A stretch of DNA of 64,000 bases from Candidatus Sumerlaea chitinivorans (GTDB lineage: Bacteria; Sumerlaeota; Sumerlaeia; Sumerlaeales; Sumerlaeaceae): positions 1,094,672 to 1,158,671 of the forward strand of contig CP030759.1 of the NCBI GenBank assembly GCA_003290465.1, in the 5' to 3' direction. How positions within the stretch are numbered: position 1 is the stretch's first letter; every line of letters begins with the position of its first letter. A model generated the notes under the pieces. That model saw only the letters and a list, made by a program, of their open reading frames with translations. It was not told the origin of the DNA and ran no database searches. Of the stretch, positions 1 through 64,000 are shown piece after piece. A program made the translations under genes and the position numbers.

Positions 1-221
1 GGACTATGAGCCTACGAATGTGCCAGAGCAACGGTCCACGCCTGCAGGGTCATGAACTTAACAAACTTAGGAATTCGATGAGATCTGAGACACAATACGC
101 CGAAAACCGGATTCAGCACTCTAACTAAAAGGTAAAGATGCGGTCGAGCACAATCACGCCTCATGTCGCTCAAGTGAATAACGGGCCTCCCTTTTTAGTA
201 TTGAGCAGTGCCCAGTAAGGT

Positions 222-297
222 GGGGGTATAGCTCAGTTGGGAGAGCGATACGTTCGCAACGTATAGGTCAGGGGTTCGAATCCCCTTACCTCCACCA
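222..297 (+). tRNA. tRNA-Ala (anticodon CGC)
   Basis: A complete cloverleaf can be folded. The acceptor stem 222-228 pairs with 287-293, the anticodon stem ATACG/CGTAT encloses the loop TTCGCAA with anticodon CGC, and the T arm contains TTCGAAT. Position 3 is G and position 70 is T, which gives the G3:U70 pair that is the identity element for alanyl-tRNA synthetase. The discriminator is A and the CCA end is encoded at 295-297. It decodes GCG. Confidence 0.96.
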
Positions 298-388
298 CTC
301 TTTTTTTTCCGCAATAGACAGGCGAGGACAGGTCCCTGTCGTTTTCAATTGCGGAGATTCTAACCTTCATGGCAGCGAGCCACTTGTT

Positions 389-1627
389 GTGAGTAACCGG
401 ATTGCAATTACTGGATACGCAGTCGCATCGCCGATCGGTTGCACTCCTTCGAGCATAGTTCGCTCTTTGCGCGAGGGGAAGACGGGATTGCAACTGACCG
501 ACCTTGGTCTTGGGCAGCCCATCTGGTACGGGCGAATCCATGATGAGTTTCGTGAATTCGCTGCGGAGGCGTTAGCGCAATTGGATGGCGCTCAGGCGAG
601 ACTGGCTGAGATCGAGCCCGGACTGGGTTACGGTTTTGCAGTCAGTTGGGAAGCATGGCGCCACGCCCAACTCGATTCGTGTCCTCCAGCGAATGTTAGC
701 CGTGTTGCTTCTACTCTGAGCAGCAGCAAAGGTTTCCTGCGAACCTACCTTTACGCTCACTCGCAAATGCTCAGCAGCTCCCCTTCACCGCTGGTAGACA
801 GCGGGGAATGGCTCAAGGCATTCTCAGCCGAAACCGCCGGGCGATGGATGGCCCAAAAGAAAGGTTTCAGCGGACCGGTGATGGCCACTCCCTTGGCTTG
901 CGCCACTGGGGTAATTTCGCTCATCATGGCTGCAAACTTAATCCGGGAGGGCGTGGCTGACGTTGTTTTGGCCGGTAGTGCCGAGTATACGGCAAATGTG
1001 ATGAATTTGGCCGGTTTCTTGAACATGGGAGCTCTATCGCCAGAACGGACCCGCCCATTTCATCGGAACCGAAGCGGTTTCAATGCCGGTGAAGGTGCGG
1101 CAGCCTTCATTGTGGAATCTGAGGGTCATGCTCAGGCTCGCGGAGTTCAACCGCTTGCCTACCTTGTCGGCTGGGATTACCGTTCCGAGGCCTATCACAT
1201 CACGGCCGTTGAACCTTCGGGGGAAACGGCAGAATTCGCCCTCCGGCAGACCCTCAGACGTGCAGGTTGGCAACCACGCGACGTTGAATATATCAATGCT
1301 CACGGAACGGGTACTCCTCTCAACGACCAAGCAGAGGCACAAGTCATCGAGCGAGTGTTCGGAGACAGTTGTCCGTATGTCTCGAGCTTGAAGGCCCACA
1401 TCGGTCATTTACTTGGGGCCAGTGGAAGTGTCGAGTTAGCGCTTACACTTGCTGCGATGGGCGATCATTTTGTTCCTCCCACCCTTGGGTTGGATGAGCC
1501 AGATCCGGAATTTCAGCTTCGTTTTCCCCGGCCAGCAGGAGAGGACGTACGTATTCAGCGATTTATGAAGTTTTCTCTCGGTTTCGGCGGACATGTTGCG
1601 ATGGTGGCTTTAGAGTTGGCTTCCTAA
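389..1627 (+). CDS. Beta-ketoacyl-ACP synthase (FabF/KS-like), stand-alone
   Basis: This 412-residue protein is a thiolase-fold condensing enzyme. It would extend an acyl chain on acyl carrier protein using malonyl-ACP in the cytosol. The catalytic triad is intact: Cys171 in the motif LACATG, His305 in NAHGTGT and His337 in KAHIGH. The length matches FabF (about 410). GTG at 389 is the only sensible start, because an upstream ATG at 369 runs into a stop. No acyl carrier protein, ketoreductase or malonyl transferase is adjacent. The gene lies just after tRNA-Ala and faces a convergent membrane-protein gene. It could be the housekeeping FabF or a ketosynthase for a special lipid or polyketide; the divergent C-terminal GFGGHVA (FabF usually has GFGGTNA) slightly favours a specialised role. 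Confidence 0.85.
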   Translation: MSNRIAITGYAVASPIGCTPSSIVRSLREGKTGLQLTDLGLGQPIWYGRIHDEFREFAAEALAQLDGAQARLAEIEPGLGYGFAVSWEAWRHAQLDSCPPANVSRVASTLSSSKGFLRTYLYAHSQMLSSSPSPLVDSGEWLKAFSAETAGRWMAQKKGFSGPVMATPLACATGVISLIMAANLIREGVADVVLAGSAEYTANVMNLAGFLNMGALSPERTRPFHRNRSGFNAGEGAAAFIVESEGHAQARGVQPLAYLVGWDYRSEAYHITAVEPSGETAEFALRQTLRRAGWQPRDVEYINAHGTGTPLNDQAEAQVIERVFGDSCPYVSSLKAHIGHLLGASGSVELALTLAAMGDHFVPPTLGLDEPDPEFQLRFPRPAGEDVRIQRFMKFSLGFGGHVAMVALELAS

Positions 1628-1734
1628 TCCGAAGCAGGACAAGACGTTGCGCTTGTTTCGAAAGCTCTCTTCCGATTCGGGGGCGATCTTCGCTGCAAAC
1701 CTTTCGTTCTGGGAAAACGGATTCACATTGTCCG

Positions 1735-3183
1735 CTACCGTAAGGGAAGACGAATAGGCTCCCGCACGGTAGACGACGTGGTATCCCGCGGGGATTCTTT
1801 GAACAGGCAGAGCCGATGTGCCTTGAGTTGAGGGCCAAACTCATCGCGGAGCTGGACTGGCTCGGCGTAGATCTTGCGGAGCTTCCCCAAATCTTTGAGC
1901 TCTTGAAGCTCCATCGCTCCATCCCTCATTTGTTGGCTCATGCCGACAAGGCCTCGCTCCCCGTACAAGGACATTCCTAATATATCGACCACGAATATTG
2001 CCAGAACGATGGCGCTGGCCCGCGAGGTGCCCCGTCGCAGTTCACTACTAAGCACCCCAATAACACCCATTGCGAAAAGGCCGATCCAACCCACCAAAGA
2101 GTACGTAATGTAGCGCGGGGTCATCGCTTGGGTCCAGTCATGCACATTGGAGCGCCCGACCGCGGTCAGAAAGGCAGCACCAACAGAGAAAGCCCACCAT
2201 CCAAGGAAGGGGGCGTAAGCTTGGGCAACATTCCTTTTGCGGCCAATGTGAAGAATAATCGCTGTCCCCAACACAAGATAAGCCAAACCGAGAACTGCGG
2301 CGGGATAGACCCAGTGGGTTGGAACAAGTGCCGCGCCAAGGTAGGTACAGATGTAACCAAGGAAGTGCCCGAGCGAAAAAACCGCCGCGACCGGATCATT
2401 CCATCGGAGAAACTCGTAGCCGATGAGATACCCGCTAAAGCAAGCGCTTGCGCAAAGGATCCAGAGTAGGAGCAAGCGACGCTTCTGCTCAGACGGCATG
2501 GGCAGGCACAGCATGGTGATTGCTGATGCAAACCACACCGCGGCTCCCGTAGCGAACGAAAACGTTGCGATTGCCGCCGCCGTCGCTCCGGCAACCAAGA
2601 GCAGAGGCGATAGATAAGTGCGGGCGATGCAACCGGTGGAGATCACTGAGCACAAAACCACCAGAAAATAGGGCAACTGCCAAGACCAGATCCAGTTTTC
2701 GTACGCTGCAAGAGTGAAAATGGATGCGGAAGCGATGGGTAGAAACCAAGGCCAGAGCTTCTGGCCCAGTTCGCGCTGCCTGCTCCAGAACTCGCACGAC
2801 ATCAGGATTGTGGTTAGTCCGGCGATCACAAAATTCGCGACCAACTCCCAACGCAAATTCCACCCCGAATAGCGGGCAAGCCAGACCATGATTAATTTCG
2901 GAAAAAACAACCGATGCTCGGCATTTTGATGCCAGAGATAGCCCCAAGGAAGGCTCCCTGCTTCGCGATCGCGAAGGATCACCGGCAACAGCCACCATTG
3001 GTCGAGATACGGAACATTGACATGGTAGCGAGCCACCAAGAGTGCCGTACGAACCAGCAGCATGGCAGCAAGGAAAAAGGCTACTGTCCAAGGAATGCAC
3101 ATCTGACGAAACGCCCGTAGCGTCGTCCCATGGTTGAGAGGCACTACGAGATCGGTTGGTTCTTTCGGATGTGGTCCAGACAT
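1735..3183 (-). CDS. Polytopic membrane protein of unknown function
   Basis: I do not recognise a specific family. The protein (about 482 residues from the chosen start) has roughly ten hydrophobic segments. The first follows a short cytosolic N-terminus (MCIPWTVAFFLAAMLLV). It is followed by a large loop with the text PYLDQWWLLP and HRLFFPKL, a pattern reminiscent of GT-C glycosyltransferases or oligosaccharide-lipid flippases, which often carry acidic and aromatic residues in the first external loop. The start is uncertain: the frame stays open to 3387, but that would overlap nadA on the other strand, so I prefer ATG 3183, with 3192 and 3285 as alternatives. The stop codon lies inside a 7-bp inverted repeat (1735-1741 with 1766-1772). 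The gene is divergent from nadA and convergent with the ketosynthase. Confidence 0.7.
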   Translation of the reverse strand: MSGPHPKEPTDLVVPLNHGTTLRAFRQMCIPWTVAFFLAAMLLVRTALLVARYHVNVPYLDQWWLLPVILRDREAGSLPWGYLWHQNAEHRLFFPKLIMVWLARYSGWNLRWELVANFVIAGLTTILMSCEFWSRQRELGQKLWPWFLPIASASIFTLAAYENWIWSWQLPYFLVVLCSVISTGCIARTYLSPLLLVAGATAAAIATFSFATGAAVWFASAITMLCLPMPSEQKRRLLLLWILCASACFSGYLIGYEFLRWNDPVAAVFSLGHFLGYICTYLGAALVPTHWVYPAAVLGLAYLVLGTAIILHIGRKRNVAQAYAPFLGWWAFSVGAAFLTAVGRSNVHDWTQAMTPRYITYSLVGWIGLFAMGVIGVLSSELRRGTSRASAIVLAIFVVDILGMSLYGERGLVGMSQQMRDGAMELQELKDLGKLRKIYAEPVQLRDEFGPQLKAHRLCLFKESPRDTTSSTVREPIRLPLR

Positions 3184-3326
3184 TTCCTTCATTTGTCGAA
3201 TCGGCTTGATAGCGTGAGGACATCCCCACCAAGGAAGCGACGGCTGACTACCCCTCGCTCCGAATAAAAGAAACTTCTTTTCCATACGTGACGGCAGAAC
3301 GACTTTCATCAAAGGAAAGCGCGCAA

Positions 3327-4280
3327 ATGTCCGCCGTCGCTTCACCACCTCAACAAGAACTGATTGAGAAGATCCGTGAGTTGGCAAAGAAAAAGAATGC
3401 GGTGATTCTTGCCCACAATTATCAAATACCTGAAATTCAGGACCTCGCGGATCACGTCGGGGATTCCCTCGGGCTTTCGATCGAGGCCGCCAAAACTTCA
3501 GCCGACATCATTGTGTTCTGCGGTGTCCATTTTATGGCTGAAACCGCCAAGATCCTGTCGCCACAAAAGAAAGTCTTGCTCCCTAATCTGTCTGCGGGGT
3601 GCTCGCTTGCCGACTCAATCACGCCTGAAAGTCTGGATGAATGGATCCGTAAGTATCCCGAGCATACGGTGGTGACCTATGTGAATTCCACTGCGGACGT
3701 CAAAGCGATGAGCTACATTTGCTGCACGTCGGCGAACGCGGTCTCGGTGGTTCGAAGCCTGCCCACGAACAAGATCCTTTTCACGCCTGACCGTAACTTG
3801 GGGCGTTGGGTCGCTCAGCAGGTTCCCGAGAAAGAAGTGGTGATTTATGATGGGTGCTGCCCGGTCCACGATGTGCTGCGGGGGGCAAATGTTCGAAAAG
3901 TCCGCGAACTCGTTCCAGGCGCCGTATTAATCGCCCATCCTGAATGCCGTGAAGACATTGTCGCCATGGCAGACATCGTTTGCTCGACCTCGGGCATGAT
4001 AAATGCAGTCGCGAAATTTCCGAATGCGAAAACGTTCATCATCGCGACAGAGAATGGAATTCTCCATCAGCTTCGCAAACGCTACCCAGACAAAGAATTC
4101 ATCCTCGCGGACGGTTGCATTGGGTGTCGCTTGAATTGCCCATATATGAAGGCAATCACGCTCGAAGACGTGCTCCGGTCGTTGGAGGAAGAGGTCTTTG
4201 AGGTCACCGTTGAGCCTGAAATCAGCGAACGGGCGCGAGCAGCGATCGAAAGAATGCTGGCAGTGCCCAGAGACAACTGA
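3327..4280 (+). CDS. nadA: Quinolinate synthase NadA
   Basis: NadA condenses iminoaspartate with dihydroxyacetone phosphate to quinolinate, the pyridine-ring step of de novo NAD synthesis, using a [4Fe-4S] cluster. Family motifs are visible: HNYQIPEIQDLADHVGDS near the N-terminus, GVHFMAETAK, the cluster cysteine in LSAGCSLADS, YVNSTADVKA, CCTSANA, HPEC, STSGM, and the C-terminal CIGCRLNCPYMK. ATG 3327 (317 residues) is preceded by AAAGGAAAG at good spacing, so I prefer it to the upstream GTG at 3288. No nadB or nadC is beside it. The divergent space of about 140 bp before the membrane-protein gene probably holds both promoters. Confidence 0.95.
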   Translation: MSAVASPPQQELIEKIRELAKKKNAVILAHNYQIPEIQDLADHVGDSLGLSIEAAKTSADIIVFCGVHFMAETAKILSPQKKVLLPNLSAGCSLADSITPESLDEWIRKYPEHTVVTYVNSTADVKAMSYICCTSANAVSVVRSLPTNKILFTPDRNLGRWVAQQVPEKEVVIYDGCCPVHDVLRGANVRKVRELVPGAVLIAHPECREDIVAMADIVCSTSGMINAVAKFPNAKTFIIATENGILHQLRKRYPDKEFILADGCIGCRLNCPYMKAITLEDVLRSLEEEVFEVTVEPEISERARAAIERMLAVPRDN

Positions 4281-4335
4281 CTTACTCAGCTGCTGCTTGG
4301 CTACTCCACACTCAATTCGCGTGGCGCGAGAAATA

Positions 4336-5601
4336 CTATGCGTCGAGCTCCTCAGGCGAAGAGCGTACCGCTGCATCCTTCTCTCGCGCCTCTGAGGTGC
4401 TGGCTGCGACACTATTATTCGCAGTCTCAAAGGTTTGAGTGGCCTCCGGACCACGCCCGCTTGCAGACGCCGAGAGCATTTCGCTTTCGACAGGCGCGGT
4501 AGGCTCTACCGCCGGAACCGACGTCACCGCTTGATCATCCGACAAACCGGCCGGCCCTGCCGGCAATATTCGTTGGGAGTCCTCGTGTTTGGTCTTCAGT
4601 TCTTGGAGTGCCAACCGAATCATGGCAAGAAAGACGCCCCGATTACGAAAGAACCGCCGTTCACTCACAAAACGTTTGAGTTTCTCGCTTCCCTCCCGAC
4701 GCCCCTCAATCACCAGCACGCCTTTGTGAACGCCCACCGAGCGAATCCAGGGAAGCGGAATCTTTTTTCGGCTAAGCAACCGACGGTAAATATAAAGTGA
4801 GTGAAGGTCCAAAGCGTAATAGCGCACAAAGAGTCTCCGGAGTGCAGCAAGCGCAAGAACTGCCGCCACGACTAATGTCGCGTGACGCCACCACAGGGGG
4901 GATTCCTGCCACCACGTGGGGAATCCCCACGCAACCCATAAAGCAGCAGCAACCCCCGCATAGACTACCATCACAGTATCATGAAAGAAAGATGGCGTAC
5001 CAAAGAAAACAAGGCCACCACGACGCATGAGCTCAAGACGCAAACGGGTCGCGATCGCAGGCACAGCGATCTGCACTGCGAGACGCTCGGCGAAGCGATA
5101 GCCCTCAAACTCACGGGAGCGGATACTGAGGCGCGGTCGCCACGGCGGGAAAAGTCGGGGCCGACCGTACAGGACAAGCTCACGATGAGTTCCCCCACTC
5201 CCCTCAAGCCAGTAACGAACGTCTCGAATTAATACCTCATCGACCTCCACCCAGCGCATGATCTGTCGAGAACGAAATGGCAGCACTCGCACGACCGCTT
5301 CCGGTGTGATCAGCAGCTTCTCGCACGCGAAGTAGAGCGCAACGACCAGTGGAAGGGACAAAACCGCGGCAGTCCACACAGCCATCTGGACTGACACACC
5401 CTGACGCCAGAGCTCCACAGCAGCGGTTTGGAGCACTGCAATACCCGAGCGTTCAACATGAGTTGACAGTAACCATCCGTAAGAAGCGACCACTCCCCAA
5501 ATCACCACGAGCAAGAAGAGCGGCAGACCTTTTTGCCACAGCGGTCGGTGGAATTCAAAGTAGTCTGCTTTTGTGAGCTTCCGGGGGCGTCTGGATCGCA
5601 T
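4336..5601 (-). CDS. Membrane protein with two PH-like domains
   Basis: This 421-residue protein appears to be built as a duplication. Two transmembrane helices (about residues 25-48 and 72-92) are followed by a beta-rich soluble block (about 93-185). Two more helices (about 207-228 and 240-260) are followed by a second block (about 262-335). Both blocks start with a pattern of the form (F/Y)A-LxL--Y(V/R)--R--, resembling bacterial PH-like (bPH2/DUF304) domains that follow a helix pair. The last ~85 residues are low-complexity Ala/Ser/Glu/Pro and probably disordered. Function is unknown; a membrane-associated scaffold or sensor is possible. It is convergent with nadA. No clear ribosome-binding site precedes the ATG. 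Confidence 0.7.
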   Translation of the reverse strand: MRSRRPRKLTKADYFEFHRPLWQKGLPLFLLVVIWGVVASYGWLLSTHVERSGIAVLQTAAVELWRQGVSVQMAVWTAAVLSLPLVVALYFACEKLLITPEAVVRVLPFRSRQIMRWVEVDEVLIRDVRYWLEGSGGTHRELVLYGRPRLFPPWRPRLSIRSREFEGYRFAERLAVQIAVPAIATRLRLELMRRGGLVFFGTPSFFHDTVMVVYAGVAAALWVAWGFPTWWQESPLWWRHATLVVAAVLALAALRRLFVRYYALDLHSLYIYRRLLSRKKIPLPWIRSVGVHKGVLVIEGRREGSEKLKRFVSERRFFRNRGVFLAMIRLALQELKTKHEDSQRILPAGPAGLSDDQAVTSVPAVEPTAPVESEMLSASASGRGPEATQTFETANNSVAASTSEAREKDAAVRSSPEELDA

Positions 5602-5807
5602 AGTTTAGGGTCATCAGAAAAAAGCAGTTTGCGGTCAAAGTCAATGCCCCACCATTCGCCAACCACAGAATTCATCGCGAGAAGTTCTGGACCACGCGGC
5701 TGATTTTCACTCGTTGTCGGGCTCTACGAAAGCAGAAGCCTGCGGGAAAGTTGTTTTGCGCCTGGCGGCAATAATTCCTTCGAAGACGTCGTATTAGGTT
5801 AGCGGCT

Positions 5808-6887
5808 ATGGAATTTCTGGACATTACCGAAAAGCTTCAGGACGTAGAGCATCGGTTTAATGAAATCGAGCGCTCATTGAGCGACCCTACCATTCTCGCT
5901 GATCCCGAGAAGCTTCGCCAGCAATCCAAGCTTCACAACGAGCTTGGGAAGATCGTGGCAAAGTACCGGGAATGCCGCGAGATCGAAGCTCGATTAGCGG
6001 ACGCACGCTCGATGGTCAACGACCCTGATCCGGATTTGGCGGCTTTAGCCCGTGCCGAACTGGAGGAGCTCGAGCCACGTCGAGATGCTCTCTTACGGGA
6101 ACTGCAGGTGATGTTGCTTCCCAAAGACCCTTTGGATGAAAAAAACATCATTGTGGAAATTCGGGCAGGTACGGGTGGCGAGGAGGCTGCACTGTTTGCT
6201 GCGGACCTCTTCCGCATGTACACAAAATACGCGGAGTCCCGAGGATGGAAGGTAGAGCTGCTTAGCTCAAACGTCACGGGCCTGAACGGCTTCAAAGAAG
6301 TCATCTTCTCGATCGAAGGAGAGCAGGTTTACAGCCGTATGAAATTTGAAGCGGGGACGCACCGCGTTCAGCGAGTCCCCGAGACAGAGGCCCAAGGGCG
6401 CATCCATACGAGCGCCGCAACCGTTGCCGTGCTGCCTGAGGCGGAGGAGGTGGACATCGAGATCCGGCCTGAGGACCTAAGGATCGACGTCTTCCGAAGT
6501 GGTGGCCCCGGTGGCCAAAGTGTCAACACCACTGACAGTGCGGTTCGCGTCACCCATTTGCCAACAGGTCTTGTCGTGTCGTGCCAAGACGAGAAATCGC
6601 AACACAAGAACAAGGCCAAGGCGTTGAAGGTTTTACGTGCGCGGCTCTTAGAAATGGAACGCGAGCGGCAGCACCAAGAGCTGGCCGAAACTCGGCGCAA
6701 GATGGTGGGTTCTGGAGACCGCAGCGAAAGAATCCGGACCTACAATTTTCCGCAGAATCGAGTTACAGACCACCGCATCAACCTTACCCTCTATTCTTTG
6801 GATCGAGTGATGGAGGGTGAGCTCGACCCTCTCATTGACGCCCTCATTCTGGAAGAGCAAGCGGAGAAGCTAAAGAGCCTCGCTTGA
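5808..6887 (+). CDS. prfA: Peptide chain release factor 1
   Basis: RF1 recognises UAA and UAG in the ribosomal A site and triggers peptidyl-tRNA hydrolysis. The GGQ motif is at residues 235-237 within [17 protein letters not shown]. The stop-codon recognition loop carries P-E-T ([16 protein letters not shown]), the PxT signature of RF1 rather than the SPF of RF2. The 359-residue length is standard. The N-terminal coiled helical region (residues 1-100) is also typical. The usual partner prmC, which methylates the GGQ glutamine, is not next to it here. The gene appears monocistronic. Confidence 0.97.
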
Positions 6888-7145
6888 GCCAACTGCTCTC
6901 TTGCAGGGCGGTTTGGAAAATCCGGTCAAACGTTTGTCGCTGACTAAAAATAAGACACACCTCTGTAGGACAAATCGCTTCATGTTTCTTTTTAAGTTAG
7001 TAACGCTAAATCTTTATTTTACAGAGTTCTACGATTGTCCGATCGGTTTCTATTTCCAATTGGCCTTTGAATTGCTACTTCGCAGATTCCGGGAAGGGCG
7101 TTTTCCCCTTGTCCAAGGCGTGCCATACAGTGAGAATTTGGGATC

Positions 7146-10100
7146 GTGCAAAACAAAAGCACGAAAATCGTGGGAGTGATTGTTGCTGGCCTTGCCCTCC
7201 TTGGTGCATTTTTTTGGTTTTCCAGTGAGGACCCCGGCGGCGCTGGCGAGACGTTCATCCGTCGTCTAAAAAGTACTTTCTCTCGGAAGGGCACTGAGAG
7301 TTCGTTCCGTTCCAAAGACGAGCAAGGCCCCGTCAAATCCGCACAACGTGCCGATGAAGCTTTCACGAGCGGACCTCGTGCAAGCGATCGCAGACCTACC
7401 CCGACTTTTCAGTCAGTCCGAGTCGTGGGAATCCTGCGAAACGAGTTGCGCCAACCGGTTGCCGGAGCAAAAGTGCGCTTGCGGCTACCCGGCACCGTCG
7501 AAGTGACCTCACAGGTGAGTTCGGGTGACGATGGCCATTTCGAGCTTCAGGACGTTCAACCCGATACATACGACATACTCATCCAGCATCCAGAATACGC
7601 GTCGTTGATCCGCCCTGCCTACACGATTACCGGCATGCAGTCCGTCGTCCGGATGGATTTCGTCCTGCCAATGGCTGCCCGTATTCAGGGCAAAGTGCTG
7701 GACGAAGAGGGGGTACCGATTGCTGGAGCCGCAGTCGCAGCAAGGCGACAACGCCTTGAGCAACTGCCCAGTGGTGGGAACGTTTTCCTCGACGATTCAA
7801 CCTACCAAACTGCGGAGACGAACACAAGCGGGTCCTTCGTTTTACGAGGGATTGGACTCGGCCGCAACGTACTTGAAGTGCGACGCCGAGGTTATGAGTT
7901 CGCGACTCAGCCTCTGGACGTAACGTCAACGGCCGGGCTGACCAATCTCACCGTCACACTCAAGCGCACTGGGACAATTCGCGGAGTCGTTCTTAGCGAA
8001 CTGGACTCACCGGTGTGCTCTGCAACCGTACGCCTCCTCAGCTATAAACCATTAGGCGAGGCCTCGCAGGCTTTGCCACAGGATAAGTGGAGCACCACAA
8101 CTACCGCGAGAGGTGAGTTCGCTTTTCATCGTCTCTACACGGAAGGTTTTTACGACCTGCTCGTTGAGCATCCCGACTATGCCCCGGCGGTCTATCCTTT
8201 GGTTGCCGTGGGAACAGAACGTCAGCTTTGTCGGCTGGAACGAGGAGGATCCATTTCCGGGCGTGCGGAATTCATCGACCGTCCCACAACCCCGGCAAGT
8301 GTGCTGATCGTAGCTCAAACAGTTACGAAGGGCACGACAGTAACGCGAGCAACGAAATCCGACGGTTCGGGAGTATTTGTGTTCGATCGTCTTCCCTACG
8401 GAAAATACGAATTGACCGTTGATTCGGAGCATTACGCTTGCGAACCACTGAAAGATATTCCCTGCAACCGCGACGCTCCCACGCGCGATGTCGTCGTCGA
8501 GGTATTCGAACGGTGTCGCGTTAGAGGTCGCGTTCTCAATGCAGAGTCTGACTCTCCCATTGCGGATGCTAAGGTGTCGCTTGAATCCGTCTATGGATTT
8601 TCCCGCGAGCGAAAGCGGCGAAGGACGGTAATGACCAATGCGCGAGGGGAATTTGAATTTCAAACGGTTCCGGCCGGTCTTCATCTTGCCGAGGCGGAAG
8701 CTCGCGGATTCGTACGCATGGCTGGTGGACAGTCGGTCCAGAGATTCAGTTTGTTGCCAGCCGAACGCAAAGAAGATCTTGTGCTCCGACTCGGGCATGG
8801 GGGGACGGTTGAGGGCTTCGTCCTCGATTTTATGGGGCGTCCAGTCGAGGGAGCAGACGTCCAACTTTACCACGCGGCAACAACCGGTATCCGCATCAAC
8901 GTCTCAAATCTAAAAACAAAAACGGACGCATCCGGCTACTTCAAGATTTGGGGAATCGAAGTCGGGGAACAATTGCAGCTCTACGCCAGCGCGCAAAAAG
9001 CGGGGCTCGCAAAAGCCCACAGCGATCTGATTCAACTGAGCCCAGAAAAACCGTTCGCAACCACCCAGGTTGTTTTGCCTTTGGGCGGTTCAGTAACCGG
9101 TAAGGTTTTGGATCCGAAGAACTTACCAATTGCTGGCGCGGAAGTGCGATTCCGCAGCAAGGAGTTCCCCAAAGACCCCTCTGGATCCGAAATTAAAGTC
9201 TACACTGCTGCCGACGGCAGTTACCTTGTGGAGCATTGTACGCCGGGGCGTGCTGAGATCGAAGCGTCGAAGTCCGGCTACGTTTCGGAGGGGCGCGGGC
9301 TCACGATTACAGATGGGAAAAGGCTTGAGAACATTAACATTCGTCTCACACCGGGACTACGGATCTCAGGTCGAGTGATAACCCTTGAAGGCAAACCGAT
9401 TGCAGGGGCGCGAGTGCGGGCCGAGCCACACAAATACGTCCGGGGACGAGACGAAACCCTCACGAACAAGAACGGGGATTTCACACTCACGAATTTGGGC
9501 AGTGGTCTCTTTGACGTTCGGACGAACTTCACGCTCAAAACGCCTGATGGCGAGCAAGGTTATGAATTCTTTGTACGCGACGTGAAAGCCGGCACGCAGG
9601 GCCTTGAGATAGAATGCGACGTCAACAACAGCGCTGTCGGCAGCGTGGAAGACGAGGACAAAAAGCCCGTAAATAATTTTCGCCTGACCCTGCGTTCGCG
9701 AACCGACATGCGGCCGGCGCAGGACTTTGTTTTTAATTTTGATCGAAGCCTAACGGATGCGCGCGGCTTCTTTCGCATCCTTAACATCCCACGTGGTCTC
9801 TACACGCTTACTGTGATTGCGGACGGCTATGAAGTCTACTCCAAGGAAGATCTGGTCATCGGCCCTTCGCGTAGAACGATTATTCCTAAAATTCGGCTTC
9901 GGGCTGCAGGTGGTGTGGTTGGGCAAGTGTACTCGGCAGCGTCCAATCGTCCTGTCAACGATGCTTCCGTTGCTCTTGTGAATCCCGCATTGCCGGAGGA
10001 GGATGCAAAGCGCAACGCCATCCGGGCCCACACGGATTACTCCGGATTCTTCCGCATCAATACGGCAGCAGCTGGCTCATACGTATTGGAGATCAGCCAT

Positions 10101-11009
10101 CCAAACTACGTACCCACCACCTTACAAAATGTGGTCGTCTCACGAAATCGTGCCACAGATCTTGGGAAGATTTATCTCGAAGCAGGCGGCGTGGTGCAGG
10201 GGGTCGTTTTCGACGATCAGCGCTATGGGATCAACTGGGCCGAAGTGCGAGTCAGCGGCGTCTCGCCTAAGAAGGAAACCCATACTGACTCCAGTGGCAA
10301 CTACGTGCTCCTTGGCGTTCGGCCGGGCCGCTGGCCTCTTGTGGTCGAAACAAGTATGAACGGCCGTAAGATCTACGCCTACCGGACCATTGAAGTGCGA
10401 CCGGGGGAAACTACGCGCGAGGATTTCTATCTCGAAACGAGTGCGAACGTCGTTGGGTCAATCGCCGCACTCGACGCTGTCGTTCGAAGCGGTAATGTAC
10501 ATTTCCATCCGTTCAACGAGTTCTCGACCGTAATAGAGGACATACGGTATGACGCTTCGGTTTCCCAGCAAGGATTTCGTATTCGTTCGATACCGCCCGG
10601 TTCCTATTTCTTGTGGGTAAAAGGGACTACGACCGTTGCTCCGTTCACTTTCTGGCAAACACTTTTCCTCGAACGCGGTGACAATCCCGTACGGATTGAA
10701 TTGCCGGCGGGAGCAGTTGCCGGGCGTGGTTTTGATCGTTCTGGCAGTCCAGTAAGTGGAGCTCACCTTCAGCTCTACCCCATCATAGATTCGTTTGGAA
10801 TCCCCCGCTCTGTTTACAATTCACTTGTGCGTTCGACGGTCACTCAAGCCGAGGGGCATTATCTATTCCCCTATCTCCAAGCCGGCCGCTACCAATTGCT
10901 CTATTACGACCCAGCCGGAGCAGGTTCCGGTCAGTGGGTTGCGATGCCACCGTTCTGGCTGGGCGCAAATCAGGTGCTCGGCGGGGTGACCTTCGCCATC
11001 GGACAATAA
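7146..11009 (+). CDS. Giant membrane-anchored protein with about 13 carboxypeptidase-regulatory-like repeats
   Basis: The 1287-residue product starts with a short basic stretch and one hydrophobic helix (VGVIVAGLALLGAFFWF, residues 9-25) that looks like an uncleaved signal anchor. A linker follows up to about residue 90. The rest is a tandem array of roughly 13 domains of 75-110 residues. Each has the prealbumin-like pattern G-x-V-x-G-x-V-x-(D/N)...P(I/V)xGAxV...(T/S)xxxGxFxxxxxPxGxYxLxxxxxGY, the hallmark of CarboxypepD_reg-like / Cna-B-like beta-sandwich modules. Domain 12 is degenerate. No enzymatic domain, C-terminal sorting signal or porin domain is visible. A surface or periplasmic stalk, adhesin or carbohydrate-binding scaffold is the likely role (inference). 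The start is GTG; only a weak ribosome-binding site is present. It stands alone between prfA and a tRNA gene. Confidence 0.85.
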   Translation: MQNKSTKIVGVIVAGLALLGAFFWFSSEDPGGAGETFIRRLKSTFSRKGTESSFRSKDEQGPVKSAQRADEAFTSGPRASDRRPTPTFQSVRVVGILRNELRQPVAGAKVRLRLPGTVEVTSQVSSGDDGHFELQDVQPDTYDILIQHPEYASLIRPAYTITGMQSVVRMDFVLPMAARIQGKVLDEEGVPIAGAAVAARRQRLEQLPSGGNVFLDDSTYQTAETNTSGSFVLRGIGLGRNVLEVRRRGYEFATQPLDVTSTAGLTNLTVTLKRTGTIRGVVLSELDSPVCSATVRLLSYKPLGEASQALPQDKWSTTTTARGEFAFHRLYTEGFYDLLVEHPDYAPAVYPLVAVGTERQLCRLERGGSISGRAEFIDRPTTPASVLIVAQTVTKGTTVTRATKSDGSGVFVFDRLPYGKYELTVDSEHYACEPLKDIPCNRDAPTRDVVVEVFERCRVRGRVLNAESDSPIADAKVSLESVYGFSRERKRRRTVMTNARGEFEFQTVPAGLHLAEAEARGFVRMAGGQSVQRFSLLPAERKEDLVLRLGHGGTVEGFVLDFMGRPVEGADVQLYHAATTGIRINVSNLKTKTDASGYFKIWGIEVGEQLQLYASAQKAGLAKAHSDLIQLSPEKPFATTQVVLPLGGSVTGKVLDPKNLPIAGAEVRFRSKEFPKDPSGSEIKVYTAADGSYLVEHCTPGRAEIEASKSGYVSEGRGLTITDGKRLENINIRLTPGLRISGRVITLEGKPIAGARVRAEPHKYVRGRDETLTNKNGDFTLTNLGSGLFDVRTNFTLKTPDGEQGYEFFVRDVKAGTQGLEIECDVNNSAVGSVEDEDKKPVNNFRLTLRSRTDMRPAQDFVFNFDRSLTDARGFFRILNIPRGLYTLTVIADGYEVYSKEDLVIGPSRRTIIPKIRLRAAGGVVGQVYSAASNRPVNDASVALVNPALPEEDAKRNAIRAHTDYSGFFRINTAAAGSYVLEISHPNYVPTTLQNVVVSRNRATDLGKIYLEAGGVVQGVVFDDQRYGINWAEVRVSGVSPKKETHTDSSGNYVLLGVRPGRWPLVVETSMNGRKIYAYRTIEVRPGETTREDFYLETSANVVGSIAALDAVVRSGNVHFHPFNEFSTVIEDIRYDASVSQQGFRIRSIPPGSYFLWVKGTTTVAPFTFWQTLFLERGDNPVRIELPAGAVAGRGFDRSGSPVSGAHLQLYPIIDSFGIPRSVYNSLVRSTVTQAEGHYLFPYLQAGRYQLLYYDPAGAGSGQWVAMPPFWLGANQVLGGVTFAIGQ

Positions 11010-11132
11010 TCGCGTTCGGAAGCGTGCAAGAGAGGGAGTTTGAAGCCTCGCATATAAACTTGAGATTCCCGAGCGTGCGACACAATAGTTTTTCCGGCTT
11101 TGCGGTAAATCAAATAGCGACTGAACACGTGG

Positions 11133-11210
11133 GCGCCCGTAGCTCAGTCTGGATAGAGCGTTTGCCTCCGGAGCAAAAGGTCGCAGGTTCAAATCCTGCC
11201 GGGCGTACCA
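11133..11210 (+). tRNA. tRNA-Arg (anticodon CCG)
   Basis: The cloverleaf folds with acceptor GCGCCCG (11133-11139) against CGGGCGT (11200-11206), ending in a G1:U72 wobble. The anticodon stem TTTGC/GCAAA holds the loop CTCCGGA with anticodon CCG, decoding CGG. The T arm contains TTCAAAT. The discriminator is A and CCA is encoded (11208-11210). Confidence 0.95.
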
Positions 11211-11388
11211 TTTTTTGTTTGTGAGCCTTGCTTTGAGTGTAGCCACGGAAACTCCAACCGCATCCCTGAGGATTTTTTGGGAAGCGTGGGAGCTCCGCGT
11301 AGCCCCACATAGAAGCGAGCACAAAGGAAAGAAGTGGTTTCCACCAGTTCCGTGGGATGACGAAACGATGTTTGGGGAAATGATAAAG

Positions 11389-11464
11389 TGGAGCTGATGG
11401 TCGGATTCGAACCGACGACCTGCTGATTACGAATCAGCTGCTCTGCCAGCTGAGCTACATCAGC
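11389..11464 (-). tRNA. tRNA-Thr (anticodon CGT)
   Basis: On the minus strand a complete cloverleaf runs from GCTGATG (11464-11458) to its perfect complement CATCAGC (11399-11393). The anticodon stem GCTGA/TCAGC encloses TTCGTAA, anticodon CGT, decoding ACG. The T loop is TTCGAAT. The discriminator is U and CCA is encoded (11391-11389). Confidence 0.95.
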
Positions 11465-11627
11465 CCACAAAACTTTGGTTTGCGCTGCACTCTCACTCGC
11501 CTTGCGAACGCCTTTTACAAAATTTGCGGCGTTGCATTCCAAGACGGCATTGAGAATTTTCTCGCCCAAGTGCCTAATACATACGTTCAACAATAGCTGA
11601 GCTCACATCCAGAATGGTCACGCTGCT

Positions 11628-12692
11628 ATGAATGAATCGCAACAGTGCGGACACTCGCGGGAAGACGTCGAAAAACAAGCCTCTCCTCCGGCAGAACTTG
11701 ACGCGGATGTGGAGGAAGAGAATCTTTTCTCATTCGAGGTAGCTGCGTGCGATGCCGACGAGCGGCTGGATGTTTACCTTGCCCAAAAACTTCCATGGCT
11801 TTCGCGCACACAGATTCAGCGCTTGATCGCAGAAGGAGCGGTGACCCACAACCAACGGAAAGAGGTAAAACCGCGGGAAAAAGTCCGAGCAGGTGAGTGC
11901 ATTACCATTTTCATTCCACCCCCTAAGCCGGCTAAACCGAAGCCTCAGGACATCCCCCTCGACATTGTGTACGAAGATGAGGATGTGCTGGTGATCAACA
12001 AGCCTACAGGATTGGCTGTGCATCCGGGCGCAGGAATACCCGATGGGACGCTTGTGAATGCTCTGCTGGGGCGTTGCGCATCACTTTCTGTGATCGGCGG
12101 CGAAGCTCGTCCTGGGATCGTTCACCGTCTGGACAAAGACACAAGTGGGCTTTTGATTGTAGCGAAAAACGACTATGCCCACCGTACCCTTTCAGATGAT
12201 CTTGCTGCGCGACGAATCTCACGTGTGTATTGGGCGATTGTGCTCCGCGAATGCGAACAGGCCACCGGTGTAATCAACGCCCCAATTGCCCGGCACCCCA
12301 TGAATCGCATCAAGATGGCGGTCGTACGCAATGGAGGGCGCGAAGCAATCACCTTTTGGAGAGTCGTTGAGCGGTTTCACCGTTTTACGCTGGTTGAATG
12401 TAGATTAGCGACAGGGCGCACACATCAAATCCGCGTCCACATGGCAAGCATTGGGCACCCCATTCTTGGCGACTCGATTTATGGGGGAGATATCGCGACC
12501 GCCAAACAATTGGCTAAGGGCCTTCCCCCCCAGCTTCAACCGATGCTTGGGTTAGCCAAACGCCAACTCCTCCATGCTCGGGAATTGGAGTTCGTCCATC
12601 CGGTGACGAAGCAAATGCTCCGCTTTGAGGCACCCCTTCCGCAGGATTTTCAGCAAGTTCTTGACTCACTACGAAAATACGCGCGGGACTAA
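11628..12692 (+). CDS. rluD: RluD-family 23S rRNA pseudouridine synthase
   Basis: The protein isomerises uridines to pseudouridine in RNA, in the RluA/RluD family. An S4 RNA-binding domain is at about residues 40-90 (ERLDVYLAQKLPWLSRTQIQRLI). The catalytic domain follows, with the signature HRLDKDTSGLL whose Asp is the nucleophile, and later TGRTHQIRVHM. The length of 354 residues fits RluD, but the exact target sites cannot be read from the sequence. The gene is the first of a tight operon: the stop at 12692 is 4 bases before the start of the GH13 gene. Confidence 0.9.
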   Translation: MNESQQCGHSREDVEKQASPPAELDADVEEENLFSFEVAACDADERLDVYLAQKLPWLSRTQIQRLIAEGAVTHNQRKEVKPREKVRAGECITIFIPPPKPAKPKPQDIPLDIVYEDEDVLVINKPTGLAVHPGAGIPDGTLVNALLGRCASLSVIGGEARPGIVHRLDKDTSGLLIVAKNDYAHRTLSDDLAARRISRVYWAIVLRECEQATGVINAPIARHPMNRIKMAVVRNGGREAITFWRVVERFHRFTLVECRLATGRTHQIRVHMASIGHPILGDSIYGGDIATAKQLAKGLPPQLQPMLGLAKRQLLHARELEFVHPVTKQMLRFEAPLPQDFQQVLDSLRKYARD

Positions 12693-12696
12693 GGTG

Positions 12697-14136
12697 ATGA
12701 GCGACAGCCTGAAGACTCCAAGAAACCTTATCTACGAAATCTTTGTGGACCGATTCGCAAACGATGACGGCGATTCGCCGCAACTTCCCCCAACCAGCGG
12801 TCCGTCCTACAGTGTCCATGCGGGGGGCACATTACGTGGCGTCGTCAGACGGCTCGAACACATTCGGCGGCTGGGTGCGGATGCCATTTACCTGACACCT
12901 ATTTTCCGCGCACCCTCGAACCACAAATACGATGTTGCCTGCTATGATGAGGTTGATCCGAGATTCGGGGGGGATGCTGCATTTAACGAGCTTGTGACTG
13001 AGTGCCGTAAGCACGGCCTGGGCCTCATTCTCGATGGGGTGTTTAATCACCTTGGGCGTGAACATCCGTGGTTCCGCAAAGCTTCAGCCGACGCCGAGTG
13101 TCCCGAAGCCCGTTATTTCCTGTGGCTTGATCATCCCAACGAGTACGAATGTTGGCAAAGTCACGGCACGTTACCGGAGTTGAATTTGGAGCACCCTGAC
13201 GTTCAAGCGGCTCTCGTCACCGCAGATAACTCTGTCGTTCGCCAGTGGCTACGCCGTGGTGCTACTGGTTGGCGTTTAGACTGCGCAAATGATCTTGGAC
13301 CAGAGATGTGTCGCCTGATCACGCAAACCACCCAAGAAGAAAACGCGTGCGATGGGACGATTGGAGAAGTCATGGCGTACGCCGAAGACTTTGCGCGAGC
13401 TGGGTGCCTGACCGGGGTTATGAACTATTACTTCCGTAGCACCGTCTTGGCGCTTCTATCCGGGGAGATCAACGCGGCCCAAGCGGCGACAAACTTCAAA
13501 CGGATGGTGAAATCCTATGATCGGGAGGTGCTCCTCAAATCATGGAACATTTTAGCAAGCCATGATACGCCAAGGCTTGCGACATTGTTCCCAAATCGTG
13601 CGCAACGCAAACTGGCGTTCTGTCTCGCATTTGCGTTTTGTGGAGTGCCTATGGTGTATTACGGAGAAGAGGTCAGCTTGCGGGGCGAGCGCGATCCGGA
13701 TAACCGCCGCCCGATGATCTGGGACGAGAACCAATGGGATGAAGATTTACTTGGTTTTATCAGAAGGCTTGCCCAACTTCGTGCCCAATCACGTGCGCTG
13801 CGCATGGGCACGTATGTATCCCTACCGCAACCGGCATTTCCATCCGTTTTGGCCTTTGCGCGCGTTGCGGAGCATCCAGCAGACACATTCGTCCTTTTGG
13901 CAAATGCCTCTGATCAGGAGGTTCAGGGACGTTTTTTTGCTCCCGTCACCCACCTTTTTGATTCGCTACCCCTGCGTGATGCTCTTGAGCCCAACCGCAT
14001 CACACACATGGAAGGGGGAAGCCTCCGTTTGTCTTTAGGACCTTGGGACGTGGCAATGTTGAGGCCAGAAGATTCGCGGCAGCCGAGATATAGCTATTTC
14101 AGTGGTTATGCGTATTCGATGGGGAAGTTTCAGTGA
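12697..14136 (+). CDS. GH13 alpha-amylase-family glycosidase (cyclomaltodextrinase/neopullulanase-like)
   Basis: A cytosolic TIM-barrel glycoside hydrolase of 479 residues that probably cleaves alpha-1,4-glucosidic bonds in maltodextrins. The four GH13 regions are visible: GLILDGVFNHLG, GWRLDCANDLG with nucleophile Asp195, IGEVMAYAED with acid/base Glu224, and ASHDTPRL with Asp290. The text YLTPIFRAPSNHKYD is typical of cyclomaltodextrinase, neopullulanase and maltodextrin glucosidase. There is no signal peptide and no N-terminal starch-binding domain. ATG 12697 is chosen because the frame's earlier ATG at 12625 lies inside rluD; AAGGTG sits very close to this start. The 3' end overlaps the next gene as GTGA (14133-14136), implying translational coupling. 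Confidence 0.88.
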   Translation: MSDSLKTPRNLIYEIFVDRFANDDGDSPQLPPTSGPSYSVHAGGTLRGVVRRLEHIRRLGADAIYLTPIFRAPSNHKYDVACYDEVDPRFGGDAAFNELVTECRKHGLGLILDGVFNHLGREHPWFRKASADAECPEARYFLWLDHPNEYECWQSHGTLPELNLEHPDVQAALVTADNSVVRQWLRRGATGWRLDCANDLGPEMCRLITQTTQEENACDGTIGEVMAYAEDFARAGCLTGVMNYYFRSTVLALLSGEINAAQAATNFKRMVKSYDREVLLKSWNILASHDTPRLATLFPNRAQRKLAFCLAFAFCGVPMVYYGEEVSLRGERDPDNRRPMIWDENQWDEDLLGFIRRLAQLRAQSRALRMGTYVSLPQPAFPSVLAFARVAEHPADTFVLLANASDQEVQGRFFAPVTHLFDSLPLRDALEPNRITHMEGGSLRLSLGPWDVAMLRPEDSRQPRYSYFSGYAYSMGKFQ

Positions 14137-15257
14137 GCAGCGTAAACCTCGTTACTGATCGCTCGTCGAAGAACCGCGTTTATCGAGTAGGGTTTTGTGC
14201 GGCTGTTCTCGTGACGTTCTTGGCATCCCTTGCCTCCGGCTCGGAGCGCAGTCAGCTGGTCCGGGAAACATCAGTCACCCTTGCCCAAATTGTGGCACGC
14301 CAGATTGGGAACTACCAGCGGATCCGCACGGCTCGTGGGCAAGTGGTGTGGCGTGAAGAAATCTACACGACCCCGACGACAGCGCCTCCTCTGCGTGTCA
14401 TCCAGTTTGCTTTCGATACAACTGGGAGCGTGAACTTGGTCTTAGCGTGGGACGGCAAATCGCGTCTGCCGCGACAGAAAGAGAAACCCGACTGGTCGCG
14501 AGTGCTCGCTGCGTTCCTTGTGGAAGGAGAGAATGTGTACCAAATCCGGCCGCCGACGAAGGATCAGATTCCCTCGATTTCGTGGACGCCATTCAATCCA
14601 GACGTTCATGGGCGCAATCCGCTCGTGCGCTTCCACCCTGCCCTACTTGGTGACGAAACGATCGCCCTTGCCGACCTCGCTCGCGTGCAGGAGCAAATGC
14701 GCGCGCGTATTTCCATCGCCGAGATTGGGAGTCGCGCTGATCCACGCATTCGGGTGTCTTTCACAAATCCGGAGCGACCGAATGAGCTCCTCTATTATCT
14801 TATTAATCCCCAAAAAGGCTGGCTGCCTGAATTTATTGGGCGTTATTCGGGCAACCGTTGCTTGTTCCAAACGAGCATTCTTATTGGAAAAACGGCGAAC
14901 GGTGTGTGGATTCCGTCCCGGCGGACGAAACTCGAGTACAACTCGAATGGAGAAGTCAGTCGCAGAGAGGAGTGGTATTACCTCGACCTCAGCGTCAATG
15001 AGCGCTTACCCGCTCAGCAAATCTCCTTCGCGTATTTCCACCTTCCGCCGGAAGCGTTTCCGCAACGAGTGCAAACCAACGCTCCCTCAAGCGAGATGAA
15101 ATCCAGTCCGTCGACACAGCGTGCCTTGCCTCGCGCGACAGCTGCAGCACGACAAAACAGCGGGATAACAGGACGGGGACGCCCACCCGGGGCACCCCAG
15201 AAACAACAAGGGGTGCCGCCTGAGGCAGCACCCCTGCCAACGCCGAAAAGTAGGTGA
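14133..15257 (+). CDS. Secreted protein of unknown function, possibly LolA-like fold
   Basis: This 374-residue protein has a Sec-type signal peptide (hydrophobic core FCAAVLVTFLASLASG, about residues 21-36). The mature part begins with a helix and a stretch (NYQRIRTARGQVVWREE) like the start of outer-membrane lipoprotein-carrier (LolA) type beta sheets, followed by alternating beta-strand-like segments to about residue 300. The last 70 residues are Pro/Ala/Gln-rich and likely disordered. I do not recognise a specific family. The GTG start overlaps the GH13 stop by four bases. An 11-bp hairpin (15209-15235) lies inside the last codons. The gene converges on the PafA-like gene with only 5 bases between the stops. 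Confidence 0.7.
   Translation: MSSVNLVTDRSSKNRVYRVGFCAAVLVTFLASLASGSERSQLVRETSVTLAQIVARQIGNYQRIRTARGQVVWREEIYTTPTTAPPLRVIQFAFDTTGSVNLVLAWDGKSRLPRQKEKPDWSRVLAAFLVEGENVYQIRPPTKDQIPSISWTPFNPDVHGRNPLVRFHPALLGDETIALADLARVQEQMRARISIAEIGSRADPRIRVSFTNPERPNELLYYLINPQKGWLPEFIGRYSGNRCLFQTSILIGKTANGVWIPSRRTKLEYNSNGEVSRREEWYYLDLSVNERLPAQQISFAYFHLPPEAFPQRVQTNAPSSEMKSSPSTQRALPRATAAARQNSGITGRGRPPGAPQKQQGVPPEAAPLPTPKSR
15209..15235. terminator. Strong hairpin at the junction of two convergent genes
   Basis: AGGGGTGC at 15209-15216 pairs with GCACCCCT at 15228-15235. One C/A mismatch follows, then GCC/GGC closes a TGA loop. The structure lies within the last ~50 bases of the upstream coding region, just before the tail-to-tail junction. 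No T-run follows on either strand, so it may act as a 3'-end stabiliser or weak bidirectional terminator rather than a classic intrinsic terminator. Confidence 0.5.
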
Positions 15258-15262
15258 AAGGC

Positions 15263-16999
15263 TCAGCGGAACATTTCGCCGAGAATGCGCCCGCGCGCAC
15301 AATTCGGCATACCGATCCCGAGAAGGAATGAGATCGTTGGCGCGATGTCTTTCACGTCCGCCGGAGTGGTGTAAAGCCCCGGAAGGATATTTGCCCCAGC
15401 AAAAATCAGGGGCACGTGCGTGTCGTAAGTCCACGGCGAACCATGAGAGGTGCCTTTGTAGCCACTCCCCGGCAGATAGAAAGGCTCAAGAATCACAATA
15501 ACGTCGCCACTCCGCGACGGATCAAATCCGTTGTAGATGAGTTGTGAAACTCGGCTGGCCGGAAGTTGGCCGCGCACCACTCGATCGTATGTATAAGCCA
15601 CATAGACACCCGGGAGTTTGCTAATCTCTGCGGCGATTGCTTCTCGAACAGCAGGCAGATTAATTCCCGCCTTTTCGGCAAGATCGCGATTCAGGAAGAT
15701 ATATGGGTCGTTGTAACCGAAAAGGAGGGCTTTTGCCTCAGTGGTGTCCCCGCATTGTGCACGCAGCGCTTGCCGTGCCGCAGCCTCAATCGCTGACGTT
15801 TGAACGTGGCCAGCTTCCACCTGCTGAGTGGCTTTGACCAGCTCTGGGATGGGGCAAATGCCGTGGTCTGCTGTCATGACAATGAGCACAGAGTCGAGGC
15901 CGCCGGGGATTTTAGCCCGCAAATAGTTTAGAAAATCACTGACGTAGCGGTCCGAACGAACAATGAATTCGAGAGCTTCCTCGCTCTGGGGGCCATAAGA
16001 GTGAACAGCATAGTCCAACGACGAGAAGCTTAGGCTTAAAATGTCCGGCACTGTATCCCGACCTAATTCTTCGGAGTCGAGAGCAACCTTTCCAACCTCG
16101 AAAGTCATCTCAATCCCAAATGGGCTGTTTGTGAGCTGATCATAATAGGATTTGGAGGGCTTGTCGGACTTGCCCCCTACGATTTTAGGAAAGCCCGAGC
16201 CGAGACCTCCTGCAGTGCCTTGCGCCTCTGGAATGGGCGGCGAGCATCGCTCGTACGCAGATGGCAGCAGGAGCCGATCCCACTTGGCACCGAACCAACG
16301 GTCTGCCAAACGCTCCTTGTTCACCTTCTCCGCAAACCGCGGGAGAGTCCCCGTTGTGTACCACGTACTGGTAACCCAGTTGCCTGATCCGGGGTCGAAC
16401 CACACACACGCCGTGGGTTTATGCCCAGCCATAAGTACTGACCCGCGGTCCTTGATACTGATCGCAACGATTTTCGCCTTTCCGTTCGTGGCAAGACGAA
16501 GCTCGTCGCCGACAGTCGAAGCACGCAGGTTGACTGGCGATGCGGCGCGAGCAACGGGGGCTTCTGCGCCAACCACTTTTTGTGCAGGATCTTCCACGCA
16601 ATTCAGACTCTTTCCAGAACTCGTGAGCCAACTGTTGCCGATGATTCCTGTTTCGGCCAATGGTGCTCCAGTCATGATCACCGAATGCCCGGGCCCCGTG
16701 AAGGTGGGAACGTGGCTAAAGTGGGCGTCTGCATAAAATGCACCACGTTCCATGAGATATCGGAATCCGCCAAGCTTGCGACTCTTTGCGTCCTCGGCAG
16801 GAAGGAAAAGATCTGAGAAACGCACCGCGTAGTCGTAGGCAAACTGGTCAAATACCATCACCACAACCAAGCGGGGCTTCTGGTGGTCTACCACAGCCTT
16901 CCATGTGCGCGACACTTCGCGCGACTGAGCTGTAACGGACAATACAAGAAGAAAGCATGCCGCAAAGGCGACAAATCTGGGAACAATTGACCCTTTCAT
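15263..16999 (-). CDS. Secreted PafA-like alkaline phosphatase (type I phosphodiesterase/nucleotide pyrophosphatase family)
   Basis: A 578-residue exported phosphomonoesterase or phosphodiesterase of the alkaline-phosphatase superfamily. A signal peptide is evident (VAFAACFLLVLSVTAQS). Metal-binding and catalytic motifs are present: MVFDQFAYDY with the metal-ligand Asp, PTFTGPGHSVIMTG with the Thr nucleophile typical of PafA, TADHGICPIPE with Asp-His, and THGS-like TSHGSPWTYD, followed by DTHVPLIF with His. It would release phosphate from organic phosphoesters in the periplasm. The gene is transcribed alone, convergent with the secreted protein gene, and divergent from the glycosyltransferase fusion. 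Confidence 0.88.
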   Translation of the reverse strand: MKGSIVPRFVAFAACFLLVLSVTAQSREVSRTWKAVVDHQKPRLVVVMVFDQFAYDYAVRFSDLFLPAEDAKSRKLGGFRYLMERGAFYADAHFSHVPTFTGPGHSVIMTGAPLAETGIIGNSWLTSSGKSLNCVEDPAQKVVGAEAPVARAASPVNLRASTVGDELRLATNGKAKIVAISIKDRGSVLMAGHKPTACVWFDPGSGNWVTSTWYTTGTLPRFAEKVNKERLADRWFGAKWDRLLLPSAYERCSPPIPEAQGTAGGLGSGFPKIVGGKSDKPSKSYYDQLTNSPFGIEMTFEVGKVALDSEELGRDTVPDILSLSFSSLDYAVHSYGPQSEEALEFIVRSDRYVSDFLNYLRAKIPGGLDSVLIVMTADHGICPIPELVKATQQVEAGHVQTSAIEAAARQALRAQCGDTTEAKALLFGYNDPYIFLNRDLAEKAGINLPAVREAIAAEISKLPGVYVAYTYDRVVRGQLPASRVSQLIYNGFDPSRSGDVIVILEPFYLPGSGYKGTSHGSPWTYDTHVPLIFAGANILPGLYTTPADVKDIAPTISFLLGIGMPNCARGRILGEMFR

Positions 17000-17208
17000 G
17001 TTACCGTCTCCCTTGAAAAATCAACGTTGTCTCTTTCGTGGATGAAGATAAGATATTCCCGGATAGGAGTGGATTTGTGCAAGCAGATTAGGCCCTCGGA
17101 AGTCTCTTTTTGCCAGAATGTCACGATTGTGTGATTGGCTCTTGCAAGCGAATCCATTCTTCCGCCTGCTGTTGGAATTGATCAGTGTCCGCTAAGGAAA
17201 GCCATGGC

Positions 17209-18612
17209 ATGAAACTGAGTGTAATTATCCCTGTTTACAATGAGCGCGCAACCATTCGCAAAATTGTCGAGCGCGTGCGAGCCGTTGACATCCCAAAAGA
17301 GATTATCATCGTAGACGACTGCTCCACGGACGGCACACGGGAACTCCTTCCTTCGCTCGAGCCGTTGGTGGACAAAATTGTTTACCACGAGCGCAATCAG
17401 GGGAAAGGGGCAGCCATTCGCACAGGGATCAAGCACGTCACGGGGGACTACGTAATCATTCAGGACGCCGATCTCGAGTACGACCCGCAGGAGTATCATC
17501 TACTGCTCGAGCCGATTCTTCAGGGCAAAGCGGACGTCGTTTACGGCTCAAGATTCCTGACCGGAAAAGCTCATCGGGTGCTCTACTTCTGGCACATGGT
17601 TGGAAATAAGTTTCTCACGCTTCTTTCAAACATGTTCACCAATTTGAACCTCACGGACATGGAAACCTGCTACAAGATGATCCGTGCGGATGTGCTCAAG
17701 CAGATCGAAATCGAACAGGATCGATTTGGGTTTGAGCCAGAAATCACCGCTAAGTTGGCCCGGATGAACTTGCGCATTTACGAAGTGGGGATCTCCTACG
17801 ACGGCCGGAGCTACGCGGAGGGTAAGAAAATCGGGTGGAAAGATGGACTCCAAGCGATCTGGTGCATCCTCAAGTATTCCCGCGGCAGATACATTGACCA
17901 TGGCAAAGTAACCCTTCGGCATCTCGAAGAATTTGAAACCTACGCCGAGTGGATCTATAAGCGCCTTCAGCCCTACGTTGGGGAGCGCATCGTCGAAATC
18001 GGGGCGGGAATTGGCAACAACGTGCGGTTCCTGACAGCGGCACCCAATCGGAAGGTGGTCCTCACTGATGCGAGGGATGAGTACGTTCAGCTGTTGCGAG
18101 AGAAGTTCGATGGGAATCCGAACATTGCGGTCGCTTACTACGACGCCTTACAGCCACCTTCTGAGGAACTGTTAGACTTCAATCCGGATACCATCGTCTG
18201 TTGGAATGTGCTTGAGCATATTTCTGACGACGGGGTGGCACTTCGGCACTTTTACGACATGCTCGCCTCCCAAGGCCGAGTACTCCTTTTAGTTCCTGCG
18301 TTCCAATCGCTTTACTGTGACATCGATAAGAACTTGGGGCACTATCGGCGCTACCGACTTGAAGAGCTGTGTTCGAAAGTGCGTGATGCCGGGTTCACGA
18401 TTGAACATTCGAGTTACTTCAATCCCCTCGGAGCCATTGGGTGGTTCATCAGTGGCAAGCTGCTGCGCGCTTCACGAATTCGGCCGATACACGTGGCAGC
18501 CCAACGCCTTCTCATGCCGCTCGCGTACGTGTTGGATAAATTACCTCTGCCATTTGGACTCTCCGTGATCTGCGTGGGAAGGAAACCGAGTCGTCCAAGT
18601 GCGTCATCATGA
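17209..18612 (+). CDS. GT2 glycosyltransferase fused to SAM-dependent methyltransferase
   Basis: This 467-residue protein joins two enzymes. Residues 1 to about 235 are a GT-A glycosyltransferase of family 2, of the dolichyl-phosphate-sugar synthase kind: [27 protein letters not shown] and the metal-binding DAD at 86-88. Residues about 245-450 are a class I methyltransferase with the SAM-binding motif EIGAGIGNN (263-271), an acidic ribose-binding residue in VLTDARDE and the CWNVLEHI segment. I see no transmembrane helix. ATG 17209 is preceded by AAGGAAAG at about 7 bases, better than the in-frame GTG at 17185. Likely substrates are a nucleotide sugar and a lipid phosphate or the sugar product, but neither can be read from the sequence. 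Confidence 0.9.
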
Positions 18613-18652
18613 TGCGGGCTCTGGATGAGCAGCCCCTCGATTGGGGGACAGC

Positions 18653-18694
18653 CGCCCTTGGCGCCTAAAAAGCGGCCTGCAGCCGCGGAGGGCG
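18653..18694 (+). other. Nested inverted repeats upstream of ahbA
   Basis: An outer stem CGCCCT/AGGGCG (18653-18658 with 18689-18694) encloses a GC-rich inner hairpin GCGGC/GCCGC (18672-18676 with 18682-18686). A further CCCC/GGGG hairpin precedes it near 18633-18646, just after the fusion gene's stop. These may form a terminator of that gene or a leader of ahbA, about 80 bases before its start. No T-run is present. Confidence 0.3.
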
Positions 18695-18775
18695 CAGCTC
18701 AGTGAATGCGCACAACAGCGCGATAGTAACAGTACAGAGTGAGTCTGACTTCAACCTCAGTGAGGCACCAGTAGG

Positions 18776-19312
18776 ATGCATCCCGACGATGCTGTCCAGT
18801 TAGACGAGTTAGATCGGCGAATCCTGAACATCATTCAAGCAGGCTTTCCAATCCATCATTCCCCCTACGCTGAAATGGCACGCCAGATTGGAGACGTCTC
18901 TGAGCAAGAGGTTCACCGCCGGGTGCTTGATCTGATTGATCGCGGGGTGATTCGCCGTTTGGGCGCGGTGTTCGATACCAAGCGACTTGGCTTCATGAGT
19001 ACACTGATCGCCATGCGAGTGCCTGAGGAGCGTATTGACGAGGTTGGTGAGTTGGTGAGTTCCTACATTGGGGTAAGCCACAACTATAAGCGGGAGCACA
19101 CCTATAACCTCTGGTTTACGTTGGCTGCTCCGTCCCGTCAGGAACTCATGGCCACAATTGAAGACATCAAGCGGCGAACTGGAATTGGGGATCTCCTCTA
19201 CCTGCCCACGGTGCGAATGCATAAGATTTTCGTCAATTTTGAGCTGCCGGTTGGCGAATCTCCGACAGCAACGTCGGCATCTCCTCAACAGACGAAATCC
19301 CAGGAGGAGTAG
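18776..19312 (+). CDS. ahbA: Siroheme decarboxylase subunit AhbA
   Basis: AhbA and AhbB together decarboxylate siroheme to 12,18-didecarboxysiroheme in the siroheme-dependent (alternative) heme pathway; the related NirDLGH proteins do so in heme d1 synthesis. The 178-residue protein has an AsnC/Lrp-type helix-turn-helix at the N-terminus (LDELDRRILNIIQAGFPI, SPYAEMARQIG) and a ferredoxin-like C-terminal half with the family text SHNYKREHTYNLWFTL. That motif distinguishes it from ordinary Lrp regulators. The last ~20 residues are a low-complexity tail. GAGG lies about 10 bases before the ATG. The gene is followed after 6 bases by the partner subunit. Confidence 0.88.
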   Translation: MHPDDAVQLDELDRRILNIIQAGFPIHHSPYAEMARQIGDVSEQEVHRRVLDLIDRGVIRRLGAVFDTKRLGFMSTLIAMRVPEERIDEVGELVSSYIGVSHNYKREHTYNLWFTLAAPSRQELMATIEDIKRRTGIGDLLYLPTVRMHKIFVNFELPVGESPTATSASPQQTKSQEE

Positions 19313-19318
19313 ACAGAC

Positions 19319-19792
19319 ATGCCGTTCACGGACCTCGAGAAAGCTATCATTCGAGAGCTTCAAGGCACCATTCCGCTCGATACGTTGCACCCCTACGAAG
19401 AGATTGCTCGCCGAGTAGGCATCACCGAGGAGGAACTCCACGACATCCTCCGGAAATGGAAAGAACGCGGAATTATCCGTCGGATGGGGGCAGTGCTCAA
19501 GCACCAAAAAGTGGGCAAAACCTACAACGCCATGAGTGTGTGGCGCGTGCCCGACAAGGACAAAGCGAAGGAAGTGGCAGCCGCTCTGATGTCCTATAAG
19601 GAGATCACCCACTGTTACGAACGCCCAACGTACCCAACGTGGCCGTACAACCTTTTTGGTATGATGCATTGCGATACGCGGGAACGTTGCGATGAAATTG
19701 CTCGTGAGGTAGCCGAGAAAACTGGTGTGACGGAATACGCACTGCTTCTGAGCACCAAAGAATACAAGAAAGAAAGTCTACAGTACTTTTGA
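19319..19792 (+). CDS. ahbB: Siroheme decarboxylase subunit AhbB
   Basis: This 157-residue partner of AhbA has the same architecture: a winged helix (LEKAIIRELQGTIPL, HPYEEIARRVGI) and a ferredoxin-like domain with HCYERPTYPTWPYNLFGMMH, the AhbB form of the motif. The two subunits form a heterodimer that binds siroheme. An AGGAGG ribosome-binding site sits inside the end of ahbA, and spacing is 6 bases, so the pair is surely co-transcribed. The remaining pathway enzymes AhbC and AhbD (radical SAM) are not in the window. It could in principle serve heme d1, but no other nir gene is nearby. Confidence 0.88.
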   Translation: MPFTDLEKAIIRELQGTIPLDTLHPYEEIARRVGITEEELHDILRKWKERGIIRRMGAVLKHQKVGKTYNAMSVWRVPDKDKAKEVAAALMSYKEITHCYERPTYPTWPYNLFGMMHCDTRERCDEIAREVAEKTGVTEYALLLSTKEYKKESLQYF

Positions 19793-20081
19793 GAGCGAGT
19801 CTCCTCTCACTTTTCCGGGGACATGCACGAGATGGAGGCCGTTGCTGCTGGGCGGTTGGGAGTCTTAGCAAGCTGGGGGCCTGTGCGGGTGCAACGGTCG
19901 GTTATGAAGCTTCGCGCGGAACCAGCGACGGGTAGCCACGAGTGACCGCTTTTGATAGAGTTGAGCGTTTGGCGCCGGTTGAGAATCACTTTCTACTCAG
20001 CTAAGCTCCCTTGGGATACTCCCCCGAGCAACTCAAAGAGTACAGGCGACTCAGTCGTCAAGCCTCCCTCCCAGAAAAGCG

Positions 20082-21497
20082 CTAAGCGCCGTGTGCTCCG
20101 TTCATGATGTACTGATGGATGCTGTGTGCAGCAGTTCGCCCCTGCCCCATTGCGGCGATAACAGTCGCTTCGCCCCCTGCGATGTCCCCCCCTGCAAACA
20201 CACCCGGTCGGCTTGTCATCTGGGTTTTGGGATCAACGAGCAGGTAGCTCCCGCGTACTGCGGAAAGCCCTTGAGTCGTCTTCAGAATGAGATCATTCGT
20301 TTTTGCCCCAATAGCCACAATCACCGTATCCACGGGCACGACAAAATTGGATCCCTCGACCGGGACTGGGCGCCGTCGGCCGGAGGCGTCAGGCTCCCCC
20401 AACTCCATTCGCTGGCATTCCATCTCGCACACCCATCCGCGTGCGTCCCCGCGATAGGCAACCGGAGTGGTAAGGCACAGGAACTCAATGCCTTCCTCCT
20501 TTGCATGCTCTATTTCCTCCCGACGCGCAGGCATCTCAGCTTCCGTTCGGCGATAAACAATGTAAACCTTCTCGGGATTAAACCGGCGTGCGGTGCGCGC
20601 AGCATCCATCGCGGTGTTTCCGCCTCCAATCACCGCGACCCGCTTCCCGCAGTACACGGGTGTGTCGTACTCTGGGAAAAGGAAAGCTTTCATCAAATTC
20701 ACGCGTGTTAGGAATTCATTCGCAGAACAGACCCCATTGAGCCCTTCGCCGGGGATATTCATAAACATTGGGGTGCCAGCACCGGGAGCTAAGAACACGG
20801 CCTTGTAGCCCATTGCAAACAACTCGTCGACCGTCAGCGTCCGCCCCACAAGCACATTGAGGGCAAATTCGACCCCAATGTTGCGCAGTGTACTGACCTC
20901 TTCGTGCACAATGGCCTTTGGGAGCCGGAACTCGGGAATACCGTAAACCAAGACCCCCCCGGGCTCGTGGAGAGCTTCGAAAATCGTCACCTCATGACCG
21001 AGTTGGGCTAATGTGCCGGCTGCAGTGAGACCTGCAGGCCCAGAGCCCACAACGGCCACTCGCTTGTGTGTCGGGGCGCTGCGGATTTCCAAAGGAGCCA
21101 AGTCATAGCGACGTGCGTAATCGGCGACAAAACGTTCAAGAGCTCCAATAGCGACCGAGTGTCCCTTCTTGGTCAACACGCATCGCGCTTCACATTGTTT
21201 CTCCTGAGGGCAGACGCGTCCGCAGATACTTGGCAAGCTATTCGTTTGCTTGATGATCTGAGCCGCGCGATCAAAGTTCCCCGCCACAACCTCGCGCAAG
21301 AATGCCGGAATGTCTATGGCGACTGGGCACCCTTCCACGCAGTATGGGCGTTTGCACTGCAGGCATCGCAATGCTTCCTCGCGGGCAATTTTCTCATCGA
21401 ACCCCAACGCAACCTCATCGTAGCATGTCACCCGCTTCTCAGGTGGGAGCGACGGCATTTCGTGTCGGGGAATTTTTAGTTTCTCTTGAGGGTTCAT
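20082..21497 (-). CDS. nfnB: NfnB-type ferredoxin-NADP+ oxidoreductase large subunit (GltD-like)
   Basis: A 471-residue flavoprotein of the glutamate-synthase small-subunit family. The N-terminal domain carries cysteine clusters for two [4Fe-4S] centres (CLQCKRPYCVEGCP and CGRVCPQEKQCEARC). FAD-binding GSGPAGL and NAD(P)H-binding GGGNTAMDAARTA motifs follow, then the C-terminal FAD segment GVFAGGDIAGG. With the overlapping subunit it forms NfnAB, which couples NADH and reduced ferredoxin to NADP+ reduction by flavin-based electron bifurcation in anaerobes. Related SudAB or GltD roles are possible, but pairing with a DHODH-type iron-sulfur flavoprotein favours Nfn. Start and the partner's stop overlap by 4 bases (ATGA). 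Confidence 0.88.
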   Translation of the reverse strand: MNPQEKLKIPRHEMPSLPPEKRVTCYDEVALGFDEKIAREEALRCLQCKRPYCVEGCPVAIDIPAFLREVVAGNFDRAAQIIKQTNSLPSICGRVCPQEKQCEARCVLTKKGHSVAIGALERFVADYARRYDLAPLEIRSAPTHKRVAVVGSGPAGLTAAGTLAQLGHEVTIFEALHEPGGVLVYGIPEFRLPKAIVHEEVSTLRNIGVEFALNVLVGRTLTVDELFAMGYKAVFLAPGAGTPMFMNIPGEGLNGVCSANEFLTRVNLMKAFLFPEYDTPVYCGKRVAVIGGGNTAMDAARTARRFNPEKVYIVYRRTEAEMPARREEIEHAKEEGIEFLCLTTPVAYRGDARGWVCEMECQRMELGEPDASGRRRPVPVEGSNFVVPVDTVIVAIGAKTNDLILKTTQGLSAVRGSYLLVDPKTQMTSRPGVFAGGDIAGGEATVIAAMGQGRTAAHSIHQYIMNGAHGA

Positions 21498-22357
21498 TGC
21501 GCGACTCCTGCCTGAGATGCCTGTAAAGCGTTCGCAGCAACTTCGAGCTTACAAAGATGTTCTTTTTCAAAGTCGCGGTACATTTGGGAACGTTTTGTCA
21601 GCTCGTCAAAATCCACCAAGTGGGCATCAAACTCTGGCCCATCGACACAGGCAAAACGCATCTCCTCGCCCACATGCACTCGGCATCCGCCACACATTCC
21701 GGAGCCGTCCACCATAATTGGGTTGAGACTCACAATGGTTTTGATTCGATGAGGCCGCGTGAGTTCCGCCACCGCCCGCATCATGGGCATAGGCCCAATC
21801 GCGATCACGCGATCAACTCTCCTACCTTCGGCAATCATTTCTGCCAAGGGCTCGGTCACCAAACCTTTGCGTCCGGCCGAACCGTCGTCCGTCATGACAA
21901 TGAGCTCATCTGAGAGAGCGCGCATTTCGGATTCCATGATCAGCAATTCGCGGGTGCGAGCTCCGATAATTGATACGATCCGGTTACCAACCTCTCTCAA
22001 GGCTTTTCCAATCAAATGAACTGCTGCAATGCCAAAGCCGCCCCCCATCAAAACGACGGTACCGAATCGCGAGATTTCGGAGGGGGTTCCAAGAGGACCA
22101 AGTAAATCACGGATTTCATCGCCGGCTTGCAACTCTGCCATTTGCCGTGTTGTGGAACCAATTTCTTGAACGATGAGTGTGATAGAACCTTCTGCGCGAT
22201 CAAGGTCTGCGATCGTGAGCGGGATTCTTTCTCCTTTTTCGTGCAGGCGCAAAATGATGAATTGGCCCGCCTGAGCATGACTTGCCACCAGGGGGGCCTT
22301 CACGCGAAAGTAATGCGTCCGAGGTGCAAGCTCTCTTTTTTCAAGGATAATAGGCAT
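21494..22357 (-). CDS. nfnA: NfnA-type ferredoxin-NADP+ oxidoreductase small subunit
   Basis: The 287-residue protein resembles the PyrK/sulfide dehydrogenase SudB family. It has an FAD-binding beta barrel (residues 1-95, with GQFIILRLHEKGERIPLTIAD), a nucleotide-binding domain (GGGFGIAAVH) and a C-terminal [2Fe-2S] site (MCGGCRVHVGEE...CVDGPEFDAH). In NfnAB this subunit binds NAD(H) and the small cluster. It is the first gene of the two-gene operon. AGGGGAAG lies about 9 bases upstream of its ATG. It is divergent from trpA across about 120 bases. Confidence 0.88.
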   Translation of the reverse strand: MPIILEKRELAPRTHYFRVKAPLVASHAQAGQFIILRLHEKGERIPLTIADLDRAEGSITLIVQEIGSTTRQMAELQAGDEIRDLLGPLGTPSEISRFGTVVLMGGGFGIAAVHLIGKALREVGNRIVSIIGARTRELLIMESEMRALSDELIVMTDDGSAGRKGLVTEPLAEMIAEGRRVDRVIAIGPMPMMRAVAELTRPHRIKTIVSLNPIMVDGSGMCGGCRVHVGEEMRFACVDGPEFDAHLVDFDELTKRSQMYRDFEKEHLCKLEVAANALQASQAGVAQ

Positions 22358-22476
22358 TGACGACCACTTCCCCTAAAAGAGCAAATCAACCACAATGAAA
22401 TAACACTGTTGCGAGTGTCGCATGCGTACTTTACTGAGCGTCAATTGATCGAACTCAAGAAAACAATGGATCTGAA

Positions 22477-23298
22477 ATGGACACTTCTAAAGAAAACCGC
22501 ATCAGCATAATGTTCGAAACTTTACGGTCTAAGGGGGAATGCGCTCTCATCCCCTACCTGACCGCTGGCTTTCCAAAACCTGAAGCCACCAGTGCGCTTT
22601 TGGAGGCACTCGTTGCTGGTGGAGCGGATTTGATCGAGCTGGGGGTCCCTTTTAGCGATCCGATCGCTGATGGGCCAACAATTCAAGCCGCGTGCAAAGT
22701 TGCATTGGATCAGGGAACCACAGTACGCAAAGTGCTGGAGATCTTGCGTGATTTCCGCTCGCGGCACACAACGCCTGTTGTTTTGTTTGGTGCATATAAC
22801 CCGTTTTTCCGATACGGATTGAAGCAATTCGCGAAAGACGCGCGAGCGGCAGGAGCAGACGGGGTGCTCATCCCCGACCTGCCTGTGGAAGCCGCAGATG
22901 AAGTCGCGCCGATCCTCAAAGACGAAGGCTTGCACTTGATCCTACTGGTGGCGCCCACTACCCCACCTGAGCGCAAAGCCGCAATTGCCAGCCGAGCCCA
23001 AGGCTTCCTGTATTACATTTCCGTCAAGGGTGTCACTGGTGCGCGTAAAGACGGCTTGCCAGACCTCCGTGAGCCTATCCGCGAGTTGCGTAAAGTCACA
23101 GAGCTACCCATCGCTGTCGGATTTGGCATTTCTTCACCTGAGCAAGCCGCAAGCGTTGCGCAGATTGGGGACGGCGTCATCGTGGGGAGCGCGCTCATCG
23201 AATTGATCCGGCAAAATGCAGATCAACCGGACCTGTGTGATCGGGTGAAAGAATTTGTGTCTGCGCTCAAGGCAGCAGTTCAATCAGCACGAAAGTGA
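22477..23298 (+). CDS. trpA: Tryptophan synthase alpha chain
   Basis: TrpA cleaves indole-3-glycerol phosphate to indole and glyceraldehyde 3-phosphate, passing indole to TrpB. The 273-residue TIM barrel shows ALIPYLTAGFP, the catalytic Glu in LIELGVPFSDP, the catalytic Asp in DPIADGP, YNPFFRYG and the phosphate-binding GFGISSPEQA and VGSALIELI. It is complete. Unusually no trpB, trpC or trpF is adjacent, so the trp genes are dispersed in this genome. A short spacer separates it from the convergent hypothetical gene. Confidence 0.97.
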   Translation: MDTSKENRISIMFETLRSKGECALIPYLTAGFPKPEATSALLEALVAGGADLIELGVPFSDPIADGPTIQAACKVALDQGTTVRKVLEILRDFRSRHTTPVVLFGAYNPFFRYGLKQFAKDARAAGADGVLIPDLPVEAADEVAPILKDEGLHLILLVAPTTPPERKAAIASRAQGFLYYISVKGVTGARKDGLPDLREPIRELRKVTELPIAVGFGISSPEQAASVAQIGDGVIVGSALIELIRQNADQPDLCDRVKEFVSALKAAVQSARK

Positions 23299-23316
23299 CC
23301 AAGACAGAGAGAGTCG

Positions 23317-23913
23317 TTATGATGCCTGGGCACTCGACTTTGCCAAGTCGCGAAGGATTACGAAAACGTCCTGTGCGGTGCGATAAATGCGCCCTTGCTC
23401 GCTAATCGAGGGTAGTTGCCTAAGCTGCGTCTCTATTTGAAGCAAGTTTTCCAAGCGGAGGCGCGCTTCAAGCGGAAACAGAGTGCGGTTCTGCTCGAAC
23501 ATCTCCTTGGCTGCAGCCAGAAAGCGGATATTCGCGCTGAAATCTTCCTGTCTCATGGGAAGGTCGTTTAGGTGCTGAAGCAACCATTCGGCACAAATTC
23601 TTGATACCTTGGGCTGAGTGTGAAAAGAGAGCGAAGTCGGGCCACTTCGCAGCTCGAAGATTATCCCAACGATGCCGGCAACAACAATCACAGTTAAGAG
23701 GAGCAGGCGAAGCTGAGGGCGGAGCACCGTTGAGGCCCGGCTGTCCGTATCAATCGAAGTCTGGATGGACGCGCTGTCGTTGGAAACGAGCCCACCCCAC
23801 GGAGAATCGTTTACCTTCGGGGTTCGCGCAAGCCGCTTATGGTGGAGCAGCTCCACACCCAATAGGATCAGCCCGGCACACATGGAGAGAATGTAACAGC
23901 TAACGGAAATCAT
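23317..23913 (-). CDS. Hypothetical membrane protein with two helices
   Basis: I do not recognise this protein. From the chosen start it has 198 residues: an N-terminal helix (SCYILSMCAGLILLGVELL), a Ser/Asp-rich linker of about 50 residues, a second helix (LRLLLLTVIVVAGIVGIIFEL) and a mostly helical C-terminal domain of about 100 residues. The frame is open to 23979, so ATG 23940 is an alternative start. It lies just downstream of rlpA on the same strand, so it may be co-transcribed and envelope-related (inference). Confidence 0.55.
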   Translation of the reverse strand: MISVSCYILSMCAGLILLGVELLHHKRLARTPKVNDSPWGGLVSNDSASIQTSIDTDSRASTVLRPQLRLLLLTVIVVAGIVGIIFELRSGPTSLSFHTQPKVSRICAEWLLQHLNDLPMRQEDFSANIRFLAAAKEMFEQNRTLFPLEARLRLENLLQIETQLRQLPSISEQGRIYRTAQDVFVILRDLAKSSAQAS

Positions 23914-23995
23914 GGGTTCAGCCGCACAATTTTCCGGCATGGAAGTCCCGCCAGCAGCGCCCTCCGCGCCTCGGGGCACGCAGACACATATCGAA

Positions 23996-24874
23996 CTAAT
24001 TCTTCACAAAGTTCTTGGCACCCCAATCGCCAACGGGCTCAACAAGGGAAAGGACCTCCACTTTGACTTTGGCGACTCCCCTTCCAATCATGCCCAGCTG
24101 TCGCGCTGCCGCCTTGGATAAATCGATGATGCGATTTTTCACATAGGGTCCGCGGTTATTGACCCGAACAATCACATTTCGCCCGTTGTGAAGGTTGGTG
24201 ACCCGCAGAAGCGTCCCAAAAGGTAGACTGCGATGTGCAGCAGTAAGCGACTCCATGTCGTAACGCTCCCCCGAAGCCGTACCGCCGCCATGGAAGTCCG
24301 CCCCATACCAAGAAGCAATGCCGGTTTGGACATACCCCGTCGGAACCAGCTTCGGCTCCCGCTCAAACAAATGTACGGGATTTAAACGGCTGAGAAATGA
24401 GGTTTTCGTCGCCTCGCCACTACGTTTGGGCGACAAATCGGGAATTTCCTTACCTGAACGGGAGGTGAGGTACCTCGAAGGCTCAGTTGCCTTAGCCGCT
24501 GGCGAGCCGATTATGACTTCTTGTGAGCCGGGTTGCCCAATGTTTTCTTGCCCCTGCGAAACGGAAAGGCGTCGTACCGAATTCGCCTTAGCGACGGTAG
24601 AGGCTTTGCTTTGAGTACTATTGCTCTTCGACGTACGAGTCTCTTGCGGGCTCTGCACGACATAGAAGTTTGGGCTCGAAGCAGCTACTTTCGTTGCGGC
24701 TTTTGAACCCGCTTTTTGCGCACTCTCTCTACTTGCGCCTTGTCGATGGGTGGCAGTGCTGCTTCCACCTTGCCGAGAACTCGAGGCACTCGCCTGTGCA
24801 AGCGCCGGAACATATGCCGCTGTGATCGCAGCGCAAATTGCCATTAGCCGCGCTGCGTTCCGTATGGCGATCAT
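23996..24874 (-). CDS. rlpA: RlpA-like septal/peptidoglycan-associated protein
   Basis: A 292-residue exported protein with a double-psi beta-barrel domain at the C-terminus (about residues 180-275). RlpA proteins act at septa, and some are lytic transglycosylases for glycans lacking stem peptides. The signal peptide ends near AYVPALAQA; it has no lipobox, so it is not a lipoprotein like E. coli RlpA. A long Ser/Thr/Lys-rich linker follows, and there is no SPOR domain. The start at 24874 follows a perfect AAGGAGG. Of the residues needed in the Pseudomonas enzyme (Glu120, Asp123, His131, Asp157), the first three are present as Glu203, Asp206 and His214. The fourth is Asn240 (RVNNRGPY in place of RVNDRGPF). 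Confidence 0.88.
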   Translation of the reverse strand: MIAIRNAARLMAICAAITAAYVPALAQASASSSRQGGSSTATHRQGASRESAQKAGSKAATKVAASSPNFYVVQSPQETRTSKSNSTQSKASTVAKANSVRRLSVSQGQENIGQPGSQEVIIGSPAAKATEPSRYLTSRSGKEIPDLSPKRSGEATKTSFLSRLNPVHLFEREPKLVPTGYVQTGIASWYGADFHGGGTASGERYDMESLTAAHRSLPFGTLLRVTNLHNGRNVIVRVNNRGPYVKNRIIDLSKAAARQLGMIGRGVAKVKVEVLSLVEPVGDWGAKNFVKN

Positions 24875-25355
24875 ACGTCCTCCTTTCGCTAAATCCGGCA
24901 ATAGATGCCTCTCTCGCTACCGCGAGAAGCTCTACCCGTAAAGCAAAAACGACACGCCCCTTTACATCTGCGGTCGGTCTGTATTCCAGATTCGGAAGGC
25001 GTGCGCTCCCACTCCCACGGGCACGGACCGCATTCTACATCAGTCTGACGACCCGTGACCTGACTTGTTTTGCGCTTGAATGGGCGCCCGATTCGGTGAA
25101 GATTGCTTTGTGCACAATAAATTGTATTAACATAACTTAGAGACAATGTATGTTGGCAATACTTTAAGTTGATTTGTCCTCAGTGCATCCCGCGAAAGCA
25201 TAACTTTTACTACTATGTCGGGGACCCAAGACCATCCCATAGCGTTGCTCACGAATTTACCGTTCGTTGGTTCCCCACAACTCACATACCGCTCAAGGAC
25301 TGCCCTTCGATGATTTCGTAACCGAGCGTGTATGCATCGAGAGGCGCTCGACACT
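24875..25355. other. Intergenic region between rlpA and the HD hydrolase
   Basis: No convincing gene is present in these 481 bases. The middle is AT-rich around 25110-25180. It holds the inverted repeat ACAAT-AA-ATTGT (25114-25125), overlapping the palindrome TGTGCACA, followed by AT-rich hexamers that could form a promoter. Both flanking genes read outward, so two promoters are expected here. Confidence 0.3.
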
Positions 25356-25955
25356 ATGTCCACGCATCACTCGTACGTACTTCACGCCCGAGACACTCTG
25401 CTTGCCTACACTCGGCACAAGTGTGGCGAGGACGCCCTTGTGCGGAGGGCGCTTTCGCGGGCAGAGCAATCGCACCAAGGTCAAACGCGCGACGGCGGCG
25501 AGCCCTATATCATCCACCCGATTCGCGTTGCAACGCACTTCCTTGCGTTGTGGCCCGGCCCGGTCACTCAAGAACAGATCGCCAGCGCAGTTCTCCATGA
25601 CGTTCTTGAAGATGATAGGACGCTACGCTACGAAGACCTTGTGGCGGAATTTGGGCCGGAGGTTGCCTGTGCGGTTGAAGCGCTGAGCAAAGATACGGCC
25701 GAACATGTGCTCAGCCCCAGCGAATACCGCGAGCGAATTCTGGCTGCACCGCCTTTCGTTCGACTCATCAAGCTGTGCGACCGCCTCGACAATATCCTCT
25801 CGCTACGCAGTTGTCCGGATCACGACAAGGTGCGGCGGTATCTTGAGCGTACCGAGGCCTACTACCGCGTGATCGGTGAAAGCGTGGACCGTGCGCTTCT
25901 TGATATCATCTTAAAAGCCATCGAAGAACTTAAAGTGGCCTGCGGGGAAGGATGA
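25356..25955 (+). CDS. Small HD-domain protein related to the RelA/SpoT (p)ppGpp hydrolase domain
   Basis: This 199-residue single-domain protein matches the hydrolase half of RelA/SpoT (small alarmone hydrolase, Mesh1-like). Visible motifs are the RA-sEQSHQGQ helix with its metal His, EPYIIHPIRVA, the HD motif in AVLHDVLEDD, and KLCDRLDNIL with the last metal Asp. It would remove the 3'-pyrophosphate from (p)ppGpp with Mn2+. No synthetase or TGS/ACT domain is fused. ATG 25356 is chosen (GAGAGG upstream), with ATG 25332 as an alternative. Related domains of unknown substrate exist, so the function is probable rather than certain. Confidence 0.78.
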   Translation: MSTHHSYVLHARDTLLAYTRHKCGEDALVRRALSRAEQSHQGQTRDGGEPYIIHPIRVATHFLALWPGPVTQEQIASAVLHDVLEDDRTLRYEDLVAEFGPEVACAVEALSKDTAEHVLSPSEYRERILAAPPFVRLIKLCDRLDNILSLRSCPDHDKVRRYLERTEAYYRVIGESVDRALLDIILKAIEELKVACGEG

Positions 25956-26109
25956 ACACCGACTTTCCGCCTAAAGGTGCAAACTCCCAGCTCCAAGGAA
26001 CGGATTGTTCGCTTGACTGCGCCGTGCCAAAAAGCATTGACGTCAAACCGGTTTTGCTTGTTCGATTTGGCATAAGATTGACAGAATTCGCAGGAAGAGC
26101 GAGGCCGTG

Positions 26110-26700
26110 ATGAGATTTGCATGGTTGGTTAGTGTTACGATCGCCGCGTTGGGCTGTGGGTGCAGTGGCGTGGTCCAAGCCCCCCGAGCGAACGGAACGG
26201 CAAGTTCTTTTGGCGTACCGTTAGCTGTCCCTAAGGGCAGTTCCACAATCACCGTTGCGCCTGCAAAGCCCTCGACGGGGCTCTACAACATAGGGACAAA
26301 ACAAAAGCAAACCCCTTCAAAACAACAGGTTGGCCCTCAAAGCAAAGCCCCAACGTCGCTGCCATCCAGCGGGGCTAAGCTCGCAACTTCTTCGAGCTCA
26401 TTCCCCCATTCGAAGGAAGTTTCAGGCAGTCAATCTCCTACCCTTCGAAGCGCCTCAAATCGCGCTCAAAATGCGAAAGTTATTGATCTTACAGAGGATG
26501 ATTTTCAGAAAAGCGGAAGCAGCGGCTCTTCCGCTGCTCCCTCTATTTCCCGGACAAAACCCTCTATGTACCCCGCGGCTCAAGACGAAACCGATGGTGG
26601 CGCGCCTTCCCGCACGCCACCTCCCAGCGAGCCAAACTCGATTGTACCAGTAAGCTCCCCACCAGAAGAAGCCAAGTTTGACGCGCGGTTTTCGTCGTAG
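26110..26700 (+). CDS. Probable lipoprotein, low complexity
   Basis: The 196-residue product starts with a signal sequence (MRFAWLVSVTIAALGC) whose Cys fits a relaxed lipobox, so a lipid-anchored envelope protein is likely. The rest is dominated by Ser, Pro, Lys and Gln and appears disordered. I recognise no domain. GAGG lies 6 bases before ATG 26110; an adjacent GTG at 26107 is in frame. The biased composition means it could be a fast-evolving linker-type protein or, less likely, a spurious frame; signal peptide and ribosome-binding site support it being real. Confidence 0.6.
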   Translation: MRFAWLVSVTIAALGCGCSGVVQAPRANGTASSFGVPLAVPKGSSTITVAPAKPSTGLYNIGTKQKQTPSKQQVGPQSKAPTSLPSSGAKLATSSSSFPHSKEVSGSQSPTLRSASNRAQNAKVIDLTEDDFQKSGSSGSSAAPSISRTKPSMYPAAQDETDGGAPSRTPPPSEPNSIVPVSSPPEEAKFDARFSS

Positions 26701-26990
26701 GCCGCATCATCCCGTGTACTCGTCCATCAACGCCCTCGTGATTTGGAGCGGGTTACTTCTGACGTCGAGTGACTACCCACACCATGGTTGACGCGGACGA
26801 CTTTCCGCGCTCATCCCAAGGCTTTCCCGCAACGTAATTTTAGTTGTGGAGTTGATAAAGGCAAGGGAGGCTCCCGCAGCGACGGGAAAACCCTTCCACA
26901 TGGAAGATAAAAGAGCACCATGTCAGCTGGGGAGCACCCTGGCCTTAGGCCTAAACCAAACAATCTGCCACAAGGGAGCACTAAGCGGTC

Positions 26991-28427
26991 TTAGAACGTC
27001 GAGTACCCCGGCTGCCCGTTGAAGTTGTAGAGGTTCTCCGTCTTGATGAATTCCAACCCCGCTTGTTGAACGCGGTTTAGCAAGGCGACAATATGTTCAA
27101 GACTGCATGGAGCAGCTTTGGCAATGAAGCGACACCGCCAGTGGTCCACACAGAACGTTTCCTCCAGACCACCGGGCCATACGCGTTGGCCACGATTGCT
27201 AATGCCAAACAATTCCCATCCCGGCTCCGCGAGCGGGAGAAGGAGGTTTGCGAGTTCATCAGGCTTGCCCGGTGTCCATTTGAGGAAAACGTCCACTCCG
27301 ACGAGCTCTTGCGTCACGGCAGGAGCCGGGCGCACCGCTGGGCCACGCGGGGCTAATGAAGCTTGATTGTTGTATCGGACGGGTTTTAACACGCTTGGCT
27401 CTTGGCCGAGACGGGCAATGACCGCGTCCGCAAATTCTCGCGTGCCCACCTTTTGCTTACTAACGTTCGGGTCATAAATGTCGTAGGTATGGATGCCGTC
27501 TTCGATCGTTCGTAACCACGCGTTGTGGATCTTCTCCGCCACATCTGGTTGACCGATGTGGACCAGCATCATCACGGCCCCAAGAAGTAGCCCCGAGGGG
27601 TTGGCAACGTTCTCGCCCGCATGCCGTGGCGCAGATCCGTGGATAGCCTCAAACATTGCACAATGATCCCCGATATTTGCGCTGCCGGCAAGCCCCACAC
27701 TTCCGCCAATCTGGGCAGCCACGTCCGAGAGAATATCCCCATAGAGATTTGGCAAAACGATCACGTCGAAATTCTCTGGGGTGTCAGCCAATTTGGCTGC
27801 CCCGATATCGACTATCCAATGTTCTTTTTCGATTTCCGGGTACTCGGCCCCAATTTCGTCAAAGATCCGATGGAAGAGCCCATCGGTCTTCTTCATAATG
27901 TTATCTTTTGTAAAACAGCTGACTTTTTTGCGATTATTGCGAAGCGCGTATTCAAAGGCGTACCGCACGATCTTTTCGCACCCCGGGCGAGTGATTAGCT
28001 TTAGGCATTGCACGACATCCGGCGTTTGCTGATGCTCGATCCCTGCGTATAGGTCCTCTTCATTTTCGCGAATAATGACGACATTCATCCCGGGATGCTT
28101 GGTGCGCACGAAGGGATGATAGGAGATGCATGGCCGCACATTGGCATAGAGACCAAACGCTTTGCGTGTTGTAACGTTCAGGCTCTTATATCCTCCCCCT
28201 TGTGGGGTGGTGATCGGCGCCTTAAGAAACACTTTGGTACGGCGTAACGACTCAAACGCGCCGGGTTCGATGCCGGTGGGAATACCTTTGAGATAGACCT
28301 TCTCGCCAATTTCAATCACTTCCGGCGCGATGCGCGCACCCGCGGCGTCAAGGATGCGTAGCGTAGCTTCCATAATTTCAGGGCCGATCCCATCGCCGTA
28401 AGCTACTGTAATCGGAACTCGCTCCAT
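26991..28427 (-). CDS. icd: Isocitrate dehydrogenase, with C-terminal extension
   Basis: The enzyme oxidatively decarboxylates isocitrate to 2-oxoglutarate in the TCA cycle. Residues 1-335 form the beta-decarboxylating dehydrogenase fold: GDGIGPEIM, the substrate-binding segment YKSLNVTTRKAFGLYANVRP, the catalytic Tyr/Lys region, NLYGDILSD and the cofactor loop HGSAPRHAGENVANPSG. The remaining ~140 residues form a separate domain, as in the Thermus and Rickettsia type of IDH rather than E. coli Icd. The cofactor loop has R-H where NADP-enzymes often have K-Y, so the preference for NADP is not certain. AAGGAG precedes the ATG at about 10 bases. No other TCA gene is adjacent. Confidence 0.9.
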   Translation of the reverse strand: MERVPITVAYGDGIGPEIMEATLRILDAAGARIAPEVIEIGEKVYLKGIPTGIEPGAFESLRRTKVFLKAPITTPQGGGYKSLNVTTRKAFGLYANVRPCISYHPFVRTKHPGMNVVIIRENEEDLYAGIEHQQTPDVVQCLKLITRPGCEKIVRYAFEYALRNNRKKVSCFTKDNIMKKTDGLFHRIFDEIGAEYPEIEKEHWIVDIGAAKLADTPENFDVIVLPNLYGDILSDVAAQIGGSVGLAGSANIGDHCAMFEAIHGSAPRHAGENVANPSGLLLGAVMMLVHIGQPDVAEKIHNAWLRTIEDGIHTYDIYDPNVSKQKVGTREFADAVIARLGQEPSVLKPVRYNNQASLAPRGPAVRPAPAVTQELVGVDVFLKWTPGKPDELANLLLPLAEPGWELFGISNRGQRVWPGGLEETFCVDHWRCRFIAKAAPCSLEHIVALLNRVQQAGLEFIKTENLYNFNGQPGYSTF

Positions 28428-28787
28428 GATGTTGACTCCTTCTGCGTATCAATAGGTGCGACTTGTCAGTCGCAAAAAATCAATTTTTCGGAAACACAGT
28501 TTCACTCGCTCAATGGGAGCCAAGATTACGCAGTTCGAGTAGGCTTCAGTCAATGCTGAAGAGTTAGAAAATCACTCTTTTCAAAATCCTGGCTCTTCGA
28601 TTTCTTGGTCTTCCAGGTACCGCTCGATGTGCCCATGTCGTTTCTGCACAGAGACGAACATCAGACGGACACGTGCTCCAATCACGACACTTTTGGCACA
28701 ATTTTTCTGGACCTTTGATGTAGAATTCGCGCTGGATTGTCGTGCTTTGGGACTTTGCTGTGTGCTGAAGAAAGGACGTAAGACGCA
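28428..28787. promoter_or_regulatory. Divergent intergenic region of icd and secG, with operator-like inverted repeat
   Basis: Within 360 bases without a gene, the perfect inverted repeat TGCGACT-TGTC-AGTCGCA (28457-28474) lies 30 bases before the icd start, flanked by A/T runs on the far side. It would sit in the icd 5' UTR or promoter and could be a repressor operator or a leader hairpin. Nothing else is evident in the region up to the secG ribosome-binding site. Confidence 0.4.
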
Positions 28788-29231
28788 ATGGGTCTGGGCG
28801 TTATTGGCTTTTACTTGGTGATCATTATTTACTTCTTTGTCTGTCTCTTCCTGATTATGGTTATTCTCGCGCAGGAGGGAAAAGGTGGTGGGCTTTCCGG
28901 TCTTGGCGGTGCGAGCGCGATTGGTGAAACCTTTGGTTTTGGCGGAGCAGCCACGGCCCTACGCAAATGGACGAGAAACATCGCGATTCTTTTCATTGTC
29001 CTCACGATCATTTTGACCTACTGGGGAGAGCGAATTGCGCGCAGCCGGATTCAGCAGTTCCGGTCAGGTGGAGCGGAAGCGATGGTACCTGTGGAGACAC
29101 AGCCCATCCCGCAGCAACCCGTTCAGCCAGAAAGCGGCCAACCACAAGCGGTTCCGGGTTCGGCCAACAGTGCGGGTGAGGCCCCCGCGGGTCAACCCAG
29201 TACCCCAGCTCCCACCCAGCCAACGCAGTAG
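28788..29231 (+). CDS. secG: Preprotein translocase subunit SecG
   Basis: SecG is the small SecYEG subunit that assists protein export. The 147-residue protein has two transmembrane helices (about 6-28 and 62-80) joined by the Gly-rich loop characteristic of SecG (AQEGKGGGLSGLGGASAIGETFGFGGA). The C-terminal ~60 residues are Pro/Gln/Ala-rich and make it longer than typical SecG (75-110). AAGGA precedes the ATG by about 11 bases. The usual neighbour tpiA is not here. Confidence 0.93.
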   Translation: MGLGVIGFYLVIIIYFFVCLFLIMVILAQEGKGGGLSGLGGASAIGETFGFGGAATALRKWTRNIAILFIVLTIILTYWGERIARSRIQQFRSGGAEAMVPVETQPIPQQPVQPESGQPQAVPGSANSAGEAPAGQPSTPAPTQPTQ

Positions 29232-29624
29232 CCAGAATCGCCAAGAGACTGTTCTATCCCCTCATAACTTTTGGAAAGGTGGGAGAACCAACATCTCCAG
29301 CGGAGCAGCATCTCTGGCTCCACCTTTCCGCTTCTGAGTATGGCAAAACGCGCGAAGCTGCGGTGGGCTAAACTAAAATTAGCTAGCAAGTGAAGCTCAA
29401 TACCTTGCAATTCTTGCTGGGTATTGGACACTAGGTGGGGAATCCTTCCCACGCCCGTCGTGTCCCGCGGACGGGTTGGGCACGTCATTCTCGAGTTTCC
29501 TGTTCCCAGTTTCTGTTGCGCACAGTGAAATTCCAACAGTAGCTTTCAGATACGGAGAAGGCCATGGAAAAAACGTCTTTGGGCCGCTCTGTTGCATGCC
29601 TCTTGAGTCACTGGATACTCAGCC
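29232..29624. other. Intergenic region with several stem-loops
   Basis: No gene is supported in these 393 bases. Three inverted repeats are visible. A long one has a perfect 10-bp stem GGAAAGGTGG/CCACCTTTCC (29273-29282 with 29320-29329), extended by AG/CT past one bulged base. Two shorter adjacent ones are at 29435-29452 (GTGGG/CCCAC) and 29454-29475 (CCCGTC/GACGGG). The first could end the secG transcript, though no T-run follows. The others lie about 150 bases before the next gene. Confidence 0.4.
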
Positions 29625-29852
29625 ATGCCAAATGAGGACATTGAAATACGGATCACGAAAAGTGGCGAGATTTATGTGAAGATCGTTGGTGCGGAAGAGG
29701 CGCGCGTCCGCGATTATCGGTCGTTCCTTGAGGAGATGATTGGTCCAATCAAGTCTGAAACACAGCTTTCTACACCCCCGTGGGAAAAACCTCTTTTTCA
29801 GGCAGATTTGGATGAGCATACACGCGAGCAAGAGCAAAAACGAGGCACTTAA
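29625..29852 (+). CDS. Small acidic protein, DUF2997-like
   Basis: This 75-residue protein begins with a beta-rich stretch (IEIRITKSGEIYVKIVG) and a helix ending in LEEMIGPIK, a pattern resembling the DUF2997 family, but it lacks the usual conserved Cys. The assignment is tentative and no function is known. It ends 3 bases before the S26-like gene, so the two are probably co-translated. No clear ribosome-binding site precedes its ATG. Confidence 0.6.
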   Translation: MPNEDIEIRITKSGEIYVKIVGAEEARVRDYRSFLEEMIGPIKSETQLSTPPWEKPLFQADLDEHTREQEQKRGT

Positions 29853-29855
29853 GCC

Positions 29856-31118
29856 ATGCGTGTGTGTCCAGTATGTAGTTTTCGCAATCCCGAGACAAAC
29901 CAGCGGTGCGCAAAATGCCAAGCTCTACTCGTCGATGACGAAACTGTTTGGCAAGAAAGTCTTCGTCGTAGCCGACACGCGACGTTGTCTGCCTTAACAT
30001 ATCGAGTCGCGGGCCTTGTTCAACGAGGCTGGGCATCCCTTCCCTTCCGAAATTGGTGGGACATTCCACCGGCTGTACAGCATCGCTTCCCAGCTCTCGC
30101 TGGCTTTCTCTCGCTTATTCCCGGAGCTGGGCAGATATACAACCGGCAATACGCCAAAGCGATTCTCTTCGCCGTACTCTGGAGCACACTTGCGGCCACT
30201 GGGTGGGTCACCATCCGCGAATGGTACAGCAATTACCTTTTGTTCGGACTCTTGGGAGTGCACCTGCTGATCATTACGGACGCAGTGGCTACGGCTATCC
30301 GTGCAAACGGCCAATTCTGGAGCTTTCGCAACACAATCGCTCTGTGGTTTGCGATTCTCTTTTACGCGGGTGTGGTAATTACTGCGGCCCAGTATCTCTT
30401 ACCAGCTATCTTTGTTGTTCTTAGCACGGTCGCGCTGTCCGTGCTCGGCGCATACACTGAGTTCTCAGGTAAGCGCTTGCTCGCCATGCCGGTCGTTATC
30501 TTAGCGATCGTTGCCGTTGTCGTGGGGGCCTACGTGATCTCGCGTCCACACAGCGCACGGATTTTTGCGTTTGTTCGGCTCACCAAACCCGTGGGCGGCA
30601 GCATTTTGCGAAAAGGTGATCTTCTCTTGGTGGACTACCGTGCGTACTGGTTCGCGAGGCCATCACTGGGTGAGATTGTGCATTTTGATCCCCCCCCATT
30701 TCGGCTGCAGCACAACAAGGATGAGTATCTCGTGAACATTATGGACTACTTTCAGCGCGTGGCGGGCATGCCGGGAGATCGCATTGAGAAGCGAAACGGG
30801 ATTTTTTATCGCAATGGCAACCGCATGCCAGACGGCCTCATCCCGTGGGGAGGAGAGCGCATTCCGGACTGGACCTTCGATGTGCCAGAAAAGCATTATT
30901 TTGTCCCCGTGACGAAAATACCCGATGACGTCCTAACCAGTCTCATGGGGAGCCTCACGGGAGGCTCAGCCCAAATGCCAGAGTTGTTTGCTCCCGGCTG
31001 GCTGTTTATCGGATGGAAAGAAGCAACGATGGTACCCTCGGACCAGATCTATGGTCGAGTCCTTGCAATCGTCAATCCGCCAGAACGGCGCCGTTGGCTT
31101 TTTTCGTCAGGCGAATAA
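29856..31118 (+). CDS. Zinc-ribbon membrane protein with S26 signal-peptidase-like domain lacking the catalytic lysine
   Basis: The 420-residue protein begins with a zinc ribbon (Cys4, Cys7, Cys18, Cys21). A TM2-like motif follows (LSLIPGAGQIYNRQYAKA, about residue 90), then about six membrane helices to residue 230. Residues 240-415 resemble signal peptidase I: box B with Ser249 (VGGSILRKGDLLLVD), LGEIVHFDPP, box D (QRVAGMPGDRIE) and the final IYGRVLAIVNP. Box D normally reads KR-(V/I)-x-G-x-PGD, and the Lys is the general base (Lys145 in E. coli LepB); here it is Gln300. The Ser-to-Gln spacing of 51 fits LepB. So the protein is either an inactive relative or uses another base. It follows a small acidic protein by 3 bases. 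Confidence 0.75.
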   Translation: MRVCPVCSFRNPETNQRCAKCQALLVDDETVWQESLRRSRHATLSALTYRVAGLVQRGWASLPFRNWWDIPPAVQHRFPALAGFLSLIPGAGQIYNRQYAKAILFAVLWSTLAATGWVTIREWYSNYLLFGLLGVHLLIITDAVATAIRANGQFWSFRNTIALWFAILFYAGVVITAAQYLLPAIFVVLSTVALSVLGAYTEFSGKRLLAMPVVILAIVAVVVGAYVISRPHSARIFAFVRLTKPVGGSILRKGDLLLVDYRAYWFARPSLGEIVHFDPPPFRLQHNKDEYLVNIMDYFQRVAGMPGDRIEKRNGIFYRNGNRMPDGLIPWGGERIPDWTFDVPEKHYFVPVTKIPDDVLTSLMGSLTGGSAQMPELFAPGWLFIGWKEATMVPSDQIYGRVLAIVNPPERRRWLFSSGE

Positions 31119-31408
31119 CGCAAAGGGCTTTTTAGGGTGCAACTTTAGGGCCGCCTGAATCAAAGAAGGGAAACGCCTGCGGAGCTAAGGGAAGTCTTGC
31201 CTTCACGAACGCATTTCTCTTATGGAAGAAACGTATAGTAGGAGAGAGATAATCGTTGCTATTGTCCGGAAGTCGAAATGTTCGAAGACATTCGTAGGCG
31301 TCAACTCACCCAACGCCCAGATAGAGGGGGTCGAGGAAGTGTCTTTGACGTTTGCCGATTGCACGAATTGAAAGCGATCCCGGGCAAGTAAAGTGAGGTT
31401 TCGAAATT

Positions 31409-31855
31409 ATGCGTTGGTTCCTTCATCATCAGCAGCATGCCGCACACGGCAACCCAATCGACGACGAGTTTTCTCGGTTGTTTCATTTGTTTTTCGGCTC
31501 GCATCAGCCCAAGTTTTGTCCAACCGAACGAGCCTGGACCCCACTGACCGATATCTATGAGACCCAAGACGCCATCCATGTCCGCATGGAACTGGCGGGA
31601 GTCAAGCGAGAGGACATTGAAATCACAGCTCACGGCCACTACGTGACCATCCGGGGTCAACGTCACGAAGTTCCACAGTGTGACAAGGAGAAGTACCACC
31701 TGCTCGAAATCCAATACGGGAAATTCGAACGCGTGATTAAGCTCCCCTTCAATCTCAGCACGACCTCAATTACGGCTGAATTGCAGAATGGGTTTCTTTT
31801 GATCACCATCCCCAAGCCTTCTGAGCCGCAAGAAATCCGAATTGAGATCCAGTAA
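31409..31855 (+). CDS. Hsp20/alpha-crystallin small heat-shock protein
   Basis: A 148-residue ATP-independent holdase that binds unfolding proteins. The alpha-crystallin domain spans about residues 48-135, with ELAGVKREDIEITAHGHYVTIRGQR, the conserved helix-free core YGKFERVIKLPFNL and the LQNGFLLITIPK segment. The C-terminal tail contains an I-x-I motif (IEIQ region). The N-terminus is His/Phe-rich. It lies 29 bases upstream of lon, so both are likely co-expressed as a heat-shock unit. I see no CIRCE element in the 290 bases before it. Confidence 0.93.
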   Translation: MRWFLHHQQHAAHGNPIDDEFSRLFHLFFGSHQPKFCPTERAWTPLTDIYETQDAIHVRMELAGVKREDIEITAHGHYVTIRGQRHEVPQCDKEKYHLLEIQYGKFERVIKLPFNLSTTSITAELQNGFLLITIPKPSEPQEIRIEIQ

Positions 31856-31884
31856 CTTTATCCAAGCGAGAACCAGGACACGCC

Positions 31885-34287
31885 ATGAGCGAAACGATCA
31901 TACCCGACCAAACAGCAACTCTGGACGTTGATGGGCCAGCAATTCCAGCAGTTTTGCCTATCTTGCCGGTGGAACAGTTTGTCTTATTCCCGTCGATGGT
32001 GGCTCCGATCATCGTCGGCGACGAGAAAAGCAAGCAACTAATTGACGACGCGCTGAGAGGGAACCGTCTCGTTGGGGTTTTGACGAAGAAGCCAGAGGCC
32101 CCCAACATCGCCACCTTCGAAAACCTCTATTCCGTGGGCACAGTCGCAAAGCTTCTACGTATGCTAAAAATGCCAGACGGAACAGTCCGGTTGCTTGTTC
32201 ACGGTGTGACACGCTTTCGCGTCGTTGATGCGATTGCGACGGTACCCTACCTCCGGGCTCGCATTGAAGTCCTTAATGAGGTCAACGATCAAGAGAATCC
32301 AGAGACGATCGCGATGGTGCGAAACATCCACCGCCTTCTTGCGCGTGGGGTTGAGCTGACGTCGCTGCCCGAGGACCTTGCACTCACTGCAGCTAACATC
32401 ACAAATCCGGGGCGGCTTGCCGATTTGGTTGCCTCAAATCTTTCCCTCAAGATTCCCGAACAAATCGAGATTCTTGAACTTGTCGACGTTAAAGAGCGAC
32501 TAAAGCGCGTCCTCTTCCTCCTAACGCGCGAAATTGAGTATCTTGAATTGGGCAGCAAGATCCAGTCGCAAGTTCGGACGGAGCTTGATCGCACTCAGCG
32601 CGAATACTTCCTGCGTGAGCAACTCAAAGCTATTCGCAAAGAGCTGGGTGAGGAGGAAGGGACCTCGCGCGAGCTTGAGGAACTGGCTGAACGAATCAAG
32701 GCCAAGCAAATGCCCGACTATGCGCGGGCAGTTGCGGAGAAGGAACTCAACCGCCTAAGGATGATGCAGCCAGCAAGCGCAGAGTACACGGTCTCGCGTA
32801 CGTATCTGGAGTGGATTCTCGACCTACCGTGGTGCGAAAGCACGAAAGATAATCTTAACGTTGCGCGTGCAAAACGCATTCTCGATGCTGATCACTACGA
32901 CCTCGAAAAGGTCAAAGAGCGCATCCTCGAATACCTGAGTGTGCTCAAACTGAAAAAGAACATGAAAGGCCCTATCCTGTGCTTTGTGGGGCCGCCGGGG
33001 GTTGGTAAGACCTCGCTTGGCCGATCGATTGCGCGAGCGATGGGCCGGAAATTCTACCGCATTGCCTTGGGTGGGATGCGGGACGAGGCAGAAATTCGCG
33101 GGCACCGACGCACCTACATTGGCGCCATGCCCGGGCGCATCCTGAAGGGCCTCAAACAGGTGGGGTCGAATAATCCAGTGCTCATGCTCGACGAAATCGA
33201 CAAAATTGGGTCGGACTATCGAGGAGACCCTGCGGCTGCGCTCTTAGAGGTTCTCGATCCGGAGCAAAACAATACGTTCACCGATAACTATCTCGACATG
33301 CCGTTTGATCTCTCCAACGTCATGTTCATCACGACGGCAAACCATATGGACCCCGTGCCCGCTCCGCTTCGTGATCGCATGGAAGTGATCGAGCTCCCCG
33401 GCTATACGCTGAAGGAGAAAGTGCAGATCGCCAAGCGCTATCTTATCCCTAAGCAACTGGAGGAGAATGGAATCTCAGCAAAGCATCTCACATTTGCCGA
33501 GTCGGCCATCGTCGCAATCATCGAAAATTACACCCGTGAGGCGGGACTGCGGAATCTCGAGCGTGAAATCTCAAATATCTGCCGGAAAGTGGCGCGGCAA
33601 GTCGCAGAGAAGAAAGCAACCCGCGTGACCGTGTCCAGCCGCAACCTAAAGCAGTATCTTGGTCCCCCAAAGTATTTCAGCGAGGTTGCCACACGAATGG
33701 GTGTTCCCGGTGTGGCAATTGGTCTGGCGTGGACACCTGTGGGAGGCGAAATCCTATTTATTGAAGCTGCGATGACGCCGGGATCAGGGCGACTCACCCT
33801 AACAGGGCAGTTGGGCGAAGTGATGAAGGAAAGCGCGCAAGCGGCCTTGACTTACCTGCGCTCAAACGCCGAGCAATGGCACATCGACGACCAACTCTTT
33901 GCCCAGCGCGACATCCATGTCCACGTACCCGCTGGGGCCATACCGAAGGATGGACCGTCCGCCGGAATAACGATTTGCACAGCGCTGGCCTCGCTGCTCA
34001 CTGGACGTCTGGTGAAGGACTATCTTGCCATGACAGGCGAGATCACATTGAAGGGCAACGTGCTTCCAGTGGGAGGAATCAAAGAGAAGGTTCTTGCTGC
34101 AGCACGAGCAAAAATCCACGAGGTCATTTTGCCCGAACGTAATATGCAGGATCTGGACGAGCTCCCGGAAGACGTCCGCAAGCGAATCACGTTCCATCCA
34201 GTCAAAACGATGGACCAAGTGCTCAGTTTGGCGCTCGAGCTTAATCAGTCTACCGAAGCAGCGCCGCAGACACCAGCGGAGCAGTGA
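31885..34287 (+). CDS. lon: ATP-dependent protease Lon
   Basis: Lon degrades misfolded and regulatory proteins in the cytosol as a homohexamer. The 800-residue protein has the N-terminal LON substrate-binding domain (about 25-215), a coiled-coil segment, the AAA+ module with Walker [10 protein letters not shown] and Walker [11 protein letters not shown], and the C-terminal protease domain. The catalytic dyad is intact: Ser692 in DGPSAG and Lys735 in GGIKEK, with the same 43-residue spacing as in E. coli. It is downstream of hsp20. There is no membrane segment, so it is LonA. Confidence 0.97.
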
Positions 34288-34520
34288 GCAGAGGTCGGAT
34301 GGACAATGGAGCAAATGGGCCGAGCCCCATTCACAAGAGCGACGGATGAAGAGATGCCTTAGCTTTTTCGTGTGTCAGTCGGCAGTGAACAAGGTCTCTT
34401 CGTCGGCGTTCACTTGGGCTCGAATGGAGCCGACAAACGAATGGTAAATATCAAGCGGTTGACAGCCGAGTGGGTAGGACGTCTGCCCTACCGGATGTGA
34501 GGGCAGGAATTAAAAATTGC

Positions 34521-34593
34521 GCGCCCGTAGCTCAGTGGATAGAGCTGCTGACTTCGGATCAGCGGGTCGGGAGTTCGAATCTCTCCGGGCGCG
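34521..34593 (+). tRNA. tRNA-Arg (anticodon TCG)
   Basis: The acceptor GCGCCCG (34521-34527) pairs perfectly with CGGGCGC (34586-34592). The anticodon stem GCTGA/TCAGC holds CTTCGGA, anticodon TCG, decoding CGA. The T loop is TTCGAAT. The discriminator is G, followed by CTT, so CCA is not encoded, unlike in the other three tRNA genes of the window. Confidence 0.94.
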
Positions 34594-34613
34594 CTTCTTC
34601 TTTTTCTAGTCTT

Positions 34614-34823
34614 TCACCACTCCGCCAAGCTGTCGTCTGGCGTAATAATAATTTCCCTACTCGCGAACTCCCCGTTTACCGGGTCATGCACACGTTTCTC
34701 GCGCCACTCGAACAGCTCCCCAATTGTTGTGGAAGCCTGCACAGTACGCGTCACAGTGAACTGCCGGGAAGAACCATCAGCGTGTCGCTCAAGAACCGTG
34801 ATCCGAACAATATACTGAGTCAT
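34614..34823 (-). CDS. Small conserved-looking protein downstream of dnaB
   Basis: I do not recognise this 69-residue protein (MTQYIVRITVLERHADG...). It has a beta-rich first half and a charged second half with LFEWREKRVHDP, and ends at the edge of tRNA-Arg. A strong ribosome-binding site, AAGAGGAGAG, precedes ATG 34823. It follows dnaB by 57 bases on the same strand and is likely in the same transcript. Confidence 0.6.
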   Translation of the reverse strand: MTQYIVRITVLERHADGSSRQFTVTRTVQASTTIGELFEWREKRVHDPVNGEFASREIIITPDDSLAEW

Positions 34824-34880
34824 AGCTCTCCTCTTAGCCCTCCGCGTTTGTGACTTGGATGTTCCGAGTCTCGGCAAGGG

Positions 34881-36299
34881 TCAATACCCAACATCGTCGG
34901 GTGGCAAATCGCGAGACAACGATTGGAATGTTGCGATATCTTTGAAGAACACTAACCTGATGTCGCCAGTGGGGCCATTGCGGTGTTTCCCAATAATGAG
35001 GGTCGCTTCCTGGCCCATGTTTTCGGCTCCATCTTCCTCCTCACGCTCGGTCTTACCCATCTCGCGGTGGATAAACATTACGATATCCGCGTCCTGTTCA
35101 ATGGCTCCGCTCTCACGGAGATCGCTCAACATGGGACGAGCCTGCTTTTTGCCGCGCCGTTGCTCGATTTGGCGACTTAGCTGGCTCAAAGCAATGATCG
35201 GAAGGTCAAGCTCGCGCGCTAATGCCTTTAGGGAACGGGTGATTTCCGCCACCTCTTGCTGCCGGTTCTCAATTCTTCCACCGCTGTGCATCAATTGGAG
35301 GTAGTCGACCACAAGCAGCGAAAGATTAGGCTCCCGGCTCTTCAGCCGTCTGGCTTTTGAGCGCAATTCTGCAATGGAGATGTTTGGCGTGTCGTCAATG
35401 TGGATGGGGGCGGTCGCAAGAATTTTCGCTGCATTGTGAATCTTCTCTTTCTCGCGTTTGGACAAGCGACCGTTTCGCATGCGAAACATCGAGACCTCTG
35501 CGAGCGTCGCCAGCAACCGTTGGGTCACTTGCTGATAGCTCATCTCAAGTGAGAAGACCCCCACGGGGCGTTGAAGCTCTGACTCAATTCTCTTTCCACG
35601 CAATCCAGTTCCAACGCGGACCACAATGTTCAGAGCAAAAGCCGTTTTTCCCATTGCTGGACGGGCCGCCAAAATAATGAGATCACTGCGTTGGAGCCCG
35701 CCGGTCATGGCATCGAGGTCGGGGTAGCCGGTTTCCACCCCAGTGATCTCGTGGGACTGACGCGAGCGCGCCTCGATTTCGTCTACGACCTCACTGATCA
35801 GCGAGCCCACATCCACAAAATCCCGGACTCGGCGCTCTTGGCTAATCGCATAGAGATTGTTTTCCGCGAGTTCGATGACCGCTTGGACGTCCTCGTCCTT
35901 CTGAAGCACGTGTTCCTGAATTTGCTCCGCAACACGGACCAGCTCGCGTAGCTGATACTTTTCATGGACGATTCGGGCGTAGTACTCGACGTTTGCGGGG
36001 CTAAAAACCTGCATAGGCAATGCGGCAAGGTAGGCAGGCCCACCAACCGTGGCGAGAAGCTTACGGTCCTTAAGCTCATCCACGACCGTCGTGAGATCCA
36101 CAGCCATGTGTTTCGCGTGAAGATCCAGAATGACTTGGTAGATCTGCGCATGCCGCGAATCATAGAAGTGTTTGGGTTGAAGGAACTGGGCCGCGACATC
36201 AATGGCTGTCTCATCAAGCAACAAAGCACCTAACACGGCCTGCTCTGCTTCAAGGCTTGCGGGAACGGTTGTGCTGAGCGTTTTTTCAGTTGCACTCAT
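34881..36299 (-). CDS. dnaB: Replicative DNA helicase DnaB
   Basis: DnaB unwinds DNA ahead of the replisome as a hexamer. The 472-residue protein has the N-terminal domain (PASLEAEQAVLGALLLDETAI, YHARIVHEKYQLREL) and the RecA-like helicase domain with Walker A ARPAMGKTAF, Walker B SLLVVDYLQLM and the SQLSRQIEQR motif. No intein is inserted. Three DnaA-box-like nonamers lie about 150-190 bases upstream of its ATG. Confidence 0.97.
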   Translation of the reverse strand: MSATEKTLSTTVPASLEAEQAVLGALLLDETAIDVAAQFLQPKHFYDSRHAQIYQVILDLHAKHMAVDLTTVVDELKDRKLLATVGGPAYLAALPMQVFSPANVEYYARIVHEKYQLRELVRVAEQIQEHVLQKDEDVQAVIELAENNLYAISQERRVRDFVDVGSLISEVVDEIEARSRQSHEITGVETGYPDLDAMTGGLQRSDLIILAARPAMGKTAFALNIVVRVGTGLRGKRIESELQRPVGVFSLEMSYQQVTQRLLATLAEVSMFRMRNGRLSKREKEKIHNAAKILATAPIHIDDTPNISIAELRSKARRLKSREPNLSLLVVDYLQLMHSGGRIENRQQEVAEITRSLKALARELDLPIIALSQLSRQIEQRRGKKQARPMLSDLRESGAIEQDADIVMFIHREMGKTEREEEDGAENMGQEATLIIGKHRNGPTGDIRLVFFKDIATFQSLSRDLPPDDVGY

Positions 36300-36444
36300 G
36301 GAGTCGTGTTGCCTGCCACTTCCAACGACGATTTGGCGATCTACTTACGGACAAATCTTACTGAGTGCCAGTCTGATTCGGGTTCGCAACTTCAAATAGA
36401 GAGGCCGTATCAAATTACCGGGGCCACATTCGAGAAAGTGAATT

Positions 36445-36485
36445 TTACCCACAGCTATTCACAGGTTTCCCCCAACTTTTCCACA
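36445..36485 (+). promoter_or_regulatory. Cluster of three DnaA-box-like sites upstream of dnaB
   Basis: TTACCCACA (36445-36453), CTATTCACA (36455-36463) and TTTTCCACA (36477-36485) each differ at one position from the consensus TTATNCACA. All are in the same orientation in the 208-base gap before dnaB. They may let DnaA regulate dnaB. No long AT-rich unwinding element is beside them, so this is not clearly an origin. Confidence 0.4.
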
Positions 36486-36507
36486 GCAGCCACAACTTGC
36501 GCGAGAC

Positions 36508-37431
36508 TTACGCGAGGGAGTTCACCGGTGCCGCACTTACTTGACGACCCTGTAGCCTTTCTTTCAGCCGCTGCCGCCATTCGTCCACCGTAAAAGAAAA
36601 AGTAGTCGCCCGCGAAACGCGTTCACCCCACAACACTAAGATGATCCCTGCATTGAGCACAATAAACGCAAGAACGGCGGATATTGAGCTGACACCCATC
36701 AGCACCACGGTCGACAGCATTAGCACCAATCCAACTGGACCAATCCAGACCCCCTCGCGTACCTGCTCTCGTAAGGAGAGCAGGGGTTTCTCGGCATCCC
36801 ACGGGGCAACGCTTTCAAACAGGTGGGGCTGAGTGCGGTACGCAATAAGAATTGCAGCAACACAAGCGCACAGAACACCGGTGACCAGCCACTGGCCAAA
36901 GGAAACCACGGCGAGTCCTATGAGCATGGTTACGACGATCCAGATTCGGTGAGTGCGTATCGCAAGGCTCAATGCACTTGCAATCGCGAGTGGGTCCGCA
37001 CCGTTAGATAGTAACTCACGAAAAACTCCAGTCCGATGAAATTTTTCGATGAGCACATGCTCAGCAGCAAGAACGACCCCCCATGTGACAGCAACGGCAA
37101 TAATCCAAAACGTCGTCCACAGCGCAAGGTCGGCGCTCGAAGGACTCAAAGCTAAGCGAGCAATTAACAGCACAAAACAAACTCCCGTCAAAAAACCGAG
37201 TGAAAAAATCTGAACGGGAACAAGGGCTTGTGACACCGTTGCGTAGACAGGTGCGATTCGCGCTGGTTCGGAAAGACGAATGAGAATTAGCTCGCGATTG
37301 CTACCAACGTAAGTCGTACAACCGTCAGTGGCCACCGCGGTTGCTGACCGGATCTCGTTCGAAAAATGACGCCATACCAGATAAGCAACCAGAGCGATGA
37401 ACACGCACATTGCACCCGTCGCTTCGATCAC
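36508..37431 (-). CDS. Multi-pass membrane protein of unknown function
   Basis: I do not recognise this protein (307 residues). It has an N-terminal helix (GAMCVFIALVAYLVW), a soluble loop of about 45 residues with TDGCTTYVGSNREL, and about six further transmembrane helices; the C-terminus is basic (TVDEWRQRLKERLQGR). GTG 37431 is chosen because GAGG lies 7 bases upstream; TTG 37449 and ATG 37410 are alternatives. It lies between mqnE and dnaB on the same strand. Confidence 0.65.
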   Translation of the reverse strand: MIEATGAMCVFIALVAYLVWRHFSNEIRSATAVATDGCTTYVGSNRELILIRLSEPARIAPVYATVSQALVPVQIFSLGFLTGVCFVLLIARLALSPSSADLALWTTFWIIAVAVTWGVVLAAEHVLIEKFHRTGVFRELLSNGADPLAIASALSLAIRTHRIWIVVTMLIGLAVVSFGQWLVTGVLCACVAAILIAYRTQPHLFESVAPWDAEKPLLSLREQVREGVWIGPVGLVLMLSTVVLMGVSSISAVLAFIVLNAGIILVLWGERVSRATTFSFTVDEWRQRLKERLQGRQVSAAPVNSLA

Positions 37432-37583
37432 CTTGCACCTCGCTATCAAAAATGCTTCGTTGCAACCTAATTACTTTCGACAAAATAGACTTCAGATTGT
37501 TCCCCCGCACGGGGCATCGGGCCATTGGAGTGCAGTCGTGCAGAACACTGAAATTAAAAGCCTTCCGTGCCGACTGCAGTTGC

Positions 37584-38738
37584 CTATTCCCACTCGCGAA
37601 GGATTTTGTACAGTGAATCACGCTCGGCTGGCTTTCGGCCGGCCTCGCGAATCAGAGCCACCAGTTCGTCGACGCTAAGGGCAAGTGGTGTCTGTGCCCC
37701 GGCTTCGTGAACAATAGTCTCATTGATCACGGTCCCATCTAAATCGTCGGCACCGAAAGCGAGCGCCACTTGAGCTAATTTGGGAGTAAGCATTACCCAG
37801 TATGCCTTGATGTGGTCAAAGTTGTCGAGCATGAGGCGAGAGACCGCAATGGTACGCAAATCTGTGCATCCTGATGGCATCATAAGATGCGCTAATTCCG
37901 TGTTTTCGGGGTGAAACGCAAGTGGGACAAAGGCTTGAAAACCGCCTGTCTCATCCTGTAGCTCCCGCAGCTTTACCATATGCTCGAGGCGTTCTTCTAT
38001 CGTCTCCACATGACCATACAACATTGTGGCAGTTGTTCGAAGTCCGCAGCGATGTGCCAAGCGCTGGAGCTCAAGCCATCGCGCTGGCCCAATCTTGAGC
38101 GGATAGAGCTCTTTTCGAACCCTGTCACTCAGCACTTCTGCACCGCCCCCGGGACACGAGTCCAATCCTGCTTCCCGTAGAGCCATGAGCGTTTCTTCAG
38201 GGGTCAACCTTGAAACTTTGATAATCTGTTCCAGTTCTACCATTGTGAAGGCCTTGATGTGCACGTTCGGGAGCTCGCTTTTCACCCAGCGTAGGAGGTC
38301 CAGATAATAAGTAAACGGAAGGCGCGGGTTGATCCCTCCCACCATGTGAACTTCCGTGATATTATATGCTCGAGCTGCACGAATCCTTTCCACGATATCC
38401 TCTTGCTCGAGCACGTACCCCCCTGGCTCACCAGGCAAACGATCGAAGGCACAAAAAAGGCACTTTTTGTTACAAATGTTTGTGTAGTCAATCCGCAGAT
38501 TCCGGTTGAAAAAAGCGTACTCCCCCACCTTGCGCCGCCGAACAATGTCTGCCAGCAAAGCCAGCAGCCCAAGTTGGGGAGTATGGTAAAGGCGCAACCC
38601 ATCCGAAATCGTTAGGCGCACCCCTGCTTGCACTTTTTCGTAAAGGTCCGCTAAGCCCTCGCGATAGATAAGGTCCTCCATGAAGGAGGGTAGTTTACCC
38701 GGCGCGTCATTCGAGGTATCCACAATCGTTGGTGTCAC
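37584..38738 (-). CDS. mqnE: Aminofutalosine synthase MqnE (radical SAM)
   Basis: MqnE joins 3-enolpyruvyl-benzoate (3-[(1-carboxyvinyl)oxy]benzoate) and S-adenosylmethionine to aminofutalosine in the futalosine route to menaquinone. The 384-residue protein carries the radical-SAM cluster CNKKCLFC (Cys89, Cys93, Cys96), the motif TEVHMVGGINP, HIKAFTMVELEQI and the long stretch RTTATMLYGHVET typical of MqnE. MqnC is the closest alternative; the MVGGINP and ATMLYGHVET text favours MqnE. AAGGCGG lies about 8 bases before the GTG start. MqnA, MqnB, MqnC and MqnD are not in the window. Confidence 0.85.
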   Translation of the reverse strand: MTPTIVDTSNDAPGKLPSFMEDLIYREGLADLYEKVQAGVRLTISDGLRLYHTPQLGLLALLADIVRRRKVGEYAFFNRNLRIDYTNICNKKCLFCAFDRLPGEPGGYVLEQEDIVERIRAARAYNITEVHMVGGINPRLPFTYYLDLLRWVKSELPNVHIKAFTMVELEQIIKVSRLTPEETLMALREAGLDSCPGGGAEVLSDRVRKELYPLKIGPARWLELQRLAHRCGLRTTATMLYGHVETIEERLEHMVKLRELQDETGGFQAFVPLAFHPENTELAHLMMPSGCTDLRTIAVSRLMLDNFDHIKAYWVMLTPKLAQVALAFGADDLDGTVINETIVHEAGAQTPLALSVDELVALIREAGRKPAERDSLYKILREWE

Positions 38739-38939
38739 GTCGGAATCCGCCTTGCATCAAAGCTTTAGTTAAATGTACCTATAAAGGCCTACATTGAACT
38801 ATTCGGGTACTGCTGAGCCTGAACATTGGCATGGGTACAGTTGAGGATCAGATAGAGCGCCCAGTGGGGCACTTGACCCACCCAATTACAGCAGCGCATT
38901 GAATGCGTCCCTGTGAGAAGGAAAGAGGATTTGGGGAAG

Positions 38940-40274
38940 ATGAGCATTGAACCACAAAAAGCCGAAACTTGGCTCCTTGAGAATGTCGTAACGGTGGACT
39001 TCCCAACACTGTCCGTTTCCAACGCCTCGGTGCGGATTGAGAACGGCGTGATTGCAGAAGTCGCAAATGCTGGAGGCCATGAGGATGTCCCCCGGTCTCA
39101 ACGTGTGAATTGCCACGGCATGTTATTGCTGCCGGCATTGGTGGTAGGTCACACGCACCTTTACTCAGCTCTTGCCCCCGGCATGCCGCCTGCCAAACGG
39201 CAACCGGAAAACTTTGTGCAGATCCTCGAGGAAATTTGGTGGAAGCTTGATCGAGCTCTGGATGACGAGGGTGTGTACTACAGTGCTCTTGTTGGGGCCA
39301 TACGGGCCGCGCAATGCGGCGTGGGAACGCTTGTTGACCACCATGCGTCTCCCAACGCAATTGCTGGCTCGCTGGATCTTGTGCGCAACGCACTAGCGCG
39401 AGTTGGGCTGAGGGGGGTGCTTTGTTACGAAGTGACCGATCGCAATGGGAAGGACGGGGCGCGAGCCGGACTGGAGGAAAATGCTCGATTCATCCGCAAC
39501 TGCCCCCAGGATGGGAGGTTTTCGGGGCTCGTCGGCGCACACGCCTCCTTCACGCTGAGCGATGAGACCCTCGGTGCATTAGCTGATTTGGCGGATGAAA
39601 CGCGACGTGGGGTTCATATCCACTGCGCAGAAGCAAACTCGGACAACGAGGACTCTTTGCGGCGGTGTGGTAAGCGAGTTCTCGGCCGTTTGATGGAAGC
39701 ACGAATCGTACGGCCTGGGACCGTTTTGGGACATTGTACCCATCTCATGCCAGAAGAGGTCGAAGTGGCGTACGACCATGGCTGCTGGATCGCTCACAAT
39801 TGTCGTTCGAACATGAACAATGCTGTGGGCTACGCACCGATCGAATCGCTGGCACGTGGTCGCCTTGCGTTAGGCACGGATGGGATTGACCACGATCTGT
39901 TCGCTGAGTCGCGAACGGCGTTTTTCCGAATGCGTGAAGCTAGAGCGCGGTTACCTTTCCACGCCCCCCTTCACTGGCTTACGGGGGCTTCGCAACTTGC
40001 CTCAGAAAACTTAGGAATCCCGCTGGGGCGCGTGGCAAAAGGTTATCCGGCAGATCTACTTCTTCTCGACTACGTGCCTGCTACGCCGCTTACGTCATCG
40101 AATTTCGCCGGACACTGGTTTTTTGCGATCAACGCTCAGCACGTGCATTCGCTAATGGTCGGGGGAAAATGGATCTTACGCAATCGCGAATTGTCGGATA
40201 CTACTCTGCAAGAGGAACTCGAGCGAGCGCGCATAGTGGCCCAACGCATGTGGCAAAGATTCGAGACTCTGTAA
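38940..40274 (+). CDS. SsnA-like metal-dependent amidohydrolase (aminohydrolase)
   Basis: A 444-residue ATZ/TRZ-type deaminase. Metal and catalytic residues are visible: His71 and His73 (GHTHLYS), His226/His228 (HIHCAEA), His265 (LGHCTH) and Asp314 (GTDGIDHD). The text GTLVDHHASPNAIAGSL and GVLCYEVTDRNGKDG is characteristic of SsnA, a putative aminohydrolase linked in enterics to purine and selenium-dependent hydroxylase clusters. The gene is divergent from mqnE. An aminofutalosine deaminase (MqnX) belongs to the same superfamily, so that role is a serious alternative. ATG 38940 is preferred; a GTG at 38913 is in frame. Confidence 0.8.
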   Translation: MSIEPQKAETWLLENVVTVDFPTLSVSNASVRIENGVIAEVANAGGHEDVPRSQRVNCHGMLLLPALVVGHTHLYSALAPGMPPAKRQPENFVQILEEIWWKLDRALDDEGVYYSALVGAIRAAQCGVGTLVDHHASPNAIAGSLDLVRNALARVGLRGVLCYEVTDRNGKDGARAGLEENARFIRNCPQDGRFSGLVGAHASFTLSDETLGALADLADETRRGVHIHCAEANSDNEDSLRRCGKRVLGRLMEARIVRPGTVLGHCTHLMPEEVEVAYDHGCWIAHNCRSNMNNAVGYAPIESLARGRLALGTDGIDHDLFAESRTAFFRMREARARLPFHAPLHWLTGASQLASENLGIPLGRVAKGYPADLLLLDYVPATPLTSSNFAGHWFFAINAQHVHSLMVGGKWILRNRELSDTTLQEELERARIVAQRMWQRFETL

Positions 40275-40381
40275 TCTCTTGCATCGTCCCCACTGCTTGA
40301 TTTTCTGATTGCGGTGCTAAAACGTTTTTTTAATTTGGAATTGAAATCATTGCCCCAGAGGAGCCTCGGGACTGACGCCTT

Positions 40382-41071
40382 ATGAACGAATGGTCACCTC
40401 CAACACCTGAGCCGGAAACTTATCGGTGCCCGAAGTGCGGATTTGCTTCCACAAATCCGGAAATCTGTGATGCTTGCGGCGCCGTCTTTGCAAAGGTCAG
40501 GGAGCGAGATGCAGCCCAAGAAACGTATGCTCCTTCATCCAGTTACACAGCCTATGAGGATCTGGGAGCAGGCGGCAGTATCTTCAGTGCGTTTTGGTTT
40601 AAGTTTCTGATTTTCCTACTTGTGATCGGTGGAGCAGCCTACCTCACGACGCAGGCTTTCGTACAAACTGCCTCTTCCCCAAACTTAAATACCCTGATTA
40701 CGAAGCATCGCACGCTGATTACCAAAGCTCGCAGGGTGATTGCCCAAGAACTCGAAGCCAAAGAGTCGCTGGCTGAGCACAAGAACCTTTATAACGCAAC
40801 TCTCGACTTAGCAGTTGTACTTCAGAAGCTCCCCCCTGCTCGAGGCGAAGAAGAAGCGGCGCGGCGCGAAGCTCTCATGGAGGCAAATGCTACTTTGATC
40901 GACCTTTTGCAAATGTCCCCACAAGAGTTTGAGCAGCTGTTGCTCAAAAAACAGGGAGCCGACCCATTTCTCGAGGCAGAAAAGAAACTTCAGTTCGCGG
41001 AGAATCCCTCGCTCGAAACGAAAGATGCGGATGACCGTGACGGTCGCACGAGGCCGCCACAAAAACGATAA
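40382..41071 (+). CDS. Zinc-ribbon membrane protein of unknown function
   Basis: This 229-residue protein has an N-terminal zinc ribbon (CPKCGFASTNPEICDACG; Cys pairs near 15/18 and 29/32), one transmembrane helix (FKFLIFLLVIGGAAYL, about 75-91) and a helical, charged C-terminal domain of about 110 residues that may form a coiled coil. The tail is highly charged. No known family is recognised. A second zinc-ribbon plus membrane protein is encoded at 29856. It may be an envelope-associated scaffold or sensor. Confidence 0.65.
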   Translation: MNEWSPPTPEPETYRCPKCGFASTNPEICDACGAVFAKVRERDAAQETYAPSSSYTAYEDLGAGGSIFSAFWFKFLIFLLVIGGAAYLTTQAFVQTASSPNLNTLITKHRTLITKARRVIAQELEAKESLAEHKNLYNATLDLAVVLQKLPPARGEEEAARREALMEANATLIDLLQMSPQEFEQLLLKKQGADPFLEAEKKLQFAENPSLETKDADDRDGRTRPPQKR

Positions 41072-41268
41072 ACTTGGGAACTCGTGCCCCTCTCGTGAGA
41101 AACTGACAGGTAGCGTGCGGTCAGCTTATCGTGTGTGAACGCCGCACACGTCCTTGGGCCCGCCCCCCGGAAGCAATTGCCAACTGAGGAGGCACCTTTT
41201 TATGCGGCACCAATTCGTCAAACGGTGGCTCATACCAGTCGCATGGTTCCAGCGTGTGAACATCTCCC

Positions 41269-42015
41269 TCAGATGCTCGGGGAACCGCCGCATGATGAGT
41301 CACGTGCATTCAAAGATTGGACGAAAAAGCGTTCGAGTTTTTGAGCGAGGAACTCGGCGACTGGCCAGTCTTCATGGGTTGTGACCTTGAGGTTCCAGCG
41401 GCTTCCAACAACAATTTGGGGATGAATGCCCATGGCCTCAACTGCAGCAGCATCATCGGTGACTGTGCACTTTTGCTCTCGGGCATGAGCTAATGCAGCG
41501 GCCAAAAGATCGCGCCGGAATATTTGCGGCGTTTGCGCGGCCCATAGAGAGGTTCGGTCCACAGTCGCCTCAACTGCTTCCCCGGTTACTCTCTTGAGTG
41601 TATCGGTAACCGGGACAGCAAAGAGCGCAGCACCCGTAGCAAACGCGGCCTGCAGAAGTTCATCGAAATTCTGTGGCGGGAAGGGGCGCGCGGCATCGTG
41701 AATCCCTACCAACGGGCAGTCACTGCTGAGCGCATGGACCCCGATTTCTACAGAATCCTGGCGGAGCTCTCCGCCGCGAACGCATGACCGAACTTTGCTC
41801 AGTCGCAGTTGAGCCGTTTCTTCGGCTACGCGCCGCTCATATCCCGCTGGTACGACCACAACAATTTCACGTACTGCTGGGAGCGCCTGAAAGTAGTGAA
41901 GAGACCACAAATATAGCGGCATTCCACAAAGGGGGAGAAATTGCTTTGGGATCACAGAACCCATTCTTTGGCCTTGTCCAGCGGCCACAAGGACAATTCC
42001 ACACTCAACGTTCAT
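41269..42015 (-). CDS. ispD: 2-C-methyl-D-erythritol 4-phosphate cytidylyltransferase IspD
   Basis: IspD makes CDP-methylerythritol in the MEP isoprenoid pathway. The 248-residue protein has the nucleotidyl-binding start LVAAGQGQRMGSVIPKQFLPL, RGGELRQDSVEIG, the metal motif GIHDAARPF, and the C-terminal VTDDAAAVEAMG. The N-terminal and C-terminal residues look complete. It overlaps the preceding glycosyltransferase gene by 11 bases (42005-42015). IspF is not adjacent or fused. Confidence 0.93.
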   Translation of the reverse strand: MNVECGIVLVAAGQGQRMGSVIPKQFLPLCGMPLYLWSLHYFQALPAVREIVVVVPAGYERRVAEETAQLRLSKVRSCVRGGELRQDSVEIGVHALSSDCPLVGIHDAARPFPPQNFDELLQAAFATGAALFAVPVTDTLKRVTGEAVEATVDRTSLWAAQTPQIFRRDLLAAALAHAREQKCTVTDDAAAVEAMGIHPQIVVGSRWNLKVTTHEDWPVAEFLAQKLERFFVQSLNARDSSCGGSPSI

Positions 42016-43111
42016 GGTGCTTAGTTCGAATGACTCGTTCGAAGACTTTCAACAACTTCTCGGCCGCTGATCTCCATGTGTACTCCGCTGCCCGCCGACG
42101 TCCTGTTTCTCTGAGCTCTTTCAAACGCGCTTGGTCGCGCATCAGCTCAGCTAATCGAGCCGCGACGCGTTCGGCACCTTCCTCAAGTTCAAACAAAAAG
42201 GCAGCCGATCCAGCCACCTCGGGGATTGCCCCTCGCTTCGCGGCAGCGACCGGACAACCACTCGCCATCGCCTCCAACACTGGAACCCCAAAGCCCTCAT
42301 CCACGGACGGAAACAAAAACAAGTCAGCCCTTCGATAAAAGTTGGCTAACTTCTCGAGAGGCTGAGGCGGCACACCAATCACGTTTTTTGGAAGATGGTC
42401 ACAATTGCCAACTACAACGTAGGAGTAGGGCATCCCATGCTGCGTACGCAGGCACTCAACGACAGCTGCACCAAAGTTGAGGTTTTTGCGTGGGCTTCCG
42501 GCCCCAACGCTGAGTATGTAACGCTCGGGCAGATTTCCAACCATCTCTTCCCCAGCATTATGATCGAAAAATTCCGGTGCCACGCCGTTTGGAACAACTT
42601 CGATTGTCTTCTCCGTGGGATGCATCAACGATCGGAGTTTTGCAGCGACGTATGAGCTGTCCGCGAGAACCGCATCTGCCCACCGACAAGATCTGCGGAT
42701 TACCTGACGCAAATAGGCCGCAAACAATGGCGGATACTCTCGCGGAAGCGTGAATACCGTGAGGTCATGAATTGTGACCACACGGCCAAATGACTGCAGC
42801 CCCCACGGAATCAGGAAAGCAGGTCCCCAAACAAGATCCGCTCGGATGCGTCCTGCAAAACGGGGCAACACAAGATGTTCCCACAAATCGCCAGTCGGGT
42901 GGGCTTCATAGTCCACACGCGAGTGATGGATCTGTAGGTTTGGAGCGCTCGCCTTTCCCCACAATTCTGGGTAGAGGGTGAGTACATGGAACTCCCACCC
43001 CTCGGCCAGCCGCGCAGCTTCCCTCGTAAGCGCAAGCGTATAGTGCCCCACCCCCGTCATGCCAGGGCGGACAGTCCGACCATCCACGAGAATTTGGATC
43101 TTTCGGCCCAT
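42005..43111 (-). CDS. GT4-type glycosyltransferase (GT-B fold)
   Basis: A 368-residue retaining glycosyltransferase, likely for envelope glycans. Motifs include ILVDGRTVRPGMTGVGHY at the N-terminus, VTIHDLTVF, the nucleotide-sugar segment VLSVGAGSPRKNL, and the EX7E region in DEGFGVPVLEAMASGCPVAAA. The ATG at 43111 is chosen; the frame opens with a TTG at 43120. GGAAGGG is immediately before the ATG. Its 3' end overlaps ispD, so both are co-transcribed. The acceptor cannot be inferred. Confidence 0.85.
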   Translation of the reverse strand: MGRKIQILVDGRTVRPGMTGVGHYTLALTREAARLAEGWEFHVLTLYPELWGKASAPNLQIHHSRVDYEAHPTGDLWEHLVLPRFAGRIRADLVWGPAFLIPWGLQSFGRVVTIHDLTVFTLPREYPPLFAAYLRQVIRRSCRWADAVLADSSYVAAKLRSLMHPTEKTIEVVPNGVAPEFFDHNAGEEMVGNLPERYILSVGAGSPRKNLNFGAAVVECLRTQHGMPYSYVVVGNCDHLPKNVIGVPPQPLEKLANFYRRADLFLFPSVDEGFGVPVLEAMASGCPVAAAKRGAIPEVAGSAAFLFELEEGAERVAARLAELMRDQARLKELRETGRRRAAEYTWRSAAEKLLKVFERVIRTKHHER

Positions 43112-43318
43112 CCCTTCCAAGATCGTGAAGGATATCGCCGGCGCAACGAAAGATTTTTAACCCACCCAAGAATTGGTAAGAGCGCGTCGCTGGGGTCGCC
43201 ACACACCTTTAGAGCGGGCCGGCCGCTCATCCAAGCGAAGGCCGCATGGATACTGCCCGGAAGACTTGTGCGTTACCTCGCTTGCTAAGGGGAGCCGTGG
43301 TCTGTGCCCAACAAGCGG

Positions 43319-46165
43319 CTAATCATTTACCCCAAGCAACTTGCTAAACTCAGCGAGTCCGCCCTCAATATCCTCGCCGAGATTAACGAGAACCGCGCGA
43401 CGTCCATGGGCCTCAAGCGCACGAAAATCGCCCAGAGCTTGGGCTCGACTTAGCACGCTAAACGAATAGGCCTCTCCAGGAATCTCCACATCCTTGAACG
43501 CATTGGCAATGAACACGAAGTAGATACCTGTGTTGGGTCCGCCCTTGTGCAATTGCCCAGTGCTATGCAGATAGCGCGGACCATACCCCAAAGTCGTTGC
43601 CGCATGAGTAGAATCCCGAAGGGCAAAGCGAAGCGCCTGCAGTCGCGATTCTACACGTTTCGTGGGATGCAAGAAGGCCAGCAAAGCAAGATAGTCGCCC
43701 TCTTCGGCTGATAGCGCAAGCGCGCGGAGGGCATCCTTGGGGCGACTAATTCTCTCCCCCACAATCTTACGCGCTGCCCCCGTGAAGCTCAGCGTTAGGC
43801 GATTCGTTTTGTAATGCGGCTGAGGATAAGCCAGTCGCCCGCTCTTACAATAAGACTCCAAGAGCTCGCTCGTATTGCGCTTACTCTCGGTAACGTTCGG
43901 CTCGTCAAAGGGATTGATTCCCAGAAGGGAACCACAAATCGCCGTGGCGATCTCCCACCGCAAAAACTCAATGCCAAGATCATAAAGATCATTGAGCTGA
44001 ATGCGCACGACGGGATGGCCTTGCTTTTCGAGAGCACTTACCCGAGCTTCTTCCTTGTCTCCCCGGAGCGCAATACTCACGAAACAGCGATCTGCTTGGT
44101 ACATTGAGACCGAGGCAAGCCGCTCGCCGATCACAGGCAGAATCCCTTTGCCACACTTCCCCGTGCTTTCGGCTACAAGCTGTTCAATCCAGTCTCCGAG
44201 CGAGGCCAATTTAGGCGATAACACCAACGTCATCTTGTCGCGCTTGGCCTTTGCCGCTTCACCCAAAATGATGCCCAAGCGCACGCCTGAGTCGAGCTGT
44301 GCCGACACCAAGTTTCCAGCGCCCCGCGAAAACGCGAGCACCCGGTCCAGTAGAAGCCCCAGATCCATGCCAATCAGAGCCATCGGGACTAATCCGAATA
44401 ACGAGAGCGCACTAAATCGGCCTCCAATATCCGATGGATTGATGAACACACGCCGGAACTTTTCTCGCCGAGCCAACTCAACCAAAGGTGTCCCTTCGTC
44501 AGTAATCGCGACAAAATGGTTTCCGGCATTTGAGACCCCCAGTTTCTCGAGCTCTGCACGGAAATACTTGTAGAAAACGTTTGTCTCGATTGTCGTTCCT
44601 GACTTGCTTGCTGCGATAAAGAGTGTGTGGGGCAGAGAAACTGCGGCACGAACAGCCTGAACAGCGGCAGGGTCAGTGTTGTCGAGAATTCGCAGATCCG
44701 GATAATCTTTAGCAGCTCCAAACGTCTTCGCACAGACCTCTGGACACAGGCTACTCCCCCCCATGCCTAACAGCACCACATGGCGGAATCCATCGCGCCG
44801 TACCTGCGCGGCAAAGTGCGTGAGGTCCTTGACCATTGGACGCATTTTGGCCGCGACATCCAACCATCCCAGCCGGTTGGCAATTGCACGGGCAACCTTT
44901 TCATCCTGCGTCCACAAGGAGGTGTCCTTGCCCCACAAGCGAGGGATATAGAGTGCTTCCGTTGCAGCTTGGGAACTTTCCTGAACCGTTCGGGCATTCG
45001 GTAACGTTTCCACCTGAATGCGCGTCACGCCGAGCGCCTTCTGGCGCTTGGCCTCTATCGCGGCGAGCAGCTTATCAAACGGCTGCAGAAATTTCGCGAT
45101 CCCTTCTTCCTGAAGCTGGGCACCGACCGCATCCAACGAGATTCCAACTTGCTCGAGCCCCACAGCTACAGACTTCGCCCATTCAACGTCCGCCTCTACA
45201 GCGTCCTCAACGACGATCCCGTGGTCCAACCATGCGTGTAGGGTGACGAGCGGCATCGTATTGACGGTGTGTCGCCCCACAAGTGGCCCCACGTACTTGG
45301 TGTCTGGGTAAAGAGGATTCTTCGTGCTCGTACTGGCCCACAAGGGGCGCTGAAGATTCGCGCCTGCCTGAGACAGCTTTCTGAAACGCGCGGAACCAAA
45401 AACCGACTTAAATTCCTGATAGGCGAGCTTGGCTGCGGCAACAGCTGCGGTTCCGAGCCACTTTTCAGCTTTCACCGGCGAGAACTCCGGCAGGTTCGTA
45501 AGACGACTCGCAAGCAGCCGATCCACAAGGGTATCAATCCGGCTTACAAAGAAGCTTGCCACAGAGTGCACGGTATCCAGCGGCTGTTTCGAGGCGCGAC
45601 GTGCCTCAAGGCCCTCAAGATATGCTTCCATGACATCGCGATAGTTCGGAATCGAGAACAGCAACGTCACATTAACATTGATTCCCTCAGCGATCAGTTC
45701 AGCGATGGCTTGGAGGCCGGCTTTCGTCGCTGGGACTTTGATCATCAAGTTCGGCCGACCAACAGCTTGCCAAAGCCTTTTCGCTTCCGCCACGGTTCCA
45801 GCCGCGTCATGCGCCAAGTACGGCGACACCTCAAGTGAGACGTAGCCATCGGCACGTTTGGTCTTCTTGTATAGCGGCAACAGGAGATCTGCAGCGCGTC
45901 GCACGTCCTCGACCGCAAGCCGTTCATAGATCTCAAGGGCTGTCAGCCCCCGTTTTGCCAGCTGGTCAATTTGCGAGTCGTAAATGCTACTGCCGGTGAT
46001 GGCTTTGTGAAAGATGTCGGGATTCGAAGTGACCCCGCGAACACCTAACGCCACCAAACGCCGGAGCTCGCCTTTCGCGATCATGTCCCGGCTAATGGTG
46101 TCGAGCCAAACACTCTGGCCAACGCCTGCAAGTTGTTCGATTGGGTTTTTCGTGCGCTTACTCAT
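43319..46165 (-). CDS. Bifunctional transaldolase / glucose-6-phosphate isomerase
   Basis: A 948-residue fusion of two central-carbon enzymes. The N-terminal ~370 residues are transaldolase (VWLDTISRDM, GVTSNPDIFHKAI, Schiff-base Lys in LMIKVPATKAG, FVSRIDTLVD). The C-terminal half, from about 400, is glucose-6-phosphate isomerase (GMGGSSLCPEV, AASKSGTTIETN, GGRFSALSLFG). It interconverts pentose-phosphate intermediates and glucose-6-/fructose-6-phosphate. Such tal-pgi fusions are known in several bacteria. Its ATG overlaps the transketolase stop by four bases, so the two form a translationally coupled unit. Confidence 0.93.
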   Translation of the reverse strand: MSKRTKNPIEQLAGVGQSVWLDTISRDMIAKGELRRLVALGVRGVTSNPDIFHKAITGSSIYDSQIDQLAKRGLTALEIYERLAVEDVRRAADLLLPLYKKTKRADGYVSLEVSPYLAHDAAGTVAEAKRLWQAVGRPNLMIKVPATKAGLQAIAELIAEGINVNVTLLFSIPNYRDVMEAYLEGLEARRASKQPLDTVHSVASFFVSRIDTLVDRLLASRLTNLPEFSPVKAEKWLGTAAVAAAKLAYQEFKSVFGSARFRKLSQAGANLQRPLWASTSTKNPLYPDTKYVGPLVGRHTVNTMPLVTLHAWLDHGIVVEDAVEADVEWAKSVAVGLEQVGISLDAVGAQLQEEGIAKFLQPFDKLLAAIEAKRQKALGVTRIQVETLPNARTVQESSQAATEALYIPRLWGKDTSLWTQDEKVARAIANRLGWLDVAAKMRPMVKDLTHFAAQVRRDGFRHVVLLGMGGSSLCPEVCAKTFGAAKDYPDLRILDNTDPAAVQAVRAAVSLPHTLFIAASKSGTTIETNVFYKYFRAELEKLGVSNAGNHFVAITDEGTPLVELARREKFRRVFINPSDIGGRFSALSLFGLVPMALIGMDLGLLLDRVLAFSRGAGNLVSAQLDSGVRLGIILGEAAKAKRDKMTLVLSPKLASLGDWIEQLVAESTGKCGKGILPVIGERLASVSMYQADRCFVSIALRGDKEEARVSALEKQGHPVVRIQLNDLYDLGIEFLRWEIATAICGSLLGINPFDEPNVTESKRNTSELLESYCKSGRLAYPQPHYKTNRLTLSFTGAARKIVGERISRPKDALRALALSAEEGDYLALLAFLHPTKRVESRLQALRFALRDSTHAATTLGYGPRYLHSTGQLHKGGPNTGIYFVFIANAFKDVEIPGEAYSFSVLSRAQALGDFRALEAHGRRAVLVNLGEDIEGGLAEFSKLLGVND

Positions 46166-48015
46166 CCCTGCACCAGCTCCCTCACTCGCCGTTCGATTGC
46201 GGCCGCATCGATTCCATAGCGGGCCAACAGCTCTTCGGGCTTACCGGACCGCGGAAGCTCTCGAACTGCCAGACTGACGACCTTAATATCCGTGTCAGCA
46301 AGAGCAGCCATTACAGCCTCGCCGATTCCGCCTTCCGGATAGTGATCCTCAACCGTTAGGATAAGTTTCTTCGTTGCTTGAGCACACTCGAGGAGCGTTT
46401 CGCGATCCACGGGCTTTACCGTGAACAAGTCCACAATCCGTACGCTAATGCCGTCTTTCTGCAGAGCATCGGCAGCCTTCAAAGCCTCAAACAAAGTAAC
46501 CCCACCCGTTACAATCGTGATCTGGTCTTGGGTGCTCTTGCGCACCAACTTTGCTTTGCCGATCTCGAATTTTTCGTCGTTCGCATAGATGACTGGCGTC
46601 TTCGGGCGGGAAGTTCGAATGTAGGCGATACCGTTGTATTCGGCTGCAAGAGCGACGGCGTTCTCCGTTGCCACGGCATCCGATGGGTAGAACACAACGG
46701 AATTGGGAATCGCTCGAAAGAGAGCTAAATCTTCGAGGCCCATTTGCGACGGCCCGTCCTCGCCAATGCTAACACCCACGTGGGACCCGCAGAGATTGAG
46801 GTTGGATTGCGAGATACCGGCCATGCGCACTTGATCGAAGCCGCGTGAGAGGAATACAGCAAACGAGCTCGCAAAGACAATTTTGCCGCGTGCAGCCAGC
46901 CCAGTCGCCATGCTAATCACGTTTTGTTCGGCGATGAATCCCTCGAAGAAACGATCGGGGTAAGCCTTCAAGAACTTTTCGGAGTAGGTTGAATTCTTGG
47001 TGTCACCATCAAGAACCACCACCCGGGAGTCAGCAGCGCCCAGCCGCACGAGCGCTTCGCCATAAGCCTCACGCGTTGCCACCATGTCACCGACACGGTA
47101 GGCAGGTTTCTCCATTGGTTTTTTCTCAAACTTGGGTAGCTCGGCCACGATCGGCGAAGGGGGTGCGAGGTTCTCTCCGCCAACAATGCCACATTTCTCA
47201 ATGTCAGCAATCGCTTGTTGTTCCTCTTCGCCTTTCTTGAATGGCTTACCGTGCCAACCGTCCTTGTCTTCGGCAAAGCTCACCCCTTTGCCCTTAAGAG
47301 TCTTCGCGATAATTGCGAAAGGCTTTTCACTGGAGCTCTTGGCAAGCTCGAATGCGTTGAGCAGCTCACTGACGGAGTGCCCTTCCACCGTCACGGCATT
47401 CCAACCGAAGGCCTCGAAGCGAGCCTTATAGACGTCCAGTCGGTGTTCGAGCATGGTCGCTTGGCTTTGACCCAGACGGTTCACGTCAACGATCGCGACC
47501 AGATTATCAAGCTTGTAGTAGCTCGCGAGTTCAGCAGCTTCCCACACAGCACCCTCAGCCACTTCCCCATCACCAAGCAAGACGTAGGTGCGATAGCCGG
47601 TCTTGTCCAGATACTTGGAGTTCAACGCTAAACCCACTCCCGCGCCTAATCCTTGGCCAAGGGAGCCCGTCGCCACATCAACGAAAGGAAGCCGCGGGGT
47701 TGGATGCCCCTCAAGGTCCGAGTCAATCCTGCGCAACGTTAGCAGCTTCTCCACCGGGAAAAGGCCTGCTTCAGCCCAAGCCGCATATAGAATTGGAGCG
47801 GCATGTCCTTTCGAGAGGACAAATCGATCGTTCAGCGGGTGCTGAGGATTTTTCGGATCGTAGCGCATGACGTGGAAAAACAAAGTGGCCACGATCTCAG
47901 CACATGACAAACAGGTGGTTGGGTGCCCCGATCCCGCAGCGGAAGTGGCCCGGATCGAGTGAATGCGGAGGACGTTCGCTTTCGCCTGCAAAGCGTTTAC
48001 GAGTTCGGTATTCAT
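46162..48015 (-). CDS. tkt: Transketolase
   Basis: Transketolase moves two-carbon ketol units between sugar phosphates with thiamine diphosphate. The 617-residue protein is a full-length but short form (the mammalian-like class; E. coli TktA has 663). Visible motifs: SGHPTTCLSCAEI, the ThDP/Mg motif GDGEVAEGAVWEA...DVNRLGQS, and the pyrimidine domain with EQNVISMATGLAARG and GEDGPSQMGLEDLA. It is the first gene of a unit with tal-pgi. No ribosome-binding site is obvious before the ATG. Confidence 0.95.
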   Translation of the reverse strand: MNTELVNALQAKANVLRIHSIRATSAAGSGHPTTCLSCAEIVATLFFHVMRYDPKNPQHPLNDRFVLSKGHAAPILYAAWAEAGLFPVEKLLTLRRIDSDLEGHPTPRLPFVDVATGSLGQGLGAGVGLALNSKYLDKTGYRTYVLLGDGEVAEGAVWEAAELASYYKLDNLVAIVDVNRLGQSQATMLEHRLDVYKARFEAFGWNAVTVEGHSVSELLNAFELAKSSSEKPFAIIAKTLKGKGVSFAEDKDGWHGKPFKKGEEEQQAIADIEKCGIVGGENLAPPSPIVAELPKFEKKPMEKPAYRVGDMVATREAYGEALVRLGAADSRVVVLDGDTKNSTYSEKFLKAYPDRFFEGFIAEQNVISMATGLAARGKIVFASSFAVFLSRGFDQVRMAGISQSNLNLCGSHVGVSIGEDGPSQMGLEDLALFRAIPNSVVFYPSDAVATENAVALAAEYNGIAYIRTSRPKTPVIYANDEKFEIGKAKLVRKSTQDQITIVTGGVTLFEALKAADALQKDGISVRIVDLFTVKPVDRETLLECAQATKKLILTVEDHYPEGGIGEAVMAALADTDIKVVSLAVRELPRSGKPEELLARYGIDAAAIERRVRELVQG

Positions 48016-48111
48016 AGCAGTTTCAAATCCGTCAAGTTTGGACGGCTAAGGTCCAGAAAAAAAGAATATCTTTTCTAACTCGCAAAAAGTGTGACATCCG
48101 CGTAGGGTGCG

Positions 48112-48131
48112 GGTCGCGGTCGCGGGTCGCG
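48112..48131. repeat. Three tandem GGTCGCG heptamers
   Basis: GGTCGCG occurs at 48112-48118, 48118-48124 and 48125-48131 in the gap between the divergent tkt and aldehyde dehydrogenase genes. The copies overlap or abut. This may be a binding-site cluster or simple low-complexity GC sequence. Confidence 0.3.
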
Positions 48132-48294
48132 AGGCCAGCACTTGTGCGCAACCACGCAGTCATCAGCGCAAACGTGAGCTAGTGATTTTCATTGATTCTC
48201 TTGCTGGCATTTTCACACGATTCTCCGTTCGTGACACAAGCTTAGTAGCAATCAAGGTATAGACCCTCATCAATCGCAAATACGGTGAGAACCA

Positions 48295-49779
48295 ATGAAC
48301 GTGGATGAAGCAAAAATTTCAGCCATCGTGGAAGAAGTTGTCCGCCGCCTGAAGGAACAGGGTTTCGCAAGTGGCTCTCTCCCACAAAGCAGCGCTGGGG
48401 CGGGGGCAGTGGCAACTCGAAGCCGTGGCACGAGCGGACTGCGTGGCGTCTTCTCAACCATCGAAGAGGCCATCGAGGCTGCATGGCAATCTCAGAAGAT
48501 CTATGCGGATGCTTCGATGGAAACCCGCAAGAAAGTTGTGGCAGCCATTCGACAGGTCGGCGAAGAGCACAAGGAAGATTTTGCACGGCGGATCTACGAA
48601 GAGACGAAGCTTGGGCGCATTGACCATAAGATTCGCAAACACGAGATCGTCATCCGGTTAACCCCGGGACCAGAGGACTTGGTCACGCGGTGTTGGAGCG
48701 GCGACCACGGGCTTACGGTCGAGGAATATGCGCCGTATGGTCTCATCGGGGCAGTAACGCCGGTCACACACCCCGTCGAGACGGCGATCAATAATGGCAT
48801 CAGCATCCTTTCGGGTGGAAACACCGTGGTGTTTAACCCTCACCCAGCTTCTAAGCGCGTGTTTGCTTACGCCATACATCTCTTCAATGAAGCTATCTAT
48901 CGGGCTACCGGACTCGAAAACTTGATGACGACTATCGAAGAGCCAACCATCGAGACCGGCAAAACGATGTTCCGACATCCGAAGGTGCGAGTGTTATTGG
49001 TTACGGGTGGGCCCGGCGTGGTGCGCGAGGCACTCAACAGCGGGAAAAAATGCATTACTGCTGGCCCGGGCAATCCGCCGGTGGTCGTGGACGAGACAGC
49101 AATTATCCCAAAAGCTGCCAAGGATATCATCGATGGGGCTGGTTTCGATAACAACATCCTGTGCATAGGAGAAAAGGAAGTTTTTGTCGTGGAGAGCGTG
49201 GCCGATCAGCTGATTGCAGAAATGAAAAAGCTTGGATGCGTCATGCTTTCGCGCGAACAAATCTCGGCATTAGCAGAGAAAGCTTTCCGATGCGAAGGTC
49301 AACATGGGAGTGGAAAATCCTGTGGCGGCGCGGTTTTGAACCGTGATCTCGTTGGACGCAGCCCACAGGTCTTAGCGCGCGCGATTGGCTTAGAGGTTCC
49401 GCCTGACTGCCCCATGCTGATTGGCGAAACGGAGTTCGATAACCCTTGGGTCCAGCACGAGCAAATGATGATGTTCCTGCCCATCGTGCGCTGTCGCAAT
49501 TTTGACGAAGCGCTCGACATGGCTGTAAAAGCCGAGCACGGGTATGGACACACCGCTGTGATTCACTCTCTGAATGTAGCCAACATGACGAAGATGGGCA
49601 AGGCAATGAACTGCTCCATTTTCGTGAAAAACGGGCCGTCGTACGCTGGCCTTGGAGCTGGCGGTGAAGGGCATACCTCCTTTTCTATTGCGAGCCCGAC
49701 CGGCGAGGGACTAACCACCGCCCGCACATTCTGCCGAATCCGTCGCTGTACGCTCGTCGATTACTTACGCATCGTTTAG
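48295..49779 (+). CDS. CoA-acylating aldehyde dehydrogenase (EutE/PduP-like) with microcompartment encapsulation peptide
   Basis: The 494-residue enzyme oxidises an aldehyde to acyl-CoA with NAD+. The active-site Cys is Cys290 in NNILCIGEK. Surrounding motifs (TPVTHPVETAINNGISILSGGNTVVFNPHPASKR, TGGPGVVREAL) are those of EutE/PduP. The first ~20 residues (NVDEAKISAIVEEVVRRL) form an amphipathic helix followed by a Ser/Gly/Ala-rich linker, the pattern of an encapsulation peptide that targets the enzyme to a bacterial microcompartment. No shell protein, aldolase or alcohol dehydrogenase is within the window, so the gene is orphaned here. GGTGAG lies just before the ATG. A terminator-like hairpin follows. 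Confidence 0.88.
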   Translation: MNVDEAKISAIVEEVVRRLKEQGFASGSLPQSSAGAGAVATRSRGTSGLRGVFSTIEEAIEAAWQSQKIYADASMETRKKVVAAIRQVGEEHKEDFARRIYEETKLGRIDHKIRKHEIVIRLTPGPEDLVTRCWSGDHGLTVEEYAPYGLIGAVTPVTHPVETAINNGISILSGGNTVVFNPHPASKRVFAYAIHLFNEAIYRATGLENLMTTIEEPTIETGKTMFRHPKVRVLLVTGGPGVVREALNSGKKCITAGPGNPPVVVDETAIIPKAAKDIIDGAGFDNNILCIGEKEVFVVESVADQLIAEMKKLGCVMLSREQISALAEKAFRCEGQHGSGKSCGGAVLNRDLVGRSPQVLARAIGLEVPPDCPMLIGETEFDNPWVQHEQMMMFLPIVRCRNFDEALDMAVKAEHGYGHTAVIHSLNVANMTKMGKAMNCSIFVKNGPSYAGLGAGGEGHTSFSIASPTGEGLTTARTFCRIRRCTLVDYLRIV

Positions 49780-49837
49780 CGGGCACGCTTCATAGCGCGG
49801 TGAGGGCCAAGGCAGTTGAGCATTTCTTGCGGCGCAT

Positions 49838-49879
49838 GCCCCCACCCTGAACGACGGAGGTGGAGGCCCCGCATTTTTT
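49838..49879 (+). terminator. Probable intrinsic terminator after the aldehyde dehydrogenase
   Basis: GCCCCCACC (49838-49846) pairs with GGTGGAGGC (49859-49867) with one mismatch around a 12-base loop. A run of six T (49874-49879) follows within seven bases. It lies about 60 bases after the stop of the aldehyde dehydrogenase gene. Confidence 0.6.
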
Positions 49880-49945
49880 CACGATCGAGCTACCCTCACG
49901 CGTTGCCGAAATAAAGATCCGCATATCCTCTATTGAGTGCATAAG

Positions 49946-50566
49946 ATGATTTCGATCGTTGATTACGGAATGGGAAATTTGCGCAGCGTCGCGAAGGCCT
50001 TCGAGAAGATCGGGGCAAAGGTCGAGCTTATCGAGACCTTAGACGACGTTCGCCGCGCGCACACCCTTGTGGTTCCGGGCGTCGGAGCTTTTGGCGACGC
50101 GATGGCAGGCTTGGAGCAACGCAAGCTCACAGGGGCAATCCGTGAGCATGTGGAAGCAGGAAAACCACTTCTCGGAATATGCTTGGGACTCCAAATTCTC
50201 TTCGAGCGCAGTGAAGAATCCCCGAGCGTTCCCGGCTTGGGAATCTTGCGAGGAGACGTGCGACGTTTCGTTTCCGCTGACCTAAAAATCCCGCAGATGG
50301 GATGGAATAAGATCGAGGTCAATCCTCAAAGCCGCCTGCTGAGAGGCTTAGGTGACAATCCCTACGTCTACTTTGTGCATTCGTACTACGTGGCTCCGAT
50401 TGACCAGGAAGTGATCGCCGCCACTACTGAGTACGGGATCCAATTTGTTTCCGCGATTGAGCGTGGAAACCTCTTTGGAGTGCAATTTCACCCAGAAAAA
50501 AGCCAGCAAATTGGGCTTCAGATTCTTCGCAATTTTGCAACGTTGGTGGGTGAAATTCCTGGATAG
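49946..50566 (+). CDS. hisH: Imidazole glycerol phosphate synthase subunit HisH
   Basis: HisH is the glutaminase that supplies ammonia to HisF for histidine (and AICAR) synthesis. The 206-residue protein is a class I amidotransferase: MISIVDYGMGNL, Cys79 in LLGICLGLQ, and His182/Glu184 in VQFHPEKSQQ complete the triad. ATG 49946 is chosen; GTG 49937 is in frame. hisF and the other his genes are not beside it, so the pathway is dispersed. It converges on cimA, with a hairpin between them. Confidence 0.93.
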   Translation: MISIVDYGMGNLRSVAKAFEKIGAKVELIETLDDVRRAHTLVVPGVGAFGDAMAGLEQRKLTGAIREHVEAGKPLLGICLGLQILFERSEESPSVPGLGILRGDVRRFVSADLKIPQMGWNKIEVNPQSRLLRGLGDNPYVYFVHSYYVAPIDQEVIAATTEYGIQFVSAIERGNLFGVQFHPEKSQQIGLQILRNFATLVGEIPG

Positions 50567-50663
50567 CGGGCCTGTTCAAAGCACCCAGCCAATATCTGCC
50601 GACAGGCGAGTAGCGCACGATCGGTGCGGTGAAAGCCAATGCGCTGGGCCGCCTTAAATGGAA

Positions 50664-50700
50664 AGCGGTGAGGTGTTGCCGATCGCAAAACCTCACCGCT
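50664..50700. terminator. 11-bp hairpin between hisH and cimA
   Basis: AGCGGTGAGGT (50664-50674) pairs perfectly with ACCTCACCGCT (50690-50700) around a 15-base loop. It lies between two convergent genes and probably ends or protects both transcripts. No T-run follows on either strand. Confidence 0.5.
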
Positions 50701-50729
50701 CGGCTTGTATGCGCGTCGCTTGAGACAGG

Positions 50730-52337
50730 CTACTCACCTACATTGGCGCGTTCGCTCTCCGCCGAACGCAGCAACCGATATTCGATAGAATCCACAAGGG
50801 CCTGCCAACTTGCCTCGATGATGTTCTCCGAGACACCGACCGTTGTCCAAGCTTGCTCACCATCAGAACTTTCAATGAGCACGCGGACCTTTGCAGCGGT
50901 CCCCGCCCGAGCGTTGATCACTCGGACTTTGAAGTCCGTCAGATGCACTTTCTCGAGCTCGGGATATGCGCGAGAAAGAGCCTTACGTAGAGCCCGATCC
51001 AGCGCGTTGACCGGCCCATCGCCATCCGCGACCACATGGTGCTCCTTGCCTTTTACATTGAGCCGAATGATGGCCTCAGCCGGACACGGTGCATACGGGC
51101 TTTTGCCATAGGTGATCACCTTGAAATCCTTGAGTTCAAAGAACGGTGTGTACTGACCTTTGGCCTTTTTCACGAGTAACTCAAAGCTCGCTTCTGCCGC
51201 TTCAAACTGATACCCGTCGGCCTCCAGCTCCTTGATCTGTTGGACGATCTGCTTGACGTCTTCAGAAGTTGCCGCGAGGTCGATTCCCAGCTCTTCGAGT
51301 TTCGACTGAATGTTGCTTTGCCCGCTTAGCTCGCTCACCAGAACTCGACGGACGTTCCCCACGGTTTCTGGCGGAATATGCTCGTAGGTCGCTGGGTTGC
51401 GTCGCACGGCGCTCACATGTACGCCGCCCTTATGGGCAAAGACGGTTTGTCCCACATAGGGTTGTCGCGGATCTGGCGGGATGTTCGCAATCTCAGCCAC
51501 AAAGTGCGATACTGCAGTCAGTTCCCGAAGTTTCCCCGGTGGCAAGCAGCGCTTCTTTAGCTTAAGCTCAAGATTAGGGATGACTTGGATGAGGTCCGCG
51601 TTGCCGCACCGCTCACCATAGCCATTAATAGTCCCCTGAACGTGTGTCGCGCCGTGGTACACGGCGACTACTGAGTTTGCAACTGCCATACCAGCGTCAT
51701 TGTGAGTATGAACGCCGATAGGGAGTTTCACGGTCTCCCGAACCTTTGCCATGATTGCCGGGATTTCCGTGGGCATGGTGCCACCGTTTGTATCGCAGAG
51801 CACAATGCAATCGGCCCCAGCTTCTTCGGCCGCCTTCAAAGTTTGCAGTGCGTAGGCTTCATTGCTCTTGAAGCCGTCGAAGAAGTGCTCTGCGTCGTAA
51901 ATGACCTCTCGACCGTGGCTCTTGAGGAAACTGACAGAGTCGCGAATCATTTCGAGGTTCTCTTCCAAGGACACCCGAAGCGCCTCGTGCACATGCAAAT
52001 CCCAAGTCTTGCCGAAAATGGTGACCACGGGTGTTTCCGCTTCCAAAAGTGTGAGAATCTGGGAATCCTCCGACGCCTTCATGTTCTTTCGGCGCGTACT
52101 CCCGAAAGCAGCCAACTTCGCGTGGCGCAAAGGGATGTTCTTCATTTTCCGGAAGAAATTGATCGCTTTGGGATTCGAGCCGGGCCAGCCTCCCTCGATG
52201 TAGTCGACGCCAAAGTCATCGAGCCGCTGCGCGATGTGAATCTTGTCCTCTAAGGAATACGAGATAAACTCACCTTGCTCACCATCCCGAAGAGTCGTGT
52301 CATAGATCAGAACATCTTTTTGGACTTTATCACTCAT
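50730..52337 (-). CDS. cimA: (R)-citramalate synthase
   Basis: CimA condenses acetyl-CoA with pyruvate to citramalate, the first step of the threonine-independent isoleucine route. The 535-residue protein has the DRE-TIM metallolyase start YDTTLRDGEQGEF, the metal and substrate motifs LCDTNGGTMPTEI, GVHTHNDAGMAVANS and GYGERCGNADL, and a C-terminal regulatory (LeuA dimer) domain (about 400-530). The text is the long CimA type, and GGWPGSNPKA is characteristic. AAAGGA precedes the ATG. Related 2-isopropylmalate or homocitrate synthases are less likely. Confidence 0.9.
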   Translation of the reverse strand: MSDKVQKDVLIYDTTLRDGEQGEFISYSLEDKIHIAQRLDDFGVDYIEGGWPGSNPKAINFFRKMKNIPLRHAKLAAFGSTRRKNMKASEDSQILTLLEAETPVVTIFGKTWDLHVHEALRVSLEENLEMIRDSVSFLKSHGREVIYDAEHFFDGFKSNEAYALQTLKAAEEAGADCIVLCDTNGGTMPTEIPAIMAKVRETVKLPIGVHTHNDAGMAVANSVVAVYHGATHVQGTINGYGERCGNADLIQVIPNLELKLKKRCLPPGKLRELTAVSHFVAEIANIPPDPRQPYVGQTVFAHKGGVHVSAVRRNPATYEHIPPETVGNVRRVLVSELSGQSNIQSKLEELGIDLAATSEDVKQIVQQIKELEADGYQFEAAEASFELLVKKAKGQYTPFFELKDFKVITYGKSPYAPCPAEAIIRLNVKGKEHHVVADGDGPVNALDRALRKALSRAYPELEKVHLTDFKVRVINARAGTAAKVRVLIESSDGEQAWTTVGVSENIIEASWQALVDSIEYRLLRSAESERANVGE

Positions 52338-52579
52338 AAGCTGCGCATCCTTTCGATATAAGAACTGTGGGCAATGTGTGCGGAATCTGCCCGCTCATCA
52401 CAGAGATTATTTTCTGAGGGTGATTGCTGAATATAGGAGATGTGGGATGTGCGCTTATTGGACCCGTGAGGGCCCAATAATACCGATGGCAATTATGCAG
52501 GTGGGCGATATGTGGCGCAGTTGTGCCATTGTTGCTCTGTGATACCGCCGTGCTCCTTTTGCATTCAAAAAGTCAACTC

Positions 52580-53407
52580 TTACCAATACTTTTCGTAATG
52601 GATTTCGCCTTCGCCTGTTGCAGGATCAAACAGCCTGTACCCCTCGCTGGAAAGAATCCCGATCATCGACTCGATCATAGTGGGGTTCCCACACAGGAAT
52701 ACGTGTGTTGTCCCCGGCGAAGGATTGAACCCCCAACAAATACCGATTTTGCGCTCGCGCCACACATTTTGTACATACCCGGTCAAACCACTCCACGGAA
52801 CTGGCTCGAGGTAGGGGCGGCTGACAACGGGCAAATAGGCAAAGTTTTTACGGAGTCGCGCCATGGTGATGAGTTCAGCGTGGTACCCAAGATCCCATGA
52901 GCATTTTGCCCCATGGATGACCGCGAAGTGACGTTCGTGATCGTGAGCAAGGTGGGTCCGGAGCATACTCATGTAGGGCGCAATGCCTGTGCTTGTTGCC
53001 ACCAAAACTACGTGGCGATCGGGTGGAACTTGATCCAACGTAAACAGCCCGCTGACTTTTTTCCCAAGCCACAGTTTATCCCCTACCTTCAAGGCAAACA
53101 AACGAGGCGTCAGCTCCCCCGTCCGCACCAGACTGATGTAAAACTCAAAATACTCTTCTGCTTTTGAGGATGAAGCGATCGAATATGCTCGACGAATCAG
53201 CTTTGAGGGCTCTTGGGGCTCGGAAGATTCGGACTCGGAAATCCAGACGCGAGGGGCTGAAGCGGGTAAGCCAAGAACTGCGAACTGGCCCGGGATAAAC
53301 GAGGGCAAAGGCCAATCGACCGGAGCCACCCGAAGGATCATCAGCTCAGGAGTCACATCGATCCTATGCAAGACTACAGCATTAAGCTGAGCGTCGGCAT
53401 CACTCAT
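52580..53407 (-). CDS. Ferredoxin/flavodoxin-NADP+ reductase (Fpr type)
   Basis: A 275-residue FAD enzyme that passes electrons between NADPH and ferredoxin or flavodoxin. The FAD-binding motif RRAYSIASS, the NADP-binding GIAPYMSML, CGNPTMIES and the C-terminal aromatic IHYEKYW are typical of Fpr. It is separated from the ABC operon by about 90 bases and from cimA by about 240. It could work with the Nfn and ferredoxin-dependent enzymes, but no ferredoxin gene is adjacent. Confidence 0.9.
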   Translation of the reverse strand: MSDADAQLNAVVLHRIDVTPELMILRVAPVDWPLPSFIPGQFAVLGLPASAPRVWISESESSEPQEPSKLIRRAYSIASSSKAEEYFEFYISLVRTGELTPRLFALKVGDKLWLGKKVSGLFTLDQVPPDRHVVLVATSTGIAPYMSMLRTHLAHDHERHFAVIHGAKCSWDLGYHAELITMARLRKNFAYLPVVSRPYLEPVPWSGLTGYVQNVWRERKIGICWGFNPSPGTTHVFLCGNPTMIESMIGILSSEGYRLFDPATGEGEIHYEKYW

Positions 53408-53500
53408 GGGTTCAGTGCCTTACGTGGACAGAAGCATATTTCAATGCTATTCGTACAAACTCGAGGACAGGCTGAGCGAACGCCGCCACACCGGCAGAGA

Positions 53501-54322
53501 TCACTGTTGTTCTACGCCTTCACGAAGAGCGTGTTCGCGTTGAGTAAAGAGAAACCACGACAACGTTGCCATGAGTGCCCCAAAGATCAGGAGGGACGAA
53601 GCCGCAGAGAAGTCGGTCACTTCTGCATCTTTCATTATAAGCTCCAAGGGGCCATCCGTCATGAGCGACTGCGGGCAACCGCTCAAGATCAGGACGCAAA
53701 ACCGAGGTGAGAGCAACTTGAGCGAACTTGGAATGATCATCACCACAAATTCGACAAAGAACAAAAAACCACCGCCGTACGTCAGAGGTTTGCGGGTGAA
53801 GAGGGATAGAAACATTCCTAAGTAAAAGTATGGAAATGCACCGAGTAGGGCGGCCAGCACATGCCAAGAAATGATGCCAGCTTCCTTTGCTAACATCTGG
53901 GGATTTTCCATCAACCCACACACGACATAGGTGGCCAATAATGTGATTACCAAAAAGAGACTCAGCCACCCAAAAGCGACGAGGCTCTTAGTCCCCCAAA
54001 GGAGCGTCCGAGACACTGGGCGAGTCCAAAGATGCACGAGCGTTCGAGATTCAAGTTCTTCGCTAAGAACGAGAATCCCGGCATATAGTGCAGAAGCAGG
54101 TAGAATCAAGCCTACAAAAAGCCCCACAAAAAGCTCAAAATACTCATCGATGGGCGAGATGGGAATGTGAGATCCTTGGTTACTGGCGAGCAGCCGACTC
54201 AAGAGCTTGACGAGAGACGGTAGTAACCCCACCCACAGCAACAGCACAAGACGCACTTTCCCGCGGAAGAACTGATAGTTAGTAATCCGCGTGAGAGCTT
54301 GTATCTGGCTCAGCATGGACAT
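53501..54322 (-). CDS. ABC-2 type transporter permease
   Basis: This 273-residue protein has about six transmembrane helices and a topology like ABC-2 exporters (ABC2_membrane). It starts at ATG 54322, inside the last codons of the ATPase gene on the same strand; AAAGAGTGAG is upstream. The segment LVLSEELESRTLVHLWTRPVSRTLLWGTK is a typical ABC-2 signature. It pairs with the ATPase just before it. The substrate is unknown. Confidence 0.8.
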   Translation of the reverse strand: MSMLSQIQALTRITNYQFFRGKVRLVLLLWVGLLPSLVKLLSRLLASNQGSHIPISPIDEYFELFVGLFVGLILPASALYAGILVLSEELESRTLVHLWTRPVSRTLLWGTKSLVAFGWLSLFLVITLLATYVVCGLMENPQMLAKEAGIISWHVLAALLGAFPYFYLGMFLSLFTRKPLTYGGGFLFFVEFVVMIIPSSLKLLSPRFCVLILSGCPQSLMTDGPLELIMKDAEVTDFSAASSLLIFGALMATLSWFLFTQREHALREGVEQQ

Positions 54323-54330
54323 TGGGTGGC

Positions 54331-55275
54331 TCACTCTTTCACCAAGTACTGGAAGACCGCGTCCAAATTGTCGTCCACCGCATAGACTTCCTCGACCGAC
54401 CATTGGCGGGCGACCACCCCATTTTGAATCACCTCGAACAGTTCCGCTGGTCTATTAGTGCGCACCTCGAGGGCGTCCTCCGGGGGCTCTGCAAATGTCA
54501 AGGCCATCACAGATTCGAGTTTCGCGAGCTCGCCAGCAATTCTTCTGCGCTCGCGGCTCACGATACGGTAAGTAAGTGGCTGGTTTTCGATCAGAAACCG
54601 AATTTCCTCAATTCGTCCCTCGGCAAGAACACGTCCACGATGTATAAGCAAAATCCGATCTGTGAGAGCCTCAATCTCGTGCAGAATGTGACTCGACACA
54701 AGGACAGTTCGTCCTTCGGTCCCCAATTTTCCGAGTAAATCGAGTACAAGCTTGCGGCCCGGCGGATCTAAGCCGTTTAAGGGTTCGTCTAAAATAAGGA
54801 CTTCCGGGCCGTGAATCAGCGCTGCGGCCAACTTGACGCGCTGGCGCATCCCCTTTGAGTATTCTCGGATCCGGCGATGCGCAAACGCACTCATTTGGAG
54901 AAGTTCGATGCGTTCTCGCGCTCGCACCAGACTTTCATCGCGAGGAAAACCGCTGAGCTGCCCCATGAGGGTTATAAACTCTTCGGCATTCATGTCCTCA
55001 TAAAAACTATCGGTATCAGGACAGTAGCCAACCCTACGCATGACCTGAGGTTCCCGCCACGGATTGCAGCCAAGTACGCGAACTTGCCCACGGCTTGGAC
55101 GCAGACGCCCTGTGATTAAATTGAGCAACGTTGATTTTCCCGCGCCGTTTGGCCCCAGAATGCCAGTGACCCCAGCACCAAATGAAGCGGTGAGCTGGTT
55201 GACGCCAATCACCTCTCCGTACCATTTGCTGACGTCACGCAATTCTATCACTGAGCCGTTTGACTGGCGACTCAC
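54331..55275 (-). CDS. ABC transporter ATP-binding protein
   Basis: The 314-residue ATPase has Walker A GPNGAGKST, the signature YSKGMRQRVKLA, and Walker B LILDEPLNGLDP. GTG 55275 is the real start (VSRQSNGSVIELRD), since its GTGA overlaps the permease stop. A longer open frame upstream (to 55665) is only an overlap with the permease gene. It is second in a pair of ATPase-permease units and likely forms a homodimer or heterodimer with neighbours. Confidence 0.88.
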   Translation of the reverse strand: MSRQSNGSVIELRDVSKWYGEVIGVNQLTASFGAGVTGILGPNGAGKSTLLNLITGRLRPSRGQVRVLGCNPWREPQVMRRVGYCPDTDSFYEDMNAEEFITLMGQLSGFPRDESLVRARERIELLQMSAFAHRRIREYSKGMRQRVKLAAALIHGPEVLILDEPLNGLDPPGRKLVLDLLGKLGTEGRTVLVSSHILHEIEALTDRILLIHRGRVLAEGRIEEIRFLIENQPLTYRIVSRERRRIAGELAKLESVMALTFAEPPEDALEVRTNRPAELFEVIQNGVVARQWSVEEVYAVDDNLDAVFQYLVKE

Positions 55276-56195
55276 CGGACGACCTCCACGGAGCGCATGC
55301 GTCTGACAATTATCAGGACGAACAGGCACAGGTAAGCCACGAAGGTCAGGAGAGCAATCTCGGGATACTCGGCAGCCTCCCGGAATAAACGATCGCGGTG
55401 CCAAATCCGGCTTGGTTGCAATAGGTTTTGGAGTAATACTTGGATATTCGTCAGTGGGGAGAATAAAAGAAAAATTGGGAGTCCTGCCATCTTTGCGAGT
55501 GCGCGCACAGTCGTAGGCAACAGAAACCAGAAGATGAGATAGATGGCACCCGCATAACGCTCCGAGCTGGCCAATGCGGACGCAGCAAGAAGCGACAAGA
55601 CTGGCACCGCTGTGAATGCAACGCTCGCAAGAACTCCGCGGGCCACAACCCAAAGAGCGCTCCACGCCTGATTGGCATTCAGCACGAGACTCACAGCCTG
55701 AACATATGCTACAAGGATGGTGACCACAAGAATGCTGACTGGGAGGACCAAGAGCCCAAGAATCTTCCCAACGACGTAATCTCGAGTTCGCAATGGTCTC
55801 GAGAAATACAAGGTGTAGGCACCGTTGCGTAGGTCATTACAGATTATACCTGCTTGCTGAAGCATCATGAGCCACACAATCACAAGCGATGAGGAGAGAA
55901 ACAGGAAACACAGGGTCTGGAGGTCCATATTGAGACCCGGTAAGGGGAAACGCGCTGCTGCCCCAACTGAGCCAAGCTGATCTTGAGCCTCTTTGGGGAC
56001 CAAAGTTCGAGCCTGCCCTGCAATATAGAACAACACCCCGCTTACAATCATGTAGCAACAAAGGAGAAGCGGCAAGAAGAGATTGCGCTTGTTGGCCCAA
56101 TAGGGGCGCATCGTCATGCGCATAATCGGAAGCCAACGCCGCGCCACGGTGCGAGGCCCATCATAATGACGGTATGTTTGCTCATAAACGGGCAC
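55272..56195 (-). CDS. ABC-2 type transporter permease
   Basis: A 307-residue membrane protein with about six helices and the ABC-2 style N-terminus (YEQTYRHYDGPRT) followed by MRPYWANKRNLFLPLLLCCYMIV. The segment NDLRNGAYTLYFSRPLRTRDYVVGK is typical of ABC-2 permeases. Its start overlaps the upstream ATPase gene by 14 bases and its stop overlaps the next ATPase start by four, so translation is coupled. Confidence 0.82.
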   Translation of the reverse strand: MPVYEQTYRHYDGPRTVARRWLPIMRMTMRPYWANKRNLFLPLLLCCYMIVSGVLFYIAGQARTLVPKEAQDQLGSVGAAARFPLPGLNMDLQTLCFLFLSSSLVIVWLMMLQQAGIICNDLRNGAYTLYFSRPLRTRDYVVGKILGLLVLPVSILVVTILVAYVQAVSLVLNANQAWSALWVVARGVLASVAFTAVPVLSLLAASALASSERYAGAIYLIFWFLLPTTVRALAKMAGLPIFLLFSPLTNIQVLLQNLLQPSRIWHRDRLFREAAEYPEIALLTFVAYLCLFVLIIVRRMRSVEVVR

Positions 56196-57135
56196 TGGTG
56201 GTCTCCTTGATGGCGTCTAAGACGATGTCTTCAACCTTCTGGCGCACAAGTTCGAGTCGTTGCACCATCGCACCGGCAGCATGGGCTGCATCAAAAATCA
56301 GATCGACCGCTGCATGACTGGGAAGAACGACGTAGCCATTTGAGCCGGCCGTTTCTTCCACAAGCCGTGCTCCAAGGCCAGCAAGCTCCTCACCAAAACG
56401 CTTCATATCTCCGCGGATTCGCACCAAATAGACCAGCTGTTCTTCAGCAGCTCTGTGTGGAGCGCGAAGCTGACGGGATGCCACACGGCCGTCACTCAGG
56501 ATGATGATTTCCCGCGCAAGGTCTTCGACATCATTCAGCAAATGCGTGGAGAGAATCACATTCATCCCGCGATTCTCCACGAGGTCTCGGATGAGATCGA
56601 GCATTTGAGCTCGCCCCGTGGGATCCATCCCGCTCGTCGGCTCGTCCAAGAGCAGGAGCTGAGGATCATGGATAATGGCCTGAGCCAGTTTCACCCGCTG
56701 ACGCATACCTGTAGAAAAAGTCTCGAGCGGACGGTAACGCTCTTCTCCCACCCCCGTGTAATCCAACATTTCATGGGCTCGTTCCATAGCTGCTCCCCGT
56801 GGCAGCCCCGACAGCTCGCCCATGTAGGCAACAAGCTGCACCGCACTGAGCTTGGGGATGAATGCGTCGACCTCTGGCATATACCCCAAGTGGGCGCGGG
56901 CTTCAAGAGAGTGCCGGGGCAACTCGTACCCAGCCACCTTGACACTCCCGCTGTAGGGTGTAACAAAGCCCAGAATTGTGCGTAACAGTGTCGTCTTCCC
57001 TGCCCCATTCGGGCCGACCAAGCCTGCAGCTCCTCCATGAAACGTCAGGCAAACGTCATGGAGCACAGCTTTTCTGCCATAACCAGTGGTGAGATTCTTG
57101 ATTTCTATCAGCGGGCCGCTGTCACGGCCGTTCAT
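56182..57135 (-). CDS. ABC transporter ATP-binding protein
   Basis: This 317-residue ATPase shows Walker A GPNGAGKTT, signature FSTGMRQRVKLA and Walker B LLLDEPTSGMDP. ATG 57135 is chosen (AAGGAAA about 8 bases upstream); a GTG at 57156 is in frame. It follows the CPBP protease gene and precedes the first permease. It is similar in design to the second ATPase of the operon. Confidence 0.88.
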   Translation of the reverse strand: MNGRDSGPLIEIKNLTTGYGRKAVLHDVCLTFHGGAAGLVGPNGAGKTTLLRTILGFVTPYSGSVKVAGYELPRHSLEARAHLGYMPEVDAFIPKLSAVQLVAYMGELSGLPRGAAMERAHEMLDYTGVGEERYRPLETFSTGMRQRVKLAQAIIHDPQLLLLDEPTSGMDPTGRAQMLDLIRDLVENRGMNVILSTHLLNDVEDLAREIIILSDGRVASRQLRAPHRAAEEQLVYLVRIRGDMKRFGEELAGLGARLVEETAGSNGYVVLPSHAAVDLIFDAAHAAGAMVQRLELVRQKVEDIVLDAIKETTSARL

Positions 57136-57163
57136 TCGCGTTTTCCTTTTTCTCACTCAGATG

Positions 57164-58021
57164 TTAAGTGAGCAAAACCATACTGACATTGAACCATGCA
57201 TGGAATAGAATAGTGACCTCAATTCCGAATTTCTTTTGGCATACCAGCGTGCAAAGAGAGAGCAAAGCCACCTGAAACAATTTCGCGCCGATTGGTTCCA
57301 TGGTCCCACTGTGTGCGATTGCGAAAAGCACGGTCACGAGGGCAGCTGAGACGACAAGTGCAACGTGTTTCTTAAGTACAAAGCTTCCCGCCCACGCGAA
57401 AAAGGGAAACAAGAACTGTCGATACGTACACTCCTCCCATACCGCGGCATTCACTGCGAATACCAGCATGAGGCCAGCATGTCGCTGAAGCTGTTGAAGC
57501 ACGGGATCTTCCAATGCGCGACCGGTACGGACGTCGAAAGCAGAAACTAGCCAAGCCGTGCTCATAAAGCACACAGCCCACATCAGTACAAAAATCAGAA
57601 CCGAACGCCACGATGGTCGGAGTTTCCTCCACTCGCCTCGCAGGCAGCGACGAGTCAGAGGAAAAAATGGCAACGCGAGACGTGGAGACAGGGCTGCGCC
57701 TCCGACCACAAAAAACAGAATGCTCACCCCCCGCATGATTGCCTCAATACCATAGGACCAACGAAAATAAGCGGGGGCACTCAACCACAACGTGGCGCAA
57801 AAGACGACTGCGTAGCTGCCGCCGAGGACTCCCCCGAGAACCACAGGAAACCAAAGATGACGTGCAGATACACTCTGATGACGGTGTCGCCGAAGGTGAA
57901 TGTCCCTCAATCGGTACAAGAAAAAACAATACGCAGCAAGCAGGGCCCCAGAGTGGCCAAGCACTGTGATTCGTTCGGTCACTTGAAGGAAGGACTCAAC
58001 AGTGGGGGCGCCAATCATCAA
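57164..58021 (-). CDS. CPBP-family intramembrane metalloprotease
   Basis: The 285-residue membrane protein has about eight helices. The family motifs are present: the EExxxR-like WEECTYRQFLF, the second-motif His in FAIAHSG and the final HAWFN segment, which together form the glutamic-type/metal site of CPBP (CAAX) proteases. The substrate is unknown; near ABC-2 exporters these proteases often process or modify exported peptides, or confer immunity. It follows uvrA by 17 bases and precedes the ATPase by 28. Confidence 0.82.
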   Translation of the reverse strand: MMIGAPTVESFLQVTERITVLGHSGALLAAYCFFLYRLRDIHLRRHRHQSVSARHLWFPVVLGGVLGGSYAVVFCATLWLSAPAYFRWSYGIEAIMRGVSILFFVVGGAALSPRLALPFFPLTRRCLRGEWRKLRPSWRSVLIFVLMWAVCFMSTAWLVSAFDVRTGRALEDPVLQQLQRHAGLMLVFAVNAAVWEECTYRQFLFPFFAWAGSFVLKKHVALVVSAALVTVLFAIAHSGTMEPIGAKLFQVALLSLCTLVCQKKFGIEVTILFHAWFNVSMVLLT

Positions 58022-58038
58022 GTTCGCTCCCAGCGTCC

Positions 58039-60915
58039 TTATTCGCAGATCAGTGCTTTGGGACGTTTCACCGAGCCACGCAACACTTGCCGGAGGTAGT
58101 GTCCAGTAATGGAGTCGTTGTTCTCTGCTACCTCTTCGGGTGTCCCTGTTGCCACGACTCTCCCTCCCTCCTCGCCACCTTCCGGCCCAAGATCAATGAC
58201 GTAGTCCGCACATTTGATGACATCCAGATTGTGCTCGATGACGATGACCGTATTGCCTTGGTCAACGAGAGAGTGCAGTACGTGAAGCAACTGCCGAATG
58301 TCTTCGAAGTGCAGTCCTGTGGTGGGCTCATCCAGAATGTACACGGTCCGACCAGTCGCTCGGCGTGAAAGTTCTTTGGCTAACTTCACACGTTGAGCCT
58401 CTCCCCCACTGAGTGTTGTGGCGCTTTGGCCAAGGGAAATATAGCCAAGCCCAACATCGCAAAGCACCTGAAGTTTCTGGGCAATGGGCGGAACGGAACT
58501 GAATAGCTCAAGAGCCTCTGCAACCGTCATTTCGAGAACGTCGGCAATCGAAGCGCCGCGATACGTGATTTCCAACGTCTCGCGGTTGTAGCGACGCCCC
58601 TTACAAACCTCGCACTGCACAAAGATGTCCGGCAAGAAATGCATCTCCACCTTGACAAGCCCGTCTCCTTGGCATGCCTCGCACCGCCCACCTTTGACAT
58701 TAAAGCTGAAACGCCCGGCTGTGTAGCCGCGCGCCCGAGCCTCAGGAAGCTGCGCAAACCATTCTCGAATCGGTGTGAGTACGCCCGTGTAAGTCCCGGG
58801 GTTTGAGCGTGGGGTTCGTCCAATCGGCGTTTGGTCAACATCCACAACTTTGTCCACATGTTCAAGTCCATCGATCGAGTCATGGTCCCCGGGTCGCAAA
58901 TGCGAGTGATACAGCTTCACTGAAAGCGCACGATAAAGGATCTCGTTCACTAAGGTGGACTTTCCGCTTCCGCTCACGCCAGTGACGCACGTAAAGACGC
59001 CCAACGGAAAAGCTACAGTGATGTTCTTCAAATTGTGTTCGCGGGCTCCCCTGACGATTAGTTCATAGCCACGACGCACCGGACGCCGTTGCTTAGGAGT
59101 CTCAATAGATAGCTCGCCACGAAGATACCTGCCGGTGATCGACTCGGGCGCCCGAGCCACCTCTTCTGGAGTTCCTGCCGCCACCAAATGCCCCCCCTCG
59201 CGACCAGCACGCGGCCCCAAATCCACGACAAAGTCTGCTGATCGAATGGTGCTCTCATCATGCTCAACCACCAGCACCGTATTCCCCAAATCACGCAACT
59301 GGCGAAGCGTGGCAAGGAGACGTTGATTGTCGCGTTGATGCAGGCCAATCGAGGGCTCGTCCAGAACGTACAGCACCCCAACCAACTGCGAACCGATTTG
59401 CGTTGCCAGCCGGATGCGTTGTGCTTCCCCACCCGCGAGAGTCCCCGCAGGACGGTCCAATGTCAGATAGCTCAGCCCAACATTTAGCAGAAACTGAAGT
59501 CGGTCTTCGATCTCCTTGAGTAGCGGCGCTGCAACTTGCCTCTGTCGGGAGCTCAGTTCCAAGTTCGCAAAAAAACGCCTACACTGCTCAATCGTCAGTG
59601 CACATAACTCACTGATGTTGAGTCCCCCAACGCGCACGGCAAGGGCCTCTGGCTTTAGCCGCTGACCGTTGCAGGCCGAGCATTTGATTTCACGCAGGTA
59701 TTGGGCAAGCTCAAGGTGTTCATCCTCATGATAGCGCCGGCGAATGCGTGGGATCATTCCTTCCCAATCGCTCTCGGCGCGATATTCCGAGCCTGTGCGT
59801 GAGCGATAGACGACAGGGAACTTTTCTCCTCCGTTCCCCCAAAGTAACAGCTTTTGGATACGCTTGGGCAACTTCTTGAATGGGACATCGAGGCGAAAAC
59901 CGTAGTGGTCAGCCATCGCCTTCAGAAACTGGTTCTGCCACGCAGTCCTCTCCCGCCCATCGCTTTCATCCGTTAGATGTGCCCATGGAGCGAGGGCTCC
60001 CTCGGATAACGATAGCTCAGGGTTTGGCACAATCAGCGATTCGTCCGGCTCCATCAGAACCCCTAAGCCGTTACACTTTTGGCACGCGCCTACAGGAGAG
60101 TTAAAGGAGAATAGGCGGTGGGTAAGCTCTTCGAGCGCGATACCGCAATCCGGACAAGAAAACTTCTCACTGAAGAGCATGACGCGGCCTTCATCCACAA
60201 GCTGGACCTCGACAAGGCCATCCGCCCGCTTTAGAGCAATTTCGAGAGATTCCGCCAAACGCGATCGAACGTCGGGGTGAACCGTCAAGCGATCCACCAC
60301 AAGCGAGATAGTGTGCTTGCGCGTCTTTTGCAGTCTGGGAATTGTGTCCAACTCGACGAGTTGGCCATCCACGATCGCTCGCGTGAATCCATTTTTGCGC
60401 GCCTCCTCGAAAAGCTCGCGATATTCGCCCTTTCGCCCACGCACGACGGGGGCCATGACGAAAAAACGCGTTTGGGGCGGCAGCGACAAAATCGCCTCCG
60501 TCATCTGCTCGGTTGTTTGCTGCTGAATGGGCTTCCCGCACTGGGGACAATGTGGCTGGCCGATTGTGGCGTAGAGCACTCGCAGATAGTCGTAAATTTC
60601 CGTGACCGTGCCGACCGTGGAGCGGGGGTTCGAGCTGATCGTCTTTTGCTCAATAGAAATTGCCGGCGACAGCCCGGTGATCAGCTCAACTTTGGGCTTG
60701 GGCATCTGCTCGAGGAATTGCCGCGCATACGCTGATAGGCTCTCGACATACCGACGCTGCCCTTCCGCGTAGATGGTATCAAAAGCAAGTGAGCTTTTGC
60801 CGCTGCCACTTAGCCCCGTGATTACGGTCAAGGAGTTTCGCGGAATGTCGAGGTCAATGTTTTTCAGGTTATGTTCGGCGGCACCACGAATGACAATACA
60901 GTCCCGCGTATGCAT
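58039..60915 (-). CDS. uvrA: UvrABC system protein A
   Basis: UvrA is the damage-sensing ATPase of nucleotide excision repair. The 958-residue protein has two ABC modules: [12 protein letters not shown] near the N-terminus and [11 protein letters not shown] about residue 640, signatures [12 protein letters not shown] and [12 protein letters not shown], and cysteine pairs for the zinc sites (CPDCGIAL...CQKCNGLG and CEACQGDG...CEVCKGRRY). The signature helix and Walker B motifs are intact. It heads the operon of CPBP and ABC genes. Confidence 0.97.
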
Positions 60916-61026
60916 CTTAACCGTTTGTTCGTCTCCTCTTCCTCACGATTAGTGGCAGGTCGAACTCCTCAACCGCCCGGCAATTTTCTTTTGCATGCTC
61001 GGCTGATGCGCTCACATGCATTTACC

Positions 61027-61884
61027 ATGAGTCTTTCACCAGAAATACGGCGTCTTCTTCAGAAGACACTTAGGATCAAAGGAAGCGATGTCCCTTTGCA
61101 CCGGGTGTTGGACATTTTGGCTACGGAGGACGGCGACGTCAGTGAAGTAGTGAACCGGTTTCGGGACATCGAGAATACTGCTCTGCGTACGGCCTTTCAT
61201 AACTGTGCAGTCTTGCTTCGCATGTTGGAGGCGCAAGCCGGGCTCACCCCCACGTGGGAAGGGGGGCCGGGTGCTGAAACGCAACAGGCGGTAGCCAGTA
61301 ACACGAAATCCACCGATTCATCCCCACCGACTAAGAATGCTCCCAAGCGACGCTTCACTCCGCAAGAGCTTCAGCCGTTTGTGGATGAGACACAGCGAGG
61401 AAAGGTCTCGGTAGCGAAAGTCTATGTGGACGGAGCAAGCCGAGGGAATCCCGGTCCCGCGGGGATCGGTGTGGCACTCTTCACCATGGACGGCAAAAAG
61501 ATTGCTCAAATCTCCCGTGCCATCGGCACGACCACCAACAATGCAGCTGAGTACACAGCTCTCATTGAAGCCCTCAAATTAGCAAAGGACCTCGGCATCC
61601 AACAACTTTATGTCCTTAGCGACAGTCAGCTCATGGTTAACCAAATGACCGGTCGGTATAAAGTGAAGCATCCACAAATTGCTGAGTTTGTCGCACAAGC
61701 TCAAGAATTGGCAAAGCAGTTCGCAAAAGTCTCGTTTCACTTTATCGAGCGCGAAAACAATCGGTTGGCAGACGCGCTTTCAACCGCCCCGATCGCGAAA
61801 ATCCCAAACCAGAGAACAGACTCGTCGAGCCAAGAACTGATGGCTTTACTGGACGATAATCCGGATGAGGGCCGCACAGAATAA
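61027..61884 (+). CDS. RNase H-like protein (RnhA family) with N-terminal extension
   Basis: The 285-residue protein has a C-terminal RNase HI fold (residues about 140-260): VYVDGASRGNPGPAGIG, TNNAAEYTALIEAL, LSDSQLMVNQM and NRLADALS, holding the D-E-D-D active site. This would cut the RNA strand of RNA-DNA hybrids. The first ~130 residues, with FRDIENTALRTAFHN, are a helical domain of unknown role. ATG 61027 is chosen because the frame's upstream part overlaps the uvrA N-terminus; ATG 61006 is an alternative. It is divergent from uvrA. Confidence 0.85.
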   Translation: MSLSPEIRRLLQKTLRIKGSDVPLHRVLDILATEDGDVSEVVNRFRDIENTALRTAFHNCAVLLRMLEAQAGLTPTWEGGPGAETQQAVASNTKSTDSSPPTKNAPKRRFTPQELQPFVDETQRGKVSVAKVYVDGASRGNPGPAGIGVALFTMDGKKIAQISRAIGTTTNNAAEYTALIEALKLAKDLGIQQLYVLSDSQLMVNQMTGRYKVKHPQIAEFVAQAQELAKQFAKVSFHFIERENNRLADALSTAPIAKIPNQRTDSSSQELMALLDDNPDEGRTE

Positions 61885-61964
61885 GCGCCGGTGACCCACA
61901 GGCACGCGCCAGCAACTACCCAATCTTTCTGCAGAAACTCCAGTCGCCTTGCAGCGCGAACGAA

Positions 61965-62067
61965 GCGAGGGTTCTCGGTTCCGATTCATTTCCCCCAAAA
62001 ACGTGACGGCCCGGCGGAGGGGGTGCGGACGCCGGGCCGTTGGAGGAACCCTCGCGAGCCCCTCCAA
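61965..62067 (+). ncRNA. Structured element with alternative stems (attenuator-like)
   Basis: An outer stem GCGAGGGTTC/GAACCCTCGC (61965-61974 with 62046-62055) encloses an 11-bp inner stem ACGGCCCGGCG/CGCCGGGCCGT (62006-62016 with 62030-62040). A second hairpin TTGGAGG/CCTCCAA (62040-62046 with 62061-62067) would use the 3' side of both stems, and is followed by the T-rich tail ATCTTGTTCTTATTT. The two folds are mutually exclusive, as in a transcription attenuator. The region spans the 363-base gap between the RNase H gene (stop 61884) and the next gene (start 62248). It may simply be a complex terminator of the upstream gene. I match it to no known riboswitch. Confidence 0.4.
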
Positions 62068-62247
62068 ATCTTGTTCTTATTTCAATTGGCCAAAAAACCA
62101 AACCTAAGCGCTCGCAATTCGATAAACCTAAACCGAGAATTGCAAGGATGATTTCGGGGGCTGCCGATACCCTAAGCTAAAGAGTTGACGTCTGGGCGAT
62201 TCGCTCCCCAACCTTCTGCCAAAATTTAGGCAGAAACGGAATAACGG

Positions 62248-63024
62248 ATGCCACACATTGCTCTTCAGCTCTACACGCTTCGCAACGAGTGCGAGAAGAA
62301 TTTTGAAGCAGTGTTAGACCAAGTGGCACAGATGGGCTACGAAGGCGTTGAATTTGCGGGTTATTGGGGACGGCCTGCGGCAGCGCTCCGCGCGCAATTG
62401 GATAGACTTGGGATCGTGGCTGTCTCCACTCACGTGGGGATGGATACGATCCGAGAAAAATTTCCTCAAGTCCTCCGGGATGCAAAAACGCTTGGATGCA
62501 AATACGTCACGGTACCTGCGCCCCCTTCGAACTTCGCAGGCGACGAGCCCGCATGGCGCATTTTCCGAGAGGAGCTGAAGTTCTATCACGTGCTCCTTCA
62601 GCACTCCGGTTTGGCGCTGTGCTATCACAACCATGCCCGCGAATTCGAGCCCGTGGAGGAGGACTTTGTACCATTCGACTGGTTTTTCAGCAAACCCCAC
62701 GGGTTTCTCTGTCAACTCGACGTGTATTGGGCCAGTTTTGCAGGATGCGACCCTTCACAGCAGCTGCGTCAGCTTGTTGGCAGGTGTCCGCTAATCCACG
62801 TTAAGGACATGTCCAAAGATGAAACGCGGCGCGATGAGATTCCCGGGGACGGGTGCTTACCGTGGCGTGACATTCTGGGTGCCGCGTTAGAAGCGCAAAC
62901 CGAATGGCTTATCGTGGAGCAGGACAATCCTCGCGAGAATGCCATGCTTGCAGTGCAACGTGGATTGCACTTTGTGAAACGATGCCTTAGGGAAATCGCC
63001 TCTCAGCGCCCCACTACTCAGTAA
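62248..63024 (+). CDS. Sugar phosphate isomerase/epimerase family TIM-barrel protein
   Basis: A 258-residue cytosolic protein of the xylose isomerase-like TIM-barrel superfamily. It begins with ALQLYTLRNECEKNFEAVLDQVAQMGYEGVEFAGYWG and contains the metal-site segments YHNHAREFEP, QLDVYWASFAG, LIHVKDMSKDE and WLIVEQDNP, spaced as in sugar epimerases and IolE-like proteins. The precise substrate is not readable. It may be linked to the galactose gene nearby, but the two are convergent. Confidence 0.85.
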   Translation: MPHIALQLYTLRNECEKNFEAVLDQVAQMGYEGVEFAGYWGRPAAALRAQLDRLGIVAVSTHVGMDTIREKFPQVLRDAKTLGCKYVTVPAPPSNFAGDEPAWRIFREELKFYHVLLQHSGLALCYHNHAREFEPVEEDFVPFDWFFSKPHGFLCQLDVYWASFAGCDPSQQLRQLVGRCPLIHVKDMSKDETRRDEIPGDGCLPWRDILGAALEAQTEWLIVEQDNPRENAMLAVQRGLHFVKRCLREIASQRPTTQ

Positions 63025-63248
63025 GCTAAGCGGAACCCGTCCCTGCCGATGAGCGAACACGCGTTACCACCGGCGAACATTGGTCTCGGAGCAGAGGGCG
63101 GGGTGAGAAGATTTGTTGCCTTTCTTTCGATGAGTGCAACGGAGTAGGTGTCTAACTTTTTCTGCCGCCCACCCGCATTGCTTTTCTACGCTGAGATGAT
63201 TTCTGACAAAGCCTGCATAACCCGATTCAACATGTGCGGTAGGCGACG

Positions 63249-64000
63249 TCAGCTACTCCCTACACTAATAGCACTTACCACTTGAGGCGCTGCTTGAGGT
63301 TGGCCTTCTTTCGATGCCAGTTCACGCAGATGCCTCGCTGCATCCTCGGGTGGCGTCGGGTTGATATAAAACCCACTACCCCACTCAAAACCCGCAACCC
63401 GTGTTAGTTTTGGCATAATCTCGATGTGCCAGTGATAGTAGGGAGCACTGCCAGACTCGTCATAAGGCGTCGTGTGGATCACAAAGTTGTAGGGCGGATC
63501 GTCAAGCGCCTGTTTGATTAAAGAGAACGTCTTCTTCATAATCCGCGCCAGATCCACGATTTCGTTTTTCGTAATGTCCGAAAAGAACGACGTGTGCTGC
63601 TTGGGGACGATGCACGTTTCGAAGGGGAAACGACTCGCAAAGGGCATGTAGCTCAAAAACGTGTCGTTCTCGGCCACAGTGCGGATATTGTCCTCGAGCT
63701 CCTGATGAATCATGTCGCAAAACACGCACCGTTCTTTGTAGTCAAAATAGCGGCCTGCCCCTTGGAGCTCCTCCTGAACACGTTTCGGTACGATTGGGAG
63801 CGCAATGATTTGAGAGTGAGGATGCTCGATTGAAGCGCCGGCTTCTCGCCCCCAATTTTTGAAAATCATGATGTAGCGCATGCGCGTATCTTTGCGCATT
63901 TCCACCATTCGGTCGCGGAACGCCCAAAGAATCTCTTGGATTTGCTCTTCCCCAAGATCCGCATAGGTTTGGGCGTGGCTTGGACTTTCCACCACGACCT
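63249..64000 (-). CDS. galT: Galactose-1-phosphate uridylyltransferase, 5' end beyond window
   Basis: GalT moves UMP from UDP-glucose to galactose-1-phosphate in the Leloir pathway. The visible 250 residues cover the C-terminal two thirds: VVVESPSHAQTY, NWGREAGASIEHPHSQIIALP with the active-site HPH, CVFCDMI zinc-site cysteines, and HWHIEIMPKL. The reading frame is open to the right edge, so the N-terminus is missing and the gene is partial. It converges on the sugar isomerase gene. Confidence 0.92.
   Translation of the reverse strand, partial: VVVESPSHAQTYADLGEEQIQEILWAFRDRMVEMRKDTRMRYIMIFKNWGREAGASIEHPHSQIIALPIVPKRVQEELQGAGRYFDYKERCVFCDMIHQELEDNIRTVAENDTFLSYMPFASRFPFETCIVPKQHTSFFSDITKNEIVDLARIMKKTFSLIKQALDDPPYNFVIHTTPYDESGSAPYYHWHIEIMPKLTRVAGFEWGSGFYINPTPPEDAARHLRELASKEGQPQAAPQVVSAISVGSS

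What the first reader, a model, noticed from the sequence alone, without database searches (positions are those of the whole stretch)
29625..31118. Zinc-ribbon S26-like membrane protein without the catalytic lysine, paired with a small acidic protein
The C-terminal domain of the protein at 29856-31118 keeps signal-peptidase boxes B, C-like and D, and the nucleophile Ser249. The general-base Lys of box D is Gln300 (QRVAGMPGD in place of KR-x-x-GxPGD). An N-terminal zinc ribbon and a TM2-like multi-helix domain precede it, an unusual architecture. A 75-residue protein ends 3 bases upstream. The pair may be a non-proteolytic scaffold or a protease with a changed mechanism.
Basis: partly seen in the sequence, partly recalled or inferred. 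Interest (0 to 1): 0.62.

Follow-up and report, generated by a model that had tools for sequence, protein, structure and literature searches.

The report
Dead signal-peptidase membrane protein with partner
This membrane protein has the shape of the enzyme that clips export tags off proteins but has lost every cutting residue; it is inherited together with a small partner protein, and in other bacteria it sits in a larger, apparently undescribed gene cluster with two ATP-driven motors.

Summary
The two genes exist as described, in a Candidatus Sumerlaeota genome. The Lys-to-Gln change (Gln300) is real. Across 21 Sumerlaeota homologues the Lys column is Q, E or G, never K; Ser occupies the nucleophile column in two. 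This is a lineage-wide pseudo-signal-peptidase, not a protease with a changed mechanism. It has a RanBP2/NZF-like Cys4 finger and three or five membrane helices. The small protein is a divergent DUF2997. The two co-occur in 24 of 26 genomes holding either (40 searched), even when unlinked. Outside Sumerlaeota, five genomes carry the same kind of membrane protein with a DUF2997 in a cassette of AAA+ ATPase, DUF1257 (Ycf35-like), TPR protein and usually PilT. All 25 Sumerlaeota genomes with the membrane protein keep such a DUF1257 elsewhere. Best reading: a non-proteolytic, peptide-binding membrane adaptor tied to that module, working like streptococcal SipA. The biochemical role is inferred, not shown.

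The parts
29625..29852 (+). small acidic protein (75 aa), divergent DUF2997 branch; two-strand hairpin plus helix, then a low-confidence C-terminal helix
   Evidence: own-built DUF2997 HMM E 5.6e-8; the Pfam match of this protein itself is below cut-off
29856..31118 (+). 420-aa membrane protein: Cys4 zinc finger, membrane helices, S26-like domain without catalytic residues
29865..29918 (+). RanBP2/NZF-like zinc finger, C4-x2-C7-x3-N11-x6-C18-x2-C21
   Evidence: alignment; Foldseek to RanBP2/NZF fingers (short matches, high E-values); Pfam weak
30090..30542 (+). membrane region: conserved GAGQIYNRQ motif (DUF5683/DUF6677-like) and five predicted TM helices (residues 102-228)
30591..30593 (+). 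codon for Val246, in the nucleophile-Ser column of box B
   Evidence: HMM-HMM alignment
30600..30602 (+). codon for Ser249, in the box-B Pro column; not the nucleophile
30753..30755 (+). codon for Gln300, in the general-base Lys column of box D
30567..31109 (+). S26-like (signal peptidase fold) domain, predicted extracytoplasmic

Best explanation
The pair encodes a membrane-embedded pseudo-signal-peptidase and a small cytosolic DUF2997-type partner. The membrane protein has a cytosolic zinc finger, an odd number of helices and an S26 fold on the outer face of the membrane. Having lost the Ser-Lys dyad and box E, it cannot cut as a signal peptidase does. It most likely uses the S26 cleft to hold an exported polypeptide or pilin-like segment without cleaving it, and relays this through the finger and the small protein to the ATP-driven part of a module (AAA+ ATPase, DUF1257, TPR and often PilT). 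Shown by sequence: loss of catalytic residues, conserved architecture, pairing, and the shared cassette in other lineages. Inferred: topology, non-cleaving peptide binding, and coupling to the AAA+/PilT motors.
For: Catalytic columns lost in all homologues, while the genome's own two other S26 proteins keep SGSMSPTL/KR and SSSMEPTL/KR. AlphaFold2 model pLDDT 82, whose only confident full-fold PDB matches are type I signal peptidases. Three- and five-helix forms keep the parity that puts S26 outside. Pair co-occurrence 24 both / 1 / 1 / 14 neither, Fisher 9e-9; by family 8/1/1/5, p 0.011. Cassette in five genomes outside the phylum. DUF1257 of the cassette type in all 25 genomes with the membrane protein. 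PilT above the TIGR01420 cut-off. Precedent: SipA lacks Ser and Lys yet is essential for pilus assembly (PMC4049620).
Against: No binding or phenotype data. In Sumerlaeota the parts are dispersed, so coupling to AAA+/PilT there is indirect; AAA+ and TPR were not located in the window's own genome. Local contexts (SecG...Hsp20-Lon; PHP-ABC permeases) differ between families. Co-occurrence counts are not phylogenetically independent. The S26 domain is very degenerate in two cassette members (no Pfam match in L207, below cut-off in L206).
Confidence: 0.5

Rival explanations
1. It is an active protease with a changed mechanism, for example Ser249 or another residue as nucleophile with Gln/Glu300 or another base.
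For: The S26 fold is kept and Ser or Thr occurs in the nucleophile column in some homologues.
Against: Ser249 is Pro in nearly all homologues; the nucleophile column is not conserved; the Lys column is Q/E/G; box E is lost; no Ser, Thr, Cys, His or Lys is invariant in the domain, only D255 and R412 among polar residues.
Confidence: 0.04
2. The S26-like domain is a purely structural or docking domain (no peptide binding); the working parts are the zinc finger, membrane region and DUF2997 partner.
For: Relatives of the cassette in Sumerlaeaceae G002 and G004 have a zinc-finger/TM protein without S26 in the same position, so the module can work without it; the domain is degenerate in L206 and L207.
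Against: The fold and the box-D strand (FQR-x-x-G-x-PGD) are strongly kept in Sumerlaeaceae, and the domain is retained in every Sumerlaeota copy long enough to show it.
Confidence: 0.3
3. The pair belongs to Sec/quality-control work, next to SecG, Hsp20 and Lon, independent of the AAA/DUF1257 module.
For: SecG lies upstream in 4 of 7 Sumerlaeaceae loci and Hsp20-Lon downstream in 5 directly and in one more after three genes.
Against: In other families the pair sits next to sugar-type ABC permeases or elsewhere, or is split, while co-inheritance with DUF1257 persists.
Confidence: 0.13

Closest known systems
Type I signal peptidase (S26A, LepB/SpsB)
   Same: S26 fold with LxxGD and box D motifs; outward domain after membrane helices
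   Different: No nucleophile Ser, no Lys, no box E; added zinc finger and multi-helix domain
SipA/LepA of streptococcal pilus islands (PMC4049620)
   Same: S26 fold without Ser-Lys dyad (Asp/Gly there); non-enzymatic; SipA is needed for pilus assembly
   Different: SipA sits beside sortase and pilins in Gram-positives; no zinc finger, no DUF2997 partner, no AAA+/PilT cassette (own knowledge plus the paper); no direct sequence comparison was made here
DUF2997-DUF1257 (Ycf35) clusters of cyanobacteria and plastids (cluster with fed7, PMC4284462)
   Same: DUF2997 and DUF1257 genes together
   Different: Ferredoxin partner instead of the zinc-finger/pseudo-S26 protein, TPR and PilT
DUF5683/DUF6677/TM2-like membrane proteins with zinc ribbon
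   Same: GxGQxYN-type membrane motif behind a Cys4 finger
   Different: No S26-like domain

Membership tests
Type I signal peptidase (peptidase S26A) | S26 fold / Pfam PF10502 | tested here: met
   39.3 bits vs cut-off 22.9; Foldseek prob 1.00 to SpsB and LepB
Type I signal peptidase (peptidase S26A) | Nucleophile Ser in box B | tested here: not met
   Val246 in that column
Type I signal peptidase (peptidase S26A) | General-base Lys in box D | tested here: not met
   Gln300; Q/E/G in 21 of 21 homologues
Type I signal peptidase (peptidase S26A) | Box E GDNRxxSxDS | tested here: not met
   Replaced by VTKIPDD-type sequence
Type I signal peptidase (peptidase S26A) | NCBIfam TIGR02227 equivalog cut-off | tested here: not met
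   36.4 bits vs 47
ER/SipW-type S26B peptidase using His in place of Lys | His in the general-base column | tested here: not met
   Column is Q/E/G, no His
SipA-type pilus pseudo-signal-peptidase | S26 fold without the dyad | tested here: met
SipA-type pilus pseudo-signal-peptidase | Location with class-B sortase and pilin genes | tested here: inconclusive
   No such genes recognised among the translated ORFs near the pair, but no sortase-specific search was run
SipA-type pilus pseudo-signal-peptidase | Requirement for pilus assembly | not testable with these tools
   needs genetics
DUF2997 (small protein) | Pfam PF11211 gathering score | tested here: inconclusive
   Window protein 13.3 vs 24.1 bits; the G004 orthologue reaches 24.2; own DUF2997 HMM E 5.6e-8
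RanBP2/NZF zinc finger (PF00641) | C-x2-C-x3-N-x6-C-x2-C spacing | tested here: met
   Sequence and (nearly) invariant columns
RanBP2/NZF zinc finger (PF00641) | Pfam gathering score | tested here: not met
   16.1 bits vs cut-off 27; so RanBP2/NZF-like, not filed as a member

The most novel reading that the evidence does not exclude
A cross-phylum membrane machine built from a dead signal peptidase, DUF2997, DUF1257 (Ycf35-like), a TPR protein, an AAA+ ATPase and PilT, in which the dead peptidase is a substrate receptor handing exported or pilin-like polypeptides to ATP-driven motors; the cyanobacterial/plastid ycf35-DUF2997 pair would be a relative of its core.
Probability: 0.25. Interest if true: 0.85.

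Novelty: new variant of a known kind. Interest (0 to 1): 0.6.

Why it matters
Signal-peptidase folds are normally read as proteases, and a plain Pfam match would label this one a signal peptidase. Much of a phylum keeps a version with all catalytic residues gone, co-inherited with a DUF2997 protein and a DUF1257 protein. That links a pseudo-peptidase to two long-unexplained families (Ycf35/DUF1257 and DUF2997, also found in cyanobacteria) and to a PilT ATPase, giving a directly testable gene set for all of them.

Tried and rejected
Ser249 as nucleophile: rejected by alignment. Decayed pseudogene: rejected; full-length frames in nearly every homologue, in many genera. Hsp20-Lon or SecG as fixed partners: rejected as general, because contexts change between families. 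Fold search with the small protein: no significant match, low-confidence model. First genome-contig scan with the single protein found nothing; the alignment scan found full-length relatives only in Sumerlaeota, and the relatives outside came from the genome search with the N-terminal alignment. Literature searches for an inactive signal peptidase of this kind returned only SipA; DUF2997 appears in two papers of the library.

Full report
Observation. The window lies in a 3,289,105-base single-contig genome; the titles of full-length relatives place it in Candidatus Sumerlaeota. The 420-residue protein matches Peptidase_S26 above Pfam's cut-off but fails NCBI's signal peptidase I equivalog.

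The catalytic site. Aligned with 20 Sumerlaeota homologues and, by profile-profile comparison (E 2.8e-26), with active signal peptidases mostly of the same phylum, Val246 falls in the nucleophile column, Ser249 in the box-B proline column and Gln300 in the lysine column. The lysine column reads Q in 7, E in 9 and G in 5 of 21; the nucleophile column holds Ser in 2 of 21. Box E is absent. Among polar residues of the domain only D255 and R412 are invariant, so no hidden catalytic group is conserved. The genome's two other S26 proteins keep Ser and Lys, so this one is not needed as a housekeeping signal peptidase.

Architecture. AlphaFold2 with 17 sequences gave mean pLDDT 82; the best PDB matches by E-value are type I signal peptidases, and the N-terminal 22-24 residues match RanBP2/NZF fingers (short matches, not significant by E-value). 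The finger spacing C-x2-C-x3-N-x6-C-x2-C is kept. Hydropathy finds five membrane helices in the window protein and three in many shorter homologues (the simple scan misses one or more in several); the odd number and the basic N-terminal region put the finger inside and the S26 domain outside (inference).

The partner. The small protein lies directly upstream of the membrane protein in ten of the Sumerlaeota loci examined, the window included. Elsewhere it is unlinked, yet among 40 Sumerlaeota genomes both occur in 24, one alone in 2 and neither in 14 (the one genome outside the class, G039, was checked for the membrane protein). By family the split is 8/1/1/5, p 0.011. It is a divergent DUF2997: the window copy scores below Pfam's cut-off, an orthologue just passes, and an HMM built from cassette DUF2997 proteins finds it at E 5.6e-8.

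The wider module. In Sumerlaeaceae G004 and G002 a true DUF2997 lies in the order AAA+ ATPase, DUF1257, DUF2997, zinc-finger/TM protein without S26, TPR, PilT. Outside the phylum, five genomes carry a zinc-finger/TM/S26-like protein with DUF2997 and DUF1257 in such a cassette (L186, L187, L188, L206, L207). PilT is present in four of the five; in L206 the contig ends just inside the AAA+ gene, and in L207 the S26 part is recognisable only by alignment. None has Lys in the general-base column. The PilT of L188 exceeds the PilT/PilU cut-off. In Sumerlaeota a DUF1257 of the cassette type occurs in all 25 genomes with the membrane protein and in three others, often beside a TPR gene and once near the AAA+ gene; in the window's genome it is at 3185195-3185680.

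Mechanism. The sequence shows a conserved protein that cannot work as a signal peptidase, a conserved pair, and a shared gene set. SipA is the precedent: same fold, no dyad, a conserved peptide-binding cleft, essential for pilus assembly (PMC4049620). I therefore favour a non-cleaving peptide receptor linked to an ATP-driven module. Type IV pilus-dependent twitching is reported in all Sumerlaeota MAGs of PMC8092238, so a pilus-related role is possible but untested.

Limits. Co-occurrence counts are not independent of phylogeny, several genomes are incomplete, G-handle organisms are unnamed, and the literature library is open-access only, so 'undescribed' means not found there.

Noticed in passing
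L186, L187, L188, L206, L207 (genomes G167, G300, G257, G339, G311): Cassette AAA+ ATPase - DUF1257 - DUF2997 - zinc-finger/TM/dead S26 - TPR, with PilT in four of five, outside Sumerlaeota.
   Followed up: partly
L150:4572-9427 and L169:3428-8400 (genomes G004, G002): Same cassette in two Sumerlaeaceae with a zinc-finger/TM protein that lacks the S26 domain, alongside a separate pair of the window type.
   Followed up: partly
L250:9189-9683 (G000:C1:3185195-3185680): Cassette-type DUF1257 gene in the window's own genome, more than 1 Mb from the pair on a contig of 3.29 Mb; no TPR gene recognised beside it.
   Followed up: partly
L048 and L051 (genomes G029, G021): Two tandem, slightly overlapping copies of the pseudo-S26 membrane protein, with one unlinked small-protein gene found per genome.
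   Followed up: no
L043, L045, L046, L050: In two other families the pair follows a PHP-domain protein and two sugar-type ABC permeases instead of SecG.
   Followed up: no
window 28788-34287: SecG upstream and Hsp20-Lon downstream of the pair, an order kept in several Sumerlaeaceae.
   Followed up: partly
L002:1066-1968: The 300-aa active signal peptidase of the genome has a long insertion between box B and box D.
   Followed up: no
L149:2703-3152: A YlxM/p13-like HTH protein (UPF0122) lies beside the unlinked small-protein gene in genome G004.
   Followed up: no
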